From positions 62,001-126,000 of the forward strand of contig NZ_FQUS01000016.1 of NCBI RefSeq assembly GCF_900129315.1: 64,000 nt of DNA. Reading direction: 5' to 3'. The position numbers and the translations under genes are program-made. This stretch comes from Fodinibius roseus. GTDB taxonomy: Bacteria > Bacteroidota > Rhodothermia > Balneolales > Balneolaceae. The notes below the pieces were generated by a model. The model did no database searches, was not told the DNA's origin, and saw nothing but the letters and a program-made list of their open reading frames with translations. Every line of letters starts with the position of its first letter. Positions within the stretch are counted from its first letter, which is position 1. This document shows, in pieces, positions 1 to 64,000 of the stretch.

Positions 1-1296
1 AAAGTGCCTGTGCATATTTTCGGCAATAATAATCGAGTCGTCCACCACAATACCCGTCACGAAAACCAGTGCAAACAGGGTAATCCGGTTGAGCGTATAG
101 CCAAACATGTAGTATAAAAAAAGCGTGAGCGCAAAGGTTACGGGTACGGACAAGAACACAACCAGGCCGCCTCTCCATCCCAGGGCCAGCGCCACCACAA
201 AAGTCACGGCTAAAATAGCCACCAGCAAGTGCTCCAGGAGTGAAAATACCTTGGCGGATGCTGTCTCTCCGTAATTCCGGGTAGTGGTTACATGCACATC
301 AGACGGAATCAGGGTTCCTTCGAGCTGATCAACCTTATTTTCAATCTGTCCGGCAATATTCATCGCATCGGCCCCGGAGCGCTTGGCTATGGATATGGTT
401 ACGGCAGGATATGACTCGCCCCTGTTCAAACCATTCTCCAGGGCTTTTTGATACCCAATACCGTACGAAACGTACTCGGAGGGTTCCTCCGGTCCGTCAC
501 GGATCTCGGCAATACTTTTCAGGTAGATAGGATCGCCGTTTTGTACATCTACAACAACGTTTCGCACCTCGTCTGCAGATTTAAAAAAGTCACCGGTATC
601 TACCAGGTACTCCGTGTCGTTTTTACTGAATGAGCCCGAAGATAATTCCTGGTTCGCCGCCTGTATCTGTCCGACTACCTGCATCGGATCGATACCGTAT
701 GAGGCCATTTTATTTTTATCGAGATTGACCGACACCTGACGGGTTCGTCCCCCGTGAATATCGGTCTGGGCCACATCCTCGATCTGTTTAACCTCCAGGG
801 CCAGTTCATCGGCTACGCGCCGAATTTCAAAATCACTGTAGGTATCGCTCCACAGCGTCAATGTCATTATCGGTACGTCATCAATGGAGCGCGTTTTCAC
901 CATGGGTTGGGTGGCCCCGTCGGGAAACCGGTCCATATTTTTTATAATCTCATTATAAAGGCGAACCAAACTGCGTTCGACATCTTCGCCCACATAAAAT
1001 CGGGCCGAAACCATAGCCTGATCGGGCATGGACGTAGAATAAACATATTCAACGCCTTCAATATTCGAGAGCACTTTTTCCAACGGGATAGCAATTCGCT
1101 TTTCAACCTCATCGGGTGTTGCCCCGGGGTATCCGACAAAAATATCGGCCATCGGAACGTCAATCTGGGGTTCCTCTTCCCGCGGCGTTAAATACGTCCC
1201 GTAAAATCCCAGCGCCAGGAATACGATCATCAACAAGGGTGTCAGCTTCGAGTCGATGAAGCCCTGCGCTACTTTACCTGCAATTCCGGTTTTCAT
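1..1296 (-). CDS. RND efflux transporter permease, 3' part outside window
   Basis: Inner-membrane pump subunit of a resistance-nodulation-division tripartite efflux system. The ATG is at 1294-1296 and the frame stays open to base 1, so about 432 N-terminal residues of a roughly 1,000-residue family are visible. The first membrane helix (SKLTPLLMIVFLALGFYG) is followed by the PREEEPQIDVPMADI loop typical of AcrB/CusA-like pumps, then the periplasmic porter domain, then helices 2-3 with the conserved VDDSIIIAENMHRHF segment just before the edge. The adaptor gene lies 24 bp upstream and a TolC gene follows it, so a complete pump is encoded. Substrate cannot be read from the visible part; the neighbourhood suggests metals or other toxic compounds. 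Confidence 0.93.
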   Translation of the reverse strand, partial: MKTGIAGKVAQGFIDSKLTPLLMIVFLALGFYGTYLTPREEEPQIDVPMADIFVGYPGATPDEVEKRIAIPLEKVLSNIEGVEYVYSTSMPDQAMVSARFYVGEDVERSLVRLYNEIIKNMDRFPDGATQPMVKTRSIDDVPIMTLTLWSDTYSDFEIRRVADELALEVKQIEDVAQTDIHGGRTRQVSVNLDKNKMASYGIDPMQVVGQIQAANQELSSGSFSKNDTEYLVDTGDFFKSADEVRNVVVDVQNGDPIYLKSIAEIRDGPEEPSEYVSYGIGYQKALENGLNRGESYPAVTISIAKRSGADAMNIAGQIENKVDQLEGTLIPSDVHVTTTRNYGETASAKVFSLLEHLLVAILAVTFVVALALGWRGGLVVFLSVPVTFALTLFLYYMFGYTLNRITLFALVFVTGIVVDDSIIIAENMHRHF

Positions 1297-1320
1297 AATG
1301 CTATTGCTAAATATTTGTTA

Positions 1321-2415
1321 TTACTGTGTACTGACTTTCTGGCCTTCGCGCAGTCGCTGATCGACAGAAGCCACAAACGCTTCTCCTTCGGACAACCCGG
1401 ACAGTACCTCCACACGCCCGCCACTGGCATCTCCCAGGCGTACCCATCGGAGCACCACTTCTGAATCATCATTGAGCGTATATAAGCCGGTTAACTGGCC
1501 TCTTTCTATAATGGCCGATTGCGGCACTACAATGGCACGGTCTTTATCCGTAGCAAGTCCAATTTCGGCAAACATGCCTGATTTGACGCCTGAATCTTCA
1601 GACAGTCCGGGCAACGCAATTTCTACCGAAAATTGTCTACTGCCGCGACGGCCGGACTGATTGATATTAGCCACAACCCCTTCGGCGTGGTGGTATCCGG
1701 CGGCTTTAACATCTACAGATACGGTGTCGTTGAGATTGAAGAGCGATATTTCACTCTCGGGGACCGTAACGTTGAGCTTCATCCTATCCTTCTGCTCAAA
1801 AGCCATAATCGGTTGTCCCGGCCCGGCCATATCTCCCTCCGAGGCCATCTTTGAGACCACATAGCCATCAAACGGTGCCGTTAGCAGGGTATAGTCGAGC
1901 ATACCTTCAATTTCCCTAAGCCTGCTCTCCAATGATTGAACTCTGGCTTTGGCCATTTCGTACCCGGTCGAAATATCATCGAGCTCCTTCCTGGTTGCAC
2001 TCTCCTGCTCATACAGGTTGTTAATGCGATTATAATTTATCTCTGCGTTTTGCAGCGCCGCACTGGCCTCCATCAGACTCGATTCCACCTGGCCTTTCTG
2101 TGCCTGCAGGTTATCATCCTTTATGCGAACCAGCAGCTCCCCTTTCCGGACAAAATCCCCCTCTTCAAGGTCAAGCTGCGTAATACGCCCCATCACTTTG
2201 GTACTTAAATTGATCGTACGTTCACTTGTCACCGTTCCCGAAAAGCGATGGGATGCTGTTCCCTGCACCAGACCTGCGGTTTCCGTGACGACAGAAACGG
2301 GCTGATCCTGCTGAGGTTCCAACTGGTCAGAAGAGCTGCACGCAGTCCCGGCGAGTATTAGTGCTATAACAGCAGATAAAAGCCTGCCTGAAATGTTCAT
2401 AATGTTATTTTTCAT
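1321..2415 (-). CDS. RND efflux periplasmic adaptor (membrane fusion) lipoprotein
   Basis: HlyD/AcrA-type adaptor joining the RND pump to the outer-membrane channel. An N-terminal hydrophobic segment ends in GTACSSS, a likely lipobox, so the protein is probably a periplasm-facing lipoprotein. A biotinyl-lipoyl-like half (GRITQLDLEEGDFVRKGEL) precedes a helical hairpin and the second half (LLTAPFDGYVVSKMASEGD), then a beta-barrel and a membrane-proximal domain. I chose the ATG at 2415 because it gives a short basic n-region; the frame is open to an ATG at 2457, 4 bp after the TolC stop, and a third ATG is at 2400. It sits between TolC and the permease and is clearly co-transcribed. Confidence 0.9.
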   Translation of the reverse strand: MKNNIMNISGRLLSAVIALILAGTACSSSDQLEPQQDQPVSVVTETAGLVQGTASHRFSGTVTSERTINLSTKVMGRITQLDLEEGDFVRKGELLVRIKDDNLQAQKGQVESSLMEASAALQNAEINYNRINNLYEQESATRKELDDISTGYEMAKARVQSLESRLREIEGMLDYTLLTAPFDGYVVSKMASEGDMAGPGQPIMAFEQKDRMKLNVTVPESEISLFNLNDTVSVDVKAAGYHHAEGVVANINQSGRRGSRQFSVEIALPGLSEDSGVKSGMFAEIGLATDKDRAIVVPQSAIIERGQLTGLYTLNDDSEVVLRWVRLGDASGGRVEVLSGLSEGEAFVASVDQRLREGQKVSTQ

Positions 2416-2461
2416 GGTCTTGTTTGGTTTTGTTAAAATCGATTTTCCTGATAACATTGGA

Positions 2462-3823
2462 TTAGTAAACCCGTTCCTGTTCCAGTAATAACTCCAGTGT
2501 TGCCATACTTATATTATACTGATACAGGGCGTTCAGCCGCTGGAATTTGGCTTCCTGAAGCTTTGTCTCCGCAGATAGCAGATCCGTTGTTTTTTCCATG
2601 CCCTGCTCATACCGGTTGTTGCGGATGCGATAATCTTCGGCCGCCTGTTCTACCGATGATTCGGCAAAACGAAGCTGTTTCCGGGCCTGGTCCAGTGAAC
2701 GCCGGGCCTGCTGAATGTCAAGCTTGTTTCTAAAAACCTTACTCTCATACGCCAGCTTTGCCTGCTTCAGCTCAGCCTTCGATTCCATTACTTTCCCCAT
2801 ATTGCTGAAGCCGCTGAACAGGTTCCATTTCAGGGTAGCTCCAATCATATAGCTGTTGCCCTGTGTGCCAAACGGAACCTCATCATTAAATTCATAACTG
2901 CCGAAAAGATTAATGCTCGGCACAAAATTAAATTTCGAAGCCTTTAGCATCTGCCTGGCTGCAGAAAGGCGGTGCTCCATGGCCCGCACCTCCGCATTGG
3001 CAACATTTGCAGGGTCTATCAAATCATCGGATAATCCGGGCCGCACCTGGAGGCTGTCGGTCGGTACAATGGTGACCTCTTCATCCATATTCAGCAGGTA
3101 CCGCAGGTTATCCTGCACCGCCTGCAGCTGATCTTCCACCTTCGACTGCTGACTTTCGAGCTCCAGCACCCGCACGTTGGCGGCCAGGTAATCGGCCTTG
3201 TTAATCATCTCCTGTTCATAAAGGTTTTTGGCCTGACGTTCATTTTCCTTCGCCGTTTCAAGCGACAGGCCGATCACTGACAGCCTGTTATACATCAGCT
3301 GAAGCTGGTAATAGGTATCCTTTACCTGGTAACGCGCATAGTCAAGGGTGCCCTTCAGCTTTTCTTTTGTTGCCTCCAACTGTTTTTTTACCGCACTTCG
3401 CTCAAAAAAAAGATCGGTATTGAGCAGCGGCTGACGCAGTTCAAATTTTGTCGTAAAATTATCGTAAGCATCCGGATCATTTAGTCGCGAGGGATTAAAA
3501 TCGGCCTGCGTCACCGCTTCCTGTTTTAATCTAAAACCGAATACATTCAGCGGATCATTGGTTGAAACCCCAGTCTCCTCTATGGAAAGCTGCGGTAAAA
3601 AGGCAGCGTTGGTCTGCCGGTATTGCCCGCGCATTTTCTCGACGTCATATTCGGCCTGTCCGACGTCAAAATTTTGCTCCCGGGCGCGCTCTACGGCTTC
3701 CTGAAGGGAAAGAGAGAGTTGCGGTTTCTCGGACGGCATATCCTGTGCCATCGAATATATCGGCAGCAATAAGATCAGCAGAAGAAAATATATGCCTGGT
3801 ATATATGAATGATTCGAGTTCAT
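2462..3823 (-). CDS. TolC family outer-membrane efflux protein
   Basis: Outer-membrane channel of the tripartite pump. The sequence has a signal peptide (FLLLILLLPIYSMAQ) and then two repeated halves of long amphipathic helices with the OEP pattern, including SLQEAVERAREQNFDV near the start and YRIRNNRYEQGMEKTTDLL near the end. About 450 residues is normal for the family. Start choice: the ATG at 3823 places eight residues before the hydrophobic core; ATGs at 3835 and 3874 would add 4 or 17 residues. The stop is directly followed by the adaptor gene. The gene is first in the pump operon, which may itself be read from the ArsR-rhodanese/flavoprotein genes upstream (150 bp gap). Confidence 0.92.
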   Translation of the reverse strand: MNSNHSYIPGIYFLLLILLLPIYSMAQDMPSEKPQLSLSLQEAVERAREQNFDVGQAEYDVEKMRGQYRQTNAAFLPQLSIEETGVSTNDPLNVFGFRLKQEAVTQADFNPSRLNDPDAYDNFTTKFELRQPLLNTDLFFERSAVKKQLEATKEKLKGTLDYARYQVKDTYYQLQLMYNRLSVIGLSLETAKENERQAKNLYEQEMINKADYLAANVRVLELESQQSKVEDQLQAVQDNLRYLLNMDEEVTIVPTDSLQVRPGLSDDLIDPANVANAEVRAMEHRLSAARQMLKASKFNFVPSINLFGSYEFNDEVPFGTQGNSYMIGATLKWNLFSGFSNMGKVMESKAELKQAKLAYESKVFRNKLDIQQARRSLDQARKQLRFAESSVEQAAEDYRIRNNRYEQGMEKTTDLLSAETKLQEAKFQRLNALYQYNISMATLELLLEQERVY

Positions 3824-3972
3824 GTTGGGAGTCATTTCTTTTTGTTGTGGATTGAAAATCCTTGCCGGGTTCATGTACGCTCACTTTTTAATTCTCGATT
3901 GTATCTCTGATCATTTTTGGATTCACTTCATAGGGTAAATACAGATGGAATCACTTTGAGGTCAGTCAGTTA

Positions 3973-5133
3973 TTAGAAGTTTTTCAAAAACCAGGTTTTC
4001 TCAGCGAGTATTTTTTCCCAGTGCCTGATCATGCTTGAGGTTTTGATAGTTAGATTTCCATCGTCAAAGCTGCCGTCAACTTTGCTGGCTTTATCACCCT
4101 GATCAAGGATATAAGATCCTTTTGGCTCGAACGTCTTGTCAGGTTTTTTCCCCCGTATTTTTCGTGCAATATTGTGGGCAACCGTGTCTGCCTGATATTG
4201 TGCAAACACACCGGCCTTCGGCAACATTTTCCCCTCACCGATCGGGAGTGAAATGATGTCGCCTATGGCATATATATTATCATAGGAAGTCTCCAGGGTT
4301 TGCATATCCACCTCGACCCAGCCGGAAGTTCCTGTTAGTCCTGCCTCCTGTATGATATCCGGACTGGTATGTCCGGGCGTGAAGGCAAGCAGGTCAAATG
4401 GAACCGCTGCGGTGGCACCCTGCCCCCCGGGCGTTGAAAATGTCAGCCTGTTTTTACCGGCCGAAATCAGCTCATGCTCAGGCTTGTAACTGATATCTTT
4501 CTGTCTCATTATTCGGCGAACCTTCTCAGATATTTCCTCGCTGGCAAAATCCATCGGCTCGGTTTCCGGGGTATAAAGCGTTATTCCTGCTTTGTGACGA
4601 ATATCTTTCTCCCGGACAAACTCATCTATAAGTAATGCGGCTTCATAAGGAGCTACCGGCGATTTATGGGGCAGTGATGACACCGCCACAGCGATTTCAC
4701 CGCCTTCGAATTGTGTTAATTCTTCATAGAAAGAGGAGGCTCCGCCGGACGTATAAAAATTGTGCCCATATCGGCTGAGATCATGCCTGTCCGTCAGCTT
4801 CGTGCCGAGTGAGATCACCATATAATCCCCCTTGTACTCTGTACCATTGGAGGCAACCGTTCTTTTTTCTGGATCTATGGATGTGATCTCTCCATGGATA
4901 ACTTCAATACCACCAAGCTCGACATCAGACAGATCCCCATAAATCTGTTTTTCTTCCCTTTTGCCGACCATCATCCATGTAAGGGATGGGGCATACAAAC
5001 TGCTCTTTTCTTTTTCAAAGACCAAAATCCTGGCCAGGTTGATGCCATCTTCGTTGCCGATTTTTCTGCTTAGTTCTCTGGCCGCACTGACTCCACCTAT
5101 TCCTCCACCTAACACTAATATGGTCGGTTTCAT
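3973..5133 (-). CDS. SQR-like FAD/NAD(P)-binding oxidoreductase lacking cysteines
   Basis: Flavoprotein of the sulfide:quinone oxidoreductase/flavocytochrome c sulfide dehydrogenase group. The N-terminal FAD-binding GGGIGGVSAARELS, the ATG...ISLGTKL region, a second Rossmann segment and the C-terminal YDNIYAIGDI motif are all present, and the C-terminus is hydrophobic and aromatic as in membrane-attached SQRs. The ATG at 5133 lies 5 bp after the stop of the ArsR-rhodanese gene, so translation is probably coupled; the open frame to 5277 overlaps that gene and is unlikely. Oddity: no cysteine occurs from this start to the end, whereas classical SQRs use a redox cysteine pair; the usual Cys-containing segment reads SSLPHKSPVAPYEA. 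Function as a quinone-linked oxidoreductase is therefore an inference, and sulfide is not an assured substrate. Confidence 0.85.
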   Translation of the reverse strand: MKPTILVLGGGIGGVSAARELSRKIGNEDGINLARILVFEKEKSSLYAPSLTWMMVGKREEKQIYGDLSDVELGGIEVIHGEITSIDPEKRTVASNGTEYKGDYMVISLGTKLTDRHDLSRYGHNFYTSGGASSFYEELTQFEGGEIAVAVSSLPHKSPVAPYEAALLIDEFVREKDIRHKAGITLYTPETEPMDFASEEISEKVRRIMRQKDISYKPEHELISAGKNRLTFSTPGGQGATAAVPFDLLAFTPGHTSPDIIQEAGLTGTSGWVEVDMQTLETSYDNIYAIGDIISLPIGEGKMLPKAGVFAQYQADTVAHNIARKIRGKKPDKTFEPKGSYILDQGDKASKVDGSFDDGNLTIKTSSMIRHWEKILAEKTWFLKNF

Positions 5134-5137
5134 AATT

Positions 5138-5836
5138 TTATGCTTTATTCGTTGATTTTTGTTCATTCGTTTCTTTGGTATTTGCCACGGCTTTGCCGCT
5201 TGCTGCCCAGTCGGCATATCCGTCTTCGAGTCTGGCAGCTTCAAACCCCTCCTTCTGCAGATATTTGACCGCTTCATCCGCCATCAGGCACAGGGGTCCC
5301 CTGCAATACGCTACAATTTCCCGGTCCTCCGGAAGGTCTTTAATACGTTCGCTCAGTTCTTGCTGCGGGTAGGAAACCGCATCCTCTATATGCCCTTTTT
5401 CATACTCCTCTTCAGGTCTCACATCAATAACATAGATCTCCTGCCGGCTCATCATTTCATTGAGCTCATCACTGCTGATGGTCTTTAGGCTGTTGCGTCG
5501 ATTTCTATAATCGTTCAGCAGCTTGCTAATCTCTTCGTTTTGTGTAAAGCCCAGCTTTCGCAGCGCACACCAGGTATCAAAGACATGCTGGCCCGCCAAT
5601 TCATAATACATGTATTTGCCCTCCCGCTGCGTTTTAACGAGTCCGGATTTCTTCAATACCTGCAGGTGCTGGGAAGCATTTGCCACCGGCAATTTTGTCT
5701 GTTCTGCTATATAGGCCACCGGAAAGGAGCCCTGGGCTAACAGATCCAGAATTTCAAGCCTGTGGGGATTGCTCAGCGCCTTGGTTACCTGCGAAAGTTC
5801 CTGGTACAGGGATTTTTTGAAGGTCCGTGTGTCCAT
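5138..5836 (-). CDS. ArsR-family regulator fused to rhodanese domain
   Basis: Transcription factor with an ArsR winged-helix domain (residues about 5-95: TKALSNPHRLEILDLLAQG, then the recognition helix region VANASQHLQVLKKSGLV) joined to a C-terminal rhodanese domain (about 125-215) with the active-site loop CRGPLCLMADEAV. Such fusions are known to sense persulfide or sulfur status and to control sulfide-oxidation or heavy-metal genes. I chose ATG 5836; an in-frame TTG at 5863 lies inside an operator, which argues against it. Two identical half-site palindromes sit immediately upstream, so the gene is probably autoregulated. It heads a minus-strand run with the SQR-like enzyme and the RND efflux system. 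A broken copy of the same fusion lies at 39.3 kb. Confidence 0.92.
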   Translation of the reverse strand: MDTRTFKKSLYQELSQVTKALSNPHRLEILDLLAQGSFPVAYIAEQTKLPVANASQHLQVLKKSGLVKTQREGKYMYYELAGQHVFDTWCALRKLGFTQNEEISKLLNDYRNRRNSLKTISSDELNEMMSRQEIYVIDVRPEEEYEKGHIEDAVSYPQQELSERIKDLPEDREIVAYCRGPLCLMADEAVKYLQKEGFEAARLEDGYADWAASGKAVANTKETNEQKSTNKA

Positions 5837-5857
5837 AAAAAGATTCCGAATTAGTTC

Positions 5858-5877
5858 ATTCAATTAATTTGTTGAAT
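5858..5877. promoter_or_regulatory. Operator 1 (ATTCAA-N8-TTGAAT)
   Basis: Twenty-base imperfect palindrome with 6-bp perfect arms, located 22 bp before the chosen start of the ArsR-rhodanese gene. It has the size and form of an ArsR-family operator. A second copy with identical arms follows 45 bp away. Binding by the adjacent regulator is inferred. Confidence 0.6.
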
Positions 5878-5902
5878 GTATAATACGATAAATTTTGATT
5901 AC

Positions 5903-5922
5903 ATTCAATAATTTTGTTGAAT
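5903..5922. promoter_or_regulatory. Operator 2 (ATTCAA-N8-TTGAAT)
   Basis: Second copy of the palindrome, with the same arms and the same 8-bp spacer length as the one at 5858-5877. The centre-to-centre distance of 45 bp is about four helical turns, so two dimers could bind one face. It could also control the plus-strand transcription unit beginning with the DUF305 gene. Confidence 0.6.
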
Positions 5923-6201
5923 GAATATGGTAAGAAAGATTTCCACCGTGCCGGGTCAGGTAAAGACCCGTTGCAGAACTATTTTCAAATCCTTCGCTCG
6001 GGTGTTATTTCCAATAGCCTGCGCCAATCGTTCTCTTTCTGGAATCTTGGTCGAGCGTTAGCAAATGGGGTATCATCAAGAAAGGAAGGATCACGCCTTC
6101 CCGCTGGCCGACGAAGTTGTATATCGGAATACTGTTGGGAAACAATTCACAACTTCTTTACTATAAATCTATACAAACTGAAAAATAGTGAGAGGATACT
6201 T
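5923..6201. other. Intergenic stretch, possible decayed reading frame
   Basis: No intact gene. The plus strand can be read as MNMVRKISTVPGQVKT onward from 5921 with a single internal stop near 6060, then QMGYHQERKDHAFPLADEV, which looks like a decayed open frame, but I could not assign a family. The Shine-Dalgarno of the DUF305 gene (AGAGGA) closes the stretch. Confidence 0.35.
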
Positions 6202-6738
6202 ATGAGAGATAAAAATATGCAGGGAAGTTATTTAACGTTTTTTGCAATGATTGCAACCGCAATGATTGCGATGTTCGTTCTAATGTACACAAATTCATAT
6301 CAAATACTTGATCATGCCTGGTTCAGCGAGGAACGACTGTTCATGACCATGGTTATGGGTGGTTCCATGACGATTATCATGCTGGCATTTATGCTTCAAA
6401 TGTATAAAAACAGCAAGATGAATAGAGCCATCTTCATCGGGGGCGCTTTATTGCTCATTGGCTCAATTTGGCTCTCACGCAGTCAGGCTACGATCGACGA
6501 TGTAGACTATATGGAGGGCATGATACCACATCATTCGATAGCTATTCTGACAAGCGAACGGGCAGGAATAAAAGACCCCCGGGTGGAAAAACTGGCAAAG
6601 GAGATAATGGATGCCCAGCGGAAAGAAATTAAAGAGATGGAATGGCTTATCAATGATATCAGAGAAAATGGAATTGCGGAAACGGAAAAAGAGGCCAAAG
6701 CGCGACCGGTGCCGAAATTTCAGCCAACGCCCGAATAG
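6202..6738 (+). CDS. DUF305 domain membrane protein
   Basis: Small membrane protein with three predicted N-terminal transmembrane helices (about residues 9-29, 45-65, 71-90) followed by a DUF305 segment with the signature DYMEGMIPHHSIAILTSERA and a helical tail. DUF305 proteins are ferritin-like, His-rich, and commonly encoded in copper and other metal-resistance clusters; their biochemical role is not settled. The ATG at 6202 is preceded by AGAGGA six bases upstream; the longer open frame back to 5914 starts at a TTG inside an operator and is rejected. It is the first gene of the plus-strand metal cluster. Confidence 0.85.
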   Translation: MRDKNMQGSYLTFFAMIATAMIAMFVLMYTNSYQILDHAWFSEERLFMTMVMGGSMTIIMLAFMLQMYKNSKMNRAIFIGGALLLIGSIWLSRSQATIDDVDYMEGMIPHHSIAILTSERAGIKDPRVEKLAKEIMDAQRKEIKEMEWLINDIRENGIAETEKEAKARPVPKFQPTPE

Positions 6739-6849
6739 GTAACGTCTATAAGGTGACGGTATCCTCTTTGTCGCTCCCATTGAGCAGGTAAACAGAATAG
6801 GAGACGGGAAACAGGGCGCTGCTGCGCTCTAACATAATCATCCCACCTC

Positions 6850-6884
6850 CTTAAGGTTATTTTAAGCATGCTAATGCTATATTC
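6850..6884 (+). promoter_or_regulatory. Response-regulator direct repeat and -10 element
   Basis: CTTAAG (6850-6855) and TTTAAG (6861-6866) form an 11-bp-period direct repeat, followed 11 bp later by TATATTC (6878-6884). The same architecture recurs at 11721 and 15977. An 11-bp repeat beside the promoter is typical of OmpR/PhoB-type activators, and the CusR-like regulator at 15192 is the natural candidate. The target is the Met-rich gene starting at 6936. Confidence 0.6.
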
Positions 6885-6935
6885 AGATGGATTGAATAAT
6901 CTAATGAATACAACTAATAACAAAAGGTGAAAATT

Positions 6936-7367
6936 ATGAAACGCTTAATGCTCACATTATCACTTATCTTTCTTTTTGCTGGAATGAGCATGGCCCAGCA
7001 GCAGGGAAAAATGGGAAAAAAGAAACAACAGATGCAGGAAATGATGCAGGACTCCACCATGCGCGCCATGATGATGAAACATATGGCACAGAATCCCGAA
7101 TTGCGCAAGCAGATGATGCAACACATGATGAAGTCCGGGAACATGGATCATCCCGGAATGAAAGGAAACATGCAAAAAATGATGGATGACCCCCAAATGA
7201 AACAGCGCATGCAAAAGCACATGGACATGATGCAATCCATGATGAAGGATGGAGAAATGGACCCTTCTAAAATGAAGGAAATGCTGGGCGATTCATCCAT
7301 GATGAAGATGCATATGATGTGCATGCAAATGATGATGCAGGGGAATACGACGAAAAAAAAGGAATGA
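6936..7367 (+). CDS. Secreted methionine-rich protein, probable periplasmic copper binder
   Basis: A 143-residue protein with a clean signal peptide (MKRLMLTLSLIFLFAGMSMA) and a mature part dominated by Met, Lys, Gln and His, with repeated MM, MxxM and HMM patterns such as MRAMMMKHMAQNPELRKQMM and MMKMHMMCMQMMMQ. Met and His clusters of this kind bind Cu(I) in periplasmic resistance proteins, so copper storage or buffering is inferred from composition and neighbours; no named domain is visible. The ATG at 6936 follows AAAAGGTGA. The upstream GTG at 6927 is part of that ribosome-binding site. The predicted two-component-system box lies 52 bp upstream of the ATG. Confidence 0.8.
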   Translation: MKRLMLTLSLIFLFAGMSMAQQQGKMGKKKQQMQEMMQDSTMRAMMMKHMAQNPELRKQMMQHMMKSGNMDHPGMKGNMQKMMDDPQMKQRMQKHMDMMQSMMKDGEMDPSKMKEMLGDSSMMKMHMMCMQMMMQGNTTKKKE

Positions 7368-7660
7368 TGAACAATAAAAGGTAATAGCCATCAATAACAC
7401 CACAACGGTTTATGGAACCATTTTCTTCTCTAACAGCCTATTGCCTGTACTGGATGCAGAACTCATTATTCGCATGAATGTACCGCAAGTGGACGCACTT
7501 TTTGGTATCATACAAACCTTTATCCTGGATTGGCTGATCAGTGCATTGATAAATGATGTTAGCCTGTTCTTCACCCTCGGGTGACGGCGGGATTGACAAT
7601 CGGTTTTTCGCTGTGGTCGAGTATGTTCGACGGCAAGAGGTAAGCGATATATTATACATT
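7368..7660. other. Intergenic stretch before Crp-type gene
   Basis: No intact gene. Plus-strand frames contain short membrane-like stretches (for example DALFGIIQTFILDWLISALI around 7490-7550) interrupted by stops, which suggests a decayed membrane-protein gene that I could not identify. The 36 residues preceding the chosen Crp start are in frame but do not resemble a Crp N-terminus. Confidence 0.3.
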
Positions 7661-8410
7661 ATGTCCGACAAAAGAGAAACTCCGCTTAGTAGCCCGCCTT
7701 TAGAAGGGCATCACTGCACCGTTGACCTGCGTTTGGAGAAGCTGGGACTGGTCCCGTTTTTTCAACAACTGGCTGAGGAGCAGCTCCGCGAAGTGAATAA
7801 GAAATTTACAGCCAGCCACTATTCTAAAGGGGAAACCATTTACCGGCAGGGCGATTCCTCAACGATGCTTCGGGTGGTGGTAGCGGGAAACGTGAAATTG
7901 GTCTCTCACACCCTCGAGGGGGAAGGCGTACTGCTCGATATGCTACAGCCCGGCGATTTTTTCGGAAATCCCACGGCCGGCAGCCAGGATGTCTACAATG
8001 AAACAGCAGAAACCCAAACCCCTGCTTGTATCCTTTCGATCAGGCTCAGTGATTTTCGAGAAGTTATGAATCGATATTCCTCTGTTGCAATGGTTGTACT
8101 GGATATTACGACCGATCGGCTCAATGAATCACGGCAACGAATTCAGCATCTTTCTACCTTACCGGTAACAAAGCGTATAGCTCATATCCTCGTTACATTA
8201 GCCCACAAGTTTGGCGAAGAGGATCGTCGGGGCCTGCTGATTCAATTACCTCTTTCACGTAAAGATCTCGCCGATATGGCTGGCACATCCGCCGAAACCA
8301 CCAGCAGGGTTATGAGCCAATTCCAGGAAGATGATCTTATAACGTCCGGCCGCCAGTGGGTAGCTATTAAAGACAAACCGGAACTGTTGCGCATTTCGGC
8401 CGAATCCTGA
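7661..8410 (+). CDS. Crp/Fnr family transcriptional regulator
   Basis: Cyclic-nucleotide-binding-like beta roll (about residues 35-150, with KGETIYRQGDSSTMLRVVVAG and LLDMLQPGDFFGNPT) followed by a dimer helix and a Crp-type winged helix (LSRKDLADMAGTSAETTSRV). Only two cysteines are seen, so an FNR-type iron-sulfur cluster is unlikely. I chose ATG 7661 (MSDKRETPL); the frame is open to 7553 but that extension has no family features. It lies between two metal-related genes and may control them; its effector is unknown. Family assignment is firm, role is not. Confidence 0.88.
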   Translation: MSDKRETPLSSPPLEGHHCTVDLRLEKLGLVPFFQQLAEEQLREVNKKFTASHYSKGETIYRQGDSSTMLRVVVAGNVKLVSHTLEGEGVLLDMLQPGDFFGNPTAGSQDVYNETAETQTPACILSIRLSDFREVMNRYSSVAMVVLDITTDRLNESRQRIQHLSTLPVTKRIAHILVTLAHKFGEEDRRGLLIQLPLSRKDLADMAGTSAETTSRVMSQFQEDDLITSGRQWVAIKDKPELLRISAES

Positions 8411-8574
8411 CCCCCCCTGTGCATTTATTGCGTCCCCAACCGGCCCTTTCATTCAGTATCCTTTCCTTCTATAAAATTTATTTGCACTAACTTGATCCAG
8501 CTCATTTTAGTGCTGTTCCCCGCCTGTTATCTTTTGGTTGAATCAAAAGACAAACCACATAAAAGGTGCTCATT

Positions 8575-9177
8575 ATGAATTACTTACAATCATATTTAAA
8601 AACTACATTAGCTTCCATTTTCACGTTGGTATTTATGCTTGGGTCTGTTTCAGCCGGTCAGGCGCACTGCGACCGCATAAACGGCCCCGTAGCGACGGAT
8701 GCCCGAAAGGCGCTTGAAACCGGCGATATCTCCCATGCGCTTATATGGATAACAGATCAGCAAGCCGAAGAGCTCAAATCTAAATTTGAGCAGAGTCTGA
8801 AAGTTTATACCAGGGGTGGCCAGTCACAAGAGCTTGCCGAACGCTATTTTATGAGTGAGACGGTACGACTGCACCGCGAGGCAGAAGGCATGCCCTTTAC
8901 CGGTCTAAAACCGGCCCAGTCAAGCTCGAAAGATATCCAAGTAGCCGAAAAGGCACTTACCTCAGGCAAACTGGCTCCTGTTAACGACATGCTGGCAAAT
9001 GAAATCCGAAAGAAAACTTCGGAACTTTATACCCGGGCTATGGAAGCCAAAAGCAAGAAGGATAATAGCGTTGAAGCCGGCCGCCGGTGGGTTGACGCTT
9101 ATGTACAGTATATCGTATACGTTCACAAGCTGTATCAAAACATACAGGCCGGACCGGCCCACGGCGTCGGAGAGTAA
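8575..9177 (+). CDS. DUF6448 family exported protein
   Basis: A 200-residue protein with a signal peptide (about residues 1-31, ending SAGQA) and a mature start HCDRINGPVATDARKALETG, which is the signature of the DUF6448 family. The rest is helical with no transmembrane segment. Members are small periplasmic proteins of unknown function. The ATG at 8575 is preceded by AAAAGGTGC, the same ribosome-binding sequence as the Met-rich gene; the GTG at 8566 lies in it. The next genes encode a metal chaperone and a P1B-ATPase, so a role in metal handling is likely but unproven. Confidence 0.82.
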   Translation: MNYLQSYLKTTLASIFTLVFMLGSVSAGQAHCDRINGPVATDARKALETGDISHALIWITDQQAEELKSKFEQSLKVYTRGGQSQELAERYFMSETVRLHREAEGMPFTGLKPAQSSSKDIQVAEKALTSGKLAPVNDMLANEIRKKTSELYTRAMEAKSKKDNSVEAGRRWVDAYVQYIVYVHKLYQNIQAGPAHGVGE

Positions 9178-9192
9178 TACATAGTGCCCCAG

Positions 9193-9221
9193 ACCTGTCA
9201 GGTTTTGATACCCTGGCAGGT
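9193..9221. repeat. Intergenic hairpin (ACCTGTCAGG / CCTGGCAGGT)
   Basis: Ten-base arms pairing at nine of ten positions around a 9-base loop, in the gap between the DUF6448 gene and the HMA gene. No U-run follows, so it is not a classical terminator. Similar GACCTGTCAGG palindromes are common between genes in Bacteroidota; it may stabilise or separate the two transcripts. Confidence 0.5.
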
Positions 9222-9268
9222 ATTTAACAACCGTCAAATAAATATCAAACCTAATAGAGGTAGTTATT

Positions 9269-9493
9269 ATGACAACGACAACAACAATATTGCGAAGCGA
9301 TGGGCTAAGTTGTCCTTCATGCGTAAACAATATCGAATCGAACTTAAATCAGACGGAAGGCATATCCAAAGTCAAGGTTCATTTCAATACTGGTCGCATC
9401 GAGGTAGAGCATGATACTGAAACTGTTTCTGAAGAGAAGCTCGTTAAAGTCGTCGCGCAGTCAGGATACGAAGCAAGAGTCTCTCAGTTTTAA
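9269..9493 (+). CDS. Free-standing heavy-metal-associated (HMA) domain chaperone
   Basis: A 74-residue ferredoxin-fold metal chaperone. The binding loop is SDGLSCPSCVNNIE (CxxC at about residues 15-18), followed by the usual beta-alpha-beta pattern (VKVHFNTGRIEVEHD). Such proteins pass soft metal ions to P1B-ATPases. The ATG follows AGAGGTAG. The ATPase gene begins 12 bp downstream and itself lacks an N-terminal HMA domain, so this gene supplies that domain in trans. Metal identity (Cu, Zn, Cd) cannot be fixed from the CPSC loop. Confidence 0.88.
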   Translation: MTTTTTILRSDGLSCPSCVNNIESNLNQTEGISKVKVHFNTGRIEVEHDTETVSEEKLVKVVAQSGYEARVSQF

Positions 9494-9505
9494 ATCCATA
9501 AGATT

Positions 9506-11458
9506 ATGAAAACACTTCAAAAACTATTCGGTAATGCATCAACCCGGAAGAAAGTACTACTGTTTGTCAGCGGCCTGCTCGTCACAGCCGGGTGGGCCGC
9601 CAACTTCTTCTGGGCCTCGTCCCGGTTGTTTGACGCCTTTATGCTGCTGGCAACGCTAACGGCGGGATTTGAGATTGCCCGCCGGGCCTGGCAGGGATTG
9701 CGGAACCGGCATACCAACATTGAGCTGTTAGTGACCATTGCCGCTACGGGCGGCCTTGCCATTGAGGTGTACTGGGAAGCGGCGGCCGTTACCTTTCTGT
9801 TTCTGCTCGGCGGCTGGCTGGAAGCCCGGACGATGAGCAAGACACGGGATACCCTGAAAGAGCTCATCAATATGGCGCCGGAAACCGCAATCCTGGTGGA
9901 TGGTGAAAAGCGAACAGAAATTCCGGCCCGGGAGGTAGATGAAGGGATGCAGGTGCTGGTTAAACCCGGAGCCAAAATTCCGGTTGACGGTATTGTTGAT
10001 TCCGGCGGGACAACGGTCGATGAAAGCGCCATCACCGGGGAGCCGATCCCAGCCGAAAAACAGGCCGGGTCTGAAGTCTATGCGGGAACAATCAATAAAA
10101 ACGGCCGCATTTATGTACGTGCGACCAAGTCGGGTGCCGACACCACGCTGGCCAGGATCATACGGCGCGTAGAGGAAGCCCAGGAAGAAAAAGCCCCCGC
10201 GCAGCGATTTATCGAACGGTTTGCTCGGTGGTATACGCCCGGAATTGTGGGCTTGAGTATTGTATCCTACTTGTTTACTTGGGACCTGGAGCTGGCTCTC
10301 ACACTGCTGGTGATCAGCTGTCCCGGCGCGCTTGTGATATCAACTCCTATTTCCGTTATAACGGGTATAGGCAATGCTGCGAAAAAAGGAATTCTTATCA
10401 AAGGGGGCGAATACCTGGAAAATGCAGGTAAAGTTACCGCCATCGCACTGGATAAAACCGGTACCCTGACAGCAGGGAAACCGAATGTGACCGAGATCAT
10501 TCACTTTTCAAAGGCAGCCGATTTAGCCGGTGTTAACCCAAAGGAGGAATTTCAGGAAATACACACGGTTTCTTTGCCTGATCGTAATAATGAGTCACTC
10601 CCATTGGAAGGTGAAGAACTTCTCTATTGGGCTTCGGTAGCCGAATCTACCTCCGAACACCCGTTGGCCGAGGCCATCATAGCGGAAACGGGTCAATCGG
10701 GCCGTATCCCGGAGCCCGACCGGTTTGAATCGTATACCGGGCAAGGAATTGAGGCGGTATTGGGTGAAGATCATATTTTTGTAGGAAAAACTGAGTTTCT
10801 GAAGCAACAGGGAATCTCTATTAACGACGGCATTGAAAAAGAGATTGCGACTCTGACTAAGAAGGGACGCACAGCTGTACTGGTAGCTCGCAACAACGAA
10901 CTACTTGGAGCTATCGGGATAGCCGACCAAATGCGCCCGGAAGCACCAAAAATGATATCAAGACTCCGTAAAAATGGCATTGAGCATATTGCAATGCTTA
11001 CCGGCGATGCCCGGGACACGGCTGAGGCCATTGCAGAAGAAGTAGGGATCAGGGAGGTGCATGCAGGCATCCTGCCGGAAGACAAAAACGATATCATCCT
11101 TGAAATGCAAAAACAAGGTCACCAGGTGGCGATGATCGGAGACGGCATCAACGATGCCCCGGCCCTTGCCTCGGCCGATATTGGTATTGCTATGGGCGCG
11201 GCCGGAACCGACGTAGCCATAGAAACAGCCGATATTGCCCTGATGTCGGACAAGCTAATGAATATTCCGGAAGCCCTGCGCCTGTCATTAAAAACACTCG
11301 GTAATATTCGCCAGAATGTAGTGATAGCACTGGTGACAGTCGCGGCTCTTTTGACCGGAGTATTTACCGGCTCGGTTCACATGGCGGGCGGCATGCTCGT
11401 TCATGAGCTGTCCGTACTGGCGGTGATCCTTAATGGCATGAGGATAAGATGGGTTTAG
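9506..11458 (+). CDS. P1B-type heavy-metal ATPase with CPG motif
   Basis: Metal-exporting P-type ATPase of 650 residues. Seen in order: membrane helices, actuator TGEP (177-180), the metal-site helix ISCPGALVISTP (CPG at 272-274), the phosphorylation site DKTGT (316-320), SEHPLAEAI of the nucleotide-binding domain, and GDGINDAPALASADIG near 547. The final helix pair contains HELSVLAVILNGMRI. No N-terminal HMA domain is present; it is supplied by the preceding gene. Oddity: the intramembrane metal motif is CPG instead of CPC, CPH or SPC, so the usual subgroup rules for metal choice do not apply. Copper is suggested by the neighbouring genes; Zn, Cd or Co are equally possible from the protein alone. 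Confidence 0.92.
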   Translation: MKTLQKLFGNASTRKKVLLFVSGLLVTAGWAANFFWASSRLFDAFMLLATLTAGFEIARRAWQGLRNRHTNIELLVTIAATGGLAIEVYWEAAAVTFLFLLGGWLEARTMSKTRDTLKELINMAPETAILVDGEKRTEIPAREVDEGMQVLVKPGAKIPVDGIVDSGGTTVDESAITGEPIPAEKQAGSEVYAGTINKNGRIYVRATKSGADTTLARIIRRVEEAQEEKAPAQRFIERFARWYTPGIVGLSIVSYLFTWDLELALTLLVISCPGALVISTPISVITGIGNAAKKGILIKGGEYLENAGKVTAIALDKTGTLTAGKPNVTEIIHFSKAADLAGVNPKEEFQEIHTVSLPDRNNESLPLEGEELLYWASVAESTSEHPLAEAIIAETGQSGRIPEPDRFESYTGQGIEAVLGEDHIFVGKTEFLKQQGISINDGIEKEIATLTKKGRTAVLVARNNELLGAIGIADQMRPEAPKMISRLRKNGIEHIAMLTGDARDTAEAIAEEVGIREVHAGILPEDKNDIILEMQKQGHQVAMIGDGINDAPALASADIGIAMGAAGTDVAIETADIALMSDKLMNIPEALRLSLKTLGNIRQNVVIALVTVAALLTGVFTGSVHMAGGMLVHELSVLAVILNGMRIRWV

Positions 11459-11511
11459 CCGGCAAATTTAAGTGGTCTCAACAAATCAACAATATAGCAT
11501 CATCCTCAAGT

Positions 11512-11622
11512 CAGCCAAATGGACTGAATTTTTTGCCCCTGGGACATGGCAATAGCTTGCGGATCCATGTCAATCAGCAACACCGGTTTCCCCATCTGGT
11601 GTAATCCGGCATGAAAGTGGCG
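11512..11622 (-). pseudogene. ParA-like ATPase relic (about 37 residues)
   Basis: The minus strand reads AGLHQMGKPVLLIDMDPQA within an open stretch of about 37 codons. This matches the segment of ParA/MinD partition ATPases that normally reads AGLAxxGxxVLLIDxDPQ. The P-loop region upstream and the rest of the protein downstream are absent, so this is only a fragment. The whole 11459-11967 interval (509 bp) holds no intact gene. Confidence 0.4.
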
Positions 11623-11720
11623 AGTTTTAAAGACACAGGTATAAAATCCGAGCTGAATAGGGTAGCTTCTCAATCAACCGGTCTTTCCAGAGGTTGAAGA
11701 TTAAAAAACTCCTCATTCAT

Positions 11721-11754
11721 TTTAAGCTCGTTTTAAGGCAGCTCTCCTTACCAT
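11721..11754 (+). promoter_or_regulatory. Response-regulator direct repeat and -10 element
   Basis: TTTAAG at 11721-11726 and at 11732-11737 are spaced by 11 bp, and TACCAT follows after 11 bp. The layout equals that at 6850 and 15977. It would drive the cytochrome c lipoprotein gene at 11968, giving a leader of roughly 200 nt. Confidence 0.58.
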
Positions 11755-11967
11755 GAGTATGCATGCCGACATGCAGATTACTTAGAAATAACAAAATTTA
11801 TGTGGAGACAAAGCGAAAATTATCAATCTAATTTAATATGACACCTCATGCGAGACTCCAAATACATTGTGAACGGGTTAAAAAAACAGGATTTAGAAAC
11901 GGATGGTTATGAATCCTATTAAAATAAGTTTATCATAAATTAACTTTAACTAAAGAAGGGAGCTGTG

Positions 11968-12888
11968 ATGAATGGAATGAATATTAATTTTTTTCTGATA
12001 ATAATTGGACTCCTTGTTTTTCTATCCTCATGTCAAAGGGAAAGATCTGACTATATGAGTGAAGAACAGCGGCAGGAATTGGAAGCCGCTTACGATTCCC
12101 TGCAGTCCAATTACGAAGCACTGTTAACAAGCTACCAGACCGAGTCTGATACCCTGCCGGCGGAGTTGAAATCGCTCTTTTCCCAGATGCAACAGATGCA
12201 CCAGCAAATGGAAACAAATCACCGCCAAATGATGGGCATGCACATGAGCCGGCATATGCAGGGCGATAAGATGATGGCAGAAGGCATGGGCATGCATATG
12301 CAGGATAACATGACCGGCGAATGGTATCAACAAATGATGAGCATGCATGACCGAATGGCAATTATGCACCAAAAAAGAGGTCAGCAATCAATGGCGGAGA
12401 TGAACAGACGGCTCTCAGAGGGATACGGCAAGATGAGGCATATGACACCCAGTACTGATGAAACACCGGAAGTCCCCTTCAATGAAGAGGGAGATCCTTC
12501 GTTGCTTAACGGTGAATCCCTTTTTGCCCAAAATTGTGCTTCCTGCCACGGCAATAATGCAGAAGGAATTGGCAACGTCTTCCCTCCGCTTGCAGATTCA
12601 GAGTGGATTACCGGTGAAAAATCCGTCCCCATTCGCATCCTTCTTCATGGCCTTTCGGGAGAAATTGAAGTCAGCAAACAATCTTATCAGGGCAGCATGC
12701 CTTCTTTTAAAGCACGACTCAGCGCAGCGGAAATGGCTGCCATTCTGAATTACTTGCGTGCTGAAAGTGAAGGAGACCAATCGAATATTTCCCAAGAAGA
12801 CGTTATTCAGGTTGCCAAAAAATACAATCAGCGATCAAGCCAATGGACCGCTGATGAGTTGAATATCAATGGGCAGGATTACCAGTAA
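11968..12888 (+). CDS. Met/His-rich cytochrome c lipoprotein
   Basis: A 306-residue protein with a lipoprotein signal (LLVFLSSCQRE), a coiled-coil stretch, a strongly Met/His-rich segment (residues about 75-160, for example MQQMHQQMETNHRQMMGMHM), and a C-terminal cytochrome c domain with CASCH (about 190-194) and a likely Met ligand in QGSMPSF. The anchored protein should face the periplasm. Combining a metal sponge with a haem domain suggests electron transfer linked to copper, perhaps with the multicopper oxidase; this is inference. The ATG at 11968 follows AAGGGAG; the GTG one codon earlier is less likely. A predicted two-component-system box lies about 230 bp upstream. Confidence 0.87.
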   Translation: MNGMNINFFLIIIGLLVFLSSCQRERSDYMSEEQRQELEAAYDSLQSNYEALLTSYQTESDTLPAELKSLFSQMQQMHQQMETNHRQMMGMHMSRHMQGDKMMAEGMGMHMQDNMTGEWYQQMMSMHDRMAIMHQKRGQQSMAEMNRRLSEGYGKMRHMTPSTDETPEVPFNEEGDPSLLNGESLFAQNCASCHGNNAEGIGNVFPPLADSEWITGEKSVPIRILLHGLSGEIEVSKQSYQGSMPSFKARLSAAEMAAILNYLRAESEGDQSNISQEDVIQVAKKYNQRSSQWTADELNINGQDYQ

Positions 12889-12889
12889 T

Positions 12890-13073
12890 ATGAATGTAAA
12901 ACCTAAAACAGCGCTTGTTCTCTGCGGTGGCGGTGCCCCGGGAACTACCGAAAATGGCTTTTATCAGGCAATGATGGAATATGAAGTGAAGCCTGGATTT
13001 TATCCCCGGTACTTCAACCGAAGCCATAAATGAAGCCTTTATTTCCTCAGAACTGAATATAATTCGTTTATAG
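12890..13073 (+). pseudogene. Patatin-like phospholipase relic
   Basis: The frame from ATG 12890 reads ALVLCGGGAPGTTENGFYQA, the oxyanion-hole start of patatin-like phospholipases (normally GGGARG). A frameshift near 13003 moves the continuation PGTSTEAINEAFISSELN to another frame; this is the GxSxG nucleophile block degraded to GTSTE. Reading ends at a stop at 13071. Both catalytic motifs are altered and the catalytic Asp part is gone, so the gene is dead. Confidence 0.7.
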
Positions 13074-13112
13074 AAAAGCTGGAAAGGAATTACTGCAACA
13101 ATTTCGATTTAT

Positions 13113-13754
13113 ATGAAGAATCCAAATCCCGAACAAACCCATTTTACTAAAAAACGGTATAATGCCACATCAATTATTTATAACCTGATGGAGTGGCCGG
13201 TTGAACAATTATGGTATAAAAAGTGGCGGCAAAAGCTATGGCAGAACATCCACGGACCATCAGTATTGGAAATCGGAGTGGGGACCGGCAAAAACATCCC
13301 CTTTTATCCCGGAGAGATTAAGTTAACAGGAATTGACCTTTCCCCGGGCATGCTGAAACGAGCAAAACAACTGATAGCAGAAAAGCTGCAAGACAATGTC
13401 ACACTCAAAGAAATGGATGCTCAGGACATGAACTTCCCCGACAACCATTTTGACGATGTGGTTGCCACCTTCGTGTTTTGCTCGGTTCCCGATCCCATAT
13501 TGGGGTTAAAAGAAGCCCTGCGCGTCACCAGGCCCGGCGGCAAACTGCATCTGTTGGAACACATGCGTTCTGAGAACCCGGTACTCGGATTCCTGATGGA
13601 TACGCTGGATACTCCAATCCATTATATAAGTGGCGTTCATATCGCCCGCCAGACAGTAGCAAATGTGGAAAAAGCTGGATGGAATATCGAACAGCTTCAG
13701 GATCTAACCGCAAAGGGCATCTTCAAAAGAATTGAAGCAACAAGACCGCATTAA
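13113..13754 (+). CDS. Class I SAM-dependent methyltransferase
   Basis: UbiE/Methyltransf_11-type enzyme of 213 residues. SAM-binding motif I is VLEIGVGTGKNIPFY, followed by the acidic GIDLSPGML, motif II DDVVATFVFCSVPDP, and RPGGKLHLLEHM. Close relatives act on lipids, quinones or small molecules, and some occur in metal-resistance loci; the substrate here is unknown. The ATG is at 13113. The 3' end overlaps the convergent sensor kinase gene by 4 bp. Confidence 0.88.
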   Translation: MKNPNPEQTHFTKKRYNATSIIYNLMEWPVEQLWYKKWRQKLWQNIHGPSVLEIGVGTGKNIPFYPGEIKLTGIDLSPGMLKRAKQLIAEKLQDNVTLKEMDAQDMNFPDNHFDDVVATFVFCSVPDPILGLKEALRVTRPGGKLHLLEHMRSENPVLGFLMDTLDTPIHYISGVHIARQTVANVEKAGWNIEQLQDLTAKGIFKRIEATRPH

Positions 13755-15199
13755 CCTTCCGTATCTTTTGCCAGCGAAAATTCGACTACAAAGGTACTCC
13801 CTTCGCCCTGCCCTTCACTGTAGGCACGAATTTTTCCGTTGTATAATTCTATAATAGCCTTAACGAGTGGCAATCCCAATCCACTGCCCGGACTTTCCTG
13901 AACATCCCGTTGATTAGCCCGATAGAATCGCTCAAACAAATGCTCTTTGGTTTCCTGGTCAAAACCAATACCCGTATCGGTTAGGTGTAAAACTGCTTTC
14001 CCGCTGGATCGCTGAAGCTGTAAGTCTATAGCTCCGCCTTCGGGAGTATATTTCAAGGCATTTTCCAGGAGGTTATTGAAAACCTCCTCGATATAAGCTC
14101 CATGCGCCCGAACCTGCAGGTCGGGCTCAATCTGCGTTTGGATTTTAACGTTCTTGCCCTCGGCATTTTCCTGGTATTTGTTCGCCACCACTTCTGAAAT
14201 GCGGCTTATATTAACGAATTCCGGCTCAGCACGATGCACCGATTCAACTCTTGACAGCTGAAGCAACAGATGTACCATCTCGCTCATGCGGCGGGTTTCT
14301 GTTAACATCCGTTGAATGGTTTCCCGGTACTCCTGTTTTGAGCGGGGTTTGCGAAGCATAATTTCCGCATCGCTTTGCAAAGATGATAGCGGTGTCATCA
14401 GTTCGTGAGCCGCATCGGAGGTGAAGCGCTTTTCCCGTTCAAATCCTTTTTGAAGGCGATTGAGCATCACGTTGAAGGTTTCAGCCAAATCAGTAAGCTC
14501 GTCCCTCACCTGATAATTTACGGGGATGCGTTTATCCAGGTCTGTCGCCCTGATCGATTTGGCGGCATCAATAATCGAGGACACCGGGGACAACGCCCGG
14601 CGGGATAGCCAATACCCTCCGAGGATTGAAAAAACTACGCTTATGGCAATCAATGCCAATAAATATTGCCTGAACCGACTCAACTCCTCATGCAGTGTCC
14701 ATTCAAAACCGGTAACCTCAAGCCAGCCGCATAGCTGACCACTGTCATCCATAATCGGATAAAACAGCGTTCGTGCCGGCAGGTCCTGCCACTGGCTGCT
14801 GAATGAGTATTCTTCGGCCGCATCAGGGATATCGGGTTCCAACTGCTGGTCGACACCGGCATAATTCGGACTGCTGTACTTAAGCTGCCCTTCGCTATTA
14901 TACAGCCGCACGTAGGTTCCGTATTCGACGCCGCTTTTGAGGGCCGCATTGCGACTATAGCCTGACAAGTCAATAGCCAGCGTATCCCCGCCGGTATCGA
15001 TGTGCGGGAGCAGCTGTTCAGCCTCGAACCGCAGATGGCGGTCATAATTGTGGTGAATCGACTGATGAAATAACTCATATAAAAAATAGCCGAAAGCACT
15101 TAGCATGATAAACAGGCTTACCCCATACCAAAACGCCAGTTTCTTGGAGATAGACAGGCGATCAAAAATGCTGGTTATCCTGCTCACAATCTTACTCAT
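13751..15199 (-). CDS. Sensor histidine kinase, CusS-like
   Basis: Membrane sensor of 482 residues. Two transmembrane helices (about 22-42 and 180-200) enclose a periplasmic sensing domain of roughly 135 residues; then come HAMP, the HisKA box FTSDAAHELMTPLSSL and an HATPase domain with NLLENALKYTPEGG, DTGIGFD and GSGLGLPLVKAI. This order matches heavy-metal sensors such as CusS. The ATG overlaps the response regulator stop by 8 bp. The multicopper oxidase gene is divergent from the pair, which supports copper sensing. Confidence 0.93.
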   Translation of the reverse strand: MSKIVSRITSIFDRLSISKKLAFWYGVSLFIMLSAFGYFLYELFHQSIHHNYDRHLRFEAEQLLPHIDTGGDTLAIDLSGYSRNAALKSGVEYGTYVRLYNSEGQLKYSSPNYAGVDQQLEPDIPDAAEEYSFSSQWQDLPARTLFYPIMDDSGQLCGWLEVTGFEWTLHEELSRFRQYLLALIAISVVFSILGGYWLSRRALSPVSSIIDAAKSIRATDLDKRIPVNYQVRDELTDLAETFNVMLNRLQKGFEREKRFTSDAAHELMTPLSSLQSDAEIMLRKPRSKQEYRETIQRMLTETRRMSEMVHLLLQLSRVESVHRAEPEFVNISRISEVVANKYQENAEGKNVKIQTQIEPDLQVRAHGAYIEEVFNNLLENALKYTPEGGAIDLQLQRSSGKAVLHLTDTGIGFDQETKEHLFERFYRANQRDVQESPGSGLGLPLVKAIIELYNGKIRAYSEGQGEGSTFVVEFSLAKDTEG

Positions 15200-15914
15200 G
15201 TTCTTTTGTTAGCTCACTGCTTAATCGATATCCAGCGCCCCGTATGGTTTCAATAGCCTGGAAACGGTTCTCCAACAACTCTTTACCGCACTCTTCAAAC
15301 GATTCGGCCAGCTTCTGACGCAGCGTTGAAATCGTAGCCTCAATCGTATTATCACTCACATGATAGGCCGAACCCCATACCCGCTCAGCCAGTTGGGTCT
15401 TGGAAAACACCGTTTCCGGGGCGCCCATCATCAGTTCCAACAGAATAAATTCCTTGGGCCGAAGCGATCGCTTAATGCCGCATACCTTCACCCAGTGTTT
15501 GCGCGTGTCCAGTTCAATAGGTCCCACGGTAAGAGCTTCATTATTCTGCAACTCTGAGGATCGCCGTCCCAATGCCCGAACACGGGCCAGCAGCTCTTCA
15601 AACGAAAACGGCTTGCCCATGTAATCATCGGCTCCCGCATCGAGGCCTGATACTTTGTGGTCCAGGTCCCCGAGCGCGGTAAGCATGAGAACCGGGAAGC
15701 TCCGGCCTTCCGCGCGCCAATGCTCCAGTATCTGCTTGCCATCGCGATTGGGCAGGCGCCAGTCCAGAATGACTATATCGTAATCATTCACCAATCCCTG
15801 AAGCTCCGCCTCTTCCCCATCGTGCATCACCTCAACTACGTGTCCTTCCTCTTCCAGTCCCCGCTTCAAGGTGTTTGCCAGCTGCTTTTCATCTTCCACT
15901 AAAAATATCCACAT
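15192..15914 (-). CDS. OmpR-family response regulator, CusR-like
   Basis: Two-domain regulator: a receiver domain (MWIFLVEDEKQLANTL; phospho-acceptor Asp in IVILDWRLPNRDG; Lys in DDYMGKPFSFEEL) and a winged-helix effector (RPKEFILLELMM, VSDNTIEATISTLRQKL). The ATG at 15914 starts exactly at the receiver fold; the frame is open to a TTG at 15941. It forms an operon with the kinase. An 11-bp direct repeat of the kind bound by this family lies in the divergent promoter at 15977 and before two other metal genes in the window. Confidence 0.93.
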   Translation of the reverse strand: MWIFLVEDEKQLANTLKRGLEEEGHVVEVMHDGEEAELQGLVNDYDIVILDWRLPNRDGKQILEHWRAEGRSFPVLMLTALGDLDHKVSGLDAGADDYMGKPFSFEELLARVRALGRRSSELQNNEALTVGPIELDTRKHWVKVCGIKRSLRPKEFILLELMMGAPETVFSKTQLAERVWGSAYHVSDNTIEATISTLRQKLAESFEECGKELLENRFQAIETIRGAGYRLSSELTKEHE

Positions 15915-15976
15915 ACAATAGACTTTTTGACTATTAACCAAACGGTCTTAAAATAAAGGATACTAACCATTAATGC

Positions 15977-16010
15977 TTTAAGCTTGATTTAAGGTTCGCC
16001 TGTTATATTC
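15977..16010 (+). promoter_or_regulatory. Response-regulator direct repeat and -10 element
   Basis: TTTAAG at 15977-15982 and 15988-15993 (11-bp period), then TATATTC at 16004-16010 after 10 bp. It lies in the divergent region between the response regulator and the multicopper oxidase gene. This is the cleanest of three matching sites in the window. Confidence 0.65.
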
Positions 16011-16066
16011 TGGTTCATTGTTGAAATCATATTTTTTAAGCTGCACAAAGAGCCCAACAACCAGCT

Positions 16067-17866
16067 ATGAGTGAAGACAGTAACAATATGACACGCCGCC
16101 GCTTTCTACGATATACCGCTTCCATGGCGGCCATGGCCGGGGTAAGTTCCATCCTGCCTACCTACGCATTTGCAGGATTTAATCAGCGGGAAGTACTTCG
16201 GCCCCTGGGGCCTGACAACATAATTGACCTTGCCATTGGCAGGATGTCCCACAAGATCGATGGCAAGCAAGGAGAAGCGATTGGTATTAATGGCAGCGTA
16301 CCCGGTCCGCTGATCCGACTTCAGGAAGGACAGGATGTAATGCTCCGGGTAACAAATAAATTGGATGAGACAACCTCCATCCACTGGCACGGGATCCTGC
16401 TGCCCTTCCAGATGGATGGGGTACCCGGCGTCAGCTTTGACGGTATTGCTCCCGGCGAGACCTTTGAATACCGGTACCCGGTACGGCAAAACGGTACTTA
16501 CTGGTATCACAGCCATTCGGGCCTGCAGGAGCAGCTCGGCCATTACGGCCCCCTGGTTATTGATCCGGCTGAGGGGGATCCGGTTGAATACGATCGTGAC
16601 TACCCGGTCGTGCTCTCCGACTGGACGTTTGAGGATCCCTATAAAGTATTGGCACACAGCGTAAAACAGGAAGGCTACTATAATTACCAGAAGCGAACAA
16701 TTGGTGAATTTTTCAAGGATGTAAAACATGAGGGCTTTGGTGATGCCGTAAAAGATTATCTCTCCTTCGGAAAAATGCGGATGAGCGCGACCGACCTGCT
16801 GGATGTCACCGGTGCCACCTATACTTATCTGATGAACGGCCGCGGGCCGGAGGCCAACTGGAACGCGCTCTTCAAGAAAGGCGAAAAAGTGCGCCTGCGT
16901 TTTATCAACGCCTCGGCGGGTACCACGGCTTTTGACGTTCGCATCCCCGGACTGGAGATGACGGTCGTACAAGCCGACGGCCAAAACGTGGAGCCGGTCC
17001 CTGTTGAGGAGTTCCGTATCGGTATTGCCGAGACCTATGATGTCATTGTAGAACCCAAAGAGAAAAAGCCTTATACGATATTTGCGGAATCCCTGGACCG
17101 CAGCGGCTATGCCCGCGGGACCTTAGCGCCCCGAGAAGGAATGTCTGCAGACGTGCCAAAGCTTCGTCCCCGCCCCAGGCGCAGCATGAGAGATATGGGC
17201 ATGGCAATGGACATGGACAGCATGGACATGGAAAGCGATGATATGGAAAGTATGGATCATGACAAGATGGATCACGGGGGCATGGACATGCCCCAGAGCC
17301 GCAGGAAGCCTGTCAAACATGGCCCCGGCAAGCACGGTCCAGGCGCCGCGGCCATTGCCCAAAACCAGTTCGACCGACTCAATGAACCCGGTATCGGCCT
17401 GGGCAACGACGGGCGTAAAGTGCTGGTCTATAACGACCTGAGGAGCCTGCGTCCCAACAAGGATAAACGCGATGCCCAGCGGGAAGTAGAGCTGCACCTG
17501 ACCGGCAATATGGAACGCTACATGTGGACGTTTGACGGCAAAAAGTTTCATGAGGTGGATGGCCCTATCGAGTTCAAGCACAACGAGCGGCTGCGTTTGA
17601 CGCTGGTCAATGATACCATGATGGAACACCCGATTCACCTGCACGGGATGTGGATGGAGCTGGAAAACGGCAACGGGCCCTACAATCCCCGGCAGCATAC
17701 CCTGCTTGTGCAGCCGGCCCAGCGGATTTCGGCCCTCATTACCCCACGCGATAAAGGGCGATGGGCCTTCCACTGCCATATCCTGTATCACATGGAGCGT
17801 GGCATGTTCCGGGTCGTTCAAGTGGCCGATGAGGACGGCAGCATTTACGGACAGGACTATTCGTAA
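16067..17866 (+). CDS. Tat-exported multicopper oxidase, CopA/PcoA family
   Basis: Periplasmic three-cupredoxin oxidase of 599 residues that can oxidise Cu(I) to Cu(II). A twin-arginine signal (TRRRFLRYTASMAAMAG) is followed by copper-ligand blocks IHWHG (H106, H108), WYHSHSG (H148, H150), HPIHLHGMW, and HCHILYHMERGM near the C-terminus, which covers all four conserved sites. A Met/Asp/His-rich insert (about residues 384-415, MGMAMDMDSMDMESDDMESM) is typical of copper-resistance CopA. It is divergent from the CusRS-like pair and preceded by a predicted activator box. The CopB gene follows after 238 bp. Confidence 0.95.
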   Translation: MSEDSNNMTRRRFLRYTASMAAMAGVSSILPTYAFAGFNQREVLRPLGPDNIIDLAIGRMSHKIDGKQGEAIGINGSVPGPLIRLQEGQDVMLRVTNKLDETTSIHWHGILLPFQMDGVPGVSFDGIAPGETFEYRYPVRQNGTYWYHSHSGLQEQLGHYGPLVIDPAEGDPVEYDRDYPVVLSDWTFEDPYKVLAHSVKQEGYYNYQKRTIGEFFKDVKHEGFGDAVKDYLSFGKMRMSATDLLDVTGATYTYLMNGRGPEANWNALFKKGEKVRLRFINASAGTTAFDVRIPGLEMTVVQADGQNVEPVPVEEFRIGIAETYDVIVEPKEKKPYTIFAESLDRSGYARGTLAPREGMSADVPKLRPRPRRSMRDMGMAMDMDSMDMESDDMESMDHDKMDHGGMDMPQSRRKPVKHGPGKHGPGAAAIAQNQFDRLNEPGIGLGNDGRKVLVYNDLRSLRPNKDKRDAQREVELHLTGNMERYMWTFDGKKFHEVDGPIEFKHNERLRLTLVNDTMMEHPIHLHGMWMELENGNGPYNPRQHTLLVQPAQRISALITPRDKGRWAFHCHILYHMERGMFRVVQVADEDGSIYGQDYS

Positions 17867-17940
17867 ATAGATTACCGTAGACAAACATTTTCAAATAATA
17901 TAGACCGTAACTCATGGATATCGTCAATTAATCCTCCTCC

Positions 17941-17958
17941 CCTCCTTTTCTAAGGAGG
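17941..17958. repeat. Short hairpin after multicopper oxidase gene
   Basis: CCTCCTT and AAGGAGG pair perfectly around a TTCT loop. No clear U-run follows. Similar CCTCCTTT...AAGGAGG palindromes are common intergenic elements in Bacteroidota. It may separate the oxidase and CopB transcripts. Confidence 0.45.
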
Positions 17959-18104
17959 AACTCATAGATTAAAATATTGCCTGCTATTAGGTCCCTCCCT
18001 GGGAAAGAAGAGTTATGGGAGATTGAATATAGTTAGAAATGAATGATCCATTTTAATCCATCCGATTATTTACTAAAAACTCTGCTGTATAAATTTTTAT
18101 TAAA

Positions 18105-18866
18105 ATGAACACAATGAAATACGCGTCACCATTCATTCTCACTACCTTCGCAATCATTGTAATCGCCGGCAGCTCAGCTTTCGCTCAAAAAGCACCTGAA
18201 TTCAGCAATGACCTGATGATGGATGATAAAACCTATGGCTACCTAATTGCTGAGAAGTTGGAATACCGCAGTGTCAGCGGCGCTAACCCCCTGATGTGGG
18301 AAGTACAGGGGTACGTGGGCAAGGATCTAAACAAATTCTGGTTTAAGTCCCACGGGGAAGCACTGGCTGCCGAAAGCGAAGCCGAAATGGAATTCCAGGG
18401 ACTCTACAGCCGCGGAATTACTCCATACTTTGATATTCAGGGGGGCATCCGTTACGATCTTGCCTACGAAGGGAGCGGCAACCAGTCACGCGGTTTCGCC
18501 GTAGTGGGAGTTCAGGGCATGGCTCCTTACTTCTTTCATGTCGACGGCGGCATGTTTGTCAGTGAAGACGGCGATCTGTCTGCTTCCCTGGAAGCAGAAT
18601 ATGACCTGCTGTTCACCCAGCGACTCATTGGTCAGCCGATCTTCGAAACCAGCATTGCTGTCCAGGATGTCCCCGAGTGGGGCGTCGGATCCGGGATCAA
18701 TAATATTGGACTTGGCTTCCGGCTTCGCTACGAGTTTGCACGGGAATTTGCGCCCTATATCGGCGTCAACTGGGAACGCAAGCTGGGGAAAACCGCTGAT
18801 ATGGCCCGCACCGGGGGACATGTCAGCACCCTAAGTATGCTCGGCGGCGTTCGCATGTGGTTTTAG
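18105..18866 (+). CDS. copB: Copper resistance protein B (outer membrane)
   Basis: Outer-membrane beta-barrel of the CopB/PcoB family, 253 residues with a signal peptide ending SSAFAQ. Family hallmarks are WEVQGYVGKDLNKFWFKSHGE, the repeated amphipathic strands (GIRYDLAYEG..RGFAVVGVQGMAPYFFHVDGGMF), the ARE/PYIG region YEFAREFAPYIGVNWERKLG, and a C-terminal aromatic residue. The His/Met-rich N-terminal region seen in some homologues is missing. CopA and CopB genes are neighbours in plasmid copper operons, as here. Confidence 0.92.
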   Translation: MNTMKYASPFILTTFAIIVIAGSSAFAQKAPEFSNDLMMDDKTYGYLIAEKLEYRSVSGANPLMWEVQGYVGKDLNKFWFKSHGEALAAESEAEMEFQGLYSRGITPYFDIQGGIRYDLAYEGSGNQSRGFAVVGVQGMAPYFFHVDGGMFVSEDGDLSASLEAEYDLLFTQRLIGQPIFETSIAVQDVPEWGVGSGINNIGLGFRLRYEFAREFAPYIGVNWERKLGKTADMARTGGHVSTLSMLGGVRMWF

Positions 18867-18925
18867 TGGTTTATTCTGTTGCATTTACTATAACTAACAC
18901 CATTTGACACAGTGGTGAGAATCTT

Positions 18926-19039
18926 ATGTATGATTTCAATCTCTTTAGCAGAGAAGAGGTGGACGGTTTCTCTTTCCGTCTTTACGGGATCATTGGAACT
19001 TATTTATTGTTCAGGATTATGAAAAAAAGGATGGGATAG
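18926..19039 (+). CDS. Possible 37-residue small protein
   Basis: ATG 18926 with GGTGAG six bases upstream opens a frame coding MYDFNLFSREEVDGFSFRLY and then IIGTYLLFRIMKKRMG. The second half is a short hydrophobic stretch followed by basic residues, like a small membrane peptide. It has no recognisable family and may be a chance frame in the gap between copB and the permease gene. Confidence 0.3.
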   Translation: MYDFNLFSREEVDGFSFRLYGIIGTYLLFRIMKKRMG

Positions 19040-19115
19040 TAACGTTGCTTAGTTTACTTGTGAACAGCTTAAAGCACGTCAAATTCACCGTCAACCCAAA
19101 CAATTCATTAACACG

Positions 19116-20321
19116 ATGGATTTATTAAATTTATATGGCGAATCAGCAAAAACAGCACTCGGTTTTTTCTGGAAATCCGGCTGGGCATTTGTGCTTGGCT
19201 ATTTTGTCAGCGGAATGATCCAGGCCTTTGTCCCAAAAAAAGAACTTACCAAGTATATGGGCGATGCCGATCTAAAAAGCATATCCCTGTCTACTTTCTT
19301 TGGAGCTGCTTCCTCATCCTGCTCGTTTGCCGCACTGGCAGCGGCCCGTTCCCTGGTCAAAAAAGGAGCCCATTTTGTTGCGGCAGTGGCTTTTATGTTC
19401 GCTTCCACCAACCTGGTTATTGAGCTGGGTATTTTGATTCTCATCTTTCTTGGTTGGCAGTTTCTTGCCGCTGAACTTATTGGCGGACTCGTGCTCATTG
19501 CCATTAGCAGCCTGCTCATCAAATGGACCTATCCGGAAAGCTGGCTGCAGGCAGCTCGTGAGAAAGTTGAAAGCGATGATGATGGTTTAACGGAAGATTT
19601 TGACTGGAAAAAACGCATCAAAAGTAAAGAAGGATGGCAGCTGGTTGGACACAAATTTGTCAACGACTGGAAGATGGCCTGGGAGGATATCCTGATCGGC
19701 TTTACTATTGCAGGATTTGTGGCCGTGCTGGTTCCCGAGTCGTTCTGGACAACGCTTTTTTTGGCTGATGCCCAACATCTGCCCGGCTGGCTGGTGACCC
19801 TGGAGAATGCCATTATTGCCCCTTTTGTAGCCGCTTCCACCTTTATCGGATCGATGGGTAATATTCCCCTGGCTACGGTTCTCAATCAAAACGGGGTGCT
19901 TTTTGCCGGGATTATGGGATTCATCTACTCAGATCTGATGGTCCCTCCTCTCGTACATATAAACGCCAAATATTACGGATGGAGAGTTGCACTGTATATT
20001 GCAGGAGTCATGTTTGTCAGTATTGTTCTTACAGCCTTAATCTTGAACGGGCTGTTCTCATTTCTGGATATTGTACCGGAAAGCCGGCGGGAAGTATCGC
20101 AGATCACCCAGTTTAAAATCGACTATACCTTCTGGATGAATCTTATCTTCATCTGGATCGCTGGAACGCTGGTATGGTTGCATAAGAAGTACATGCAAAC
20201 CCACGAAATGAAAATGATGGATATGGAAAGCGGCGGCAAGATTAAGAATATTGCCGTAACATTGTTTATTATCATTAACATTCTGGGATTATCAGCATTC
20301 GTTTATACCCAACTATTTTAA
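19116..20321 (+). CDS. YraQ/ArsP-type permease (DUF318)
   Basis: Polytopic membrane protein of 401 residues with about ten hydrophobic helices. The family motifs GAASSSCSFAALAAARSLVKKGA and, after a cytoplasmic loop of about 60 residues, the second repeat FVAASTFIGSMGNIPLATVL with SDLMVPPLV are clear. Relatives include ArsP, which exports trivalent organoarsenicals, and permeases in metal-resistance loci; the Cys in the first motif may bind metal. Placement after copB suggests metal or metalloid transport; substrate unknown. Confidence 0.88.
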   Translation: MDLLNLYGESAKTALGFFWKSGWAFVLGYFVSGMIQAFVPKKELTKYMGDADLKSISLSTFFGAASSSCSFAALAAARSLVKKGAHFVAAVAFMFASTNLVIELGILILIFLGWQFLAAELIGGLVLIAISSLLIKWTYPESWLQAAREKVESDDDGLTEDFDWKKRIKSKEGWQLVGHKFVNDWKMAWEDILIGFTIAGFVAVLVPESFWTTLFLADAQHLPGWLVTLENAIIAPFVAASTFIGSMGNIPLATVLNQNGVLFAGIMGFIYSDLMVPPLVHINAKYYGWRVALYIAGVMFVSIVLTALILNGLFSFLDIVPESRREVSQITQFKIDYTFWMNLIFIWIAGTLVWLHKKYMQTHEMKMMDMESGGKIKNIAVTLFIIINILGLSAFVYTQLF

Positions 20322-20338
20322 CTCAAAAATATCTGCCT

Positions 20339-20452
20339 ATGGAACAGATTCCGGAATGGGCGCCCTACATACACCCAATTCTTGTTCACTTTCCCATCGG
20401 TATTTTTCTGCTGGCAGTTTTAATGGATTTACTAAACTTCTTCACCCGTTAA
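20339..20452 (+). pseudogene. Truncated DUF2231 membrane protein
   Basis: ATG 20339, 18 bp after the permease stop, reads MEQIPEWAPYIHPILVHFPI and then GIFLLAVLMDLLNFFTR before a stop. HPxLVHFPIG is the start of the DUF2231 family, normally about 130-160 residues with four helices. The break coincides with an IS110-like end, so insertion and later loss of the element probably cut the gene. It was likely the last gene of the metal cluster. Confidence 0.65.
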
Positions 20453-20469
20453 CAAAAAGTAAAACTGAG

Positions 20470-20570
20470 ACCTGGGGCCGTTGTAGTAATGCCCTGACAT
20501 TTGCTTCCCGGGCATTACTATTTGGGGGACAGAGGTTGGTTAACAATACAGCTCTTTAGGGTTTCTATTC
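20470..20570. mobile_element. IS110-like terminal remnant
   Basis: GTAATGCCC (20486-20494) and GGGCATTAC (20510-20518) form a perfect 9-bp hairpin, followed by TATTTGGGGGACAGAGGTTGG. The hairpin and the following G-run match the sequence after the IS110 transposase relic at 33.7 kb (GGCCGT..GTAATGCCCTGA, TATTACTATATGGGGGGG). No transposase remains here. Confidence 0.55.
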
Positions 20571-20571
20571 A

Positions 20572-21046
20572 TTAATTTAACGGGCAGCCCTGTTCATTAA
20601 AGGACTCAAAGTTATTTTTCGTTGCTTCAATATCACCACCACTTACGGAATCATTAAATTTTTCAACTACTTCAGACACGGACAGGTCATAGCTGACATC
20701 AGGGTTGGACGCATTCAATAATGCAGCTACCGCATGACGTATAAGAGCGTTGACTTTTCCTCCCCGCAATTCAAGTCCTTCCAACAATGTCAGATCTTCG
20801 ACTCTTCCCTGCTCTGGCCGAACAACATTCAAAGAGCCCGGGACATCAAAGGGATCTTCAATACTGTCGTCAGGCTTATAGGATGTCCATGAATCAAAAT
20901 GATGCGGCTGTTTCCAGTATCCCGGCGTACATCCTTGTCCGCCAACTTGTTCAGGAACTTGAACAGACAGACCCGCCAGTGACCAAGTCAGGGAAGCGGG
21001 ATTATTTCCCGGCGTGAAGATAATTGCAGTACTCTTTTTTGCTTAT
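20572..21046 (-). pseudogene. C-terminal relic of GCTPGYWK-domain surface protein
   Basis: An open minus-strand frame without a proper start reads FTPGNNPASLTWSLAGLSVQ, then GGQGCTPGYWKQPHHFDSW, then ALIRHAVAALLNASNPDVSY and ends FNEQGCPLN. The GCTPGYWK motif and the AAxLNA..GCPL ending are found together at the C-terminus of large secreted Bacteroidota and related proteins. An upstream stop at about 21045 removes the N-terminal part, so only about 155 residues remain. No obvious role. Confidence 0.6.
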
Positions 21047-21314
21047 ACATAAATTATCACCTTGATATGTATGTATTTGGAGGTGGGAGAGCTATTAAGC
21101 TCTTATATGTACTGTTTATTTAAAAGATCTGCCTTTTAAGGACAATCGGAGGAATTGTGTTTTTGCTGTAATATGATAGTCAACACAGAATTCACTCTTT
21201 TTACAAGGATCACATTGAAATTGCTACATTTTAGCTGATGAAATTGGTTGAGCATCTTTACATCATATGTCAATCTGAAGTCCTATAATCATTCGAGTAG
21301 GTTCAGAGAAAGTA

Positions 21315-22877
21315 TTACCCTGTCTCCATAACAATATTATTGCGCCTGTCATTGTCAGCCAGACTAAGGTCCGCCAGCTTTTCACCGGCCTGGGTAATGG
21401 GAAGACATACGGCACTGGCACCGGCCTGAACTATATCATTGTGTTCTTCCTGCTGCATAGTCAGCGCATAGATCGAACCCAAATAATCGTTATTCCGGAT
21501 ATACTTAGTGGCGTTAACCTTGGATTCCGGTGTCCCTGACGCCAGTATTACCGAAGAAACATCCGTGAGGTCTATATTCTCCCATAGTTCTATATCCTGC
21601 ATATCGCCATAGATGACACGGCGGCCTTCAGCGAGATTATGTTCGATGCGGGCCGGGTCGATATCCAGTCCCACAACATTTTTTTCATGCTCTTTCAGCC
21701 GGTCATAGGCGGCCTGGCCGGCGTTGCCCATCCCAACGATCAGGTAGTTGGCCGAACCCAGCGAAATCGTCTGCTGGTCGGGATGGGGAACATCCCGTTC
21801 AAGGGTGATAAGTTTTCTCTCTAATTTCGTCCATAGCTGATCTTCCCAGATTGAAAGCGGGGCATTCAAAGCAAATGAAACAGCTGTAAGCAGGGCAAAG
21901 CCAACCACAACGCCGGGCGGTATAAATCCGGCAGAGGCGGCCACGCTTCCCGCAATCAAAGTAAACTCGCTGTAGGAAGTCAATGAAATAGTTGCAATAA
22001 AGGAAGTTCGCGCACGGAGCTTAAAACCAAGCATCAATCCAAAGTACAGTAGTGACTTAACCGGAAGTATTGCTAAAGCAGCCAAAACCAGATAAAAATC
22101 TTGCAATTCGGGCAGACCTGCGAGGCCTACCTCAAGAAAAAAGCCAACTAAAAATGCCTCCTTGAGTCCCCATAATTTTTCAGTCAGTTCATCAGCCACC
22201 TCATGGCCGGATAGCAGCATGCCGGCTACCAGCGCTCCCAATTCAGAGGAAAGTCCCAATTCCTCAAAGAGCGTACCCCCGCCGATCGCCAGCATGAGGG
22301 CAAACAGCAGCTTGAGCTCCTCCTCCTGACTCAATTCCACCACCTTGATGACAGCCGGTCGAAGTAGCGGGAGTCCCAGCAACGCCAGGCTCCAGGTAGA
22401 AGGCGCTGTGCCGCTGGTAAGGCCGAGCAAGCCAATAGCTACCATATCCTGCAAAATGAGGATACCGATAGCTACACGTCCGTGAAAAGCCCCGAGCTCA
22501 CCGCGACGCTCCAGGTTTTTAGCAGTCAAGACGGTGCTCGAGAATCCCAGGACGATCCCGATAATAATTGAAGAAACAAGATCATATCCCAGCGCCAGAG
22601 AAACCGGAATAAAAATACCCGCTGTAATCAGCAAATGAATACCTCCGGTACCGAGCACTTCAAGGCGGATAACATTTTTAAGGCGTAGGTGCAGGCCCAC
22701 AGTAAAAAGCAAAAAGAGTACGCCCAGGTGCGCCACTTCGTGGAGTGCAGCTCCAGCTTCATATCCATATGCACCCAGCGCGGCCCCTGCTGCCAGGTAG
22801 CCTACCAGAGGTGGAAGTTTAATACGGGAAACCAACATCCCACAGATAAAGGCAACACCAACCCAAAGTATATCCAT
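21315..22877 (-). CDS. Cation:proton antiporter, KefB/YbaL type (CPA2) with TrkA-N domain
   Basis: Monovalent cation/H+ antiporter of 520 residues. About twelve hydrophobic helices (from MDILWVGVAFICGMLVSRIK to about residue 335) are followed by a cytoplasmic RCK/TrkA-N Rossmann domain with YLIVGMGNAGQAAYDRL and GDMQDIELWENIDL. The family exchanges K+ or Na+ for protons and is often gated by ligands of the RCK domain. The ATG is at 22877. A perfect 14-bp palindrome 36 bp upstream may be its operator. Neighbours are decayed or unrelated. Confidence 0.93.
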   Translation of the reverse strand: MDILWVGVAFICGMLVSRIKLPPLVGYLAAGAALGAYGYEAGAALHEVAHLGVLFLLFTVGLHLRLKNVIRLEVLGTGGIHLLITAGIFIPVSLALGYDLVSSIIIGIVLGFSSTVLTAKNLERRGELGAFHGRVAIGILILQDMVAIGLLGLTSGTAPSTWSLALLGLPLLRPAVIKVVELSQEEELKLLFALMLAIGGGTLFEELGLSSELGALVAGMLLSGHEVADELTEKLWGLKEAFLVGFFLEVGLAGLPELQDFYLVLAALAILPVKSLLYFGLMLGFKLRARTSFIATISLTSYSEFTLIAGSVAASAGFIPPGVVVGFALLTAVSFALNAPLSIWEDQLWTKLERKLITLERDVPHPDQQTISLGSANYLIVGMGNAGQAAYDRLKEHEKNVVGLDIDPARIEHNLAEGRRVIYGDMQDIELWENIDLTDVSSVILASGTPESKVNATKYIRNNDYLGSIYALTMQQEEHNDIVQAGASAVCLPITQAGEKLADLSLADNDRRNNIVMETG

Positions 22878-22912
22878 TGTTTTAAATTTAAATTAAAGCG
22901 AGAGTCTATTTT

Positions 22913-22926
22913 AGTACTTAAGTACT
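22913..22926. promoter_or_regulatory. Perfect palindrome AGTACTTAAGTACT
   Basis: Fourteen-base perfect palindrome 36 bp upstream of the antiporter start. Size and position suit a transcription factor dimer site; the factor is unknown. Confidence 0.4.
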
Positions 22927-23051
22927 TATCGCGGTATAAATCACAACAGTTCTCTGCAAAATACAGTCTCATACGTTGTACTACTACCCAATTTTACTAA
23001 CCTTTCTCTTCCTGTCCAGGTTTGGCGCCGCTATTCTCCCGTAAATTTGTT

Positions 23052-23196
23052 TACCCAATCATACAGCGTTTCCAACTATTTACCAACACGTCAAAGCCAC
23101 CCAACTACTCAGCGCCATAAGCAATCATCTGCTCAATATCACTTCTGCTGCTGACATCGCACACGACCGTCATAGCATCATAGCACTGAATATTCT
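23052..23196 (-). pseudogene. Short-chain dehydrogenase relic
   Basis: The minus strand reads MTVVCDVSSRSDIEQMIAYG, AE, a stop, then LGGFDVLVNS. This is the middle of an SDR enzyme (VxCDVSDxxDVExMI...FGGLDVLVNNA) with an in-frame stop and no Rossmann start or catalytic YxxxK. It lies in the 415-bp gap upstream of the antiporter gene; I see nothing else there. Confidence 0.6.
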
Positions 23197-23292
23197 GGTG
23201 GTTATCCAGTATGTAATTTTCAATTTATTCATTGTGATAAAAGATATTTCTGTTATGATTAGTTGTTGTTGAGTTCAGATTCAAAGTGTGTT

Positions 23293-23784
23293 TTAATTCA
23301 ATTCTTTGAGTAGATCCTTCACATTCAGTGGCTTGGTAACCATCCTGACCGAGCCGTTTTCGGTATACTCCCATTCCTCGCGCGGGCGATCGCGGTACAG
23401 CTCCACGCCATTGTCATCGGGATCCCTTAAGTAAATTGCTTCCGAAACGCCGTGATCGCTGGCCCCGTCAATGGGGTATTCCTCATCAATGAGACGCTGG
23501 AGGATTTCAGCCAGGTCTTTGCGCGTGGGATATAGAAAAGCGGTGTGGTAGAGTCCGGTGCTATTGCGTGGTGCAGGCGAACCGTCTTTGCTGTGCCAGG
23601 TATTGAGTCCAATGTGATGGTGATAGCCGCCGGCTGACAGAAAGGCCGCGTTCTCGCCATACATGGTGGTTAGCTCAAAGCCGAGCAGGTCGCGGTAAAA
23701 TTCAAGGGCCTGATCCAAATCAGACACTTTCAAATGTACGTGCCCGATTTGGGTCTGGGACGGTGTGGTATAATTGTTTTCCAT
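23293..23784 (-). CDS. VOC family protein (CatE-like glyoxalase fold)
   Basis: Vicinal-oxygen-chelate protein of 163 residues with paired beta-alpha-beta-beta-beta modules: IGHVHLKVSDLDQALEFYRD at the start and LYHTAFLYPTRKDL, then LRDPDDNGVELYRDRP. His in GHVHL, His in YHTAF and Glu in GVELY fit the metal triad. It resembles catechol-2,3-dioxygenase-like CatE proteins that often accompany quinone or catechol stress regulators. Substrate unknown. Confidence 0.88.
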   Translation of the reverse strand: MENNYTTPSQTQIGHVHLKVSDLDQALEFYRDLLGFELTTMYGENAAFLSAGGYHHHIGLNTWHSKDGSPAPRNSTGLYHTAFLYPTRKDLAEILQRLIDEEYPIDGASDHGVSEAIYLRDPDDNGVELYRDRPREEWEYTENGSVRMVTKPLNVKDLLKELN

Positions 23785-23841
23785 AATTAATTATTCTTTT
23801 GAATTCGTAGGCTTCGCATATCTTCCAATTCATTCGATCAC

Positions 23842-24076
23842 TTAAACAGCTACAGCTTCATTTTCATTTATCACTTTTATTCCAGCACTCCATCGCGCCA
23901 ACTCGTCCAACATAGTGCTCGCAGCCTTCTTTATTTCATCATTAGGAATAAGCTGATCTTCATCATTTATAAATTGAGTGAAAACGGAATACTTACTGCC
24001 TCTAACAGAGGGGCCATTTTAAAAAGTCAATGGATTGTGATCCCAACTGTCCGTTTGCTCCTGTTATTAGTATCAT
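23842..24076 (-). pseudogene. Chimeric oxidoreductase relic (QorB-type start, FMN-reductase-type end)
   Basis: From ATG 24076 the minus strand reads MILITGANGQLGSQSIDFLK, the NAD(P)-binding start of NmrA/QorB-type quinone reductases, then breaks off. A second frame ends FTQFINDEDQLIPNDEIKKA and STMLDELARWSAGIKVINEN with a stop at 23842-23844, which resembles the C-terminus of NAD(P)H-dependent FMN reductases. A deletion appears to have joined the remains of two genes. The rest of the 322-bp gap holds nothing. Confidence 0.55.
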
Positions 24077-24106
24077 AATGTTAATTTTTTGAAGTTGAGT
24101 TCTGAT

Positions 24107-24772
24107 TTAGTTGTGAAGTATCTTCCAGCCGGCCAGCCAGTTGTATTCGTTTTTGATCGTAAGCTGCATGAGTAGCAACTGCATACGCTCCAGGGTGCCG
24201 CTAACCGACAGGTCTCCCGCAACGATCGGATTGAAGCCCACTGTTTCTACCAGTTCGATGACAGACTGTATGGCTTTCTCATCATCACCGGCAATAAAAG
24301 CGTCAACCTGCTTACCGTTGATAACCGGCTGTTCAAAGTCAGCTGCAAGCGTGGTGTTAAATGCTTTTACCACCTTAGAATTTGGAAGCCACTGCTGCAG
24401 CTCTTCGGCCGCACTGGTATCAGGATCAGTGATCAACTGGCTAAAATCTTCATCTATGGGATTGGCCATACTGATCATGATCTTCTGGGTTGCAACTTCA
24501 CGTATCTTATCAGCCAATTCTTTTTCGGCCCCGTGGGGAACAGCCAAAATAATGATATCGGCCTCCCAGCTGGATTCATGAGGACAATTCATGAGTTCTA
24601 CATCAGCTTTCGGATGGTCCAGAAGGATTTCCTCATGTAATGAACCCAGTTGTTCAGGGTTGCGGTCAAAAAGTAGCAGGCGGTAATTGCCTTCGGCAAT
24701 ACTTTTGGCAAAGGCGGAGCCCATATTTCCACCGGCTCCGATGATAGCAATTGTTTGTTTGGTAATAGGCAT
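24107..24772 (-). CDS. NADP oxidoreductase, F420-dependent reductase-like
   Basis: Rossmann-fold protein of 221 residues: IAIIGAGGNMGSAFAKSIAE at the N-terminus, DIIILAVPHGAEKELADKI, MISMANPID, and VVKAFNTTLAADF in the centre. This is the layout of the NADPH-dependent F420 reductase family (PF03807), whose bacterial members usually act on other substrates. I chose the ATG at 24772 (MPITKQTIAI); the open frame to 24829 lacks a sensible start. A tandem TTGAC-type operator 71 bp upstream is shared with the YceI gene, so both are probably controlled by the Crp/Fnr regulator between them. Confidence 0.87.
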   Translation of the reverse strand: MPITKQTIAIIGAGGNMGSAFAKSIAEGNYRLLLFDRNPEQLGSLHEEILLDHPKADVELMNCPHESSWEADIIILAVPHGAEKELADKIREVATQKIMISMANPIDEDFSQLITDPDTSAAEELQQWLPNSKVVKAFNTTLAADFEQPVINGKQVDAFIAGDDEKAIQSVIELVETVGFNPIVAGDLSVSGTLERMQLLLMQLTIKNEYNWLAGWKILHN

Positions 24773-24842
24773 AATGGTACATCTGTTTGTTGGTTGTCTT
24801 AATTTCTTACTGTAAAGGTAGCCTGCCAATGTCCCCTTGTCA

Positions 24843-24879
24843 TTGACATGTGTTAGGAAAAACCCTTGACATATGTCAA
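24843..24879. promoter_or_regulatory. Tandem Crp/Fnr-type operator
   Basis: TTGACATGTGTTAG (24843) and the perfect palindrome TTGACATATGTCAA (24866-24879), offset by 23 bp. The same pair with the same 23-bp offset occurs before the YceI gene at 26840-26876. The TTGAC-N4-GTCAA form is that of Crp/Fnr-family sites. Confidence 0.65.
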
Positions 24880-24969
24880 AAGAGCAATGCGGATAACTTT
24901 CGCTGTCAACTGTGATCCGGTTTATATAAGTTGGAACAAATAACGCGTTAACCTTATTCCGCGGTCGCT

Positions 24970-25251
24970 ATGATTATCCAACACAAAGACGGAAATAGTA
25001 AAGGATCATTTTTTATTGAAGAGAACAGTGAAATAAAAGCCGAAATTACCTATTCAAAGGCCGGTTCAGATAAAATAATTATTGACCACACCGAAGTATC
25101 CGATGAACTTCGAGGCCAAAATATCGGAAATGAATTGGTTGAGCATGCGGTGAATTATGCTCGTGACAATGAACTGATGGTAATTCCACTCTGTCCATTT
25201 GCCAAATCGGTTATTGAGCGGGATGAGTCATTGCAGGATGTACTGAAATAG
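24970..25251 (+). CDS. GNAT-family N-acetyltransferase (YjdJ type)
   Basis: A 93-residue minimal GCN5-type acetyltransferase (PF14542 group). The acetyl-CoA loop is ELRGQNIGNELVEHAV, preceded by IDHTEVSDELRG and followed by MVIPLCPFAKSVIERD, all typical. The family is short by nature, so this is full length. The substrate is unknown. ATG at 24970. Confidence 0.88.
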   Translation: MIIQHKDGNSKGSFFIEENSEIKAEITYSKAGSDKIIIDHTEVSDELRGQNIGNELVEHAVNYARDNELMVIPLCPFAKSVIERDESLQDVLK

Positions 25252-25285
25252 CATAATCACCTAACTATTTACAATACCTGTCACG

Positions 25286-25537
25286 ATGAAACAAAACTCA
25301 TCAGCAAGTCAAAAGAATTATTCATGGCCCGAACTGCCTGCTCCGGCCGAATGGCAAGAGACACTTGAGATGATTTACCTATGGTCGCAAATGGCTGAAA
25401 ATTCGGATGAGCTGCTGTTTGCCTTCCTTCAGTCAACCAATGAGGCGTCTGATGTGAACAGCGACTGGGATAGAAAGTCTTTGGGAAAAGATGAAGGGGT
25501 TGGGTTAGCTGCTAAACTGGCCGCGTACCCGACTTAA
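25286..25537 (+). pseudogene. DUF5996 gene with internal deletion
   Basis: The 83-residue frame starts YSWPELPAPAEWQETLEMIY, matching the N-terminus of DUF5996 proteins (WPxLPYxxWxxTxxTLHLWxQ), and continues FAFLQSTNEASDVNSDWDRK, matching their C-terminus (FLxSTYEAxAxxxxWDRxxLE). The family normally has about 300 residues, so roughly 200 have been lost in frame. The tail overlaps the convergent Crp/Fnr gene by 33 bp. Not expected to function. Confidence 0.6.
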
Positions 25538-26080
25538 TGTCTCGGGACTGATGCCCAGGTACGAAGCCACCAGATTCAGGGGTACCCGGTTCATGAACTC
25601 CGGATTCTGCTCTATCAGACGGTTGTATTTCTCTTCGGCGGTAAGCCCAAGCGCATTTTCCACACGTTGTTGCAGGGCCACATAGGCATTCTGGAGAATA
25701 ATACGATGGTAGCGTTCATAGGCAGGAATTTCCTCTAACAGCTTTTCGTGGTTTTTACTGTCAAGCACCAGAAGCTCACTGTCTTCAAGCACCTCAATAT
25801 TTAAGTTGGTTGGCTTCCTGGTGAAGAAACTTTGCAGATTTGCCATCCACCAGCCTTCAAAGGCAAAACGTATAACATGCTGGTTGCCTTTTGAATCCAC
25901 GGAGTAAGAATAGAGCGAACCCTTTTCCACAAAAGCCAGCTCGCGGCAAACATCGCCTTCCTGGAGCAGGAATTGCCGTTTAAGCATTCGCTTGGGACGG
26001 AATTTTTTTTTGCACATCTCCCACTGCTCATCGGTTAACGAGACATGCTCCTGAAAACTTTCTTTTAGTACCTGATACAT
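25505..26080 (-). CDS. Crp/Fnr family transcriptional regulator
   Basis: Regulator of 191 residues with a cNMP-binding-like beta roll (KRQFLLQEGDVCRELAFVEKGSLYSY) and a helix-turn-helix (VPLNLVASYLGISPETLSRVRG). No FNR-type cysteine set is present. This short Bacteroidota-type Crp protein ends right after the recognition helix. The YceI gene upstream and the NADP-binding gene downstream carry the same tandem TTGAY-N4-GTCAA site, so it is the obvious regulator; quinone or electrophile stress is a guess from the neighbours (CatE-like VOC, quinone reductase relic). Confidence 0.9.
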   Translation of the reverse strand: MYQVLKESFQEHVSLTDEQWEMCKKKFRPKRMLKRQFLLQEGDVCRELAFVEKGSLYSYSVDSKGNQHVIRFAFEGWWMANLQSFFTRKPTNLNIEVLEDSELLVLDSKNHEKLLEEIPAYERYHRIILQNAYVALQQRVENALGLTAEEKYNRLIEQNPEFMNRVPLNLVASYLGISPETLSRVRGQFSS

Positions 26081-26162
26081 TTGTTGCTGGCTTGGAGATT
26101 GTCACCTTGTTTATGCAAATTGTCTTATCAAAGATATCTGAAAATGTACAGGGAATAATCAG

Positions 26163-26204
26163 AAAATAAAAAAGCGGATACCCTCCGGAAGAGAATACCC
26201 GCTT
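26163..26204 (-). terminator. Rho-independent terminator after YceI gene
   Basis: Read on the minus strand: AAGCGGGTA, a 15-base loop region, TATCCGCTT, then TTTTATTTTC. The stem plus U-run ends the YceI transcript before the Crp gene. Confidence 0.7.
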
Positions 26205-26232
26205 GGTATGCGTAGGGACGTATACTGTTGTT

Positions 26233-26772
26233 TTAGCTTTGGATAAACTGAACGTTCATCTGCAGCTTTATCTTATCTCCCACAACCACGTTGCCTGCCT
26301 CCGTTACAGCATCCCAGGTCAGACCAAACTCTTTTCGATTAATCGTTCCGGTCACTTCGAATCCCGCTTTTGTATTTCCGTAGGGATCGCCGACCGTCCC
26401 GCCGTGCACCACATCCAGGGAAACTTCTTTGGTGATGTCACGGATAGTCAGATCACCGGTAACCTTGTATTCTCCTTCCCCGGCTTTTTCAAAGTTTGTG
26501 GACCCAAACTTAAGCTGCGGATACTCTTCCGCATTAAAGAAGTCTTCAGACTTCAGGTGCTGGTCGCGATCCTCGTTATTGGTGGTAATGCTGTCGATGT
26601 CAGCAGTAAAGCTTGCTTTGGCATTTTCAAAATCGTCGCCGTTGGCTTCAATTTTTCCATCGTACGAACCAAATCTCCCGGTAACGGTCGAAATCACCAG
26701 ATGCTTCACTTTAAATTGAACTTCTGAATGCGTTGGATCTATATTCCACAAGGTTTTAGTTGCAGTAGTCAT
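26233..26772 (-). CDS. YceI family protein
   Basis: Lipocalin-like YceI-fold protein of 179 residues: WNIDPTHSEVQFKVKHLVIS, FTADIDSITTNNEDRDQHLK, DLTIRDITKEVSLDV and NRKEFGLTW are all family blocks. YceI proteins bind long isoprenoid chains such as polyprenols or ubiquinone precursors. No signal peptide is seen, so this is a cytoplasmic member. It ends at a good terminator. A tandem Crp/Fnr-type operator lies 68 bp upstream. Confidence 0.92.
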   Translation of the reverse strand: MTTATKTLWNIDPTHSEVQFKVKHLVISTVTGRFGSYDGKIEANGDDFENAKASFTADIDSITTNNEDRDQHLKSEDFFNAEEYPQLKFGSTNFEKAGEGEYKVTGDLTIRDITKEVSLDVVHGGTVGDPYGNTKAGFEVTGTINRKEFGLTWDAVTEAGNVVVGDKIKLQMNVQFIQS

Positions 26773-26839
26773 TGTGTTATTACTTTGATGTTAAACAGTT
26801 TGTTCGCTCCTAACATAGCGAGTCTTTTCTGTAACACCA

Positions 26840-26876
26840 TTGATATATGACAGGAAATAGTCTTGATATATGTCAA
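26840..26876. promoter_or_regulatory. Tandem Crp/Fnr-type operator
   Basis: TTGATATATGACAG (26840) and TTGATATATGTCAA (26863-26876), 23 bp apart, with CAAAAGA following as at 24879. It matches the operator before the NADP-binding gene in sequence, spacing and distance to the start codon. Confidence 0.65.
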
Positions 26877-27110
26877 AAGACGCGTAAAATTTAACCAATT
26901 CATAAACTGGCCCCTGACAACCGGAAAGTGGTAGATGATAATACCGATAAAATGATTATCAATGAGTTTATAAAATTGTGGGACGAGTCTGATAGCAGAG
27001 TGCGAGAAGACCTGATGAAAACAGTGATCCAGTCATTAACGTGGATAATGATATAATACTGGAGATATTGAGATCAACTTTTTAGCTGACAAAAAGCTGG
27101 AAGCAGAATG
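26877..27110. other. Intergenic stretch, possible short relic
   Basis: No intact gene. A plus-strand frame around 26934-27055 reads VVDDNTDKMIINEFIKLWDE and then SDSRVREDLMKTVIQSLTW before a stop; it looks like the start of a SnoaL-type protein but is too short to assign. Confidence 0.25.
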
Positions 27111-27158
27111 GACTGAAATAAAAAAGTGCGAACCTGGAAACGTCCATGTTCGCACTTT
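27111..27158 (-). terminator. Terminator copy forming left direct repeat of island
   Basis: Read on the minus strand, AAAGTGCGAACATGG, a short loop, CCAGGTTCGCACTTT and a U-rich tail form a strong hairpin terminator. Bases 27111-27140 are identical to 39623-39652, which belong to the terminator of the tRNA-Asn gene. Just beyond the hairpin, 27171-27181 reads CGGCTCCCCG, resembling the 3' end of that tRNA. This is probably an att-like duplication. Confidence 0.6.
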
Positions 27159-27284
27159 AGCTTTACGCGGCTCCCCGTACACCGATAGTATGCGGAAAGT
27201 TTTTCCTTAAAATGGGCTATAAGAGTCTTAAGGCGGGGTCCTAAAGGAAATAAGTACAAAATTGACTACCAAAAACTACTCAAT

Positions 27285-27494
27285 TTGCACCCAAATTTTA
27301 ATGATGCGAACCAAAAACTTTACACAAAAATTGTTAACTCAAAAGCACAAAAACCCAAGAAAAAGAGCAAAAGCAGAGAGGAACAAAGAGAAATATTTCA
27401 GGAGCTATTGGCCTCCGGAGAGGTAGACACACAAGCTGAAATTGCCCGTAGATTTGATGTTAGTCGTGCCTGGGTTTCGAAGGTATTATCCTAG
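27285..27494 (+). CDS. Helix-turn-helix fragment, possibly recombinase C-terminus
   Basis: A 69-residue frame rich in Lys ending in a clear helix-turn-helix: TQAEIARRFDVSRAWVSKVL. No ATG exists in frame; the listed start is a TTG and the frame is open back to 27222 (GNKYKIDYQKLLNLHPNFND), so this is likely the tail of a longer gene. The ending resembles the DNA-binding tail of large serine recombinases (QAELARRLGVSRAxVTQVL). Position beside the island boundary fits an integrase relic, but this is inference. Confidence 0.4.
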   Translation: MHPNFNDANQKLYTKIVNSKAQKPKKKSKSREEQREIFQELLASGEVDTQAEIARRFDVSRAWVSKVLS

Positions 27495-28031
27495 TTCTTT
27501 AGTTTCTGAAAGAATTGATTGTGCCACAAAATCCCATGCTGCCTCATCAGGTAAGCTTGCCAATCGGTAGTTAAGGATCTCCATTAGATACTCGTTAAGG
27601 CGTACTTCCTCCTCACCAAGATTGCTTTTACCCTGCAGCGGTTGGAGGTTAGCTGCCGCTCCTGTTGCCATATCCCCTATCTCCCAGAGATCACTATCGT
27701 CAGGCTCCTGCATCTTTACATACTTAACCTCTTTACCTATTAGACGCTCAAACCGCACTTGTACATCTGGTATCAACTTGCCATCAATGGCATAGCTAAT
27801 ATCCCTGTATAGTTCAATCAATGACATCCATGCGGTTGTATTGTATCCATTTTCACGCATCTCGTTAATCTCCTTGGCCAGGGGACGCCTTTGTAAATAT
27901 CTGATCATAAGATTTGGGAGCATTTCTATTAAACTCCTTTTACAATTCGCTTTCTTGCCCCCCATCTTCAGAAGGAATTTTGTGCCTATATTAGAGTCTA
28001 GTTCTTGGTAACCCAGGATATCTTCAATCAA
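27486..28031 (-). CDS. Hypothetical protein next to YcaO operon
   Basis: A 181-residue frame with no recognised family. It is mixed helical, with a basic segment (KANCKRSLIEMLPNLMIRYL) near the N-terminus and an acidic C-terminal half. The listed start is a TTG; the first in-frame ATG is at 27965, which would remove 22 residues. It is divergent from the precursor-YcaO-TfuA operon, with about 100 bp of AT-rich DNA between, so a regulatory or immunity role is conceivable but unsupported. The 3' end overlaps the HTH fragment by 9 bp. Confidence 0.5.
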   Translation of the reverse strand: MIEDILGYQELDSNIGTKFLLKMGGKKANCKRSLIEMLPNLMIRYLQRRPLAKEINEMRENGYNTTAWMSLIELYRDISYAIDGKLIPDVQVRFERLIGKEVKYVKMQEPDDSDLWEIGDMATGAAANLQPLQGKSNLGEEEVRLNEYLMEILNYRLASLPDEAAWDFVAQSILSETKELG

Positions 28032-28128
28032 TAATTTACATATAAATTATTGTTATCGTTGCATTTATTAAATTATTTATCTATAGTTATTATAAGGATT
28101 ATAATTAATAATAAAGAGGAGGTTACCA

Positions 28129-28422
28129 ATGGGTGATGAAAAAAGACAAGAAAAAGTAGATCAAAAGCAGGAAAAAGGGGGATCGTTAATACGTGGTGCT
28201 GATGGAGCTCTATATTTTATTCCAGATGAAAAACTTAGTTCTTTTAAGTTGCCAGAAGAAGAAGCTTATCTTGCGGAAAAGCTACTTTTTCATCCAGATA
28301 ATTTACAATTTACTTCTTCTATTAGGGGTCGCCTTGTAAAGGATTCTTTGGGTTTGCGTGCAGGAGGATCTACTACAGTCAGCATAATGAATCTAAGTTC
28401 AATTCGTCAATTGAAGCGTTGA
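28129..28422 (+). CDS. Candidate RiPP precursor peptide (97 aa, no Cys)
   Basis: Small protein translated from a very strong Shine-Dalgarno (AGAGGAGG, 28113-28121) and placed 7 bp before the YcaO gene. The N-terminus is charged (MGDEKRQEKVDQKQEK), the middle is GGSLIRGADGALYFIPDEKL, and the C-terminus is LRAGGSTTVSIMNLSSIRQL-KR. It has no cysteine or tryptophan, no signal peptide and no transmembrane segment. Location, size and charged leader-like start suggest a ribosomally made, modified peptide with the modified part possibly in the C-terminal Gly/Ser/Thr stretch. It could alternatively be a small protein partner of YcaO/TfuA. I do not recognise the family. Confidence 0.72.
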   Translation: MGDEKRQEKVDQKQEKGGSLIRGADGALYFIPDEKLSSFKLPEEEAYLAEKLLFHPDNLQFTSSIRGRLVKDSLGLRAGGSTTVSIMNLSSIRQLKR

Positions 28423-28429
28423 GTTACAC

Positions 28430-29674
28430 ATGGTTCGCCTACTCAATGGTATTGAACCAGTCCCAAAAACATTTTATAGCGGTACTCAACGCCTGATTAC
28501 ACCAGAGAACACACTTTTACGTATTAATTGCTTACTAAAAGTAATGGGTATCACGCGTGTAGCCAATGTTACAGGACTGGATTCAATTGGTATTCCAGTG
28601 GTAATAGTAAGCAGGCCCAATTCCCGATCGCTAGCTGTTTCGCAGGGCAAGGGGCTAAATTTAGCTTCAGCGAAAGCTTCAGGTATAATGGAGTCTATTG
28701 AATCTTACCATGCGGAACATATCACACTTCCGTTAAAGTATGGTAGTTATGAGGAATTAAATTACACCCACCGCTTGGTAGATGTGGAAAGACTTCCCAA
28801 GATATCTGGAGGGCTATATCATCCTAATTTAAAAATATTATGGATTGAAGGGTACGATATTATTCAGGATGAGTTAGTCTGGATACCTTATGAAATGGTA
28901 CATACGGATTATACCCTCCCCCTTCCCGTTGGCAGTGGTTGCTTTCCAATTACTTCTAATGGTTTAGCTTCAGGAAACCATTTTCTAGAAGCAGTAAGTC
29001 ATGGTATTTGTGAGGTAGTAGAACGTGATTCAACTACACTTTGGAGATACTTTTCCGAAGAAAAAAAACTTAAATCTCGGATTAATTTGAATACCGTGGA
29101 CCATGTTCATTGCCTTAGAATATTAGAAAAATACAAGAAAGCTAATATTGAAGTTGCAGTGTGGGATACAACTACTGATGTTGGGATACCTTCTTTTCTA
29201 TGTACAATAATTGGAAAAGAGAACAACCCCCTTCGACCGCTTTATTCAACTTCTGGCATGGGTTGTCATCCCGTTCGGCATATTGCTTTGCTACGTGCAC
29301 TTACAGAAGCAGCCCAGAGTCGACTTACATTCATTGCTGGATCTCGTGATGATGCTATCCGAGGTAAGTATGAACGTTATCTAAATCAGGATATACATCA
29401 ATACTTTCGAAAGCAACTTGAAATAAAAGGTCCCTTACGTAAATATTGCGAGATTCCAACATGGGAAAGTAAAACTTTAAATGAGGATGTAAGTTGGGAA
29501 ATTTCCAAACTTACTTCGGCAGGGTTAAAACGAGTCATAGTGGTTGATTTGACAAAAAGTGAGTTTGATATACCTGTCGTTCGAGTTGTTATTCCAGGCC
29601 TAGAAAGTACAGATGAAGCACTAGGTTATGAACCGGGAATTCGTGTCAAAAAACAGCTGGAGAATTCCACATGA
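28430..29674 (+). CDS. YcaO domain protein (TfuA-associated type)
   Basis: ATP-dependent enzyme of the YcaO superfamily, 414 residues. YcaO proteins phosphorylate a backbone amide to form azolines, thioamides or amidines. Visible ATP/Mg motifs are ASAKASGIMESIESYHAE (E88, E91), SNGLASGNHFLEAVSHGICE followed by VVERD (E195, E198, R199), and LRALTEAAQSRLTFIAGSRD (E293, R298). The last block is characteristic of YcaO proteins paired with TfuA, the group that makes thioamides in methanogen methyl-CoM reductase and thioviridamide. The stop overlaps the TfuA start (ATGA). No McbC-type dehydrogenase or E1-like partner is nearby. Base composition is visibly AT-rich compared with flanking genes, indicating acquisition by transfer. 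Confidence 0.92.
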   Translation: MVRLLNGIEPVPKTFYSGTQRLITPENTLLRINCLLKVMGITRVANVTGLDSIGIPVVIVSRPNSRSLAVSQGKGLNLASAKASGIMESIESYHAEHITLPLKYGSYEELNYTHRLVDVERLPKISGGLYHPNLKILWIEGYDIIQDELVWIPYEMVHTDYTLPLPVGSGCFPITSNGLASGNHFLEAVSHGICEVVERDSTTLWRYFSEEKKLKSRINLNTVDHVHCLRILEKYKKANIEVAVWDTTTDVGIPSFLCTIIGKENNPLRPLYSTSGMGCHPVRHIALLRALTEAAQSRLTFIAGSRDDAIRGKYERYLNQDIHQYFRKQLEIKGPLRKYCEIPTWESKTLNEDVSWEISKLTSAGLKRVIVVDLTKSEFDIPVVRVVIPGLESTDEALGYEPGIRVKKQLENST

Positions 29675-31035
29675 GCATCTATATTTTTACTGGACCTACA
29701 ATTGCTTCAGATGAAGCACGAAATACACTTGACGCCATTTATCTACCCCCTGCCGAACAAGGTGATGTCTATAGGGTGGCACTAAAAAAACCAAAGATAA
29801 TTGGTATTATTGATGGTTATTTTGAACGTGTGCCCTCTATTTGGCACAAAGAAATATTATGGGCGATGTCCAAAGGCATACATGTTTACGGGAGTGCTAG
29901 CATGGGCGCACTTCGTGCAGCTGAGTTAGAACAATTTGGGATGATTGGAGTTGGGAAAATTTTTGAATCTTTTCAAAAAGGGACTCTTGAGGATGATGAC
30001 GAAGTTGCCGTGATACATGGAAACGAAGAAAATCATTATCAGACTTTATCTGATGCAATGGTCAATATTCGCCATACTTTTGCTAAGGCTGAAGCAGCCA
30101 AAATAATTAGCCCGGCAACGCGAGAAATATTGGTTAAGATCGCTAAAAATTTTCATTACCCTGAACGTAAATATCAAACGATCTTGCAAAAGGGTGGTGA
30201 TGAGGGTTTATCTAAAGAGGAATTAGACTTGCTAAATAATTGGCTACCTACAGGCAAAGTTGACAAAAAGCATGAGGATGCACTCTTAATGCTAAAAAAA
30301 ATCAATGGTTCCCTTAATGATAATTTAAAACCCAAAAAAATCACATATTCGTTCGAGTACACTGAAACTTGGGATAATTTACGACGATTTTCCGGGGAAT
30401 TAAAGATAGATTCTGATGCAAATTCCGATATGATTTTACTAAATAGAATAATAGATGAACTAAGACTCGACAGTGAAATTTATCCCAAGGCCTTCCAAGG
30501 TGCAATGATACGCCTTTTAGCAATTGATGAAACGTCTAGATTAAACGTAACTATTTCAGATAATATGTTGCAACAAACAATTAATAAATTTAGAATTGAG
30601 CGTGGGTTAATTAAACCAATAGAATTCAAGAATTGGCTTGAAGAGCAACACCTTACCAAAGACCAGTTTTTTCAGTTAATTAAAAGTGAAGCACGACTTC
30701 AGTGGATGGAAAATTTATGCTTGTCAGACGTAATGACTCAAATACCAGATTATTTACGATTACATGGTTTATACAGCGAACTATGTGAACGTGCCAAATC
30801 TAAACAACGCCTTCTTGAATCTCATGGTTTAGAGAATCCCCAACTGGCCGAGGTAGGGTTAACTGAAGAAAGTTTAATAAAATGGTATTTTGATGAACGT
30901 TTAAATCATCCAATCGTTGAAGATATAAAGCAGTACACAAAAGGAATTGGGATTGAGGATTTAGATGAATTTATTCGTATGGCATTACGTGAATTTTGTT
31001 TTCTAAAGTATAAAAAGGAAAATCAAAACTCATAA
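29671..31035 (+). CDS. TfuA-like protein with long C-terminal extension
   Basis: TfuA partner of YcaO, 454 residues. The TfuA domain (about residues 1-165) shows YIFTGPTIASDEAR, PKIIGIIDGYFERVPSIWHK and the core VYGSASMGALRAAELEQFGM. TfuA proteins assist YcaO in thioamide formation, thought to deliver sulfide. Here the domain is followed by about 290 residues of mostly helical sequence with a repeated FRxxxG..WLEEQxLTxDQFxxLI-like segment (about 308-345), not needed for the core fold and possibly involved in peptide binding. It overlaps the YcaO gene by 4 bp and ends the operon; an IS256-type left end begins just after the stop. Confidence 0.9.
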   Translation: MSIYIFTGPTIASDEARNTLDAIYLPPAEQGDVYRVALKKPKIIGIIDGYFERVPSIWHKEILWAMSKGIHVYGSASMGALRAAELEQFGMIGVGKIFESFQKGTLEDDDEVAVIHGNEENHYQTLSDAMVNIRHTFAKAEAAKIISPATREILVKIAKNFHYPERKYQTILQKGGDEGLSKEELDLLNNWLPTGKVDKKHEDALLMLKKINGSLNDNLKPKKITYSFEYTETWDNLRRFSGELKIDSDANSDMILLNRIIDELRLDSEIYPKAFQGAMIRLLAIDETSRLNVTISDNMLQQTINKFRIERGLIKPIEFKNWLEEQHLTKDQFFQLIKSEARLQWMENLCLSDVMTQIPDYLRLHGLYSELCERAKSKQRLLESHGLENPQLAEVGLTEESLIKWYFDERLNHPIVEDIKQYTKGIGIEDLDEFIRMALREFCFLKYKKENQNS

Positions 31036-31039
31036 AAAA

Positions 31040-31177
31040 TCGAGAGTGTAAATCTAACTCTGTCTAGGTTGGTAATTTAAAATCTACTAACTTAGGCAAA
31101 TCATGACACAAAAAGAACTAGATAAACTACAAGAAAAAGCGTTGGCTCAGCTTAAATCAGGTTGTAAGCTTCCCTAA
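31040..31177 (+). mobile_element. IS256-family left end and transposase start, truncated
   Basis: CGAGAGTGTAAATCTAACTC at 31040 resembles an IS256-family terminal repeat. ATG 31103 then reads MTQKELDKLQEKALAQLKSG, the conserved N-terminus of IS256 transposases, before changing into unrelated sequence and stopping at 31177. Only 24 codons remain of about 400. Confidence 0.65.
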
Positions 31178-31220
31178 AAGTTGACCGTTTGAAAGTAGAT
31201 AAAATTCACTACTGAGCCCC
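31163..31220 (+). repeat. Inverted repeat, copy 1 (partner at 39565)
   Basis: GTAAGCTTCCCTAAAAGTTG, then ACCGTTTGAAAGTAGATAAA, then ATTCACTACT. The reverse complement of 39565-39620 aligns over about 55 bp with some ten mismatches. Position directly at the break in the IS256 relic suggests that this is the end of another mobile element or a recombination scar. Confidence 0.55.
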
Positions 31221-31236
31221 TAGCTGTAAGTGCGTC

Positions 31237-32433
31237 TCATTTCACTTTCATTACCATCAATGTCATATCATCTTGCACCGTATTCATCTTGGCCCATTCT
31301 TCAGCTGCCCTCGACAGGTGCTCGATGATTGTACGGGGCGCTTCCAGCGCGACATCTTGAAGCAGAGACTTGATACGGTCTTCCCCAAAAAACTCGCGCC
31401 GCTCATTCCTCAGTTCCATGAGTCCGTCACTCATCAGTAGAAAAATATCACCTTTATACAATGCCACTTCTATTGATTGATACGGAAAATCCGGAAATCC
31501 GCCCAGTGGCATGCCCTTGATCACAATCTCTGTGACCTTGTTGTCGGCAATACTGTAATGGTAGGTGTATGGCATGCCTGCAGACGTTATCAGGAGCCGT
31601 TCTGGAGTTACTTTCGCAATAGTCATCGCCATATACATATTGCGAAACCCTAACATCTTAAGGGCGCGTGACATCTCCTGTAATATGCGGATAGGATCCG
31701 GACGTGGGGCAAGGGAGTCAAACAGCATTTTGGTGGCTGTGACGATAGTCCCCGCTTTCAGTCCATGCCCAGTAGCATCTCCAATAGCAACCGTGAGTGT
31801 GTCATCGGAATCGACCAGAAAATCGTAATAATCGCCGCCGACTTCATACGCCGTATTCATGCACACTGCAATATCCAGATATGGAAGCTGCGGAATGCTT
31901 TTCGGGAGCATGGCAAGCTGAAGCTGACGCGCGTCCTCCAGGTCATTTTTCATGCGGCGGTTCGCCGCCTCAAGCTTCTTCGCAGTTGTGCGCAATGACT
32001 CTTCCGAAGTCTTGCGTATTGTAATATCAGATTGAATGCCAATAAAATGGGTCACATTATCATTGGGGTCGAGCACAGGAGTGATGGACAGATTGTTCCA
32101 GAACGGGGTGCCATCTTTTCGGTAATTCAGGATCTCCACCGTACACGCCCGTTGTTCCTTGACGGCCTTCCTGATTGTCTTCACTGTATTGGGATCCGTA
32201 TCAGGTCCCTGCAAAAACCGACAATTCTTGCCCAGCACAGTATCGATCGGATAACCTGTCAGATTCTCAAAGCCGCTATTTGCATAAATAATCGGATTGT
32301 CAGGGAGTAGGTTGTCCGAGATGGTGATACCTTCAGCCACGGCAGAAATTGCCCGTTCCTTTAAGGACAACTGCTCTATGAGCGGTTTGTCATCCAGGAA
32401 ACGAATATTGGAATTCTGTTTTCTATTGGGCAT
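31237..32433 (-). CDS. LOV-domain blue-light PP2C/SpoIIE-type phosphatase
   Basis: A 398-residue two-domain signalling protein. Residues about 25-140 form a PAS/LOV domain with the photoactive cysteine motif GKNCRFLQ (C71), NYRKDGTPFWNNLSITPV and FIGIQSDIT, all hallmarks of flavin-binding blue-light sensors. A coiled linker (about 140-185) leads to a SpoIIE/RsbU phosphatase domain with LPKSIPQLPYLDIA, GGDYYDF and GDATGHG. Such proteins dephosphorylate anti-sigma antagonists in partner-switching stress pathways. No STAS or RsbW-like partner is in the window. ATG at 32433. Confidence 0.92.
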   Translation of the reverse strand: MPNRKQNSNIRFLDDKPLIEQLSLKERAISAVAEGITISDNLLPDNPIIYANSGFENLTGYPIDTVLGKNCRFLQGPDTDPNTVKTIRKAVKEQRACTVEILNYRKDGTPFWNNLSITPVLDPNDNVTHFIGIQSDITIRKTSEESLRTTAKKLEAANRRMKNDLEDARQLQLAMLPKSIPQLPYLDIAVCMNTAYEVGGDYYDFLVDSDDTLTVAIGDATGHGLKAGTIVTATKMLFDSLAPRPDPIRILQEMSRALKMLGFRNMYMAMTIAKVTPERLLITSAGMPYTYHYSIADNKVTEIVIKGMPLGGFPDFPYQSIEVALYKGDIFLLMSDGLMELRNERREFFGEDRIKSLLQDVALEAPRTIIEHLSRAAEEWAKMNTVQDDMTLMVMKVK

Positions 32434-33182
32434 TAGGATGTGCCGGAGTATGGGTGGTCGTGAAGAGTAGCTTGCACCATATAATTGGAGTTCGAGACGA
32501 TAATCAGGAATCTGGAACCGTCGGGGGAAAAGTCCTGACGATTGCCTCTCGCTACCGGAATATCGCTGAGATTTCTTGTATTCATATTAAGTGATTTGCC
32601 AGTAGCCAGAGATTCACCGATACTGTTGATGTCCAATCACAGTCCGACAGTGAACCCGATGACTACTTAACTCCTCAGTATAGGCATTTTGTGCCGCATT
32701 GACAACATTATAGGACACCGGCCCAAACACACGCAGGCTAAACTTCACCCCAGCAAACTCCTCACCGTCACTACGCACTGAAGGGCGGATCCAACGCGCT
32801 TTCTACCGATGGCTCCGACGGTACAGCTCCGGCAGATTAAGCACAATGTCGTTATCCTGCGCGGTCGGTCTTCCCAATTTGTCACAGTTTTTGAGGCTGG
32901 TTTTTTGCTTCTCTTTTATTTTGTAAGAGCTCCAGGGGTTCGGGCTTAATTTGTGGTCAGCTTTTTTCGGGTTCCGGGGCGGAACCAGTGCCCTTTTCTG
33001 GCCTAGCGTCCCTGCCATCCTCGTCCATTTCGTGTTCCTGATTTTGTGGAATATTTCCAGGTGCTTCTTGCCGTTTTCCCAAAGCCCATCTTTCGTTTTG
33101 TCTTGACCGCCCCTTAACATTCAACCATCAGCAAGGTTTGGTTTTCTGCTTCTATATCGTCACTGCTGTTTTGCAAGTTTTG
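32434..33182. other. Gap of about 750 bp with coding relics and IS110 left flank
   Basis: No intact gene. Minus-strand frames carry short coding-like pieces: GVKFSLRVFGPVSYNVVNAA around 32700-32760 and DFSPDGSRFLIIVSNSNYMV around 32475-32545, in different frames with stops between; I cannot name the parent gene. The stretch 32810-33182 directly precedes the IS110 transposase relic. In IS110-group elements the non-coding left end encodes the bridge RNA, so remnants of one could lie here; I see no decisive structure. Confidence 0.35.
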
Positions 33183-33637
33183 TTGTCCCAGCATTTTTTG
33201 GGCATTGATGTGTCAAAAGATACCATTGACTGTTGGTTGCGTCCCCGCGGGGAATACAGCCCCCGGAAGGCTTCCAGCGACTGCACCGGTGGCTAAGCTC
33301 CCACAACTGCCCCCAACAGCACACCATCATCTATATTGAAGATACTGGCATTTACAGCGACCGCCTGTTGGCTAGCCTATCCCGACAGGGCTGGAAATGC
33401 GCCCTGCTTAAAACCACTGCTACTAAGAAAGTAGCCCCGGAACACCATCGCAAAGACGATCGCTTTGATGCCCGCCTGCTGGCCGAGTATGGCGATCGCT
33501 ACGCTGATCAGATTGTAAGCTTCCCGATTTTGAGGATCGCCACTACCATAAGGTGGATACGGCGTATGAGCATTTCGAGGAAAGAATGTAAACTGGCTGG
33601 CCTGCAGATGCCGGCCAGCGCCGATGAGGTACCGTAG
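33183..33637 (+). pseudogene. IS110-family transposase relic
   Basis: From a TTG at 33183 the frame reads SQHFLGIDVSKDTIDCWLRP, the DEDD-transposase start; after a frameshift near 33250 it continues in another frame as RLHRWLSSHNCPQQHTIIYI, EDTGIYSDRLLASLSRQGWK and KDDRFDARLLAEYGDRYADQ. First Asp, Glu and the Asp pair of the DEDD site are visible. After YADQIV the homology is lost and the C-terminal serine-containing domain is absent. Not functional. Confidence 0.75.
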
Positions 33638-34149
33638 CAGAACTATTTACATAAAAAAACCCTGCGGCCGGATGCCCAACCTGGCCGTAGCTGTAATGCC
33701 CTGAGAGTAATGTCTCAGGGTATTACTATATGGGGGGGGTAGGGTTTAACCCAATTCTTTAGGATTCTCTCAGAATAGCCCCCGCCTTTTTGAACCAGGG
33801 TCTGCAAGTAACCACATTTATTTATTTCTCCATCATAAATCGGTCCCCCCATCATATAAAAGCACCCCCCGCCATCAAAAGCCGGATTTTTAATAATATG
33901 AAATTTTCAATTAGCTCTTATAGAAATTTAAGAAAACAATTCATTTTCAAGGATTCTAAAAAATAAACTTTACAGCAGGCAGCCACCTTCACAACACAGA
34001 AAAAAATGGGACAATTATTTTATCGGCTAGTATAAAGAAGGTTTATTCGGATTATTTACCCAGGGCAGGAATGATCTCGTCGAGTAAATACAGAAACATC
34101 TCTCTTACCGTGATAACTACAAACTAAACTATAAGTTCGCTCCGATTTA
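33638..34149 (+). mobile_element. IS110 right-end hairpin and AT-rich gap
   Basis: GTAATGCCCTGAGA (33693-33706) and TCTCAGGGTATTAC (33713-33726) form a 14-bp stem with one mismatch, followed by TATATGGGGGGGGTAGG. The same hairpin-plus-G-run occurs at 20486-20530. The rest, up to 34149, is AT-rich and I see no gene or other signal in it. Confidence 0.55.
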
Positions 34150-34350
34150 ATGCTAATTTCTGAACTCCCGGAAAAATATAAAAGGTTAGCTAATAAAAGA
34201 AAGGCTGAATATGGTATAAACCCCGAAGCCGACACCCTCCTGAACGCCTTTGATTGGTTAAAGACTCCAGAGCCAGAGCGCTTTTGGCGCAAATGCCACA
34301 TTGCATCAGATGTTTTCACTCTTCCGAAATTACCTGAGGATAAATCTTAA
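34150..34350 (+). CDS. Small hypothetical protein (66 aa)
   Basis: Short frame MLISELPEKYKRLANKRKAE..., with an ending NAFDWLKTPEPERFWRKCHI that resembles small proteins of unknown function carrying an aF.W..TpE...FW pattern, common in phage- and plasmid-derived islands. It is charged, soluble and without a signal peptide. The function is unknown. The next frame starts 58 bp downstream. Confidence 0.5.
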   Translation: MLISELPEKYKRLANKRKAEYGINPEADTLLNAFDWLKTPEPERFWRKCHIASDVFTLPKLPEDKS

Positions 34351-34408
34351 ATTTGTTAAGTAATTTGGGATATCAAAAGCTTGGACATCTTCGTTATTCA
34401 TTTTACTA

Positions 34409-34888
34409 ATGGATTGCACTGTCCAACAACGAACCTTTATGGTAATGGGCTCCAACTTATCTTTTGATCTCCTGCTCTCGCGAATTGATGATTTCTATCA
34501 TACCCATGGATATTATCCCAACGTTAAGGTAAGCATGGCTTTCTGGGAAAATAATGCCCGTAATATTGCGCAATTAGCCAACAAATACATTGAGATTACT
34601 GTAACAAAAAACCTTAGAGCTAAAGATAGCTTCCTCCTGGAAGGAATGGAAGAGCAAAGCTCAGTTATTGATACACTTTTCGATCTCAAGTCACAAGTTG
34701 ATACCTGGATCATGGAAGGGAAAGGCCATTGGCCCGTTCGCTGCAAAGCTATGAACGTCGCTGTGTATATTCCTATTCAACTATTTGCGATTGTTCCTGG
34801 TGAGGCCACAATAAAAGGGCTGGATTTAGATAAAAACTTCCCCGGCACACCGAAAGGGGAGCATATATTAGTTTTGACAAGGGATTAA
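34409..34888 (+). CDS. Hypothetical protein (159 aa)
   Basis: Soluble protein of unknown family, no signal peptide. Features that can be seen: an aromatic-rich N-terminal part (FDLLLSRIDDFYHTHGYYPN), a central helical region (ENNARNIAQLANKYIEITVT), a segment WPVRCKAMNVAVYIPIQLFA, and a polar C-terminus. The codon pattern and amino-acid distribution look like a real gene. An alternative start at MVMGSN (residue 11) is possible. It lies in the island between IS110 debris and signalling genes. Confidence 0.5.
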   Translation: MDCTVQQRTFMVMGSNLSFDLLLSRIDDFYHTHGYYPNVKVSMAFWENNARNIAQLANKYIEITVTKNLRAKDSFLLEGMEEQSSVIDTLFDLKSQVDTWIMEGKGHWPVRCKAMNVAVYIPIQLFAIVPGEATIKGLDLDKNFPGTPKGEHILVLTRD

Positions 34889-34977
34889 TTAATTTCTCAA
34901 AAAATATTGTAAGGATTCCCTCCGAGGTGACTACTTCATCTTACTACTGTGAGGATAGCGCCATACATACCCCTAAT

Positions 34978-35310
34978 CTACTCAATATAGCCCTCTACTT
35001 CTTTTAACGGAATCCTGCAGGTAACTGTTGTGCCTGTTTCTCCTATATTAGGTGTGGTTTTTATTTCAAACGTGCCTCCAATTAGCTCTATGCGGTAGCG
35101 CATTATATGAATACCCATTCCATCTTCTGTATCTTCTGAAACTTCCAATCCCATCCCGTCATCCTCAATAGTCATATAAAGAAACTGATCGTCGACATTC
35201 AAGACAATTTTGATATTATTGGCCCCGCCATGTATAGCGGCATTTTTGGCAGCTTCACTGCCGACCCGGTACAGGTTTGTGGCTGTTTCAATGTCATCTA
35301 TATTTTCCTT
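34978..35310 (-). pseudogene. Histidine-kinase ATPase fragment
   Basis: Open minus-strand frame without its own start reads IETATNLYRVGSEAAKNAAI, HGGANNIKIVLNV, then DDGMGLEVSEDTEDGMGIHI and ends PLKEVEGYIE. This is the HATPase domain (N and G1/G2 boxes) of a NarX/HWE-type kinase. The 5' end overlaps the end of the CheB-CheR gene in another frame. Kinase domains of this sort follow CheB-CheR-PAS in known fusions, so a deletion with frameshift has probably detached it and removed the phospho-acceptor domain. Translation from the GTG/TTG codons inside is possible but improbable. Confidence 0.6.
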
Positions 35311-37253
35311 CCCTCTTCGGGGACATCCTCGCGCTTAACCGGTTCACTGACATCGAGAGGCTCAATCTCTCTGATTTTTCGAAACACGATGCACATAAGA
35401 TCGTTGGGGGAACCCTGCTCTTTTACCCTGTGCAGATTTATCTCAATCATATGTGATTCTCCGTTTAACACTGCTGGTACTTGCTTGCATATAGGCAGAT
35501 CGGTTTCTTCTTTTTTAGCTTGATAAAACATATTACGCAGCGGATGACGCAGCTCGGGAATGATCATATCAAAAATATTCTGGCTGGGCTTGCCCTCCGG
35601 ATAATTTAAATACGTTTGCATTCCCGCTGTAGAATGCAGGACCTCCTCATTCTCATTAATAAGTACACTGGGCGGGCCATACTGCTGGGTTATCAGCTGC
35701 TGATGGAGTTCTTTTATATTAACCCTATCCTTGGAAGGTTTTTGCCGAGAACGGGTATTGAAGGGTCTGTTTTTGTTGAATTGCAACGGAATATCCTGCA
35801 GACTCCTCTTAGTATAGCTGGTTCGCTTCTGATATATCTTATACTTATTAGCTACAGCCTTAAACTGTTCGGTAGCTTTAAGATTGGAACCGGAACTTCC
35901 CAGCCACAAATATCCACCCGGGGTCAATGAATAATGAAACAGATTAAATACTTGGCTCTGCAGTTCATTGTTTAGATAAATCAGCAGGTTGCGGCAGGAA
36001 ATCAGATCAAGGTTTGAGAAAGGAGGATTTTTGAGCAGGTCATGAGGAGAGAACAGGATCATGGCCCGGAGCTCCTCTTTAACCTGGTATTCATGGTTAT
36101 CCTTTGTGAAAAAACGCTGAAGTCGTTCTGGCGTCACATCGTCCGCAATAGATTCAGGATATCGTCCCGCGCGCCCTGTCTGCAATGCCTGTTCATCGAT
36201 ATCAGTAGCAAAAATCTTTATTTCGGGAGGTTGATCTATATTTTCGGCATGCTCCCTCAGCAGCATGGCAATAGAATAGGCCTCCTCTCCGGTAGCGCAG
36301 CCCGGCACCCAAACACGCAGTTCTTCATCGGGATCCATACCTTTGAATAATTCAGGAATCACCTTTTGCTTCAATGCCTTAAAAGCTTCCCGATCCCGGA
36401 AAAAATGGGTTACACTGATCAACAGATCTTTGAACAACTCCTTTGACTCATCATCCTGGGTATCTAAAATACCCAGGTACTCCGAAAGAGATTGGACATT
36501 ATGAACATGCATCCGCCGTTCGATGCGTCGCAGTACGGTGGTTGTTTTATACTGCTGGAAATCGTGGTCCGTGTCTTTCCTGACCTTCTCTAAAATATCA
36601 TAAAGCACTTCCTGTTCCTCTTCTGATAATTCATCGGGTTGTGAAGAAATGCGAACCGCCGAAAGATTTTCCCTGTAATCCATCAAGGCCTGAGGCATCC
36701 TGTTAATAGCAAGGATCTTATCTGCCAGTCCCGTATCGATAGCGCTTTGGGGCATCCCGCCGTATTGGGCCTCCCCGGGATCCTGAACAATAATTAACCC
36801 GCCCTCTTCCTTGATCGCCTTTATGCCCAGTACTCCATCTTTTCCTGTTCCCGACAGGGTGATACACACGGCTTTATTTCCTTTTGCTTTCCCCAGAGAG
36901 CGATAAAGTTGATCAACCACGTGCGGTGGGTGCTCACTAGAATCCAGCTCCGACAATTCAATGTGATTATCTTTTACCAGAAGATTCTTTTTAGGCGGTA
37001 TGACATACACACAATCGGCTTTTATTTCTGTTTTACCGGTTACCTGCAGGACCTCCAAAGCAGTATGATGTTGCAACAGCTCTGGCATACTGCTTTTATG
37101 GTCTGGTGACAGGTGAACAGCCACGATAAAAGCCATGCCGGTTTTCTCAGGAAGAGACCCGAAAAATAATTTCAGGGCTTCCAACCCGCCGGCCGAGGCA
37201 CCAATGCCTACGACTAAAAACTCATCCTGATCGACATTTTTATTATCTTTCAT
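35298..37253 (-). CDS. CheB-CheR fusion (methylesterase/methyltransferase) with PAS domain
   Basis: A 651-residue chemosensory-type fusion. Residues about 10-195 are CheB methylesterase with catalytic triad candidates S20 (GIGASAGG), H47 (VAVHLSPDH) and D138 (SGTGKDG). Residues about 215-480 are CheR methyltransferase: VLRRIERRMHVHNVQSLSEY, VTHFFRDREAF, WVPGCATGEEAYSIAMLL, FATDIDEQALQTGRAGRYPE, LISCRNLLIYL. A PAS domain follows (about 520-635). No receiver domain precedes CheB. Such hybrids act as two-component-like regulators outside classical chemotaxis. The kinase part usually found downstream is present only as an out-of-frame fragment. Confidence 0.92.
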   Translation of the reverse strand: MKDNKNVDQDEFLVVGIGASAGGLEALKLFFGSLPEKTGMAFIVAVHLSPDHKSSMPELLQHHTALEVLQVTGKTEIKADCVYVIPPKKNLLVKDNHIELSELDSSEHPPHVVDQLYRSLGKAKGNKAVCITLSGTGKDGVLGIKAIKEEGGLIIVQDPGEAQYGGMPQSAIDTGLADKILAINRMPQALMDYRENLSAVRISSQPDELSEEEQEVLYDILEKVRKDTDHDFQQYKTTTVLRRIERRMHVHNVQSLSEYLGILDTQDDESKELFKDLLISVTHFFRDREAFKALKQKVIPELFKGMDPDEELRVWVPGCATGEEAYSIAMLLREHAENIDQPPEIKIFATDIDEQALQTGRAGRYPESIADDVTPERLQRFFTKDNHEYQVKEELRAMILFSPHDLLKNPPFSNLDLISCRNLLIYLNNELQSQVFNLFHYSLTPGGYLWLGSSGSNLKATEQFKAVANKYKIYQKRTSYTKRSLQDIPLQFNKNRPFNTRSRQKPSKDRVNIKELHQQLITQQYGPPSVLINENEEVLHSTAGMQTYLNYPEGKPSQNIFDMIIPELRHPLRNMFYQAKKEETDLPICKQVPAVLNGESHMIEINLHRVKEQGSPNDLMCIVFRKIREIEPLDVSEPVKREDVPEEGRKI

Positions 37254-37680
37254 CTGATAAAGTTTAAAGAAATTAAATAATGGTGAGTCAATAGATTAAT
37301 TATTGCCCTAAGTAATTTTTGTCAAATCAGGCGGGGTATGATTTGACCAGAAAGTAACATAGTTAACCTTATTTAGAAAATGTATTAAAAGCTCAGTATC
37401 TTGTGAAACGAATGACTTAGAGAGATTGATTTCTAATCTGCTTTAGCAACACCCTGCGCGATTACCAGAACGTTTATTTTTGAAGAAAAATTCTTTTGCC
37501 GATCCGTGAAGTCTTTCACAATTTTGATAATATTATGGTTACCCGCTCATCTTATGAGGCTCAATATAAACATACTATTAAATCAGGGATTTATTTATCA
37601 GAGAGTCGACATAATTCTTTAGCTTTCACATTCCTTGGTGATCGCAATCATTAAAAAAAAAGCCGATAACTACTCAAGAT
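37254..37680. other. Intergenic region before pckA, with inverted repeat
   Basis: No gene. GTCAAATCA (37321-37329) and TGATTTGAC (37339-37347) form a perfect 9-bp inverted repeat around a 9-bp spacer, a possible regulator site in the divergent promoter between the CheB-CheR and PEP carboxykinase genes. Otherwise AT-rich without clear signals. Confidence 0.4.
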
Positions 37681-39273
37681 ATGGATTTAACACAGCACAA
37701 AATTACAGCAAAAAATATAATCAGAAATCCCTCTCCTTCACGATTTTATGAGGAAGTTATTAAATACGATCCTGGGTCAGCTATCACAAACAAGGGGGCT
37801 CTGGTTGTACGATCAGGCGAACGTACAGGAAGAAGTCCCGCTGACAAAAGAGTGATTACAACCGAGGGGATCAAAGACGATATATGGTGGGGAAATATTA
37901 ATATTCCGCTTGATGAACATACCTTTAAGATCAACCATCAAAGAGCAACCGACTATCTGAATACCAGAGAACGACTCTATGTACTGGATGGTTTTGCCGG
38001 TTGGAACCCAGAGCATCGGCTTAAGGTTCGCATAATTGCAGAAAGGCCTTATCACGGTCTGTTCATGCATAATATGCTGATTCGCCCTACCAAGGAGCAA
38101 TTAGCAAATTTCGGCGAACCTGATTTTGTAGTCTACAATGCCGGTAAGTTCCCCGCTAATAAATTCACCGCGGGTATGACTTCGGATGCAAGCGTGGACA
38201 TTAATTTCGATCGTCGGGAGATGGTTATTCTTGGAACAGAGTATGCCGGAGAAATGAAAAAAGGCATTTTTACCGTCATGAATTATCTAATGCCGAAAAA
38301 AGATGTCCTTCCTATGCACTGCTCGGCAAACGAAGGCAATGATTCTAGCGATGTGGCACTGTTCTTTGGGCTCTCCGGTACCGGTAAAACAACGTTGTCA
38401 GCGGACAGTGACCGTAAGCTAATCGGCGACGATGAACACTGTTGGAGCGATAAAGGTATTTTTAACATTGAGGGTGGTTGCTACGCCAAGACCATTGATC
38501 TTTCCAAAGAAAAAGAACCCGAAATTTACAGTGCAATTAAATTCGGCACGGTTCTCGAAAATGTAGTCTACGATCAGGATACAAGAGAAGTGGATTATGA
38601 GGATACATCAATTACCGTAAATACGCGAGCATCGTACCCAATTGAACATATTTCAAACGCCAAAATTCCGTGCGAAACCGGTCATCCGGGAAATATCATT
38701 TTTCTTACCTATGATGCGTTTGGTATTCTTTCCCCGGTAAGTAAGCTTACACCGGAACAAGCCATGTATCACTTCATTAGTGGATACACAGCCAAAGTAG
38801 CCGGTACCGAAATGGGAGTTACAGAACCTAAAGCTACATTTTCTGCTTGCTTTGGCGCAGCATTTCTTGCATGGCCTCCTGCCAGATATGCCGAATTGTT
38901 AGCCGAGAAGATTCGAAGGCACAACGCTAATGTATGGTTGGTGAACACCGGATTAACTGGTGGTCCGTATGGAGTGGGAAGCCGTATAGATCTTAAAAAT
39001 ACCCGCTCCATTATCGATGCAATCCACTCCGGCAAGCTGGATCATGTAACTACTGAGAAAGACCAGGTTTTTGGGGTTGAAATACCCACCGAATGTCCAG
39101 GTGTACCATCAGAAATCCTTCTGCCGCGTAGTACCTGGGATAACGCCGAGGATTACGATGCTCAAGCTAAAAAACTCGGGAATCTCTTTATAGAAAACTT
39201 TGCCCAGTATAAAGAGGAAAGTAGTGAAGATATTTACAAGGCAGGACCCAATGTTGAAGGAACAGCTAATTAA
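37681..39273 (+). CDS. pckA: Phosphoenolpyruvate carboxykinase (ATP)
   Basis: Converts oxaloacetate and ATP to PEP, CO2 and ADP, the first committed step of gluconeogenesis. The 530-residue protein is full length. Visible are RSGERTGRSPADKRV, PMHCSANEG, the kinase P-loop FFGLSGTGKTTLSADSD, the metal-binding GDDEHCWSDKGIFNIEGGCY, and NTGLTGGPYGVGSRI near the C-terminus. ATG at 37681. As a normally chromosomal core gene, its presence inside the proposed island limits argues that the island may be smaller than the repeat-to-repeat distance. Confidence 0.97.
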   Translation: MDLTQHKITAKNIIRNPSPSRFYEEVIKYDPGSAITNKGALVVRSGERTGRSPADKRVITTEGIKDDIWWGNINIPLDEHTFKINHQRATDYLNTRERLYVLDGFAGWNPEHRLKVRIIAERPYHGLFMHNMLIRPTKEQLANFGEPDFVVYNAGKFPANKFTAGMTSDASVDINFDRREMVILGTEYAGEMKKGIFTVMNYLMPKKDVLPMHCSANEGNDSSDVALFFGLSGTGKTTLSADSDRKLIGDDEHCWSDKGIFNIEGGCYAKTIDLSKEKEPEIYSAIKFGTVLENVVYDQDTREVDYEDTSITVNTRASYPIEHISNAKIPCETGHPGNIIFLTYDAFGILSPVSKLTPEQAMYHFISGYTAKVAGTEMGVTEPKATFSACFGAAFLAWPPARYAELLAEKIRRHNANVWLVNTGLTGGPYGVGSRIDLKNTRSIIDAIHSGKLDHVTTEKDQVFGVEIPTECPGVPSEILLPRSTWDNAEDYDAQAKKLGNLFIENFAQYKEESSEDIYKAGPNVEGTAN

Positions 39274-39547
39274 TCAGCTGTTTTTGAAGTTTGGGAATCA
39301 CTCCGGGGAGCTTGGATTTTCTCAAAATGCAGAAATTGAGTGTCTGGTTCGGGACTTCCGTAATGATCGACAGAGCCTGGAGACTGTTAACTCAACCGAT
39401 TTACTGCAACACATTGAACAAAAGGAAGTGGTCGTTATAGACGTCCGGCCCAAAGAATAGTATCGGGAAGGACATATTGCCAACGTCATTTCCATTCCAA
39501 AAGGAGAGCTTACGAGTCGGCTTAAAGAACTGCCCAAAGATAAAGAA
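39251..39547 (+). pseudogene. Broken ArsR-rhodanese copy
   Basis: From ATG 39251, LGFSQNAEIECLVRDFRNDR, QSLETVNSTDLLQHIEQKEV and VVIDVRPKE match the linker and rhodanese start of the intact gene at 5138-5836 (LGFTQNEEISKLLNDYRNRR ... VIDVRPEEEY). A TAG stop at 39458-39460 replaces a Glu codon, after which YREGHIANVISIPKGELTSR continues in frame. The winged helix and the catalytic CRGPLC loop are absent. It overlaps the pckA end. Confidence 0.75.
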
Positions 39548-39564
39548 TCATCGCCTACTGTCGC

Positions 39565-39620
39565 GGTCCCAAGTAGTGAATTTTCTCAACTTTCAAACGG
39601 TCAACTTTCGGGTAAGCTTA
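39565..39620 (-). repeat. Inverted repeat, copy 2 (partner at 31163)
   Basis: Reverse complement begins GTAAGCTTACCCGAAAGTTG and continues ACCGTTTGAAAGTTGAGAAA, ATTCACTACT, matching 31163-31220 over about 55 bp. It lies at the end of the broken rhodanese copy, next to the tRNA terminator. Confidence 0.55.
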
Positions 39621-39622
39621 CA

Positions 39623-39669
39623 GACTGAAATAAAAAAGTGCGAACCTGGAAAGGACCAAGTTCACACTT
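39623..39669 (-). terminator. tRNA-Asn terminator, right direct repeat of island
   Basis: On the minus strand AAGTGTGAACTTGG, a loop and CCAGGTTCGCACTT followed by TTTTATTTC form a hairpin terminator 11 bp after the tRNA. Bases 39623-39652 are identical to 27111-27140. Confidence 0.75.
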
Positions 39670-39679
39670 CAGGGATGCC

Positions 39680-39754
39680 TGGCTCCCCGGGTAGGATTCG
39701 AACCTACGACCGATCGGTTAACAGCCGATTGCTCTGCCACTGAGCTACCGAGGA
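39680..39754 (-). tRNA. tRNA-Asn (GTT)
   Basis: Full cloverleaf of 75 nt including encoded CCA. Acceptor arms TCCTCGG/CCGGGGA, D-arm GCTC...GAGC, anticodon arm with loop CTGTTAA (anticodon GTT), T-arm GTAGG TTCGAAT CCTAC. It is followed by a hairpin terminator whose sequence recurs at 27.1 kb, consistent with use of this tRNA locus as an integration site. Confidence 0.96.
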
Positions 39755-40171
39755 TTATATAAATTTTGAATGCCCGGAATACACATCACGTCCCGCTGCT
39801 CACGGTGACGACAGCCACTGGTACTGTTAAGGATGACTGTCTCGGGTCTTTCGCTACGCAGCATCTCAATCCTGCGAAACGTGTTTCAAATGGAGCACAA
39901 ATATAATTATTTATATCTACTTAAGTCAAGATTTTTTTCGATCTTTTTGAAATCAATCCTTTCTGTGTACAAAATCGGTCATACGTGGCATAGACAGCTG
40001 GATCTGCTTTCAAAGAGTCGACATGCAACCCGTTCCGAATGTTTTCGTCAATTGTTATAAAGCGGTGAAATAACGTCTTGTGTAATAGCTCAGGCCACAC
40101 TCACCTACTCAAACTTAAAGGCAATGCATCTTGTTCTCATTTTTTCTAAACAACATTTATTATTACCTTAA
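39755..40171. other. Intergenic region with tRNA promoter
   Basis: No protein gene is evident. On the minus strand TTGACT (39924-39929) and TATATTTG (39898-39905), spaced by 18 bp, form a good Bacteroidota-type promoter that would give a leader of about 145 nt before the tRNA. The leader region 39760-39890 is GC-richer and may have held a further RNA, but I see no second tRNA. Confidence 0.5.
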
Positions 40172-40183
40172 GCAATCGATTGC
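40172..40183. promoter_or_regulatory. LacI-type operator (GCAATCGATTGC)
   Basis: Perfect 12-bp palindrome with central CG, 58 bp before the SDR start. The same CAATCG(A/T)TTG core occurs at 47411, 62333 and 63788, all before uronate or pectin genes. Fits the LacI-family regulator encoded at 62549. Confidence 0.65.
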
Positions 40184-40241
40184 ACAATCTAAAAACTTGA
40201 CGGGCTATAATAATTAAATAATCATACAGACTCATTTTTTC

Positions 40242-41057
40242 ATGAATAAACTATTCGACTTATCCGGCAAAACAGCAATTGTAACAGGCGGTAATGGCGT
40301 ATTGGGCGGCGCCATGGCAGAAGGTATTGCCCGGGCCGGTGCCAGGGTTGCCATTTTGGGCCGCACCGAAGAAACCGTCAACCGGCAGGTTGAGACGATT
40401 GAACAAAACGGCGGGGAGGCCCTGCCGCTGTATGCCGACGTTCTAAACACCTCCGATCTGAGAGCAGCTAAACAAAAGGTGCTGGATGAATGGGGACAGA
40501 TTGATATTCTGATTAATGCTGCCGGCGGGAATATTGCAGGCGCCGTTATTAACCCGGATCAGTCATTCCTGGATCTGGATGACAAATCGTTTGAAAAGGT
40601 AGTGGACCTTAATTTCCATGGTACATATCTGCCGACGAAAATCTTTAGCGAGCCGATGATTGAAACAGAAAAAGGAACCATCATAAATATTTCCTCCATG
40701 GCGGCCCAGAAAATTATCAGCCGGGTCATCGGCTACTCAGCCGCAAAAGCTGCAATCGATAACTTTACGAAGTCGCTGTCTGTTGAACTGGCCAATAAAC
40801 ACGGGGAAGGATTGCGCGTTAATGCTATAGCTCCCGGCTTTTTTATCGGGAAGCAAAACAGGGACCTGCTACTGAAGGGAGACGGGTCCTTAACCGACCG
40901 GGGACAAACGATCGTGGATCACACCCCGATGGATCGTTTTGGCGAAGCGGAAGAACTAATCGGGACCGCCGTCTGGCTTGCCAGCGACGCCTCGAAGTTC
41001 GTTACGGGGACCATCATACCGGTTGATGGTGGATTTAGTGCTTACAGCGGGGTTTAG
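40242..41057 (+). CDS. uxuB: SDR-family D-mannonate oxidoreductase (fructuronate reductase)
   Basis: Short-chain dehydrogenase of 271 residues: GKTAIVTGGNGVLGGAMAEG (NAD-binding), NAAGGNIAGAV, catalytic NISSMAAQKIISRVIGYSAA with YxxxK, and the C-terminal block NAIAPGFFIGKQNRDLLLKG ... DGGFSAYSGV. The last two blocks, with extra sequence after PGFF, are typical of the SDR-type mannonate oxidoreductase (YjmF-like) that interconverts fructuronate and mannonate. Gene context agrees: the convergent neighbour is a tagaturonate epimerase, with a 4-bp overlap at the stops. A LacI-type operator precedes it. Exact substrate is inferred. Confidence 0.82.
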   Translation: MNKLFDLSGKTAIVTGGNGVLGGAMAEGIARAGARVAILGRTEETVNRQVETIEQNGGEALPLYADVLNTSDLRAAKQKVLDEWGQIDILINAAGGNIAGAVINPDQSFLDLDDKSFEKVVDLNFHGTYLPTKIFSEPMIETEKGTIINISSMAAQKIISRVIGYSAAKAAIDNFTKSLSVELANKHGEGLRVNAIAPGFFIGKQNRDLLLKGDGSLTDRGQTIVDHTPMDRFGEAEELIGTAVWLASDASKFVTGTIIPVDGGFSAYSGV

Positions 41058-42301
41058 TTGCCCAAAAATAACGGTTCGATATGGCGGGTATAAAGGTTTT
41101 GAGTCACCCTGCGGCCAACTTCCTCCCTGTTTTCCCGCAGTAACCGGATGAACTCATCGCCTTCTTCCGCCGCTATTTTATACGAACAGTGTAGGAACTG
41201 GCGCAGCTGGGAATCAAAGGCGGGATCTTCCGGGTTATGTTCCAGCTTTGAAGCAATGGTTTGCCCGGACCACCCGGAAAACCTGTCGGGGGCAGGCAGC
41301 TGGGATTGGTCAATGGATATCACAGGTGCATACGGACCCGTCAGCTCGTCATATCTTCCATAAGCTTCCTCGTATATTTCCTTTACCATGGACAACCCCT
41401 GAGGCCCGGCCTCTGCCAGTCCGATAAGCTCTTCCAGCCAGGTAGTGCCGGAGGTCTTGAGATGAACGCCGGCCTCATGCTTATCCAGCAGCCGGCGAAT
41501 ATGCGGGTACAGCGAGAACTTGTCACTGCCCGAGTGAATACTCAGTTTCAGGCTTTCCGGCAGATTAAAGGTATCTACCGCGTGAGCTATCACCAGAAGA
41601 TCCTGTTCAAACTCTTTGATAAACTGATCCAGTTCCCCTACATAATCCACTCCTTTATAAAAATCACCGGTAAACTTCGGTGCAACCGTATGGATGGTTA
41701 TGCCCTTTTCGGCTGCGGTTTTTAAAATAAAATATAATTCGAGGGGGGTTTGGGGCGTTTCAACCTCATCCATCGAAATTTCATAAACGGCCTGACCCTC
41801 TTTTCGATCCCGGATATATTCAAATATCTCACCGGCCTGGTTGATGGCGCGCAGATACTGATCGGCCCAGTCGGACAAGTATTGATCCGTGACCTTGAAC
41901 TCTTTATCGATGCCCGGAATAGCTATGGTCCCAATAAGATCGGCATTTCGCCGGATAAAGGTCTCGTTATCATCCGGATCACACTTCTCCCCAATATAAT
42001 CGGCTACATCGATGGTAAAGAAATCTGAACAGGCAATATAGGGATCCACAATTTCCCTGGTAATATGGTCCGCGTCTACGCAATAGGGGCCGTCCCAGCT
42101 TAACCTGGCAACGGCATTATCCGCTTCCTCGCGGACATCCGGGGGGGTAGTGCCAATAATTTCATGTTCCCGGTGGGATTTATTCCATACCGGGGTGATT
42201 TGAACGCCGGAGTCAGCTTTTGCTTTTTTAATTGCTTTTAATTGGGCCTCTCCTTGCTGTCCGAACCGGTCACCGGTCCCGAGTGAATATCTTCCAAGCA
42301 T
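41054..42301 (-). CDS. uxaE: Tagaturonate epimerase family protein
   Basis: A 415-residue enzyme matching the UxaE family, which epimerises D-tagaturonate to D-fructuronate. Recognisable parts are the start MLGRYSLGTGDRFGQQGEAQ, a central TVAPKFTGDFYKGVDYVGEL, and LSIHSGSDKFSLYPHIRRLL followed by GVHLKTSGTTWLEELIGLAE, with several His, Asp and Glu suited to metal binding. Together with UxaC at the right edge and the SDR enzyme next door it completes galacturonate to mannonate without the UxaB/UxaA branch. ATG at 42301. Assigned from memory of the family; moderately sure of the gene name. Confidence 0.75.
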   Translation of the reverse strand: MLGRYSLGTGDRFGQQGEAQLKAIKKAKADSGVQITPVWNKSHREHEIIGTTPPDVREEADNAVARLSWDGPYCVDADHITREIVDPYIACSDFFTIDVADYIGEKCDPDDNETFIRRNADLIGTIAIPGIDKEFKVTDQYLSDWADQYLRAINQAGEIFEYIRDRKEGQAVYEISMDEVETPQTPLELYFILKTAAEKGITIHTVAPKFTGDFYKGVDYVGELDQFIKEFEQDLLVIAHAVDTFNLPESLKLSIHSGSDKFSLYPHIRRLLDKHEAGVHLKTSGTTWLEELIGLAEAGPQGLSMVKEIYEEAYGRYDELTGPYAPVISIDQSQLPAPDRFSGWSGQTIASKLEHNPEDPAFDSQLRQFLHCSYKIAAEEGDEFIRLLRENREEVGRRVTQNLYTRHIEPLFLGN

Positions 42302-42450
42302 AAATAGATAATATATGAATTAAGATTTGCAGGTAATAAATCTGTTGAACATTTAATGAGAACGCTCTGCAGAAATGCTGTTAAGAATGCTCTCCCCGGC
42401 CAGAGCGTTACAGGCCGGAGAAGAACATACGACGAATTAACCTACTACCC

Positions 42451-43776
42451 TTATACCTTGGGCTCCCATCCCGGCTCGTATTCCCGGTCCCACAGCTTCA
42501 TGGCCTCCCGGTCGTTGATACGGCCATCATCCGTGTTAACGTCCAGCGGCTTTCCTGTACGGGACGAGATGTTGGCCAGGTGACACAAGTGGACACTCTT
42601 GGCTCCCTCGTCGATCGGAGAGTTTTGCTGGGTGGCTGTCCCCCGGATGGTATCCAGGAAGTTGACCACGTGCCGGGTAGACATGCTCCCCCCTCCTCCA
42701 AGAGCCGTACCCTGTTCATCGCCGCCGGCCGATTCTTCCCGTACAAGATCGCCGTCCCGGTCATACAGCCGGTATTCACCGCGGTTGACAAACACCGATC
42801 CCTCCGTCCCGTATATAATCGTTCCACGGCCGGAACCGTAGGTCTGCAGTCCATTCCGGCTTTTGCCATCCCAGTTTATTACTTTATCATCCGGAAAACG
42901 GAATGTCGCATACATCGTATCATACATCGTCCAGCCGTCATCCGGGTAGTGTTGCTTCGCGGCATCTACGATAACCTTCTCGGGATAGTCAACCTGCAGA
43001 GCCCACCGGGCGATATCGACTTCGTGGGTAGCATTATTGCCGGTTTCGGCGGTGCCCCACTTCCAGCCGTACCAGTGCCAGTTATAATCCCATGTATTGT
43101 GATGATAGTCCTCCCGGGGCGCCGGACCCTGGAACAGCTCCCAGTTTAAGTCGGACGGCGGATCCTGCCGGACAGGATTGGGGACTTCTCCCCGGCCGTT
43201 ACTGTAAAAAGCCACCGCCTTGTAGGGTTCCCCGATAACGCCATTGTGAATTTCACCAATGATCTCTATCGTATGTGCGGCCGAACGCTGCTGGTTGCCC
43301 ATCTGGACGACTTTGTCATATTTCTGCTGGCCGCGTACCAGCAGCTCACTTTCCGCCGGATTATGGCTGCACGGCTTTTCCACGTACACGTGTTTGCCGG
43401 CCTCCATGGCCATCAACGCGCCGGGAGCATGCCAGTGATCAGGGGTGGCGTTGAACACAGCGTCCACCTCCGGATCCTCAAGCACTTCCCGGATGTCATC
43501 GGTCAGCTCGGGCGTATAAGAGAGCTCACCTTTCAAGTCTTCCGCTACCCGGTCGCGCTGGCTTTTCTTAACATCACAGATATAAGCCAGTTCGGTATTG
43601 TACGGTTTCGACAGGCTCTCGTAATAGGCCCCGACCCGACGCCCGCATCCCATAAAAGCCACACGAATGCGGTCGTTCGCTCCAAGAACCCTTCCGTAAC
43701 TTTTGGCCGATAATCCCAGGGCAAGTCCACCGGCTCCCAGTGCTGTCTTTTTGATAAAATCTTTTCGTGATCCCAT
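42451..43776 (-). CDS. Gfo/Idh/MocA family oxidoreductase, exported
   Basis: NAD(P)-dependent sugar oxidoreductase type protein of 441 residues. An RKDFIKKTALGAGGLALG leader resembles a Tat signal (with RK in place of RR), then the Rossmann start IRVAFMGCGRRVGAYYESL, NATPDHWHAPGALMAMEAGK and the catalytic EKPCSHNPAE, then the C-terminal domain with HEVDIARWALQVDYP. ATG 43776 chosen; upstream in-frame extension to 43941 runs into the DUF1080 gene. Such secreted members occur with DUF1080 proteins and sugar-isomerase-like TIM barrels in glycoside breakdown loci, sometimes cleaving glycosidic bonds oxidatively. Probably one operon with the DUF1080 gene 34 bp upstream. Confidence 0.9.
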   Translation of the reverse strand: MGSRKDFIKKTALGAGGLALGLSAKSYGRVLGANDRIRVAFMGCGRRVGAYYESLSKPYNTELAYICDVKKSQRDRVAEDLKGELSYTPELTDDIREVLEDPEVDAVFNATPDHWHAPGALMAMEAGKHVYVEKPCSHNPAESELLVRGQQKYDKVVQMGNQQRSAAHTIEIIGEIHNGVIGEPYKAVAFYSNGRGEVPNPVRQDPPSDLNWELFQGPAPREDYHHNTWDYNWHWYGWKWGTAETGNNATHEVDIARWALQVDYPEKVIVDAAKQHYPDDGWTMYDTMYATFRFPDDKVINWDGKSRNGLQTYGSGRGTIIYGTEGSVFVNRGEYRLYDRDGDLVREESAGGDEQGTALGGGGSMSTRHVVNFLDTIRGTATQQNSPIDEGAKSVHLCHLANISSRTGKPLDVNTDDGRINDREAMKLWDREYEPGWEPKV

Positions 43777-43810
43777 AATTATTTTTTTAAATGTTAGATA
43801 AATTGATTTT

Positions 43811-45196
43811 TTACAGCTCGCGCACCTTGATACTCCGGTAACTAACTTCGTTTCCGTGATCCTGCAACAGGATGGGTCCCTGCGGCCAGCGAGCAAAATT
43901 TTCCCATTTCTGGTATTTGCTGTAGGCCACCAGTGCCGCAAACATTTGCGAAAAGCGGTCGTACTCCACCACTTTTTGATTATTTAGCCAGTGCTCCACC
44001 TTTCCGTCCTCGGAGACAATACGCGCCTTGTTCCAGCTGCCTACCCCGTTGAACGGCTTGCCTCTGCCGGGAACCGAAAGATTTTTGGCCGTAATCAGGT
44101 CGTAGAGCGACCCTACCGTCCGGTTGCCTTCAACGCCCTTCTTGGCGTCCGGGTGGTTTTCATCATCGAGGATCTGGAATTCCGCTCCGATAGCGGATCC
44201 GGCGCCCTTATTGAGATCGGGATCCACAAAATACTTGATGCCGCTGTTGGCTCCTTCCGTAATCTTAAATTCAAGCTCCAGCTCGAAATCACTGTATTGG
44301 TCCCTCGTCACAATGTCGCCCGGGCCTGTAGCTTCACCGCCGTCGGTCTCCTGGACCGTCAGCACACCATCATTGATCTCCCATCCGCTCTCAGGGAAAT
44401 CATCCAGCTTTGCCCCGCGCCAGCCTTCCGGTGTTTCTCCGTCCCAGAGCAATCGCCATCCGTGCTTTTGTTCCCACTCGGTGAGCTCATTTTTCAGATA
44501 GCTAATCTGCCGGACCTGGGGATCGGGCGTTGTGCGATGCTCTTCCAGGTTAGAAGTGAGAATGCGAATATTTTTCCACTTTATCTGTGCTCCGACCAGG
44601 CTCTCATCGTGGATGGAATGCACCTGCAGCCCTATGAATCCCTCAGAGGTCATATCATCCACCAGCCGGCTGCACTGTACCCCGTTGATCCAGGTATTAA
44701 TCGTCGAGCCGATCGCTTCCACGCGGATAGTATTCCACTGTCCCACACGGAATGCGGCTCCACCCTTTTTGTTCCCTGCGAGCGGATAGAGCCAGCCCCG
44801 TCGGGCTTCGTCGTAGATACCGCCGCTCCACGCGCGCTCCGAGGGATCCAGTTCCACCTGATAGCCATGCACGCGGCCGTCGCGGTAATCAGGATCGCTG
44901 TTGCTGCGAATCTGCACGCCGCTGTTAATCTGGGTGTCCAGGTACACCTCGTATTCCAGGATAAAATCACCATACTCTTCGTTTGTTGTCAGAAAGGAAT
45001 TGGGCGTGTCAGGCACCGCTTCACCCACGATCGCCCCGTCTTCGACAAAATATTCGGCTTCACCCCCCAGCTGGGTCCACCCGTCCAGGCTTTCGCCAGT
45101 GATAAGTTCCTGCCAGTTATCCTGGGCCTGTAGCGGACCGGTTATAAACAAAAGCAATCCTATAAATTGCAAAACCCTAATTTTAAATAATCGCAT
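43811..45196 (-). CDS. DUF1080 (3-keto-disaccharide hydrolase fold) two-domain protein
   Basis: Secreted 461-residue protein with a signal peptide (FIGLLLFITGPLQAQ) and two concanavalin-like DUF1080 domains (about residues 25-215 and 240-460). Repeated blocks are GESLDGWTQLGGEAEYFVED/GETPEGWRGAKLDDFPESGW, FILEYEVYLDTQINSGVQIR/FELELEFKITEGANSGIKYF, and GYQVELDPSERAWSGGIYDE. Members hydrolyse 3-keto-glycosides or bind sugars. The partner Gfo/Idh gene downstream could supply the oxidation step. Confidence 0.9.
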   Translation of the reverse strand: MRLFKIRVLQFIGLLLFITGPLQAQDNWQELITGESLDGWTQLGGEAEYFVEDGAIVGEAVPDTPNSFLTTNEEYGDFILEYEVYLDTQINSGVQIRSNSDPDYRDGRVHGYQVELDPSERAWSGGIYDEARRGWLYPLAGNKKGGAAFRVGQWNTIRVEAIGSTINTWINGVQCSRLVDDMTSEGFIGLQVHSIHDESLVGAQIKWKNIRILTSNLEEHRTTPDPQVRQISYLKNELTEWEQKHGWRLLWDGETPEGWRGAKLDDFPESGWEINDGVLTVQETDGGEATGPGDIVTRDQYSDFELELEFKITEGANSGIKYFVDPDLNKGAGSAIGAEFQILDDENHPDAKKGVEGNRTVGSLYDLITAKNLSVPGRGKPFNGVGSWNKARIVSEDGKVEHWLNNQKVVEYDRFSQMFAALVAYSKYQKWENFARWPQGPILLQDHGNEVSYRSIKVREL

Positions 45197-45621
45197 TATT
45201 AGATTTTATTTATTTTCATAATTCTGTTAGTTAATTACCACCATGATACAAATTATGAAAGGTTTTTTCGATATAAATTTTAATTTATACTCAGTCTCTC
45301 ATTTCAGGGCTCCAGAACCCGATAAGGTTCCTTCATAAGGTCCGCAGTGCTGCTCTTCAGATAGCATCTTTCACCCGTCCAATAGTTATATACCAACTAC
45401 CTTTTCGAGCCGCCCGCTAAATCAACTCTTCAGGCAATACTGTCTTCCATACGCTCACTCTTGGTACAACTTCCCCGGGCCCAATCACCCGTCCCCTGGG
45501 GGAAAAGACCCTAACCCTCGGATTCTGTCGGAATTAGCAGACTCTACTGCGGGTCTTGCCGGCTCCTCGTATTCGAAGTTTTGAGCTATCTGCTTCCAGC
45601 CTGCGTCTCCTTATAAAATCA
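45197..45621. other. Gap of 425 bp with no clear gene
   Basis: No intact gene. A minus-strand frame near 45500-45615 reads GDAGWKQIAQNFEYEEPARP and then SANSDRIRGLGSFPPGDG before stops, which looks like decayed coding sequence of unknown origin. The 45200-45300 part is AT-rich and probably holds the promoter of the DUF1080 gene. Confidence 0.3.
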
Positions 45622-47220
45622 TCACTCGAGAATGGCCGAATCCGACACGTCTTCTCCAAGCTCTAACTGGCTCACCGGGATGTCCCCCGGCGAAATAGCA
45701 CCCGAATACATTCCTTCCACAAAGATCGGCACTCCTTCAGTATGATCAATGAGATTAACATCCCGGAGGGTCAGCTCATAGACATCATTCGCAACAAAAG
45801 CGCGGGCTTCGGAGCTTATATCTACATTTTTCAACGTCAGGTTCTTAACGCGGGTGATGCGGGCACCCTGGTCGGCGTTGACGACCGACACATTCTCCAG
45901 GGTAATATTTTCCAGCCATTTCTCAGGCAGTCCCACCAGTTCAATCGGTTCGGGAACCCCGTCGATAGTGATGTTGCGAATATTGATATTGCGGATCAGC
46001 GGAGTGGGACCCGTAAGCCCGGGGCCTGAATAATAGGAATTGAAGTTGATGGCCTGGCTTTCGATATCCTTCATATCAATATCACGGATATAAATATTCT
46101 CAATCACATTGCCCCGGCCCCGTTCGGTTTTAAACCGTATACCCCGGTCGGTCCCCTCGAAATAGGCGTCATGCACATATACGTCCCTGATACCGCCGGA
46201 GGTTTCACTGCCGAATACGATGCCCCCGCTGCCGGTACGCACATTACGGGCTTCAAAATTGCGGACTACGATATTCTGGGTAGGGATATCTATCTCCAGG
46301 CCTTCTTCGTTGACACCGGATTTCAATACGACGGCGTCATCACCCGTTTGGAAGTGGTTATACTCAACCAGCACGTCGCTGGCGGAATCCAGTACCACGC
46401 CGTCGCCATTGGGCGCCCGCAAGCTGTTGACGGTGACATCCCGGACAATAGCCTTGTTGCTGTACACCAGGTGGACATTCCACATGGGCGAATCCTTCAG
46501 CGTAATGCCTTCCACCAGTATATTTTCAGACTTCCAGAAAATCATGAAATTTGGGCGCATGCCCTCCAAACCCGCTCCTTTTCCGTAGGCGCGTCGCGAC
46601 AGCGGCACCTTGGTTACCTCCGTCCGGTCACCGAAATCATTGCTGTGCTCCTCGAACCATTCCCACCAGTGGTCCCCCTGTGCATCCAGGGTTCCCTCAC
46701 CCGTCACTGCCACGTTTTCGAGTTTGTACGCATAAATCATCGGGGAATAATTGTATGCTTCAACCCCTTCATGCCGCTGTCGAACCACGGGCAGGTAATC
46801 TTCCCTGTCCGTACTGAAGTAAACCACAGCGTTATCCGCAATATGCAGATTTATATTGCTCTCAAGATGGATGGGAGCGGTAAACCACTCGCCCCCGGGA
46901 ATTAACACCTTTCCCCCGCCCGCCCGGCGGGCAGCTTCAATAGCTCTGTGAATGGCCGCAGTGTTTTCAAAGGGATCATCCCCTTCCATTTGCCGTGCAC
47001 CATAATCCCGGATATCAAAAGTGGTATCCGGAAATGACGGGCGTTCGAGATCCGCCATTTCAAAAGGAGCATCAACGGGGGCGATATCAACCGGCACTTT
47101 CTTATCCTGGGCCAGCAACACTTCCGTCTGCCAAACACATATAGTCATCAGAAAAAACAATCCTAAACAAGCCTTCTCAAAAAATCCTGCATCTGTATTT
47201 TTTTGCGCTGGTTTTAACAT
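45622..47220 (-). CDS. GH28 polygalacturonase-type glycoside hydrolase
   Basis: Secreted right-handed beta-helix enzyme of 532 residues (signal peptide to about residue 38, VLLAQ). It should cleave alpha-1,4-galacturonan. Seen: FDIRDYGARQMEGDDPFENT at the start, NGDG (271-274) and TGDDAVVLKSG (D294, D295) carrying the catalytic Asp residues, GSGGIVFGSETSGG (330-342) and RFK (362-364) for the RIK motif. Oddity: the usual GHG motif reads GSG, replacing the conserved His. A LacI-type operator lies about 190 bp upstream. Exo- rather than endo-action is likely from the long N-terminal part. Confidence 0.9.
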   Translation of the reverse strand: MLKPAQKNTDAGFFEKACLGLFFLMTICVWQTEVLLAQDKKVPVDIAPVDAPFEMADLERPSFPDTTFDIRDYGARQMEGDDPFENTAAIHRAIEAARRAGGGKVLIPGGEWFTAPIHLESNINLHIADNAVVYFSTDREDYLPVVRQRHEGVEAYNYSPMIYAYKLENVAVTGEGTLDAQGDHWWEWFEEHSNDFGDRTEVTKVPLSRRAYGKGAGLEGMRPNFMIFWKSENILVEGITLKDSPMWNVHLVYSNKAIVRDVTVNSLRAPNGDGVVLDSASDVLVEYNHFQTGDDAVVLKSGVNEEGLEIDIPTQNIVVRNFEARNVRTGSGGIVFGSETSGGIRDVYVHDAYFEGTDRGIRFKTERGRGNVIENIYIRDIDMKDIESQAINFNSYYSGPGLTGPTPLIRNINIRNITIDGVPEPIELVGLPEKWLENITLENVSVVNADQGARITRVKNLTLKNVDISSEARAFVANDVYELTLRDVNLIDHTEGVPIFVEGMYSGAISPGDIPVSQLELGEDVSDSAILE

Positions 47221-47410
47221 AGCTTCTGACGAATTACATTAAACTTATACAAATCAAAAACCAATTCTGCTTCTTTTCCCTGTTAGACGTCCCATCCTCA
47301 TATCAACTTTTCAAAATGGAATAATAATTTCGGTCGAGCCTCAGCATTCTCCATGTTTACTATATGGATATTACCTCACAATACCTGTCAGAATTGATGT
47401 GTAATATTTT

Positions 47411-47428
47411 TGCGCAATCGTTTGCACA
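47411..47428. promoter_or_regulatory. LacI-type operator (TGCGCAATCGTTTGCACA)
   Basis: Near-palindromic 18-mer with CG centre between the VOC gene end and the GH28 start on the minus strand. Same core as operators at 40172, 62333 and 63788. Confidence 0.62.
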
Positions 47429-47467
47429 TACAATTATAACCATAATCATAAAATTTATGCAACTAAA

Positions 47468-47869
47468 TCATCGTACTTCCTTCTCTCTCAGCATGGGATT
47501 CGAACGTTTACAAAGCTGTATCGCCAATCCCCACGGATCCCTCAGCATTACCAGGTGCGAGCCGTCCTCCAGTATCTCGTCGCTTATTTCTTCTGCACCG
47601 GCCTCGATTAATCGCTTTTTATCGGCTGCGGGCTCTTCGGAAACCAGCGCCAGGTGCATGATCAGCGGGTCCCTGTTATGATAATCCGGTACCTGGTCCG
47701 CCGGATTCTGATAAATCTCTATCATCACCCGCCCGCTGTCGTCCGCAAGAAACGTCATATAAGGCGGTTCTGTTTCCTGTTTTACAACCTCCAGCCCAAG
47801 ATAAGCCACATACCAGTCGGCCATGGCGAGGGGCTCATTCACGTTCATTGCAAAGTGTTCTATCTTCAT
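47468..47869 (-). CDS. VOC family protein (133 aa)
   Basis: Single vicinal-oxygen-chelate unit pair: IEHFAMNVNEPLAMADWYVA at the start, VMIEIYQNPADQVPDY, LIMHLALVSEEPAADKKRLI and MLRDPWGLAIQLCKRS at the end. His in IEHFA and in MHLAL and Glu in MIEIY fit metal ligands. Substrate unknown; VOC proteins with this short form are common near sugar-degradation genes. It lies between the TIM-barrel and GH28 genes on the same strand and may be co-transcribed with the former. Confidence 0.88.
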   Translation of the reverse strand: MKIEHFAMNVNEPLAMADWYVAYLGLEVVKQETEPPYMTFLADDSGRVMIEIYQNPADQVPDYHNRDPLIMHLALVSEEPAADKKRLIEAGAEEISDEILEDGSHLVMLRDPWGLAIQLCKRSNPMLREKEVR

Positions 47870-47977
47870 ATCTTTTTAATTTTGAGAAGCCTTTGTAAAA
47901 CAACTTTTTGGCCAATGTCTGCATTTTCATGCATTCAACGTCCTCACACATGCTTAACCCGGATTACTCACGAATCC

Positions 47978-48847
47978 TTATTTTGTCAAACTTTTGAGGT
48001 ATTCAATACTTTTGGGGACTCGTTCCACGACTTCATGACTCTCATCTTCGATATAGTAATATTCAATATTCGTATCCTGTGCCGCTCTTAAAACCGCGGG
48101 GAAATCGATTTGCCCGGTCCCCAGCCGCACGTCATATTCTTCGGGAGCACTGCCTGAATAATCACCTTCTACGCCTTTTTTAAGATCCTTCAGATGCATC
48201 AACCGAAACCGGTCGGGATATTCTTGTAACAGCTCCACCGGATCCGCTCCCGGGTGTGCGGTCCAAAGCAGGTCCATTTCAAAACTGACGTATTCCGGGT
48301 CGGTATGTTCCACGATATAATCAAAGAGCGTTCCGTCTTCATAGGGTCGAAACTCATAGCCGTGATTGTGATAAGAGAAATAAAGTCCCGCTTCCCTTAA
48401 CTCTTTTCCCGCCTGGTTAAAATCAGTGACCGTTTTCTTCGCATCTTCAATGGAAAAGGGCGACTCATGGGGGATCCAGGCTATACGCACATGCTTGGCG
48501 CCGAGGGTGCGGGCATCTTCGACAACCTGTTCTGTGTCGTTGACAAGTGCATCGTACCCCACTCCATAAGAAGTGCATATGAGCCCGCGCTCATCCAGCA
48601 TCCCGCGCAACTCTTCAGCCGTAGTCCCGAATAAACTGGAAAATTCAATATTGGTGAGTCCCATGCTCTTAATAAGATCCAGTGTCCCCGGCACATCTTC
48701 CTCGAACTGATTCCTAAAAGAGTAGGATACGACCCCGGGGTCAGGGAGCAGCTGCTGACCCTCCTGTGCCTGTACGGTTTCCATCTCCGGATTAACTAAA
48801 CTTCCGAAAAGCAAAAAACAGATGCCTGCAATAATTCGACTAATCAT
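47978..48847 (-). CDS. Sugar phosphate isomerase/epimerase-like TIM barrel, exported
   Basis: A 289-residue xylose-isomerase-like barrel with a signal peptide (IIAGICFLLFGSLVNPEM...QAQ). Blocks: VVSYSFRNQFEEDVPGTLDL, GLTNIEFSSLFGTTAEELRG, HVRIAWIPHES, FSYHNHGYEFRPYEDGTLFD, YVSFEMDLLWTAHPGADPVE, RLMHLKDLKKG. The Glu, His and Asp residues of the metal site are present. Exported members of this family accompany Gfo/Idh and DUF1080 proteins and act on sugars rather than phosphates. Substrate unknown. Confidence 0.9.
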   Translation of the reverse strand: MISRIIAGICFLLFGSLVNPEMETVQAQEGQQLLPDPGVVSYSFRNQFEEDVPGTLDLIKSMGLTNIEFSSLFGTTAEELRGMLDERGLICTSYGVGYDALVNDTEQVVEDARTLGAKHVRIAWIPHESPFSIEDAKKTVTDFNQAGKELREAGLYFSYHNHGYEFRPYEDGTLFDYIVEHTDPEYVSFEMDLLWTAHPGADPVELLQEYPDRFRLMHLKDLKKGVEGDYSGSAPEEYDVRLGTGQIDFPAVLRAAQDTNIEYYYIEDESHEVVERVPKSIEYLKSLTK

Positions 48848-49186
48848 AACCTGTATGCTGATATATGTTAAAAATTAAAAACCCTGGGAACCTGTCGGAC
48901 CTGGGAAAATCTACAGCGAGTCCGGCGAATCTGGCCAGATTCCGGGGTCTTCTTGTTAAATAAGCCAACCATTCGCCTCAATAGTCCCCCAAAATAAGGC
49001 TCAAATCGTCTGCACCCTCTAAGTCCAGGATCCCGGGTTGACCTGTAATTACACAAAATAATCTGATATACAAAAAATTTACGCTCCTTTTTGGGAAAAA
49101 AACAATTTATTGATGTTTAATGGTTAAATTAAATACCCCCGAATATATAGCAGAACCGTATATCCTCAGTACAGAACCTTGAATCT
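48848..49186. other. Gap of 339 bp with a strong palindrome
   Basis: No gene seen. AATCTGGCCAGATT (48928-48941) is a perfect palindrome and extends with a one-base bulge to CCGG at both sides, making a stable hairpin without a U-run. The remainder looks like divergent promoter sequence, AT-rich toward the FG-GAP gene. Confidence 0.4.
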
Positions 49187-50797
49187 ATGAATATACCCAC
49201 AGGAAGTAGATACCTGTTTTTCATAATTGTTGGTATATCCATCACCGCTTTATTTATCTATTTATCAGATAATGCGCATATAGCAAAGGTCGAACAAAAC
49301 TTTCCCGGGAATGCTACTACTTTTGATGAGGGAAAAAGGCTATCCCAAAAATACTGCTCGGGTTGCCATTTATACCCAAAACCCTCGCTTCTTCCGAAGC
49401 AAACCTGGACTTCCTCTGTTCTGCCTGCCATGGGTCCCTTGCTGGGAATTTTTAAGCATAAATTTGACACTTATCCAACTGAAACGGACCCCAACCTTCC
49501 GCGGGATTATTACCCTTCAGAGCCGCAAATAAGCAGCACAGAGTGGCAAAAAATTTTGGATTATTACAAGAAGGCTGCCCCCGGGGAATTTAACAAACGG
49601 GAAAAAAAGCAAGAAATTTTGGATGACAAATTCCTTTTCAAGGCCCGCTTCCCGGAACTCCGGACAAAAAACACACCTAAATTAACTGCAGTCCGATTTG
49701 ATACCCGCAACCAGTTGATCTATGCTGCAGATGCCAACCTGAAGAAATTCCTGACCTTCAATAACGACCTGGAGCTTATACATATGTTTGCTTCACCTGC
49801 TCCCATATCGGATATTCGTATCAGGAACACGGAGAATGATGTATGGGGAAAACAAGAGTTACTCCTGACATTCATAGGACGTTTATTGCCAACCGATGCT
49901 CCCGCCGGATCCGTCAAAAGTATATTATATAATTCTCTTGGTACTGAACTGATATCCGATTCACTTCTTTTGAATAATCTCACACGTCCTGTGGAGAGCA
50001 AATGGACAGACCTCAATCAAGACGGGCTGGATGATCTCCTGATCAGTGAATTCGGTCACAGAACAGGAAAACTGTTCTGGGTAGAAAACATCGGAAAAAC
50101 GTTCGCTGCTCAAAAAAATGTATTGCTTGATACTCCCGGCTGCATACAAACCGATATCAAGGATATCAATAAAAATGGCCTGCAGGATATCATAGCGCTT
50201 TGCACGCAAACCGACCAGGCGATTTATCTGTTTGAAAACCAGGGAAAAGGAAATTTTCTGAAGACAACATTGTTGCAATTTCAAATTACTGCAGGATCCA
50301 GTTCATTTGAAATACATGATTTTAATAGTGACGGTCATCCGGATATACTATACACAAGCGGCGACAACGCCGACTATTCCACCATCTTCAAACCCTATCA
50401 CGGGGTCTATATTTTTTTAAATGATGGAAATAACAATTTTACGGAGGAGTGGTTTTACCCCTTACACGGGGCTTATAACGCACAAGCTCACGATTTTAAC
50501 AACGATGGAAGGTTAGATATAGCTGTGATCGCCTTCTATGCAGATTATGAAAATCACCCGGAAGAAGGATTTGTATTTTTTAAAAATGAGGGAAATCTGA
50601 AATTCACTCCCTACCATCATCCCAAGGCTTCAGCCGGACGGTGGATTACCATGGATATAGCCGACTGGAATGATGATGGAAATAAAGACATACTCCTGGG
50701 CAACTTTTCAGAAGGGTCTTTCAATACACCGGACAGCCTGCAGGCCGAATGGCAGGCAGGCCCCTATTTCCTTTTGCTGGAAAATCGACAGGAATAA
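49187..50797 (+). CDS. FG-GAP/VCBS repeat protein with cytochrome c haem motif
   Basis: A 536-residue exported protein. The N-terminal signal or anchor helix (about 9-27) is followed by a haem-binding CSGCH (residues about 57-61) in QKYCSGCHLYPKPSLLPKQT and a WQKILDYYKKAAP cytochrome-like helix. The remainder is a beta-propeller of FG-GAP/VCBS calcium-binding loops, for example DLNQDGLDDLLISEFG, DINKNGLQDIIAL, DFNSDGHPDILYTSGD, DFNNDGRLDIAVIAF, DWNDDGNKDILLGNF. The combination suggests a periplasmic redox or carbohydrate-interaction protein; the substrate is unknown. It is the only plus-strand gene in this minus-strand stretch. Confidence 0.88.
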   Translation: MNIPTGSRYLFFIIVGISITALFIYLSDNAHIAKVEQNFPGNATTFDEGKRLSQKYCSGCHLYPKPSLLPKQTWTSSVLPAMGPLLGIFKHKFDTYPTETDPNLPRDYYPSEPQISSTEWQKILDYYKKAAPGEFNKREKKQEILDDKFLFKARFPELRTKNTPKLTAVRFDTRNQLIYAADANLKKFLTFNNDLELIHMFASPAPISDIRIRNTENDVWGKQELLLTFIGRLLPTDAPAGSVKSILYNSLGTELISDSLLLNNLTRPVESKWTDLNQDGLDDLLISEFGHRTGKLFWVENIGKTFAAQKNVLLDTPGCIQTDIKDINKNGLQDIIALCTQTDQAIYLFENQGKGNFLKTTLLQFQITAGSSSFEIHDFNSDGHPDILYTSGDNADYSTIFKPYHGVYIFLNDGNNNFTEEWFYPLHGAYNAQAHDFNNDGRLDIAVIAFYADYENHPEEGFVFFKNEGNLKFTPYHHPKASAGRWITMDIADWNDDGNKDILLGNFSEGSFNTPDSLQAEWQAGPYFLLLENRQE

Positions 50798-50861
50798 TTA
50801 GCAGTACTTTCCTCCTATCTCATCATTACCTCCTGAGGAGACAAGAATCAGGGATGGCTTG

Positions 50862-52013
50862 TCAAACCTTGATAAATATCTTTTTCCTGTACAAAAAGTA
50901 TAAAAGCAGCCAGACCAGCATCATGGCCCCAAAGGCCTGGAAGACTTCGTGCCAAGGTTCGGGAGCAATGGAATAGATCCCTGCAAACAACAGATGGGAC
51001 GTCTCGCTAAAATCAATAAACCGGTATCCCAGGTATATAGTAAGCGAATTCAGGCCAATGACCTGGAAGAAGAAGGCCCACTTTTTATACTCCAGTACAT
51101 CAATCAGTGCATAGAAGCCAAACATGAAAAGGAAAGCCATCCCCCCCGTCAGCAAGATAAAGGAACTGGACCACAGGTGCTTGTTAACCGGAAAATGAAG
51201 ACCCCATACAAGTCCGATTCCCACGCACGCCGCGCCGGCAAAAAACAGCCTCTGTAGCTTCATGCTGTCTTCACGATTGGACCTTAATATATCACCGGCA
51301 AAAGATCCCAATACCGTCAGGCAGAGAGCCGGCAGCTGGGTCAGCAAACCCAGCTCATCATATGAACCCTGCAACAGGCGTCCCGGCAGCAGCTGCCGGT
51401 CTATCCATCCCACCAAATTGCCTTCAAGCGAAAGATCACCGGCCCCGTGTCCCGGTACGGGAATGAGAAAAAGAGCGGCATAATACAGCAGTAAGATAGA
51501 GCCGACCCACATCAGTCGGCCTTTTTTTGAAAAATTCAGATACAGGAAGGTAGTAATAAACACCGCAATTCCAATTCTGCCGAGGACACTGACATAGCGT
51601 ATTCCGGAAGGCTCGAAAATGGAAACCGGAGCATTTTTATATAGTATCCCCAAGCCTATCAGGATTAGCATTCTCCGGAACATCTTTCTGTATAACTGTG
51701 GCTTGCCCATACCGGTGGAGAGTCCCTTATTCAGTGAAAACGGAAGGGAAACACCGGCAATGAAGAGGAATAGAGGAAAAATGAAGTCATAGAAGGTGAA
51801 ACCATGCCAGGCGGGATGCGTCATCTGTGTGGCCACCCAGTCAATCCAGCCCCATTCGGTTTTTCCTTCCATTCGCCTGATAAACAGAGCCCCTCCCGAA
51901 ATGAGAAGCATATCAAAACCGCGCAACGCATCTATCGAAAGCAGGCGTTTCGACTTCTTAACTCCTGCTGATGTATCTTTTTTCTTCGACGAACCGAGTC
52001 CTAAAAAATTCAA
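50862..52013 (-). CDS. HGSNAT-like acyltransferase membrane protein (DUF5009)
   Basis: Polytopic membrane protein of 383 residues related to heparan-alpha-glucosaminide N-acetyltransferase/NagX. Seen: RLLSIDALRGFDMLLISGGA, HPAWHGFTFYDFIFPLFLFI, AGVSLPFSL and about ten further hydrophobic helices ending YFLYRKKIFIKV. Family members transfer acetyl groups to sugars across the membrane. The listed start is a TTG, with no ATG before the first helix, so the exact N-terminus is unsure. Location among sugar genes agrees with an acyl-sugar role. Confidence 0.88.
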   Translation of the reverse strand: MNFLGLGSSKKKDTSAGVKKSKRLLSIDALRGFDMLLISGGALFIRRMEGKTEWGWIDWVATQMTHPAWHGFTFYDFIFPLFLFIAGVSLPFSLNKGLSTGMGKPQLYRKMFRRMLILIGLGILYKNAPVSIFEPSGIRYVSVLGRIGIAVFITTFLYLNFSKKGRLMWVGSILLLYYAALFLIPVPGHGAGDLSLEGNLVGWIDRQLLPGRLLQGSYDELGLLTQLPALCLTVLGSFAGDILRSNREDSMKLQRLFFAGAACVGIGLVWGLHFPVNKHLWSSSFILLTGGMAFLFMFGFYALIDVLEYKKWAFFFQVIGLNSLTIYLGYRFIDFSETSHLLFAGIYSIAPEPWHEVFQAFGAMMLVWLLLYFLYRKKIFIKV

Positions 52014-52284
52014 TTAAATCGTTTATTTTAATTAAAAATCCTATTTTCTAAATCCTCAACACTCCTACGCTGAAGCTGTACCGCAGAGTTATTCTGAAAA
52101 AGCCCCTGCCAGACGCTGGCAGCTCATATTGAATCCCGAACAGCCCTCGCAGCCCTGTTTTGACCTCTGTTGTAGTGGGTATCAAAGGGTGTTATAAACT
52201 GTAAACACAATTTGCGGCATAAGCCCGTACCCTTCATTTAGGAATCAACAAAGTAGTTCGGGTTCATAAAATCATTTACAAAAA

Positions 52285-53178
52285 CTAATACAACGCTTCT
52301 CTGACCTCCTCTAAAAAGCGGGGTACTTTTTCCTTTGGATCACCTCCCAAGGTTTCGATGGGAATATATCCTTTGTATGCTACATCCTCCAGTATATTCA
52401 CAATCTTCCTCAAGTCTGTTCTGACTACACGATCCCGGTAACCCAGCTGTTCCTTAATCTGCCAGGATATGGCATAAGGCGCTACGCGCGCAATATCTTC
52501 GTATGGATCTTCGGTTGAAAAACTTCCCACATCCAGAATGATACCCAGCCAGTCGGAATCAACGGATGCTATAATCTCCAGTACATGATCGGCATTTTTC
52601 AAATAATCATTGTGGTTTTGCACGCCAATCATCACCCCGTGTGCCTTCCCACAGGCCACACATTTTTTCAAGGCGTCCACAATCCACCCGTTCATTTCAG
52701 TGCGGCTGTAGCCTTCGGGAATGCCCCTGCCCGCAAACACTCTTATCACGGGCGCTCCCAACTTAGAGGCCACTTTTATCCATTGCCTGATATGTTGAAT
52801 ATCAGCTTTTCTCCGGTCCGGGTCGGGATCCGTGAAATTATTGCGTATCCCCGTACCGCTGATCTCCACACCATGGATAAAGGCTTTTCGCTTAATCTTG
52901 TAGATATATTCATCCGAGGGCACATCCGGATAGCCTGGAAAATAGTAGCCCGTCGGATCCAGTGCATCAAAGTTGAGCTCAGAGCAATACATCAGCAACT
53001 CCTCCAACGTCATTTCTCCATTCTCCAGGTAACGGTTAAAAGAGTAGGCATTTAAACTAATTCTAATGCCTTTATTTATCCTATTTTCAACGCCCGCTGC
53101 CTGCTGATTGACCTTTTGCCACGGTAAAAGTGTCCCCATGGCTAACGCCGACGTTTTTAAAAATTTTCTTCTGCTCAT
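52285..53178 (-). CDS. Sugar isomerase/epimerase-like TIM barrel with Tat-like signal
   Basis: A 297-residue xylose-isomerase-like barrel. The leader MSRRKFLKTSALAMGTLLPW carries the RRKFLK twin-arginine pattern. Then ISLNAYSFNRYLENGEMTLE, FDALDPTGYYFPGYPDVPSD, GAPVIRVFAGRGIPEGYSRT, GVMIGVQNHNDYLKNADHVL, LGIILDVGSFSTEDPYEDIA and GYIPIETLGGDPKEKVPRFL. Related to the protein at 47978 but only distantly. Probably acts on a sugar or sugar acid in the periplasm; details unknown. Confidence 0.9.
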   Translation of the reverse strand: MSRRKFLKTSALAMGTLLPWQKVNQQAAGVENRINKGIRISLNAYSFNRYLENGEMTLEELLMYCSELNFDALDPTGYYFPGYPDVPSDEYIYKIKRKAFIHGVEISGTGIRNNFTDPDPDRRKADIQHIRQWIKVASKLGAPVIRVFAGRGIPEGYSRTEMNGWIVDALKKCVACGKAHGVMIGVQNHNDYLKNADHVLEIIASVDSDWLGIILDVGSFSTEDPYEDIARVAPYAISWQIKEQLGYRDRVVRTDLRKIVNILEDVAYKGYIPIETLGGDPKEKVPRFLEEVREALY

Positions 53179-53441
53179 AATTTTTTAATTAGAAGGCAAT
53201 AGTATGTAAAAAAATTCTTTTATTTAAAAATATATAACTTAGTCATCCGCGCCCATCGCTCTTATTCACAGTCCCCTCACATACCACAGACTTATCGCAC
53301 AATGATACATATACCCCGGGTATCTCAGCAGAACTTCCGGTTGTCTGTACCTTCGCCGGGCAATGTTGCGAGATAGTCATACCGGATTTGTTACTAATGA
53401 TTGATATTCTCCAAGCAGTGGCAACAAACTCTGAAATAACT

Positions 53442-56400
53442 TCAGGGCAACATCGGGCCAGCAGTGTTTCTTCCAAAAATCTGCGGCGGCTGATTATTTT
53501 TCACTACTACGATCAGAGGCGAATTATCCTGCGAAGTAAAAACAGGCATAATGCCTCGTGTTTCCCCTTGCACATAGAAACCACTGGCCCGCATATCCAA
53601 AGCTTTAAACGCCCCGTTGCCCTTCCCTCGCAGCAACAATCCATAACTGGCATCCTGCCGCCCTCCAAGGCTTGGTTTAACATCGTACAAATTACCGCCC
53701 AATAACAGGTCCTTATCCCCATCGCCGTCAAAATCACCGGAATGCATCGCCAGCACGGGCGCACTCTGTGTTTTCCCGGGAAGTTCCCGTACGTTAAACG
53801 AACCATCACCGCGATTTTCGATATACAGGGAAGCAAGAGTATTCACTTCTTTAACCTGTGCTTCTCTTATAATTTTTTCTCCGAATATTTCCTCCATCGA
53901 CTTTTCAGTGTATGCGGTATAAGTGGCAACTTCATTAGCCAGGGATCTAAACTGTTGAAGAAATTCATTGAGCGGCTCAAGAGGATAATACTGCCCGTTA
54001 TCGGGGTAAGCAATCACAGAAGATATCTGCCCGCTGCCTACAAAATCCTGTGTATATAATCGCAAAGGGTTTTCTTCGGAAGCTTCCAATCTTGAGTTTT
54101 TTCCAAAATTACCTGCAATGATATCAGGGAGTCCGTCGCCATTAAAATCATCTACCAGAAGTTTCGACCATAGCCCTTTTGTGCCGGAGAACTCATTTTC
54201 GGGGTCTTCCAGGCCTAATTGTTTTCCATCATTCGTAAAGATAGTTACCGGCATCCACTCCCCCACCACAACCAGGTCCGGGTAGCCCGAATCCGTCATA
54301 TCCGCCCATTGGGCGTCGGTAACCATACCTATCTTGCGTAACTCAGGGGCTACAGATTCTGTTACATCTGTAAACTGGCCGGTACCATCATTTTTGAGCA
54401 GGTAACTTTTGGGAGAAAGACCGTAATTCCAGGATTTCCGGCTGCCGACAAAAAGATCCGTATGCCCGTCTCCATTATAATCAGCAGCAGCTACGACTGA
54501 CCCATTGGTAGAAACATCGGGCAAGCTACCTGTAGCCTTACGGAAGGCACCTTCCCCCTGATTGATGTACAATCGGTCCCTTAGCAGATCATCGTTATTG
54601 TGCTTTTCATTACCGCCGCTGACAACATACAAGTCTGGTAACTCATCGCCATTTGCATCAAAAAAGATGGCAGAAACATCCTCGCTATCCCTGTCGAGTT
54701 CAAATAATATGTTATTGGATGACAAAACAGAGAATGTACCGTCTTCTTGTTGCGAAAAAAGCTGTCCCGGCTGACCGTGGGCGCCCCCGAAAAACAGGTC
54801 ATCCCTTCCATCCCCATTTACATCACCGCGGGCGATAGCGGGACCCAGTGTCGACATTTTATAGGGCAGGTAGGGTTCCCGCCTGAAATCATTAAAGCGG
54901 TTCTCCCGGTGCTCGAAATCAAGTCGTACCTGATCTGTGATCTCCCTGAACAAAGCATGATCATAGCCGCGTTGCATTTGCTCGTAATCAAATGCCCCGC
55001 CGGCATTCTCCTGGTCGATCTCCAGCATTTGATTTGCCTGAACACGATCCATTGTCTCGAAGGAGTGGTCGGGCCAGATAACCCTTAAAGAATCAATCGC
55101 AGTGACATGGCCAAGACCAACATGCAAAATATGATCAACCGACGACTGAAATCCCCTGGTCGGCATCTGTTCCTGGAAAAAGACCCGGTTATCTTTATAC
55201 AAAAGCACTTTTGCACCAATACCGGAGCTGTTCATTCCCCGGCCGTGGAGCTTCACCTTCAGGTAGTTGGTGCTGTCGGATGGCTCGGTTGTGTTCCGGT
55301 AAACAAAAGCCGGCATATTGACGTTATTCACGACCAGATCCAGCCTGCCGTTGTTGTTCAGGTCGGCGTAAGCAGCCCCGCTGGAATAACCCGGCTGATC
55401 CAGCCCCCAGCTCTGCGCCTCATTGGTAAAGGTTATGTCCCCATTATTCTTATAGGCATAATTGGGGATTTTTACAGGAGGCATCTCCTCAATGAGTTCA
55501 ATATTTTCCTGGGCAATGTCTTCACTCAGCGAAATCTGCCGGCTTTTTTCCTGCAGCAGCCGGTTATAGTCCATATCGGTAGGCCTTCCGACCATTCCAT
55601 TGGTTATAAAAATATCTTTCAGCCCGTCATTATCCATATCCATGATTAGAGCCGACCAGCTCCAGTCCGTAGCTGCCACGCCCGCAGCAAAGCCGATGTC
55701 ACTAAATAAAGGCGTTCCGTCGGGACGGTCTCCCCGGTTTAACTGCAGGGTGTTATGGGAGTACTGTGGATTATAACCAAATCTAAGATTGGTGCGCACT
55801 CTTTCATAGGAATCCAAAATTCCGGACCTTCTCAAGATCTCATTGTCTTCGGGGAGCATATCCAGCGATATTAAATCCACATTGCCGTCATTGTTTAAAT
55901 CCCCCGCATCGTTACCCATTGATGATTTACTGGTATGTCCCACCGATGCGTACAGCGCTTCCCCGAATGTACCATCTTTACGGTTGATATAAAGATAATC
56001 GTCCTCATGATAATCATTGCCAATATAGATATCCGGCCACCCATCCATGTTAATATCCGTTACCGCAATCCCCAGACCATACCCCAAAGCACTGCTGTAA
56101 ATACCCGATTGCTCCGTTACATCCCTGAACGTATCTCCGTCATTTCTGTACAGCCGGTCGCCTGCCAGGGAATCATGTACAGCCCGAAGCCGCTCAGCCC
56201 TCCCTTTTGTATTCTCACTGTGGAAAGAATGATTCAGCAGGTACAGATCCAGGTCGCCATCCCCGTCATAGTCAAAGAATGCCGCCTGTGTTGAGTACCC
56301 CTTAAAATCAAGACCGTAGCCGGATGCACTTTCCGTAAAAGTATTGTCCCCGTCATTAATGAAGAGCTGATTCGCCCCGGTCTTATTTCCATAGTTCACC

Positions 56401-56807
56401 CGGCTGACATACATATCCAGATAGCCATCACCATTTATATCAGCCATTGTTGCGCCTGTAGACCATCCTTCAGTATCCCCACCAACCCCTGCTGAAGCTG
56501 TTATATCTTTAAAAATAAAGTCTCCTTTATTCAGATACAGCTTATTCGCCCGCTCATTGCCGACAAAATAAATATCCGCCAACCCGTCATTGTTGATATC
56601 CCCGACAGCTACGCCACCACCATCATAAAAATAACCGTAATTTTGAATATTCAGTTCTTTGGTATTGGTAATATGATTCTCAAAATTGATATTCGTATGC
56701 TCCGTCGTCAACAATTCAAACCTCTTCTCCTCTTTTTCCAGGGTACATCCGGAGATATATAAGCAACAAAGGACAGACAGGACTGCCAAATACAATATAT
56801 TACGCAC
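53442..56807 (-). CDS. FG-GAP repeat lipoprotein with ASPIC/UnbV domain
   Basis: Large 1,121-residue surface or periplasmic lipoprotein (signal ending LYISGCTLEKE). At least a dozen FG-GAP/VCBS calcium loops of the form DxNxDGxxD run through both halves (DINNDGLADIYFVGNERANK, DYDGDGDLDLYLLNHSF, DMDNDGLKDIFITNG, DVNGDGRDDLFFGGAHG, DFNGDGLPDIIAGNFG). In the middle is an ASPIC/UnbV segment (LKVKLHGRGMNSSGIGAKVL, MPTRGFQSSVDHILHVGLGH, LRVIWPDHSFETM). The start is a GTG with AAGG seven bases upstream. Such CRTAC1-like proteins are often encoded beside SusC/SusD, suggesting a polymer-binding role. Confidence 0.9.
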   Translation of the reverse strand: MRNILYLAVLSVLCCLYISGCTLEKEEKRFELLTTEHTNINFENHITNTKELNIQNYGYFYDGGGVAVGDINNDGLADIYFVGNERANKLYLNKGDFIFKDITASAGVGGDTEGWSTGATMADINGDGYLDMYVSRVNYGNKTGANQLFINDGDNTFTESASGYGLDFKGYSTQAAFFDYDGDGDLDLYLLNHSFHSENTKGRAERLRAVHDSLAGDRLYRNDGDTFRDVTEQSGIYSSALGYGLGIAVTDINMDGWPDIYIGNDYHEDDYLYINRKDGTFGEALYASVGHTSKSSMGNDAGDLNNDGNVDLISLDMLPEDNEILRRSGILDSYERVRTNLRFGYNPQYSHNTLQLNRGDRPDGTPLFSDIGFAAGVAATDWSWSALIMDMDNDGLKDIFITNGMVGRPTDMDYNRLLQEKSRQISLSEDIAQENIELIEEMPPVKIPNYAYKNNGDITFTNEAQSWGLDQPGYSSGAAYADLNNNGRLDLVVNNVNMPAFVYRNTTEPSDSTNYLKVKLHGRGMNSSGIGAKVLLYKDNRVFFQEQMPTRGFQSSVDHILHVGLGHVTAIDSLRVIWPDHSFETMDRVQANQMLEIDQENAGGAFDYEQMQRGYDHALFREITDQVRLDFEHRENRFNDFRREPYLPYKMSTLGPAIARGDVNGDGRDDLFFGGAHGQPGQLFSQQEDGTFSVLSSNNILFELDRDSEDVSAIFFDANGDELPDLYVVSGGNEKHNNDDLLRDRLYINQGEGAFRKATGSLPDVSTNGSVVAAADYNGDGHTDLFVGSRKSWNYGLSPKSYLLKNDGTGQFTDVTESVAPELRKIGMVTDAQWADMTDSGYPDLVVVGEWMPVTIFTNDGKQLGLEDPENEFSGTKGLWSKLLVDDFNGDGLPDIIAGNFGKNSRLEASEENPLRLYTQDFVGSGQISSVIAYPDNGQYYPLEPLNEFLQQFRSLANEVATYTAYTEKSMEEIFGEKIIREAQVKEVNTLASLYIENRGDGSFNVRELPGKTQSAPVLAMHSGDFDGDGDKDLLLGGNLYDVKPSLGGRQDASYGLLLRGKGNGAFKALDMRASGFYVQGETRGIMPVFTSQDNSPLIVVVKNNQPPQIFGRNTAGPMLP

Positions 56808-56899
56808 GAAATACCTTATGCTTTCTTAATTTAAAGTTTGCATAGCCATTTAACGTCGGATTTTATTCCGTTGGATCACCCTTAATATAGCCTGTAAAT

Positions 56900-56932
56900 A
56901 GAAAGAGACAACCCTAATGGTTGCCTCTCTTC
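56900..56932 (-). terminator. Probable terminator after susD
   Basis: On the minus strand AGAGAGGCAACC, a short loop and GGTTGTCTCTTT pair with one bulge and run into TCTATTT. It lies 40 bp beyond the SusD stop and before the FG-GAP/UnbV gene. Confidence 0.5.
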
Positions 56933-56970
56933 TAAGTTAACAGCATGGGGTAAGCTCGTGATGGTTATTT

Positions 56971-58881
56971 TTAATTATAACCGGGATTTTGCTGTAATAC
57001 CGGCTCCCCACCCACGGTACTTAAATCTATCTGATTTTGCGGTATAGGGTAATATTCATTCTTGCCCGCTGTAAACTGCCCGTCCCTGGTTGGAATGCCC
57101 AGCGCCGGACCCTCATAACTGAAGAACTCATTCATCTGTTCTTCCGCTTCGCCCCACCGGACAAGATCAAAAAAGCGATGACCTTCCATGGCCAATTCAA
57201 GCTTGCGTTCAAAGTGAACTGCTTCACGGGCAAAGTTCGGATCAGTGAACTGGGCGGAGGTATACTCTGCAATATCATAATTGGGAATCTCGTATTCCTG
57301 CCAATTGTTGGCATTGCCTGAGCCTCCTCCCAGATATACAAAGGTCGACTCCGTATCTTCGCGAATCACCCAGTCGAACTGGCTGACATCATCCAGGCCA
57401 AGCATTTCATTTTCATTAGCGACCTCAGCTATGGCCTGTGACCTGTTATGATCCAGGTTGACCCACCCATTTTCGTTGGCCGCCCGGGCGCGGACACGGT
57501 TTACATACTGGCGCGCCTGCTCCAGGGATCCGACTTCTACTTCAGCCTCGGCTGCCAGCAGCAAGACATCTGCAAACCGGATTACATACGTATTAATCGC
57601 CGATCCCGGTGCCCAGGAGTTAAGATCCGCATATTCAGCCTGCTGTTCAGCCCAATAAACGTGCTTTTTGGGACCATAGGGACCAAAGTTTTCGGGTTCC
57701 CGCGCCCAGGCCACGCCCGGGTAAGGTCCCCAGTCCAAATAGGGCACCCCTCTCCGGCCAACGGTCCAGTCCAGCCGGGGATCCAGCGGCCCCTCATAGG
57801 GCTGAAACTCATCTTCCGGTGATACGCCCATATCATTATTGACCATCTCATCATTATATGGATCAGGGTCATTTACATCAATAATCGGAAGGCCGCTGCC
57901 ATCGGTTCTGAATGAATTCACAAGATCCTGGGTCGGCTGATAATAACCGCAGCAGGGAAAAGGGCTGGTATCGCCGTAAGGGAAAGCAGAAGACATCCCC
58001 AGATTAGCATTATCCGTGTGCCCCGTTCCGTCGTTGGCAACCATTTCCACCGCAAATACGGCTTCCGGGTTTCCATCTTCACGGGCGGGATTGTAATTTT
58101 GCCGGAACTCCTCAATCAGATCATACGCAACGCCCTGTGAGGTCACACCATTCGCAATAATTTCATCGAAAAGAGCCTTTGCCTCACTCCATTTTTCCTG
58201 GTATACATAGGTTTTGGCCAAGTAAGAAGCGGCTGCCCATTTATTAACCCTCGCTGCATCGTTCTGTACTTCCGGCAGGTTTTGATAAGCATACTCGAAG
58301 TCAGCCTCAATATTCGGCCAGATATCCTGGTCATTGGGCTGATTGGGGTTTTCGGTATCCTCATCAATCCAGGGAACCATGTTGAACATCTTTTTAAGTT
58401 CAAAATAAAAATGGCCCCGTAAAAAGCGAGCTTCTCCCGCTACCCGGTCTTTGGCTTCCTGGCTCATATCATCGACCTCATCGACCAGGTTTAAGACGGC
58501 ATTGGTACGATTAATACCCTCATAAGTAGCGGTCCACTTCCCATCCAGAAAACTGATGCTGGCGGAGGCATTGCCATTCCCTATCTGGACATAGCCGTTG
58601 GTATTTCCCAGGGATTCCCCTTTATGGGCATCTCCACCGGCCAGACTTCCGTACACCCAGTTACTTACGTCCGTAGCTTCCCTCCTTTCGGATGACATCA
58701 ACTGTCCATCCAGGGCCCCGTAAGCCCCTACAAGCAGGGTTTCCACTCCCTCCTGGTTGGCCAACACATCTTCACTCAGTGCTCCCTTGGCCGGCACATC
58801 GATAATCGAATCACAGGCATAAAAGAGAACCCCGATTGCTATCAGACTCACTATTATTATGCTATTTCTTAATGTATTCAT
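56971..58881 (-). CDS. susD: SusD/RagB family nutrient-binding outer-membrane lipoprotein
   Basis: Surface glycan-binding partner of SusC, 636 residues. A lipoprotein signal (IGVLFYACDSIID) leads to the N-terminal SusD helices (VETLLVGAYGALDGQLMSSE), TPR-like units (GEARFLRGHFYFELKKMFNM, AAASYLAKTYVYQEKWSEAK) and the C-terminal RagB block VIRFADVLLLAAEAEVEVG ... ELAMEGHRFFDLVRWGEA. ATG 58881 has AAAGGA eight bases upstream; an in-frame ATG exists at 58911. It lies 33 bp after the SusC stop. In context the ligand is probably an oligogalacturonide. Confidence 0.95.
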   Translation of the reverse strand: MNTLRNSIIIVSLIAIGVLFYACDSIIDVPAKGALSEDVLANQEGVETLLVGAYGALDGQLMSSERREATDVSNWVYGSLAGGDAHKGESLGNTNGYVQIGNGNASASISFLDGKWTATYEGINRTNAVLNLVDEVDDMSQEAKDRVAGEARFLRGHFYFELKKMFNMVPWIDEDTENPNQPNDQDIWPNIEADFEYAYQNLPEVQNDAARVNKWAAASYLAKTYVYQEKWSEAKALFDEIIANGVTSQGVAYDLIEEFRQNYNPAREDGNPEAVFAVEMVANDGTGHTDNANLGMSSAFPYGDTSPFPCCGYYQPTQDLVNSFRTDGSGLPIIDVNDPDPYNDEMVNNDMGVSPEDEFQPYEGPLDPRLDWTVGRRGVPYLDWGPYPGVAWAREPENFGPYGPKKHVYWAEQQAEYADLNSWAPGSAINTYVIRFADVLLLAAEAEVEVGSLEQARQYVNRVRARAANENGWVNLDHNRSQAIAEVANENEMLGLDDVSQFDWVIREDTESTFVYLGGGSGNANNWQEYEIPNYDIAEYTSAQFTDPNFAREAVHFERKLELAMEGHRFFDLVRWGEAEEQMNEFFSYEGPALGIPTRDGQFTAGKNEYYPIPQNQIDLSTVGGEPVLQQNPGYN

Positions 58882-58914
58882 AATGTCATCCTTTGTGTTT
58901 AATAAATTCATTTA

Positions 58915-61900
58915 TCAGAATGAGAGGTTGATGCCCAGTAAAAACTGACGGGCGCTCGCATACGCTCCTTCATCAATTCCGAAGTTCGTGTTTCCCCCGC
59001 CAATTTCAGGATCAATGCCGCTATACCCGGTAAGGGTGAATAAATTCGAAGCCTGAAGATATAACCGTATGCTGGAAGCTGATATTTTTTGTGAGACGCC
59101 CTCCGGAACGGTATACCCCAGCACCAGCTCTTTCAGCCGCAGGTATGAGCCATCCTCTACAAAATAGGAATTAGGTACCGTAGACGTACTCTCGCCTCCC
59201 CCCGTAGTCTGCATGGGCAATGAGGCATCCTTATTTTCAGGCGACCATGAATCATATAGGGCTGCATGACTCTTGGCTCCTGCAAAGTTTGAGTAGAAGT
59301 CGGTCCACCATCGCACCTGGTTCCAGATATCATTACCCTGTGAACCATAAAGGAAGGCACTCAGGTCAAACTGCTTGTAATCCAGTCCTATATCAATACC
59401 GTAGGTAAAATCAGGATTCGGATCTCCCAGAAAGGTCCGGTCGTCGGCGGTAATTTGTCCATCCCCATTCAAATCAGCATACCGAAAAGTCCCTACGTCG
59501 GCATCGGTCTGAAAGCTGCCATTCGGAGCACCGGCATTTGCCTCGTCAAGCTCGCTCTGGCTGTCAAAAAAGCCCTCAATCCGGTAGCCGTAAAAAGACG
59601 AAATCGGCTGACCCACTTCATTACGAATAATATCAGACCCAAAACGTCGGTCATCCTCGCTAAAATACTCGCTGATTTCAGAAATCTTGACGATCTCGTT
59701 CTGATAGGAGGTGAACGTCGCACTTATGTTATAGTGCAAATCATCACTGCCCAGGTTGCCCAGGGTCGAAACCATGGCATCAATGCCCCGGTTTTCCATA
59801 TTGGCGACATTCACATAAGGGGGGGTAGCCGTCCCGGCCGTACCCACTAACCGCGGGTTAAACAACAAATCTTGAACATCCTTCCAATAATATTCAGCCA
59901 CAATTTCAAGCCTGTCATTGAAAAGCGTGGTTTCAACGCCCAGGTTACCACTGATATTTTTCTCCCATTTGGCATCGGGATTCCCGATGCGACTTTGCTC
60001 GAATCCCTGCTGCACATCACTGTTGCTGCCATTGATAGGATAAAAAGAAGAAGAATTGTCTCCCACGTAGAGGTTATACGGGTTGTTGGGATCAACATTC
60101 AACTGGTTACCCATGACGCCGTATCCGGCCCGCACGCGCAACTCGGAAATCCAGGAGATATCCTGCATGAACGGCTCCTGGGAAATGCGCCAGCCGACAC
60201 TGCCCGCGGGAAACATGCCCCACTGGTAATTTTCAAACCTCGAAGAACCATCGCGTCTCAGGGTACCGCTGATAATATATTTACTGTCATAATTATAATC
60301 TATGCGTCCAAAAAACGACAATAGTCCATCTTCATATTCATTACTGTAATTCGTCCGGTTACCCGAGCCGGTGGACAGGTTGGTATAGTTGGGATTGAAT
60401 GAAAAATAACCCTGCGATGCCCCGCCGAAGTTTTGACCCTGGTTATGGTAGGCTTCCGTCCCAATCAGTACTTCCAGCGAGTGAACATCATTAAAATCCT
60501 CTTTATAGGTCAGGGTATTACTCCATGTGAAATTATAGCCCTCCGAACCATCTACGCTGAATTCATTGACTGAATTATTCTCAGCATTTTCATAGGTCGG
60601 AAAGGTAAAAGACTTTCCTGTTTCGGAAAAAATCTCTCCCCCGAAATTAGAACGAAACAGCAACCGGTTGTCAGCGAAGTCTAATTCAGCATATACATTA
60701 CCAAACAGCCTGCTGTTTGTGGCCTCATTGTTACGGGTGCGATACTGTTGAGCAACAGGGTTGGTAGCCTGCCCCAGCTGTTGTCCCGCAGAACCCGCAA
60801 AATTGCCGGCAATATCATACACCGGTACGATCGGCTGCTGGCGGTACGACATCCCGATTGCGCTTCCTTCGCTAAGCGCATCAACTTGCGGACTTTCAGC
60901 AAAAGAATACGATATATTTTCTCCTATTCTGATGTCGTTACTCACATCGAACTCCGTATTTACCCTGATCGTAGACCTACGGTGAAACGTTCGCTCCAGG
61001 GTTCCCTCCTGATCAAAATGATTCAGCGTCAATATATATCGCCCGCTTTCCCCGCCCCCGCTAATAGACAGGTCGTGATTCATGGTCATGGCCGGAGAAA
61101 AAATTTCTTCATACCAGTTGGTCCCCTGCTTATTGGCACGTACGATCTGATTAAACTCGTTTAGATCAGCGGGATCTTTATACTCGGGGTTCACATAATA
61201 CGCATCTTCATTCACATCTCCCTCCATTTCGCCGGCGGGACGAATGTAATCCGGCAACACCGGTTCCGGGCCATTACCATACTGAGGGTCGGGCGCCGGA
61301 TCTCCTCCCGAATTTCGAATGGCGGTCCATTTCAGCTCCGCCATTTCCTGGGGACTTAGCACATTCCACACATTTCCCGTCCTGGGGGTGGTATAACCGG
61401 CATAACCGTTGTAATTAACCTGTATATCCCCCCCGCCTTTCTTGGTTGAAATCACAATCACCCCGTTAGCAGCCCTGGATCCATAAATGGAAGCTGCAGA
61501 TGCATCTTTCAATACCTGCATCGATGCAATATCATTCGGATTAAGCGTATTGATGCTTTGCGTCGGCACACCATCCACAATATAAAGGGGAGAATTATTT
61601 CCAAAGGTGTTTATCCCCCGAATACGAACATCGGGCTCCTCTCCCGGCTGTCCCGAAGAGGTAACCGATACCCCCGAGGCTCTTCCCTGCAGTTGTTTAG
61701 TAACCTGTCCGGACGTTCCCTGGTTTAACCCGTCCACATCCACACTTGATACGGATCCGGAAATGTTCTGCCGCTCCTGGGTCGCATATCCCACTACGAC
61801 CAACTCTTCTCCGGCGAAGGTTTCTGCCTCCATGGTCACATTAATGTTATTTCTTCCATTAATGGGCACTGTTTGTTCCTGATATCCGATAAAAGAAAAC

Positions 61901-62181
61901 CGCAGCGTATCTTGTTCGCTGGATACACTTATCTGGTATTGACCATCTCCATCGGTGGTCGTACCCGATGTCGTACCCATTACCAGAATATTCACCCCGG
62001 GCAAGGGCGAACCTGTTGCGGCCTCTGTTACCACACCGGAAACAGAAAACGTATCTGAATCTTGTGCATTTAAAACACTGCCCGTCATTAAGAAACATAC
62101 CAATGCCGGTAAAAGCATCGTAAACCTGATCGTTTTTAATCGTATACAGAGATGTGATTTTTGTATCATCCTTCTCACCAT
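58915..62181 (-). CDS. susC: SusC/RagA family TonB-linked outer-membrane transporter
   Basis: TonB-dependent importer of 1,088 residues paired with SusD. After the signal peptide (LVCFLMTGSVLNAQ) come a carboxypeptidase-like repeat (VSGVVTEAATGSPLPGVNIL), a TonB-box-like stretch, the plug (LQGRASGVSVTSSGQPGEEP, DVRIRGINTFGNNSPLYIVD) and a beta-barrel ending FLLGINLSF. ATG 62181 has AAAAGGG upstream; a longer frame starts at 62226. Divergent from the LacI gene, with a LacI-type operator between them. Substrate likely pectin oligosaccharides. Confidence 0.95.
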   Translation of the reverse strand: MVRRMIQKSHLCIRLKTIRFTMLLPALVCFLMTGSVLNAQDSDTFSVSGVVTEAATGSPLPGVNILVMGTTSGTTTDGDGQYQISVSSEQDTLRFSFIGYQEQTVPINGRNNINVTMEAETFAGEELVVVGYATQERQNISGSVSSVDVDGLNQGTSGQVTKQLQGRASGVSVTSSGQPGEEPDVRIRGINTFGNNSPLYIVDGVPTQSINTLNPNDIASMQVLKDASAASIYGSRAANGVIVISTKKGGGDIQVNYNGYAGYTTPRTGNVWNVLSPQEMAELKWTAIRNSGGDPAPDPQYGNGPEPVLPDYIRPAGEMEGDVNEDAYYVNPEYKDPADLNEFNQIVRANKQGTNWYEEIFSPAMTMNHDLSISGGGESGRYILTLNHFDQEGTLERTFHRRSTIRVNTEFDVSNDIRIGENISYSFAESPQVDALSEGSAIGMSYRQQPIVPVYDIAGNFAGSAGQQLGQATNPVAQQYRTRNNEATNSRLFGNVYAELDFADNRLLFRSNFGGEIFSETGKSFTFPTYENAENNSVNEFSVDGSEGYNFTWSNTLTYKEDFNDVHSLEVLIGTEAYHNQGQNFGGASQGYFSFNPNYTNLSTGSGNRTNYSNEYEDGLLSFFGRIDYNYDSKYIISGTLRRDGSSRFENYQWGMFPAGSVGWRISQEPFMQDISWISELRVRAGYGVMGNQLNVDPNNPYNLYVGDNSSSFYPINGSNSDVQQGFEQSRIGNPDAKWEKNISGNLGVETTLFNDRLEIVAEYYWKDVQDLLFNPRLVGTAGTATPPYVNVANMENRGIDAMVSTLGNLGSDDLHYNISATFTSYQNEIVKISEISEYFSEDDRRFGSDIIRNEVGQPISSFYGYRIEGFFDSQSELDEANAGAPNGSFQTDADVGTFRYADLNGDGQITADDRTFLGDPNPDFTYGIDIGLDYKQFDLSAFLYGSQGNDIWNQVRWWTDFYSNFAGAKSHAALYDSWSPENKDASLPMQTTGGGESTSTVPNSYFVEDGSYLRLKELVLGYTVPEGVSQKISASSIRLYLQASNLFTLTGYSGIDPEIGGGNTNFGIDEGAYASARQFLLGINLSF

Positions 62182-62332
62182 ATTACCCTTTTGGTTTAAA
62201 ATGGAAATGCCAATTCTACTAACCAATATGCCTATGTCGGCTATTACCCTAAGACCCCGTAATCAAGAGAAATGTTATTAATCAAAGCAACCGCCCTTTA
62301 AACAAACTAATCAACAGATTGACGTGAATTTT

Positions 62333-62350
62333 CGTACAATCGTTTGTACG
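62333..62350. promoter_or_regulatory. LacI-type operator in susC/lacI divergent region
   Basis: CGTACAATCGTTTGTACG, near-perfect 18-bp palindrome with the CAATCGTTTG core. It lies 152 bp before the SusC start and about 200 bp before the LacI start. The 62182-62548 gap holds no gene. Confidence 0.68.
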
Positions 62351-62548
62351 CGTATTACTTTAAGTGTTTTTACAACCTATTGCAAATTAATTCCCTTTTT
62401 TTGTAAAAAAATGAAACTTTTTGGAATTAATGTTCTTATTGGCAATGGTTAATGATTAAGGAATACTATCAAACGCCGAAGAATATTTTGATTCCTTATT
62501 AAAAGTGATAGTTTTATTTGTCTTTACCCGTAATTCCGATGACACTTT

Positions 62549-63592
62549 ATGGAAAGCAAAAAAACCACCATTCATGACATTGCAAATGAATTAGGCGTTA
62601 CTGCTTCGACCGTATCAAGAGCATTACAGGATCACCCGCGCATCAGTGATTCCACCAAGGAAGAAGTCCTGGAAATGGCTGAAAAACTGGATTATCACCC
62701 CAACAGTATTGCCGCAGCGCTGAGAAAAGGGAAAAGCAATATCATCGGGGTTATCATCCCCATGGCCGACAGGAACTTTTTTGCCTCGGTCATACGCGGG
62801 GTTGAAGAAATTGTCAACAAATCGGGATACCGGGTGATCATAAGTCAGTCGAATGACTCCCCGGAACGGGAAAAATCAAATATCAAGGCGCTACTGGAAT
62901 CCCAGGTGGACGGCATACTGGCCTCTTACGCAAAAAAGACAACTGACTTTGACCACTACAAGGAGATTGCCAGACAGGGTGTTCCCCTCATTCTTTTCGA
63001 CCGCTTGCACGAGAGCCTTGAATCGCTTGAAGTGGGATCGGTGGTCATCGATGACTATCTCGGAGCCTATAAAGCTACCGAACACCTTATTGAACAAGGG
63101 TGCAGGCGAATCGCACACTTCTCGGGACCGCAGCATGTGAGTATTTACAAGGAACGACGCCGGGGTTATGAAGAAGCACTGAACCGCCACAACATTCCCA
63201 TTGATGAACGCCTCATTGTGGAAAGCAATTTAAAACTGGAAGCGGGTCGCAGGCTGGGGGAGGAACTGCTGACATGGAATCAGCTGCCGGATGCTGTTTT
63301 TTCTTCCAGCGACTATGGCGCTGTCGGGGCCATGGAGATCCTTAAAGAGCGTGGTATTAAGATCCCGGACGATATTGCCATGGTTGGTTTCAGTAATGAG
63401 TCTTTTACTTCATTTGTAGATCCCGGGCTGACGACGATCGATCAGCATGGTGAAAAGATGGGACATTTTGCAGCTCAGCTTTTTTTGGATCAGGTCAGCG
63501 AAGATAAAGATGCCCGCACACCGGGTAAAACGGTGTTAAATCCTCAACTGATCGTCCGTGAATCATCACTTAAAAAGAAAGTCAGTGCGTAG
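62549..63592 (+). CDS. LacI-family transcriptional regulator
   Basis: A 347-residue regulator. Residues 5-55 form the LacI helix-turn-helix and hinge: TTIHDIANELGVTASTVSRA and YHPNSIAAALRKGKSNIIGV. The periplasmic-binding-protein-like core follows (RNFFASVIRGVEEIVNKSGY, VDGILASYAKKT, LIEQGCRRIAHFSGPQHVSI, PDAVFSSSDYGAVGAMEILK, MVGFSNESFTSFVDPGLTTI). It most resembles regulators of uronate or pectin genes. Operators with CAATCG(A/T)TTG in front of four transcription units in the window fit its family. The inducer is inferred to be a uronate derivative. Confidence 0.94.
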   Translation: MESKKTTIHDIANELGVTASTVSRALQDHPRISDSTKEEVLEMAEKLDYHPNSIAAALRKGKSNIIGVIIPMADRNFFASVIRGVEEIVNKSGYRVIISQSNDSPEREKSNIKALLESQVDGILASYAKKTTDFDHYKEIARQGVPLILFDRLHESLESLEVGSVVIDDYLGAYKATEHLIEQGCRRIAHFSGPQHVSIYKERRRGYEEALNRHNIPIDERLIVESNLKLEAGRRLGEELLTWNQLPDAVFSSSDYGAVGAMEILKERGIKIPDDIAMVGFSNESFTSFVDPGLTTIDQHGEKMGHFAAQLFLDQVSEDKDARTPGKTVLNPQLIVRESSLKKKVSA

Positions 63593-63787
63593 ATAATGAC
63601 GGTTGGAAAAGAATTTGGGAGCAATCTCGTTAACGCGCAAACCTCCCCCTGTTTATTGGTCAGCTCTACGGCCGGCAACTTCGTAAAATTATTGATCAAT
63701 GCTTTGTTGCCCGTGGTTTTGGCCTCTGCTTTATACAATAATAAACTTCAAAATTATTGTTGAAATAAATAGATACAATTCCTTAAT

Positions 63788-63803
63788 TGCGCAATCGATT
63801 GCA
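63788..63803. promoter_or_regulatory. LacI-type operator before uxaC
   Basis: TGCGCAATCGATTGCA, 17 bp upstream of the uxaC ATG, with the same core as three other sites. Position so close to the start would block initiation. The 63593-63820 gap contains no gene. Confidence 0.68.
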
Positions 63804-63820
63804 TCTAAATAAACTATACT

Positions 63821-64000
63821 ATGCCTTCATTTTTATCGGAAAATTTTTTGCTGGAAACCAAAACGGCGCAGAAACTGTATCACGAGTTCGCCGCTCCCCA
63901 ACCGATCATTGACTATCACTGCCACCTCCCGCCGGCAGAGATAGCTGCGGACAAAAATTTTGACAATCTGACGGAGATCTGGCTTGACGGCGATCATTAC
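63821..64000 (+). CDS. uxaC: Glucuronate/galacturonate isomerase, 5' part
   Basis: First 60 codons of uronate isomerase, running off the right edge. The start [20 protein letters not shown] followed by [20 protein letters not shown] is the characteristic N-terminus, with the HxH metal site of the amidohydrolase fold. The enzyme turns galacturonate into tagaturonate and glucuronate into fructuronate. With the UxaE-type epimerase and SDR mannonate oxidoreductase at 40-42 kb it gives a route to mannonate. A LacI-type operator sits directly before the ATG. Confidence 0.94.

Follow-up and report, generated by a model that had tools for sequence, protein, structure and literature searches.

The pairing of a YcaO enzyme with a TfuA protein has been tied to thioamidation (PMC5589413), and TfuA is described as a hydrolase passing sulfide from a thiocarboxylated carrier (PMC13063428). 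A survey of thioamidated RiPP clusters, of which over half are proteobacterial, sorts them into 613 families and their precursors into 797 (PMC8120280). The thiovarsolin cluster (VarA/VarY/VarT) combines a YcaO-TfuA pair with a precursor whose cores are repeated, and it further encodes an amidinotransferase, an ATP-grasp ligase, a heme-oxygenase-like protein, and an MFS transporter (PMC6511847). Rosaritide biosynthesis requires MirC, a TIGR04500 protein that acts as a SurA-like partner (PMC13097080).

The locus described here lies in a window (the whole stretch of Fodinibius roseus DNA that was analysed, 64,000 nucleotides). As in the surveyed clusters, YcaO and TfuA adjoin and a candidate precursor is encoded nearby (PMC8120280); the leader motif and the possibly chaperone-like tail of TfuA go unmentioned in the accessible part of that survey, yet the family may be among its 797, and the word 'repeat' has 0 occurrences in its main text. 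Several relatives of the locus share a YcaO-TfuA pair and a repeated-core precursor with the thiovarsolins, whereas the tail of the window protein is not clearly repeated and none of the additional thiovarsolin genes was recognised beside its operon (PMC6511847). The enzyme pair is the same as in the methanogen McrA system, with a TfuA that passes NF033432 and a first domain that fits 6xp8; a YcaO below the TIGR03266 cut-off, a small ORF ahead of YcaO, and an extra TfuA domain set the window apart (PMC5589413). A search of the main texts of open-access papers turned up no account of the leader motif, the variable cores, or the fused TfuA. The operon is read here as a minimal RiPP-type modification cassette, with the 97-aa protein as its precursor and a backbone thioamide as its product, at a probability of about 0.6.

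The operon, its flanks, and its origin

Three adjoining genes, identified from the ORF list and Pfam, make up the operon (28129-31035) and encode a 97-aa protein, YcaO, and TfuA. A 7-bp gap separates the small ORF from YcaO, and YcaO overlaps TfuA by 4 bp (ATGA), exactly as claimed in the initial annotation, which also correctly reported an upstream ribosome-binding site, a small protein free of Cys, and AT-rich DNA. The features are as follows.

28115..28122, + strand: ribosome-binding site AGAGGAGG, 6 nt ahead of the ATG of the 97-aa ORF (from the sequence)
28129..28422, + strand: small protein of 97 aa without Cys, proposed precursor (ORF; leader profile match; without known family)
28180..28260, + strand: GSLIRGADGALYFIPDEKLSSFKLPEE at residues 18-44, leader-like motif (matched by profiles trained without the window)
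28261..28419, + strand: tail, residues 45-97, proposed core, SSIR twice (unlike the tails of six relatives)
28430..29674, + strand: YcaO enzyme, 414 aa (PF02624, E 4.2e-82)
29671..31035, + strand: TfuA, long form, 454 aa (PF07812, E 3.8e-48; NF033432 just above cut-off)
29671..30324, + strand: TfuA domain proper, residues 1-218 (AF2 model against 6xp8)
30424..31026, + strand: C-terminal helical domain, residues 252-452 of TfuA, possibly SurA-like in part (AF2, weak SurA matches)

The genes flanking the operon are ordinary. The 12 ORFs scanned with Pfam (24107-37253, operon included) comprise, besides the operon, such neighbours as an NADP oxidoreductase, GNAT, a cyclic-nucleotide-binding protein, YceI, PAS-SpoIIE, and CheR/CheB; the NADP-oxidoreductase-type gene is located 3.3 kb upstream of the operon. 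No adjacent transporter, protease, or export gene is found among these 12 ORFs, as had been noted for transporters and proteases. The mobile-element boundaries originally drawn around the operon fared less well: the 'recombinase-like HTH fragment' at 27285-27494 has weak HTH matches only (best Pfam E 7.7e-4, below cut-off; PHROG 'recombinase' E 0.0011), and the 'IS256 end' at 31103-31177 yields no Pfam match, its 24 aa being short for such a test. A remnant of an IS110-type transposase is present at 33233-33637 (PF01548, E 1.1e-8), approximately 2 kb from the operon. Of 11 congeners, 3 contain matches to the SpoIIE-type gene next to the operon, all of them partial (44-49% identity); Rfam reports a single tRNA and nothing else, and promoter and terminator scans performed no better than chance. 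The cyclic-nucleotide-binding gene (25505-26080) lies 2 kb from the operon, which may be a coincidence.

GC content is 0.464 over the whole window and 0.36-0.40 in the three genes, whose GC3 of 0.20-0.28 compares with 0.47 and 0.54 in two neighbour genes. Moreover, TfuA (NF033432, E <= 1e-20) occurs in one of 395 genomes sampled from the phylum of the window, namely its own. The AT-rich composition and this isolated occurrence suggest that the operon was probably acquired horizontally. Eight loci of Alphaproteobacteria, Niveispirillum and Aestuariispira among them, encode relatives of its YcaO with 45-50% identity, and others in that range are carried by plasmids of Azospirillum, Indioceanicola, and Paracoccus; a plasmid search with the YcaO returned 279 records at E <= 1e-20, with identity falling down the list, and 10 of the 279 were taken into the comparison. 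NF033432 is matched at E <= 1e-30 in 20 of 385 genomes in the class of the Aestuariispira genome G424, which we take to be Alphaproteobacteria. A 38-row tree places the window near Azospirillum-type rows, at an unresolved fork and with a top identity of 50%. The YcaO has no match in phage records and no relative in viral contigs, and it is the only YcaO found in its own genome.

The enzyme pair and the C-terminal domain of TfuA

The YcaO matches PF02624 with 276.5 bits (E 4.2e-82) and MJ1094 (PDB ID: 6pe3) with E 5.3e-40. Residues G73-K74-G75, E88, E91, E195, E198-R199-D200, E293, Q296, and R298 are identical in at least 37 of the 38 aligned rows; these positions presumably include ATP-binding residues. 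Among NCBIfam families it scores best against that for thioamidation of McrA glycine, although the 252.1 bits with TIGR03266 fall short of the cut-off of 365 and leave the enzyme outside that family. TOMM_cyclo_SagD also matches below its cut-off (137.6 against 219.25 bits). Intact conserved motifs and a TfuA encoded next door are two features that the YcaO has in common with YcaO-TfuA thioamidation systems. TfuA itself exceeds the NF033432 cut-off narrowly (235.7 against 235.2 bits), and residues 1-218 of its AF2 model superpose on M. acetivorans TfuA (PDB ID: 6xp8) with a Z of 29.6 and an rmsd of 1.5 over 215 aligned residues.

About 240 extra residues at the C-terminus of TfuA, which the initial annotation did not mention, carry weak matches to SurA_N_3 and TIGR04500. 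In the AF2 model (mean pLDDT 84.8 for the whole chain) this part is predicted to be helical, and the domain aligns in ten relatives besides the window, these ten long TfuAs having been chosen by length. SurA_N_3 is detected at E 4e-4, below cut-off, and in 2 of the 11 long TfuAs. TIGR04500 reaches E 9.4e-8 in the window protein, but its 31.7 bits against a cut-off of 180 leave it outside that family; at E <= 0.05 it is matched by 5 of the 11, the window included. A SurA chain (8qpv_F) aligns with residues 254-351 at Z 5.9 and rmsd 4.2 over 94 residues (rank 46), a level that possibly reflects a common helical arrangement, and Foldseek relates the domain to SurA with E 1.5 and a probability of 0.77 on the whole-chain model. 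These three weak lines, none of them decisive, hint at a SurA-type chaperone-like domain. Since MirC is a SurA-like partner in rosaritide biosynthesis, a substrate-holding role would be a fair inference for the C-terminal domain. If the domain is SurA-like, both systems would share such a domain in the service of a peptide-modifying enzyme; MirC, however, is a separate protein that partners the rosaritide graspetide synthetase in an ATP-grasp system, while in the window the domain forms part of TfuA itself, with a TIGR04500 score of 31.7 bits, far short of the cut-off of 180 (PMC13097080).

The small protein: a shared leader and changing tails

The comparison comprises 37 related loci, after exclusion of L013 (the own copy) and L063 (in which no YcaO ORF was found); L123 and L124 are outside the 37. 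In the class of G424, NF033432 marks 24 places, of which 19 were expanded, two were already included (L005 and L006), and three (G689, G765, and one of G463) are short loci only; one further expanded region, the 20th, comes from outside those 24 places. The 37 are not independent, as about six are of the Niveispirillum type and five of the Azospirillum type. A protease-like homologue directly follows TfuA in 8 of the 37 and has the HExGH motif in all eight; class III cyclase-like and Crp/Fnr-like ORFs are each present in 21 of the 37 fetched stretches, many of the loci deriving from two genera. In L064, TfuA is followed by ORFs that, judged by eye, look like a carrier of the ThiS/MoaD type and a ThiF/rhodanese protein. 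The window operon is adjoined by no protease-like, cyclase, Crp/Fnr, or ThiS/ThiF-type gene, and a search of its own genome (without positive control) found no homologue of the protease-like protein of L061. Since the metalloprotease-like gene follows TfuA in so few related loci, bare loci are not rare, and the earlier argument from a missing transporter and protease to an intracellular modified protein is weak.

The 97-aa protein has no Pfam, NCBIfam, or PHROG family, and its AF2 model is poor (pLDDT 43, 4 sequences). A direct search with its sequence in 58 genomes (the own included) returned the protein itself and three weak hits (E 0.001-0.009), dismissed as chance, two of them sitting inside reading frames longer than 1000 aa; in plasmids it returned nothing. 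The small proteins of L006, L052, L060, L020, and L021 were considered as full-length homologues, and the profile test lent this no support: a profile of small proteins beside the closest long TfuAs placed the window protein at rank 2 of 587 with E 1.6. Across 385 genomes, profile A2, which includes the window, recovered nothing beyond three training genomes and one weak hit (E 0.0069). The closest long TfuAs (L006, L052, and L060) have 74-78-aa proteins beside them that resemble one another over their whole length, not just at the N terminus.

What the window protein does share with small ORFs beside YcaO-TfuA in many relatives is the motif RGADGxLYx[IV]. The leader pattern reads L-x-R-G-x-D-G-x-L-Y-x-[IV], to which one subgroup, including the window, adds P-x-x-x-L-x-x-[FY]-x-L-P-E-[ED]; the named hosts of the leader-sharing proteins are Alphaproteobacteria. 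A profile of ten leaders built without the window detects the 97-aa protein among 587 window ORFs at E 4.4e-8, the next ORF having E 3.7. In leave-one-group-out searches of 5817 ORFs, E was 2.5e-7 for the window, between 2.6e-9 and 1.1e-6 for the Niveispirillum group, between 6.1e-7 and 2.2e-5 for the Azospirillum group, and 6.7e-6, 0.0046, 0.0069, and 0.13 for G424, G512, L017, and G504, respectively; the L066/L067 group was not recovered at E < 1. Small training sets also lead to the window, which comes first after the training rows with a profile from L066, L067, and L123 alone (E 2.1e-7 of 6118 ORFs) or from L061, L066, and L067 alone (E 1.3e-7), and first after the training groups with Niveispirillum and Azospirillum leaders alone (E 7.7e-4). 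The profile evidence is strong but not blind, the leader sequences having been picked partly by eye for the motif.

In 16 of the 37 loci the first leader profile picks out an ORF with the motif at E <= 3e-13, ten of these ORFs being training sequences; it detects one in L017 at E 0.012 and none in 20 of the 37. L123, a locus reached through TfuA and fetched after training, is the only new one gained: it encodes GLLLRRKNGTLYFVPDKELARFELPEE beside its own YcaO-TfuA, on the other strand, detected at E 0.0043 by a profile without L123 and identical to the window at 15 of 27 residues. The second new locus, L124, has no leader match at E <= 0.1. In the own genome, the next match has E 0.17 with a profile that includes the window. 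Among the 385 genomes of the class of G424, 8 hits have E < 1e-8 and all are located beside YcaO-TfuA; all are training sequences or close copies, so they speak for specificity only. Weaker matches occur in 30 other genomes of these 385 (E 3.6e-4 to 0.05), and in 324 genomes of the wider phylum the training genome G424 is the sole strong match. Hits in G1102 (E 3.2e-5) and G1089 (E 5.6e-4), with neither YcaO nor TfuA in the fetched stretches, were set aside as chance occurrences of the motif in unrelated proteins.

Beyond the leader, the proteins diverge. Several relatives have tandem-repeat tails (e.g., RAVMAS, AGRWA[IV][ST]P, and DDSQRHAANFIGTTP), with 20 copies of AGRWA in L055, 12 of RAVM in L061, 5 exact DDSQR in L054, and repeats around GKQRFA in L066 and L067. 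A second class of repeat proteins, missed by the leader profile, is located after the protease-like gene in relatives (ten VSGSR each in L010 and L012, eight VSGAR in L058, and four DLVGRS in L062). When the tail of the window protein was compared with those of six relatives, no similarity reached significance, and the idea of a link to them was dropped. SSIR appears in the window tail twice; some repeated 4-mer arises in 335 of 20000 tail shuffles, and the repeat is suggestive at most. The tail lacks a convincing repeat and a relative, and the Gly/Ser/Thr-rich stretch LRAGGSTTVSIMNL proposed in the initial annotation as modification site receives no comparative support.

Proposed mechanism, alternatives, and significance

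At the sequence level, the locus has one hallmark of a RiPP cluster: an adjoining small ORF with a leader common to relatives (these leaders being partly chosen by eye) and a divergent tail. Protease or export genes, usual in RiPP clusters though not a strict requirement, are absent from the 12 ORFs scanned. Where other YcaO-TfuA pairs have such a small protein, its N-terminal motif is conserved and its tail is not; the substrate idea withstood this check, which the initial annotation had set for it. As a conserved leader followed by a changing, often repeated tail is the anatomy of RiPP precursors, the substrate role assigned to the 97-aa protein from the start gains real but indirect support through the shared leader, which stops short of proof; the tail without relatives counts against it. 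In such a cassette, residues 18-44 would serve as the leader bound by the YcaO/TfuA pair and residues 45-97 as the core. YcaO would activate a backbone amide with ATP and TfuA would help to deliver sulfur, yielding a backbone thioamide, a chemistry suggested by analogy with the YcaO-TfuA family. The C-terminal domain of TfuA, if SurA-like, would probably hold the unfolded precursor, replacing a separate recognition element. The product might, as a guess, be a small peptide signal or inhibitor.

The 97-aa protein might instead be a recognition or adaptor subunit of the YcaO-TfuA pair, in which case a different cellular protein would be modified, the part played by McrA in methanogens. The absence of a convincing repeat or conserved core from the window tail and the whole-length likeness of the 74-78-aa proteins in three related loci would suit this role, and a YcaO-TfuA pair is able to modify a large protein (PMC5589413); it is nevertheless unlikely, as the motif of the relatives is borne by proteins whose remainder is a substrate-like run of repeats, and the own genome has no second good leader match. 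Regarding the chemistry, the products of the YcaO class of enzymes also include azolines and amidines. Ser and Thr in the tail and the sub-threshold TOMM_cyclo_SagD match would be compatible with azolines, oxazolines, or amidines on the precursor in place of thioamides. The partner gene, however, is a TfuA, the 12 ORFs scanned around the operon include no recognisable partner of the ThiF-like or Ocin type, and the best NCBIfam match, albeit below cut-off, is to thioamidation of McrA glycine, which makes such products improbable. Least probable is a decaying or non-functional passenger of horizontal transfer: low GC3, occurrence in one of 395 phylum genomes, the transposase remnant about 2 kb away, and the lack of adjacent accessory genes could be read in this way, but the three frames are open and full-length, the conserved YcaO positions are kept, and the ribosome-binding site and tight spacing are intact.

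The operon may represent a RiPP family undescribed in the open-access literature searched, a tentative proposal to which slightly less than even odds are given. One portable leader would bring very different, often tandem-repeat cores to YcaO and TfuA, and the long TfuA would hold the substrate in its fused SurA-like domain. Some such loci of Alphaproteobacteria carry a HExGH metalloprotease, which could cut between repeats, and genes of the nucleotide-cyclase and Crp/Fnr types, which could exert control; the window would then contain a pared-down form of three genes that moved horizontally into a different phylum. YcaO-TfuA clusters are common and their substrates mostly predicted, so a leader common to unrelated cores would provide a sequence handle for substrates beside bare YcaO-TfuA pairs, and its portability may be useful for enzyme studies. 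A possible chaperone domain fused to TfuA suggests, in a way that can be tested, how such enzymes keep hold of a precursor, and the three-gene form is small enough for one co-expression experiment.

Repeat proteins and a protease-like neighbour

Some fetched loci with related YcaO-TfuA pairs encode repeat proteins:

L055:5249-6202 (reoriented; genome G504), repeat ORF, 317 aa, 3' end inside the start of the YcaO ORF
L010:13988-14671, C-terminal repeat protein
L012:13991-14635, C-terminal repeat protein
L058:9392-9895 (reoriented), C-terminal repeat protein
L062:10180-10782, C-terminal repeat protein

The L055 ORF is a striking candidate for a multi-core precursor: AGRWA[IV][ST]P repeats constitute most of its length (AGRWA occurs 20 times), and the leader motif common to the window 97-aa protein and small ORFs next to many related YcaO-TfuA pairs (RGADGxLYx[IV]-type) sits close to its N-terminal start. 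The other four, all encoded 3' of the protease-like gene, carry C-terminal VSGSR, VSGAR or DLVGRS units, have N-terminal parts that are alike as judged by eye, and may represent a second class of candidate precursors.

The protease-like protein is conserved 3' of TfuA in L010, L012, L057, L058, L061, L062, L068, L071 and L124. Its length is mostly 395-445 aa (one ORF was read as 532; two reach the contig end), and HExGH is present in all eight examined (those listed before L124). Pfam searches gave weak similarity to Peptidase_M4 for L061 and no match for L012. The protein is possibly a maturation protease.

Sulfur-carrier-like genes and flanks of the window operon

L064:8958-10438 (reoriented), ThiS/MoaD-type sulfur carrier-like and ThiF/rhodanese-like ORFs (by resemblance), 3' of TfuA
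Window 27486-28031, minus strand, divergent ORF, 181 aa, immediately upstream of the operon
Window 33233-33637, plus strand, IS110-type transposase fragment (PF01548, E 1.1e-8)

The L064 ORFs fit a route in which TfuA passes sulfide from a thiocarboxylated carrier. An ORF of IAAGQ-type repeats precedes YcaO in this locus. In the window, the divergent ORF had no match in Pfam, NCBIfam or PHROG, and the transposase fragment lies ~2 kb from the operon.

Cyclase-like and Crp/Fnr-like neighbours

Class III cyclase-like and Crp/Fnr-like ORFs each occur beside YcaO-TfuA in 21 of the 37 related loci (raw counts; many loci come from two genera); their recurrence hints at a link of these pairs to cyclic-nucleotide signalling.
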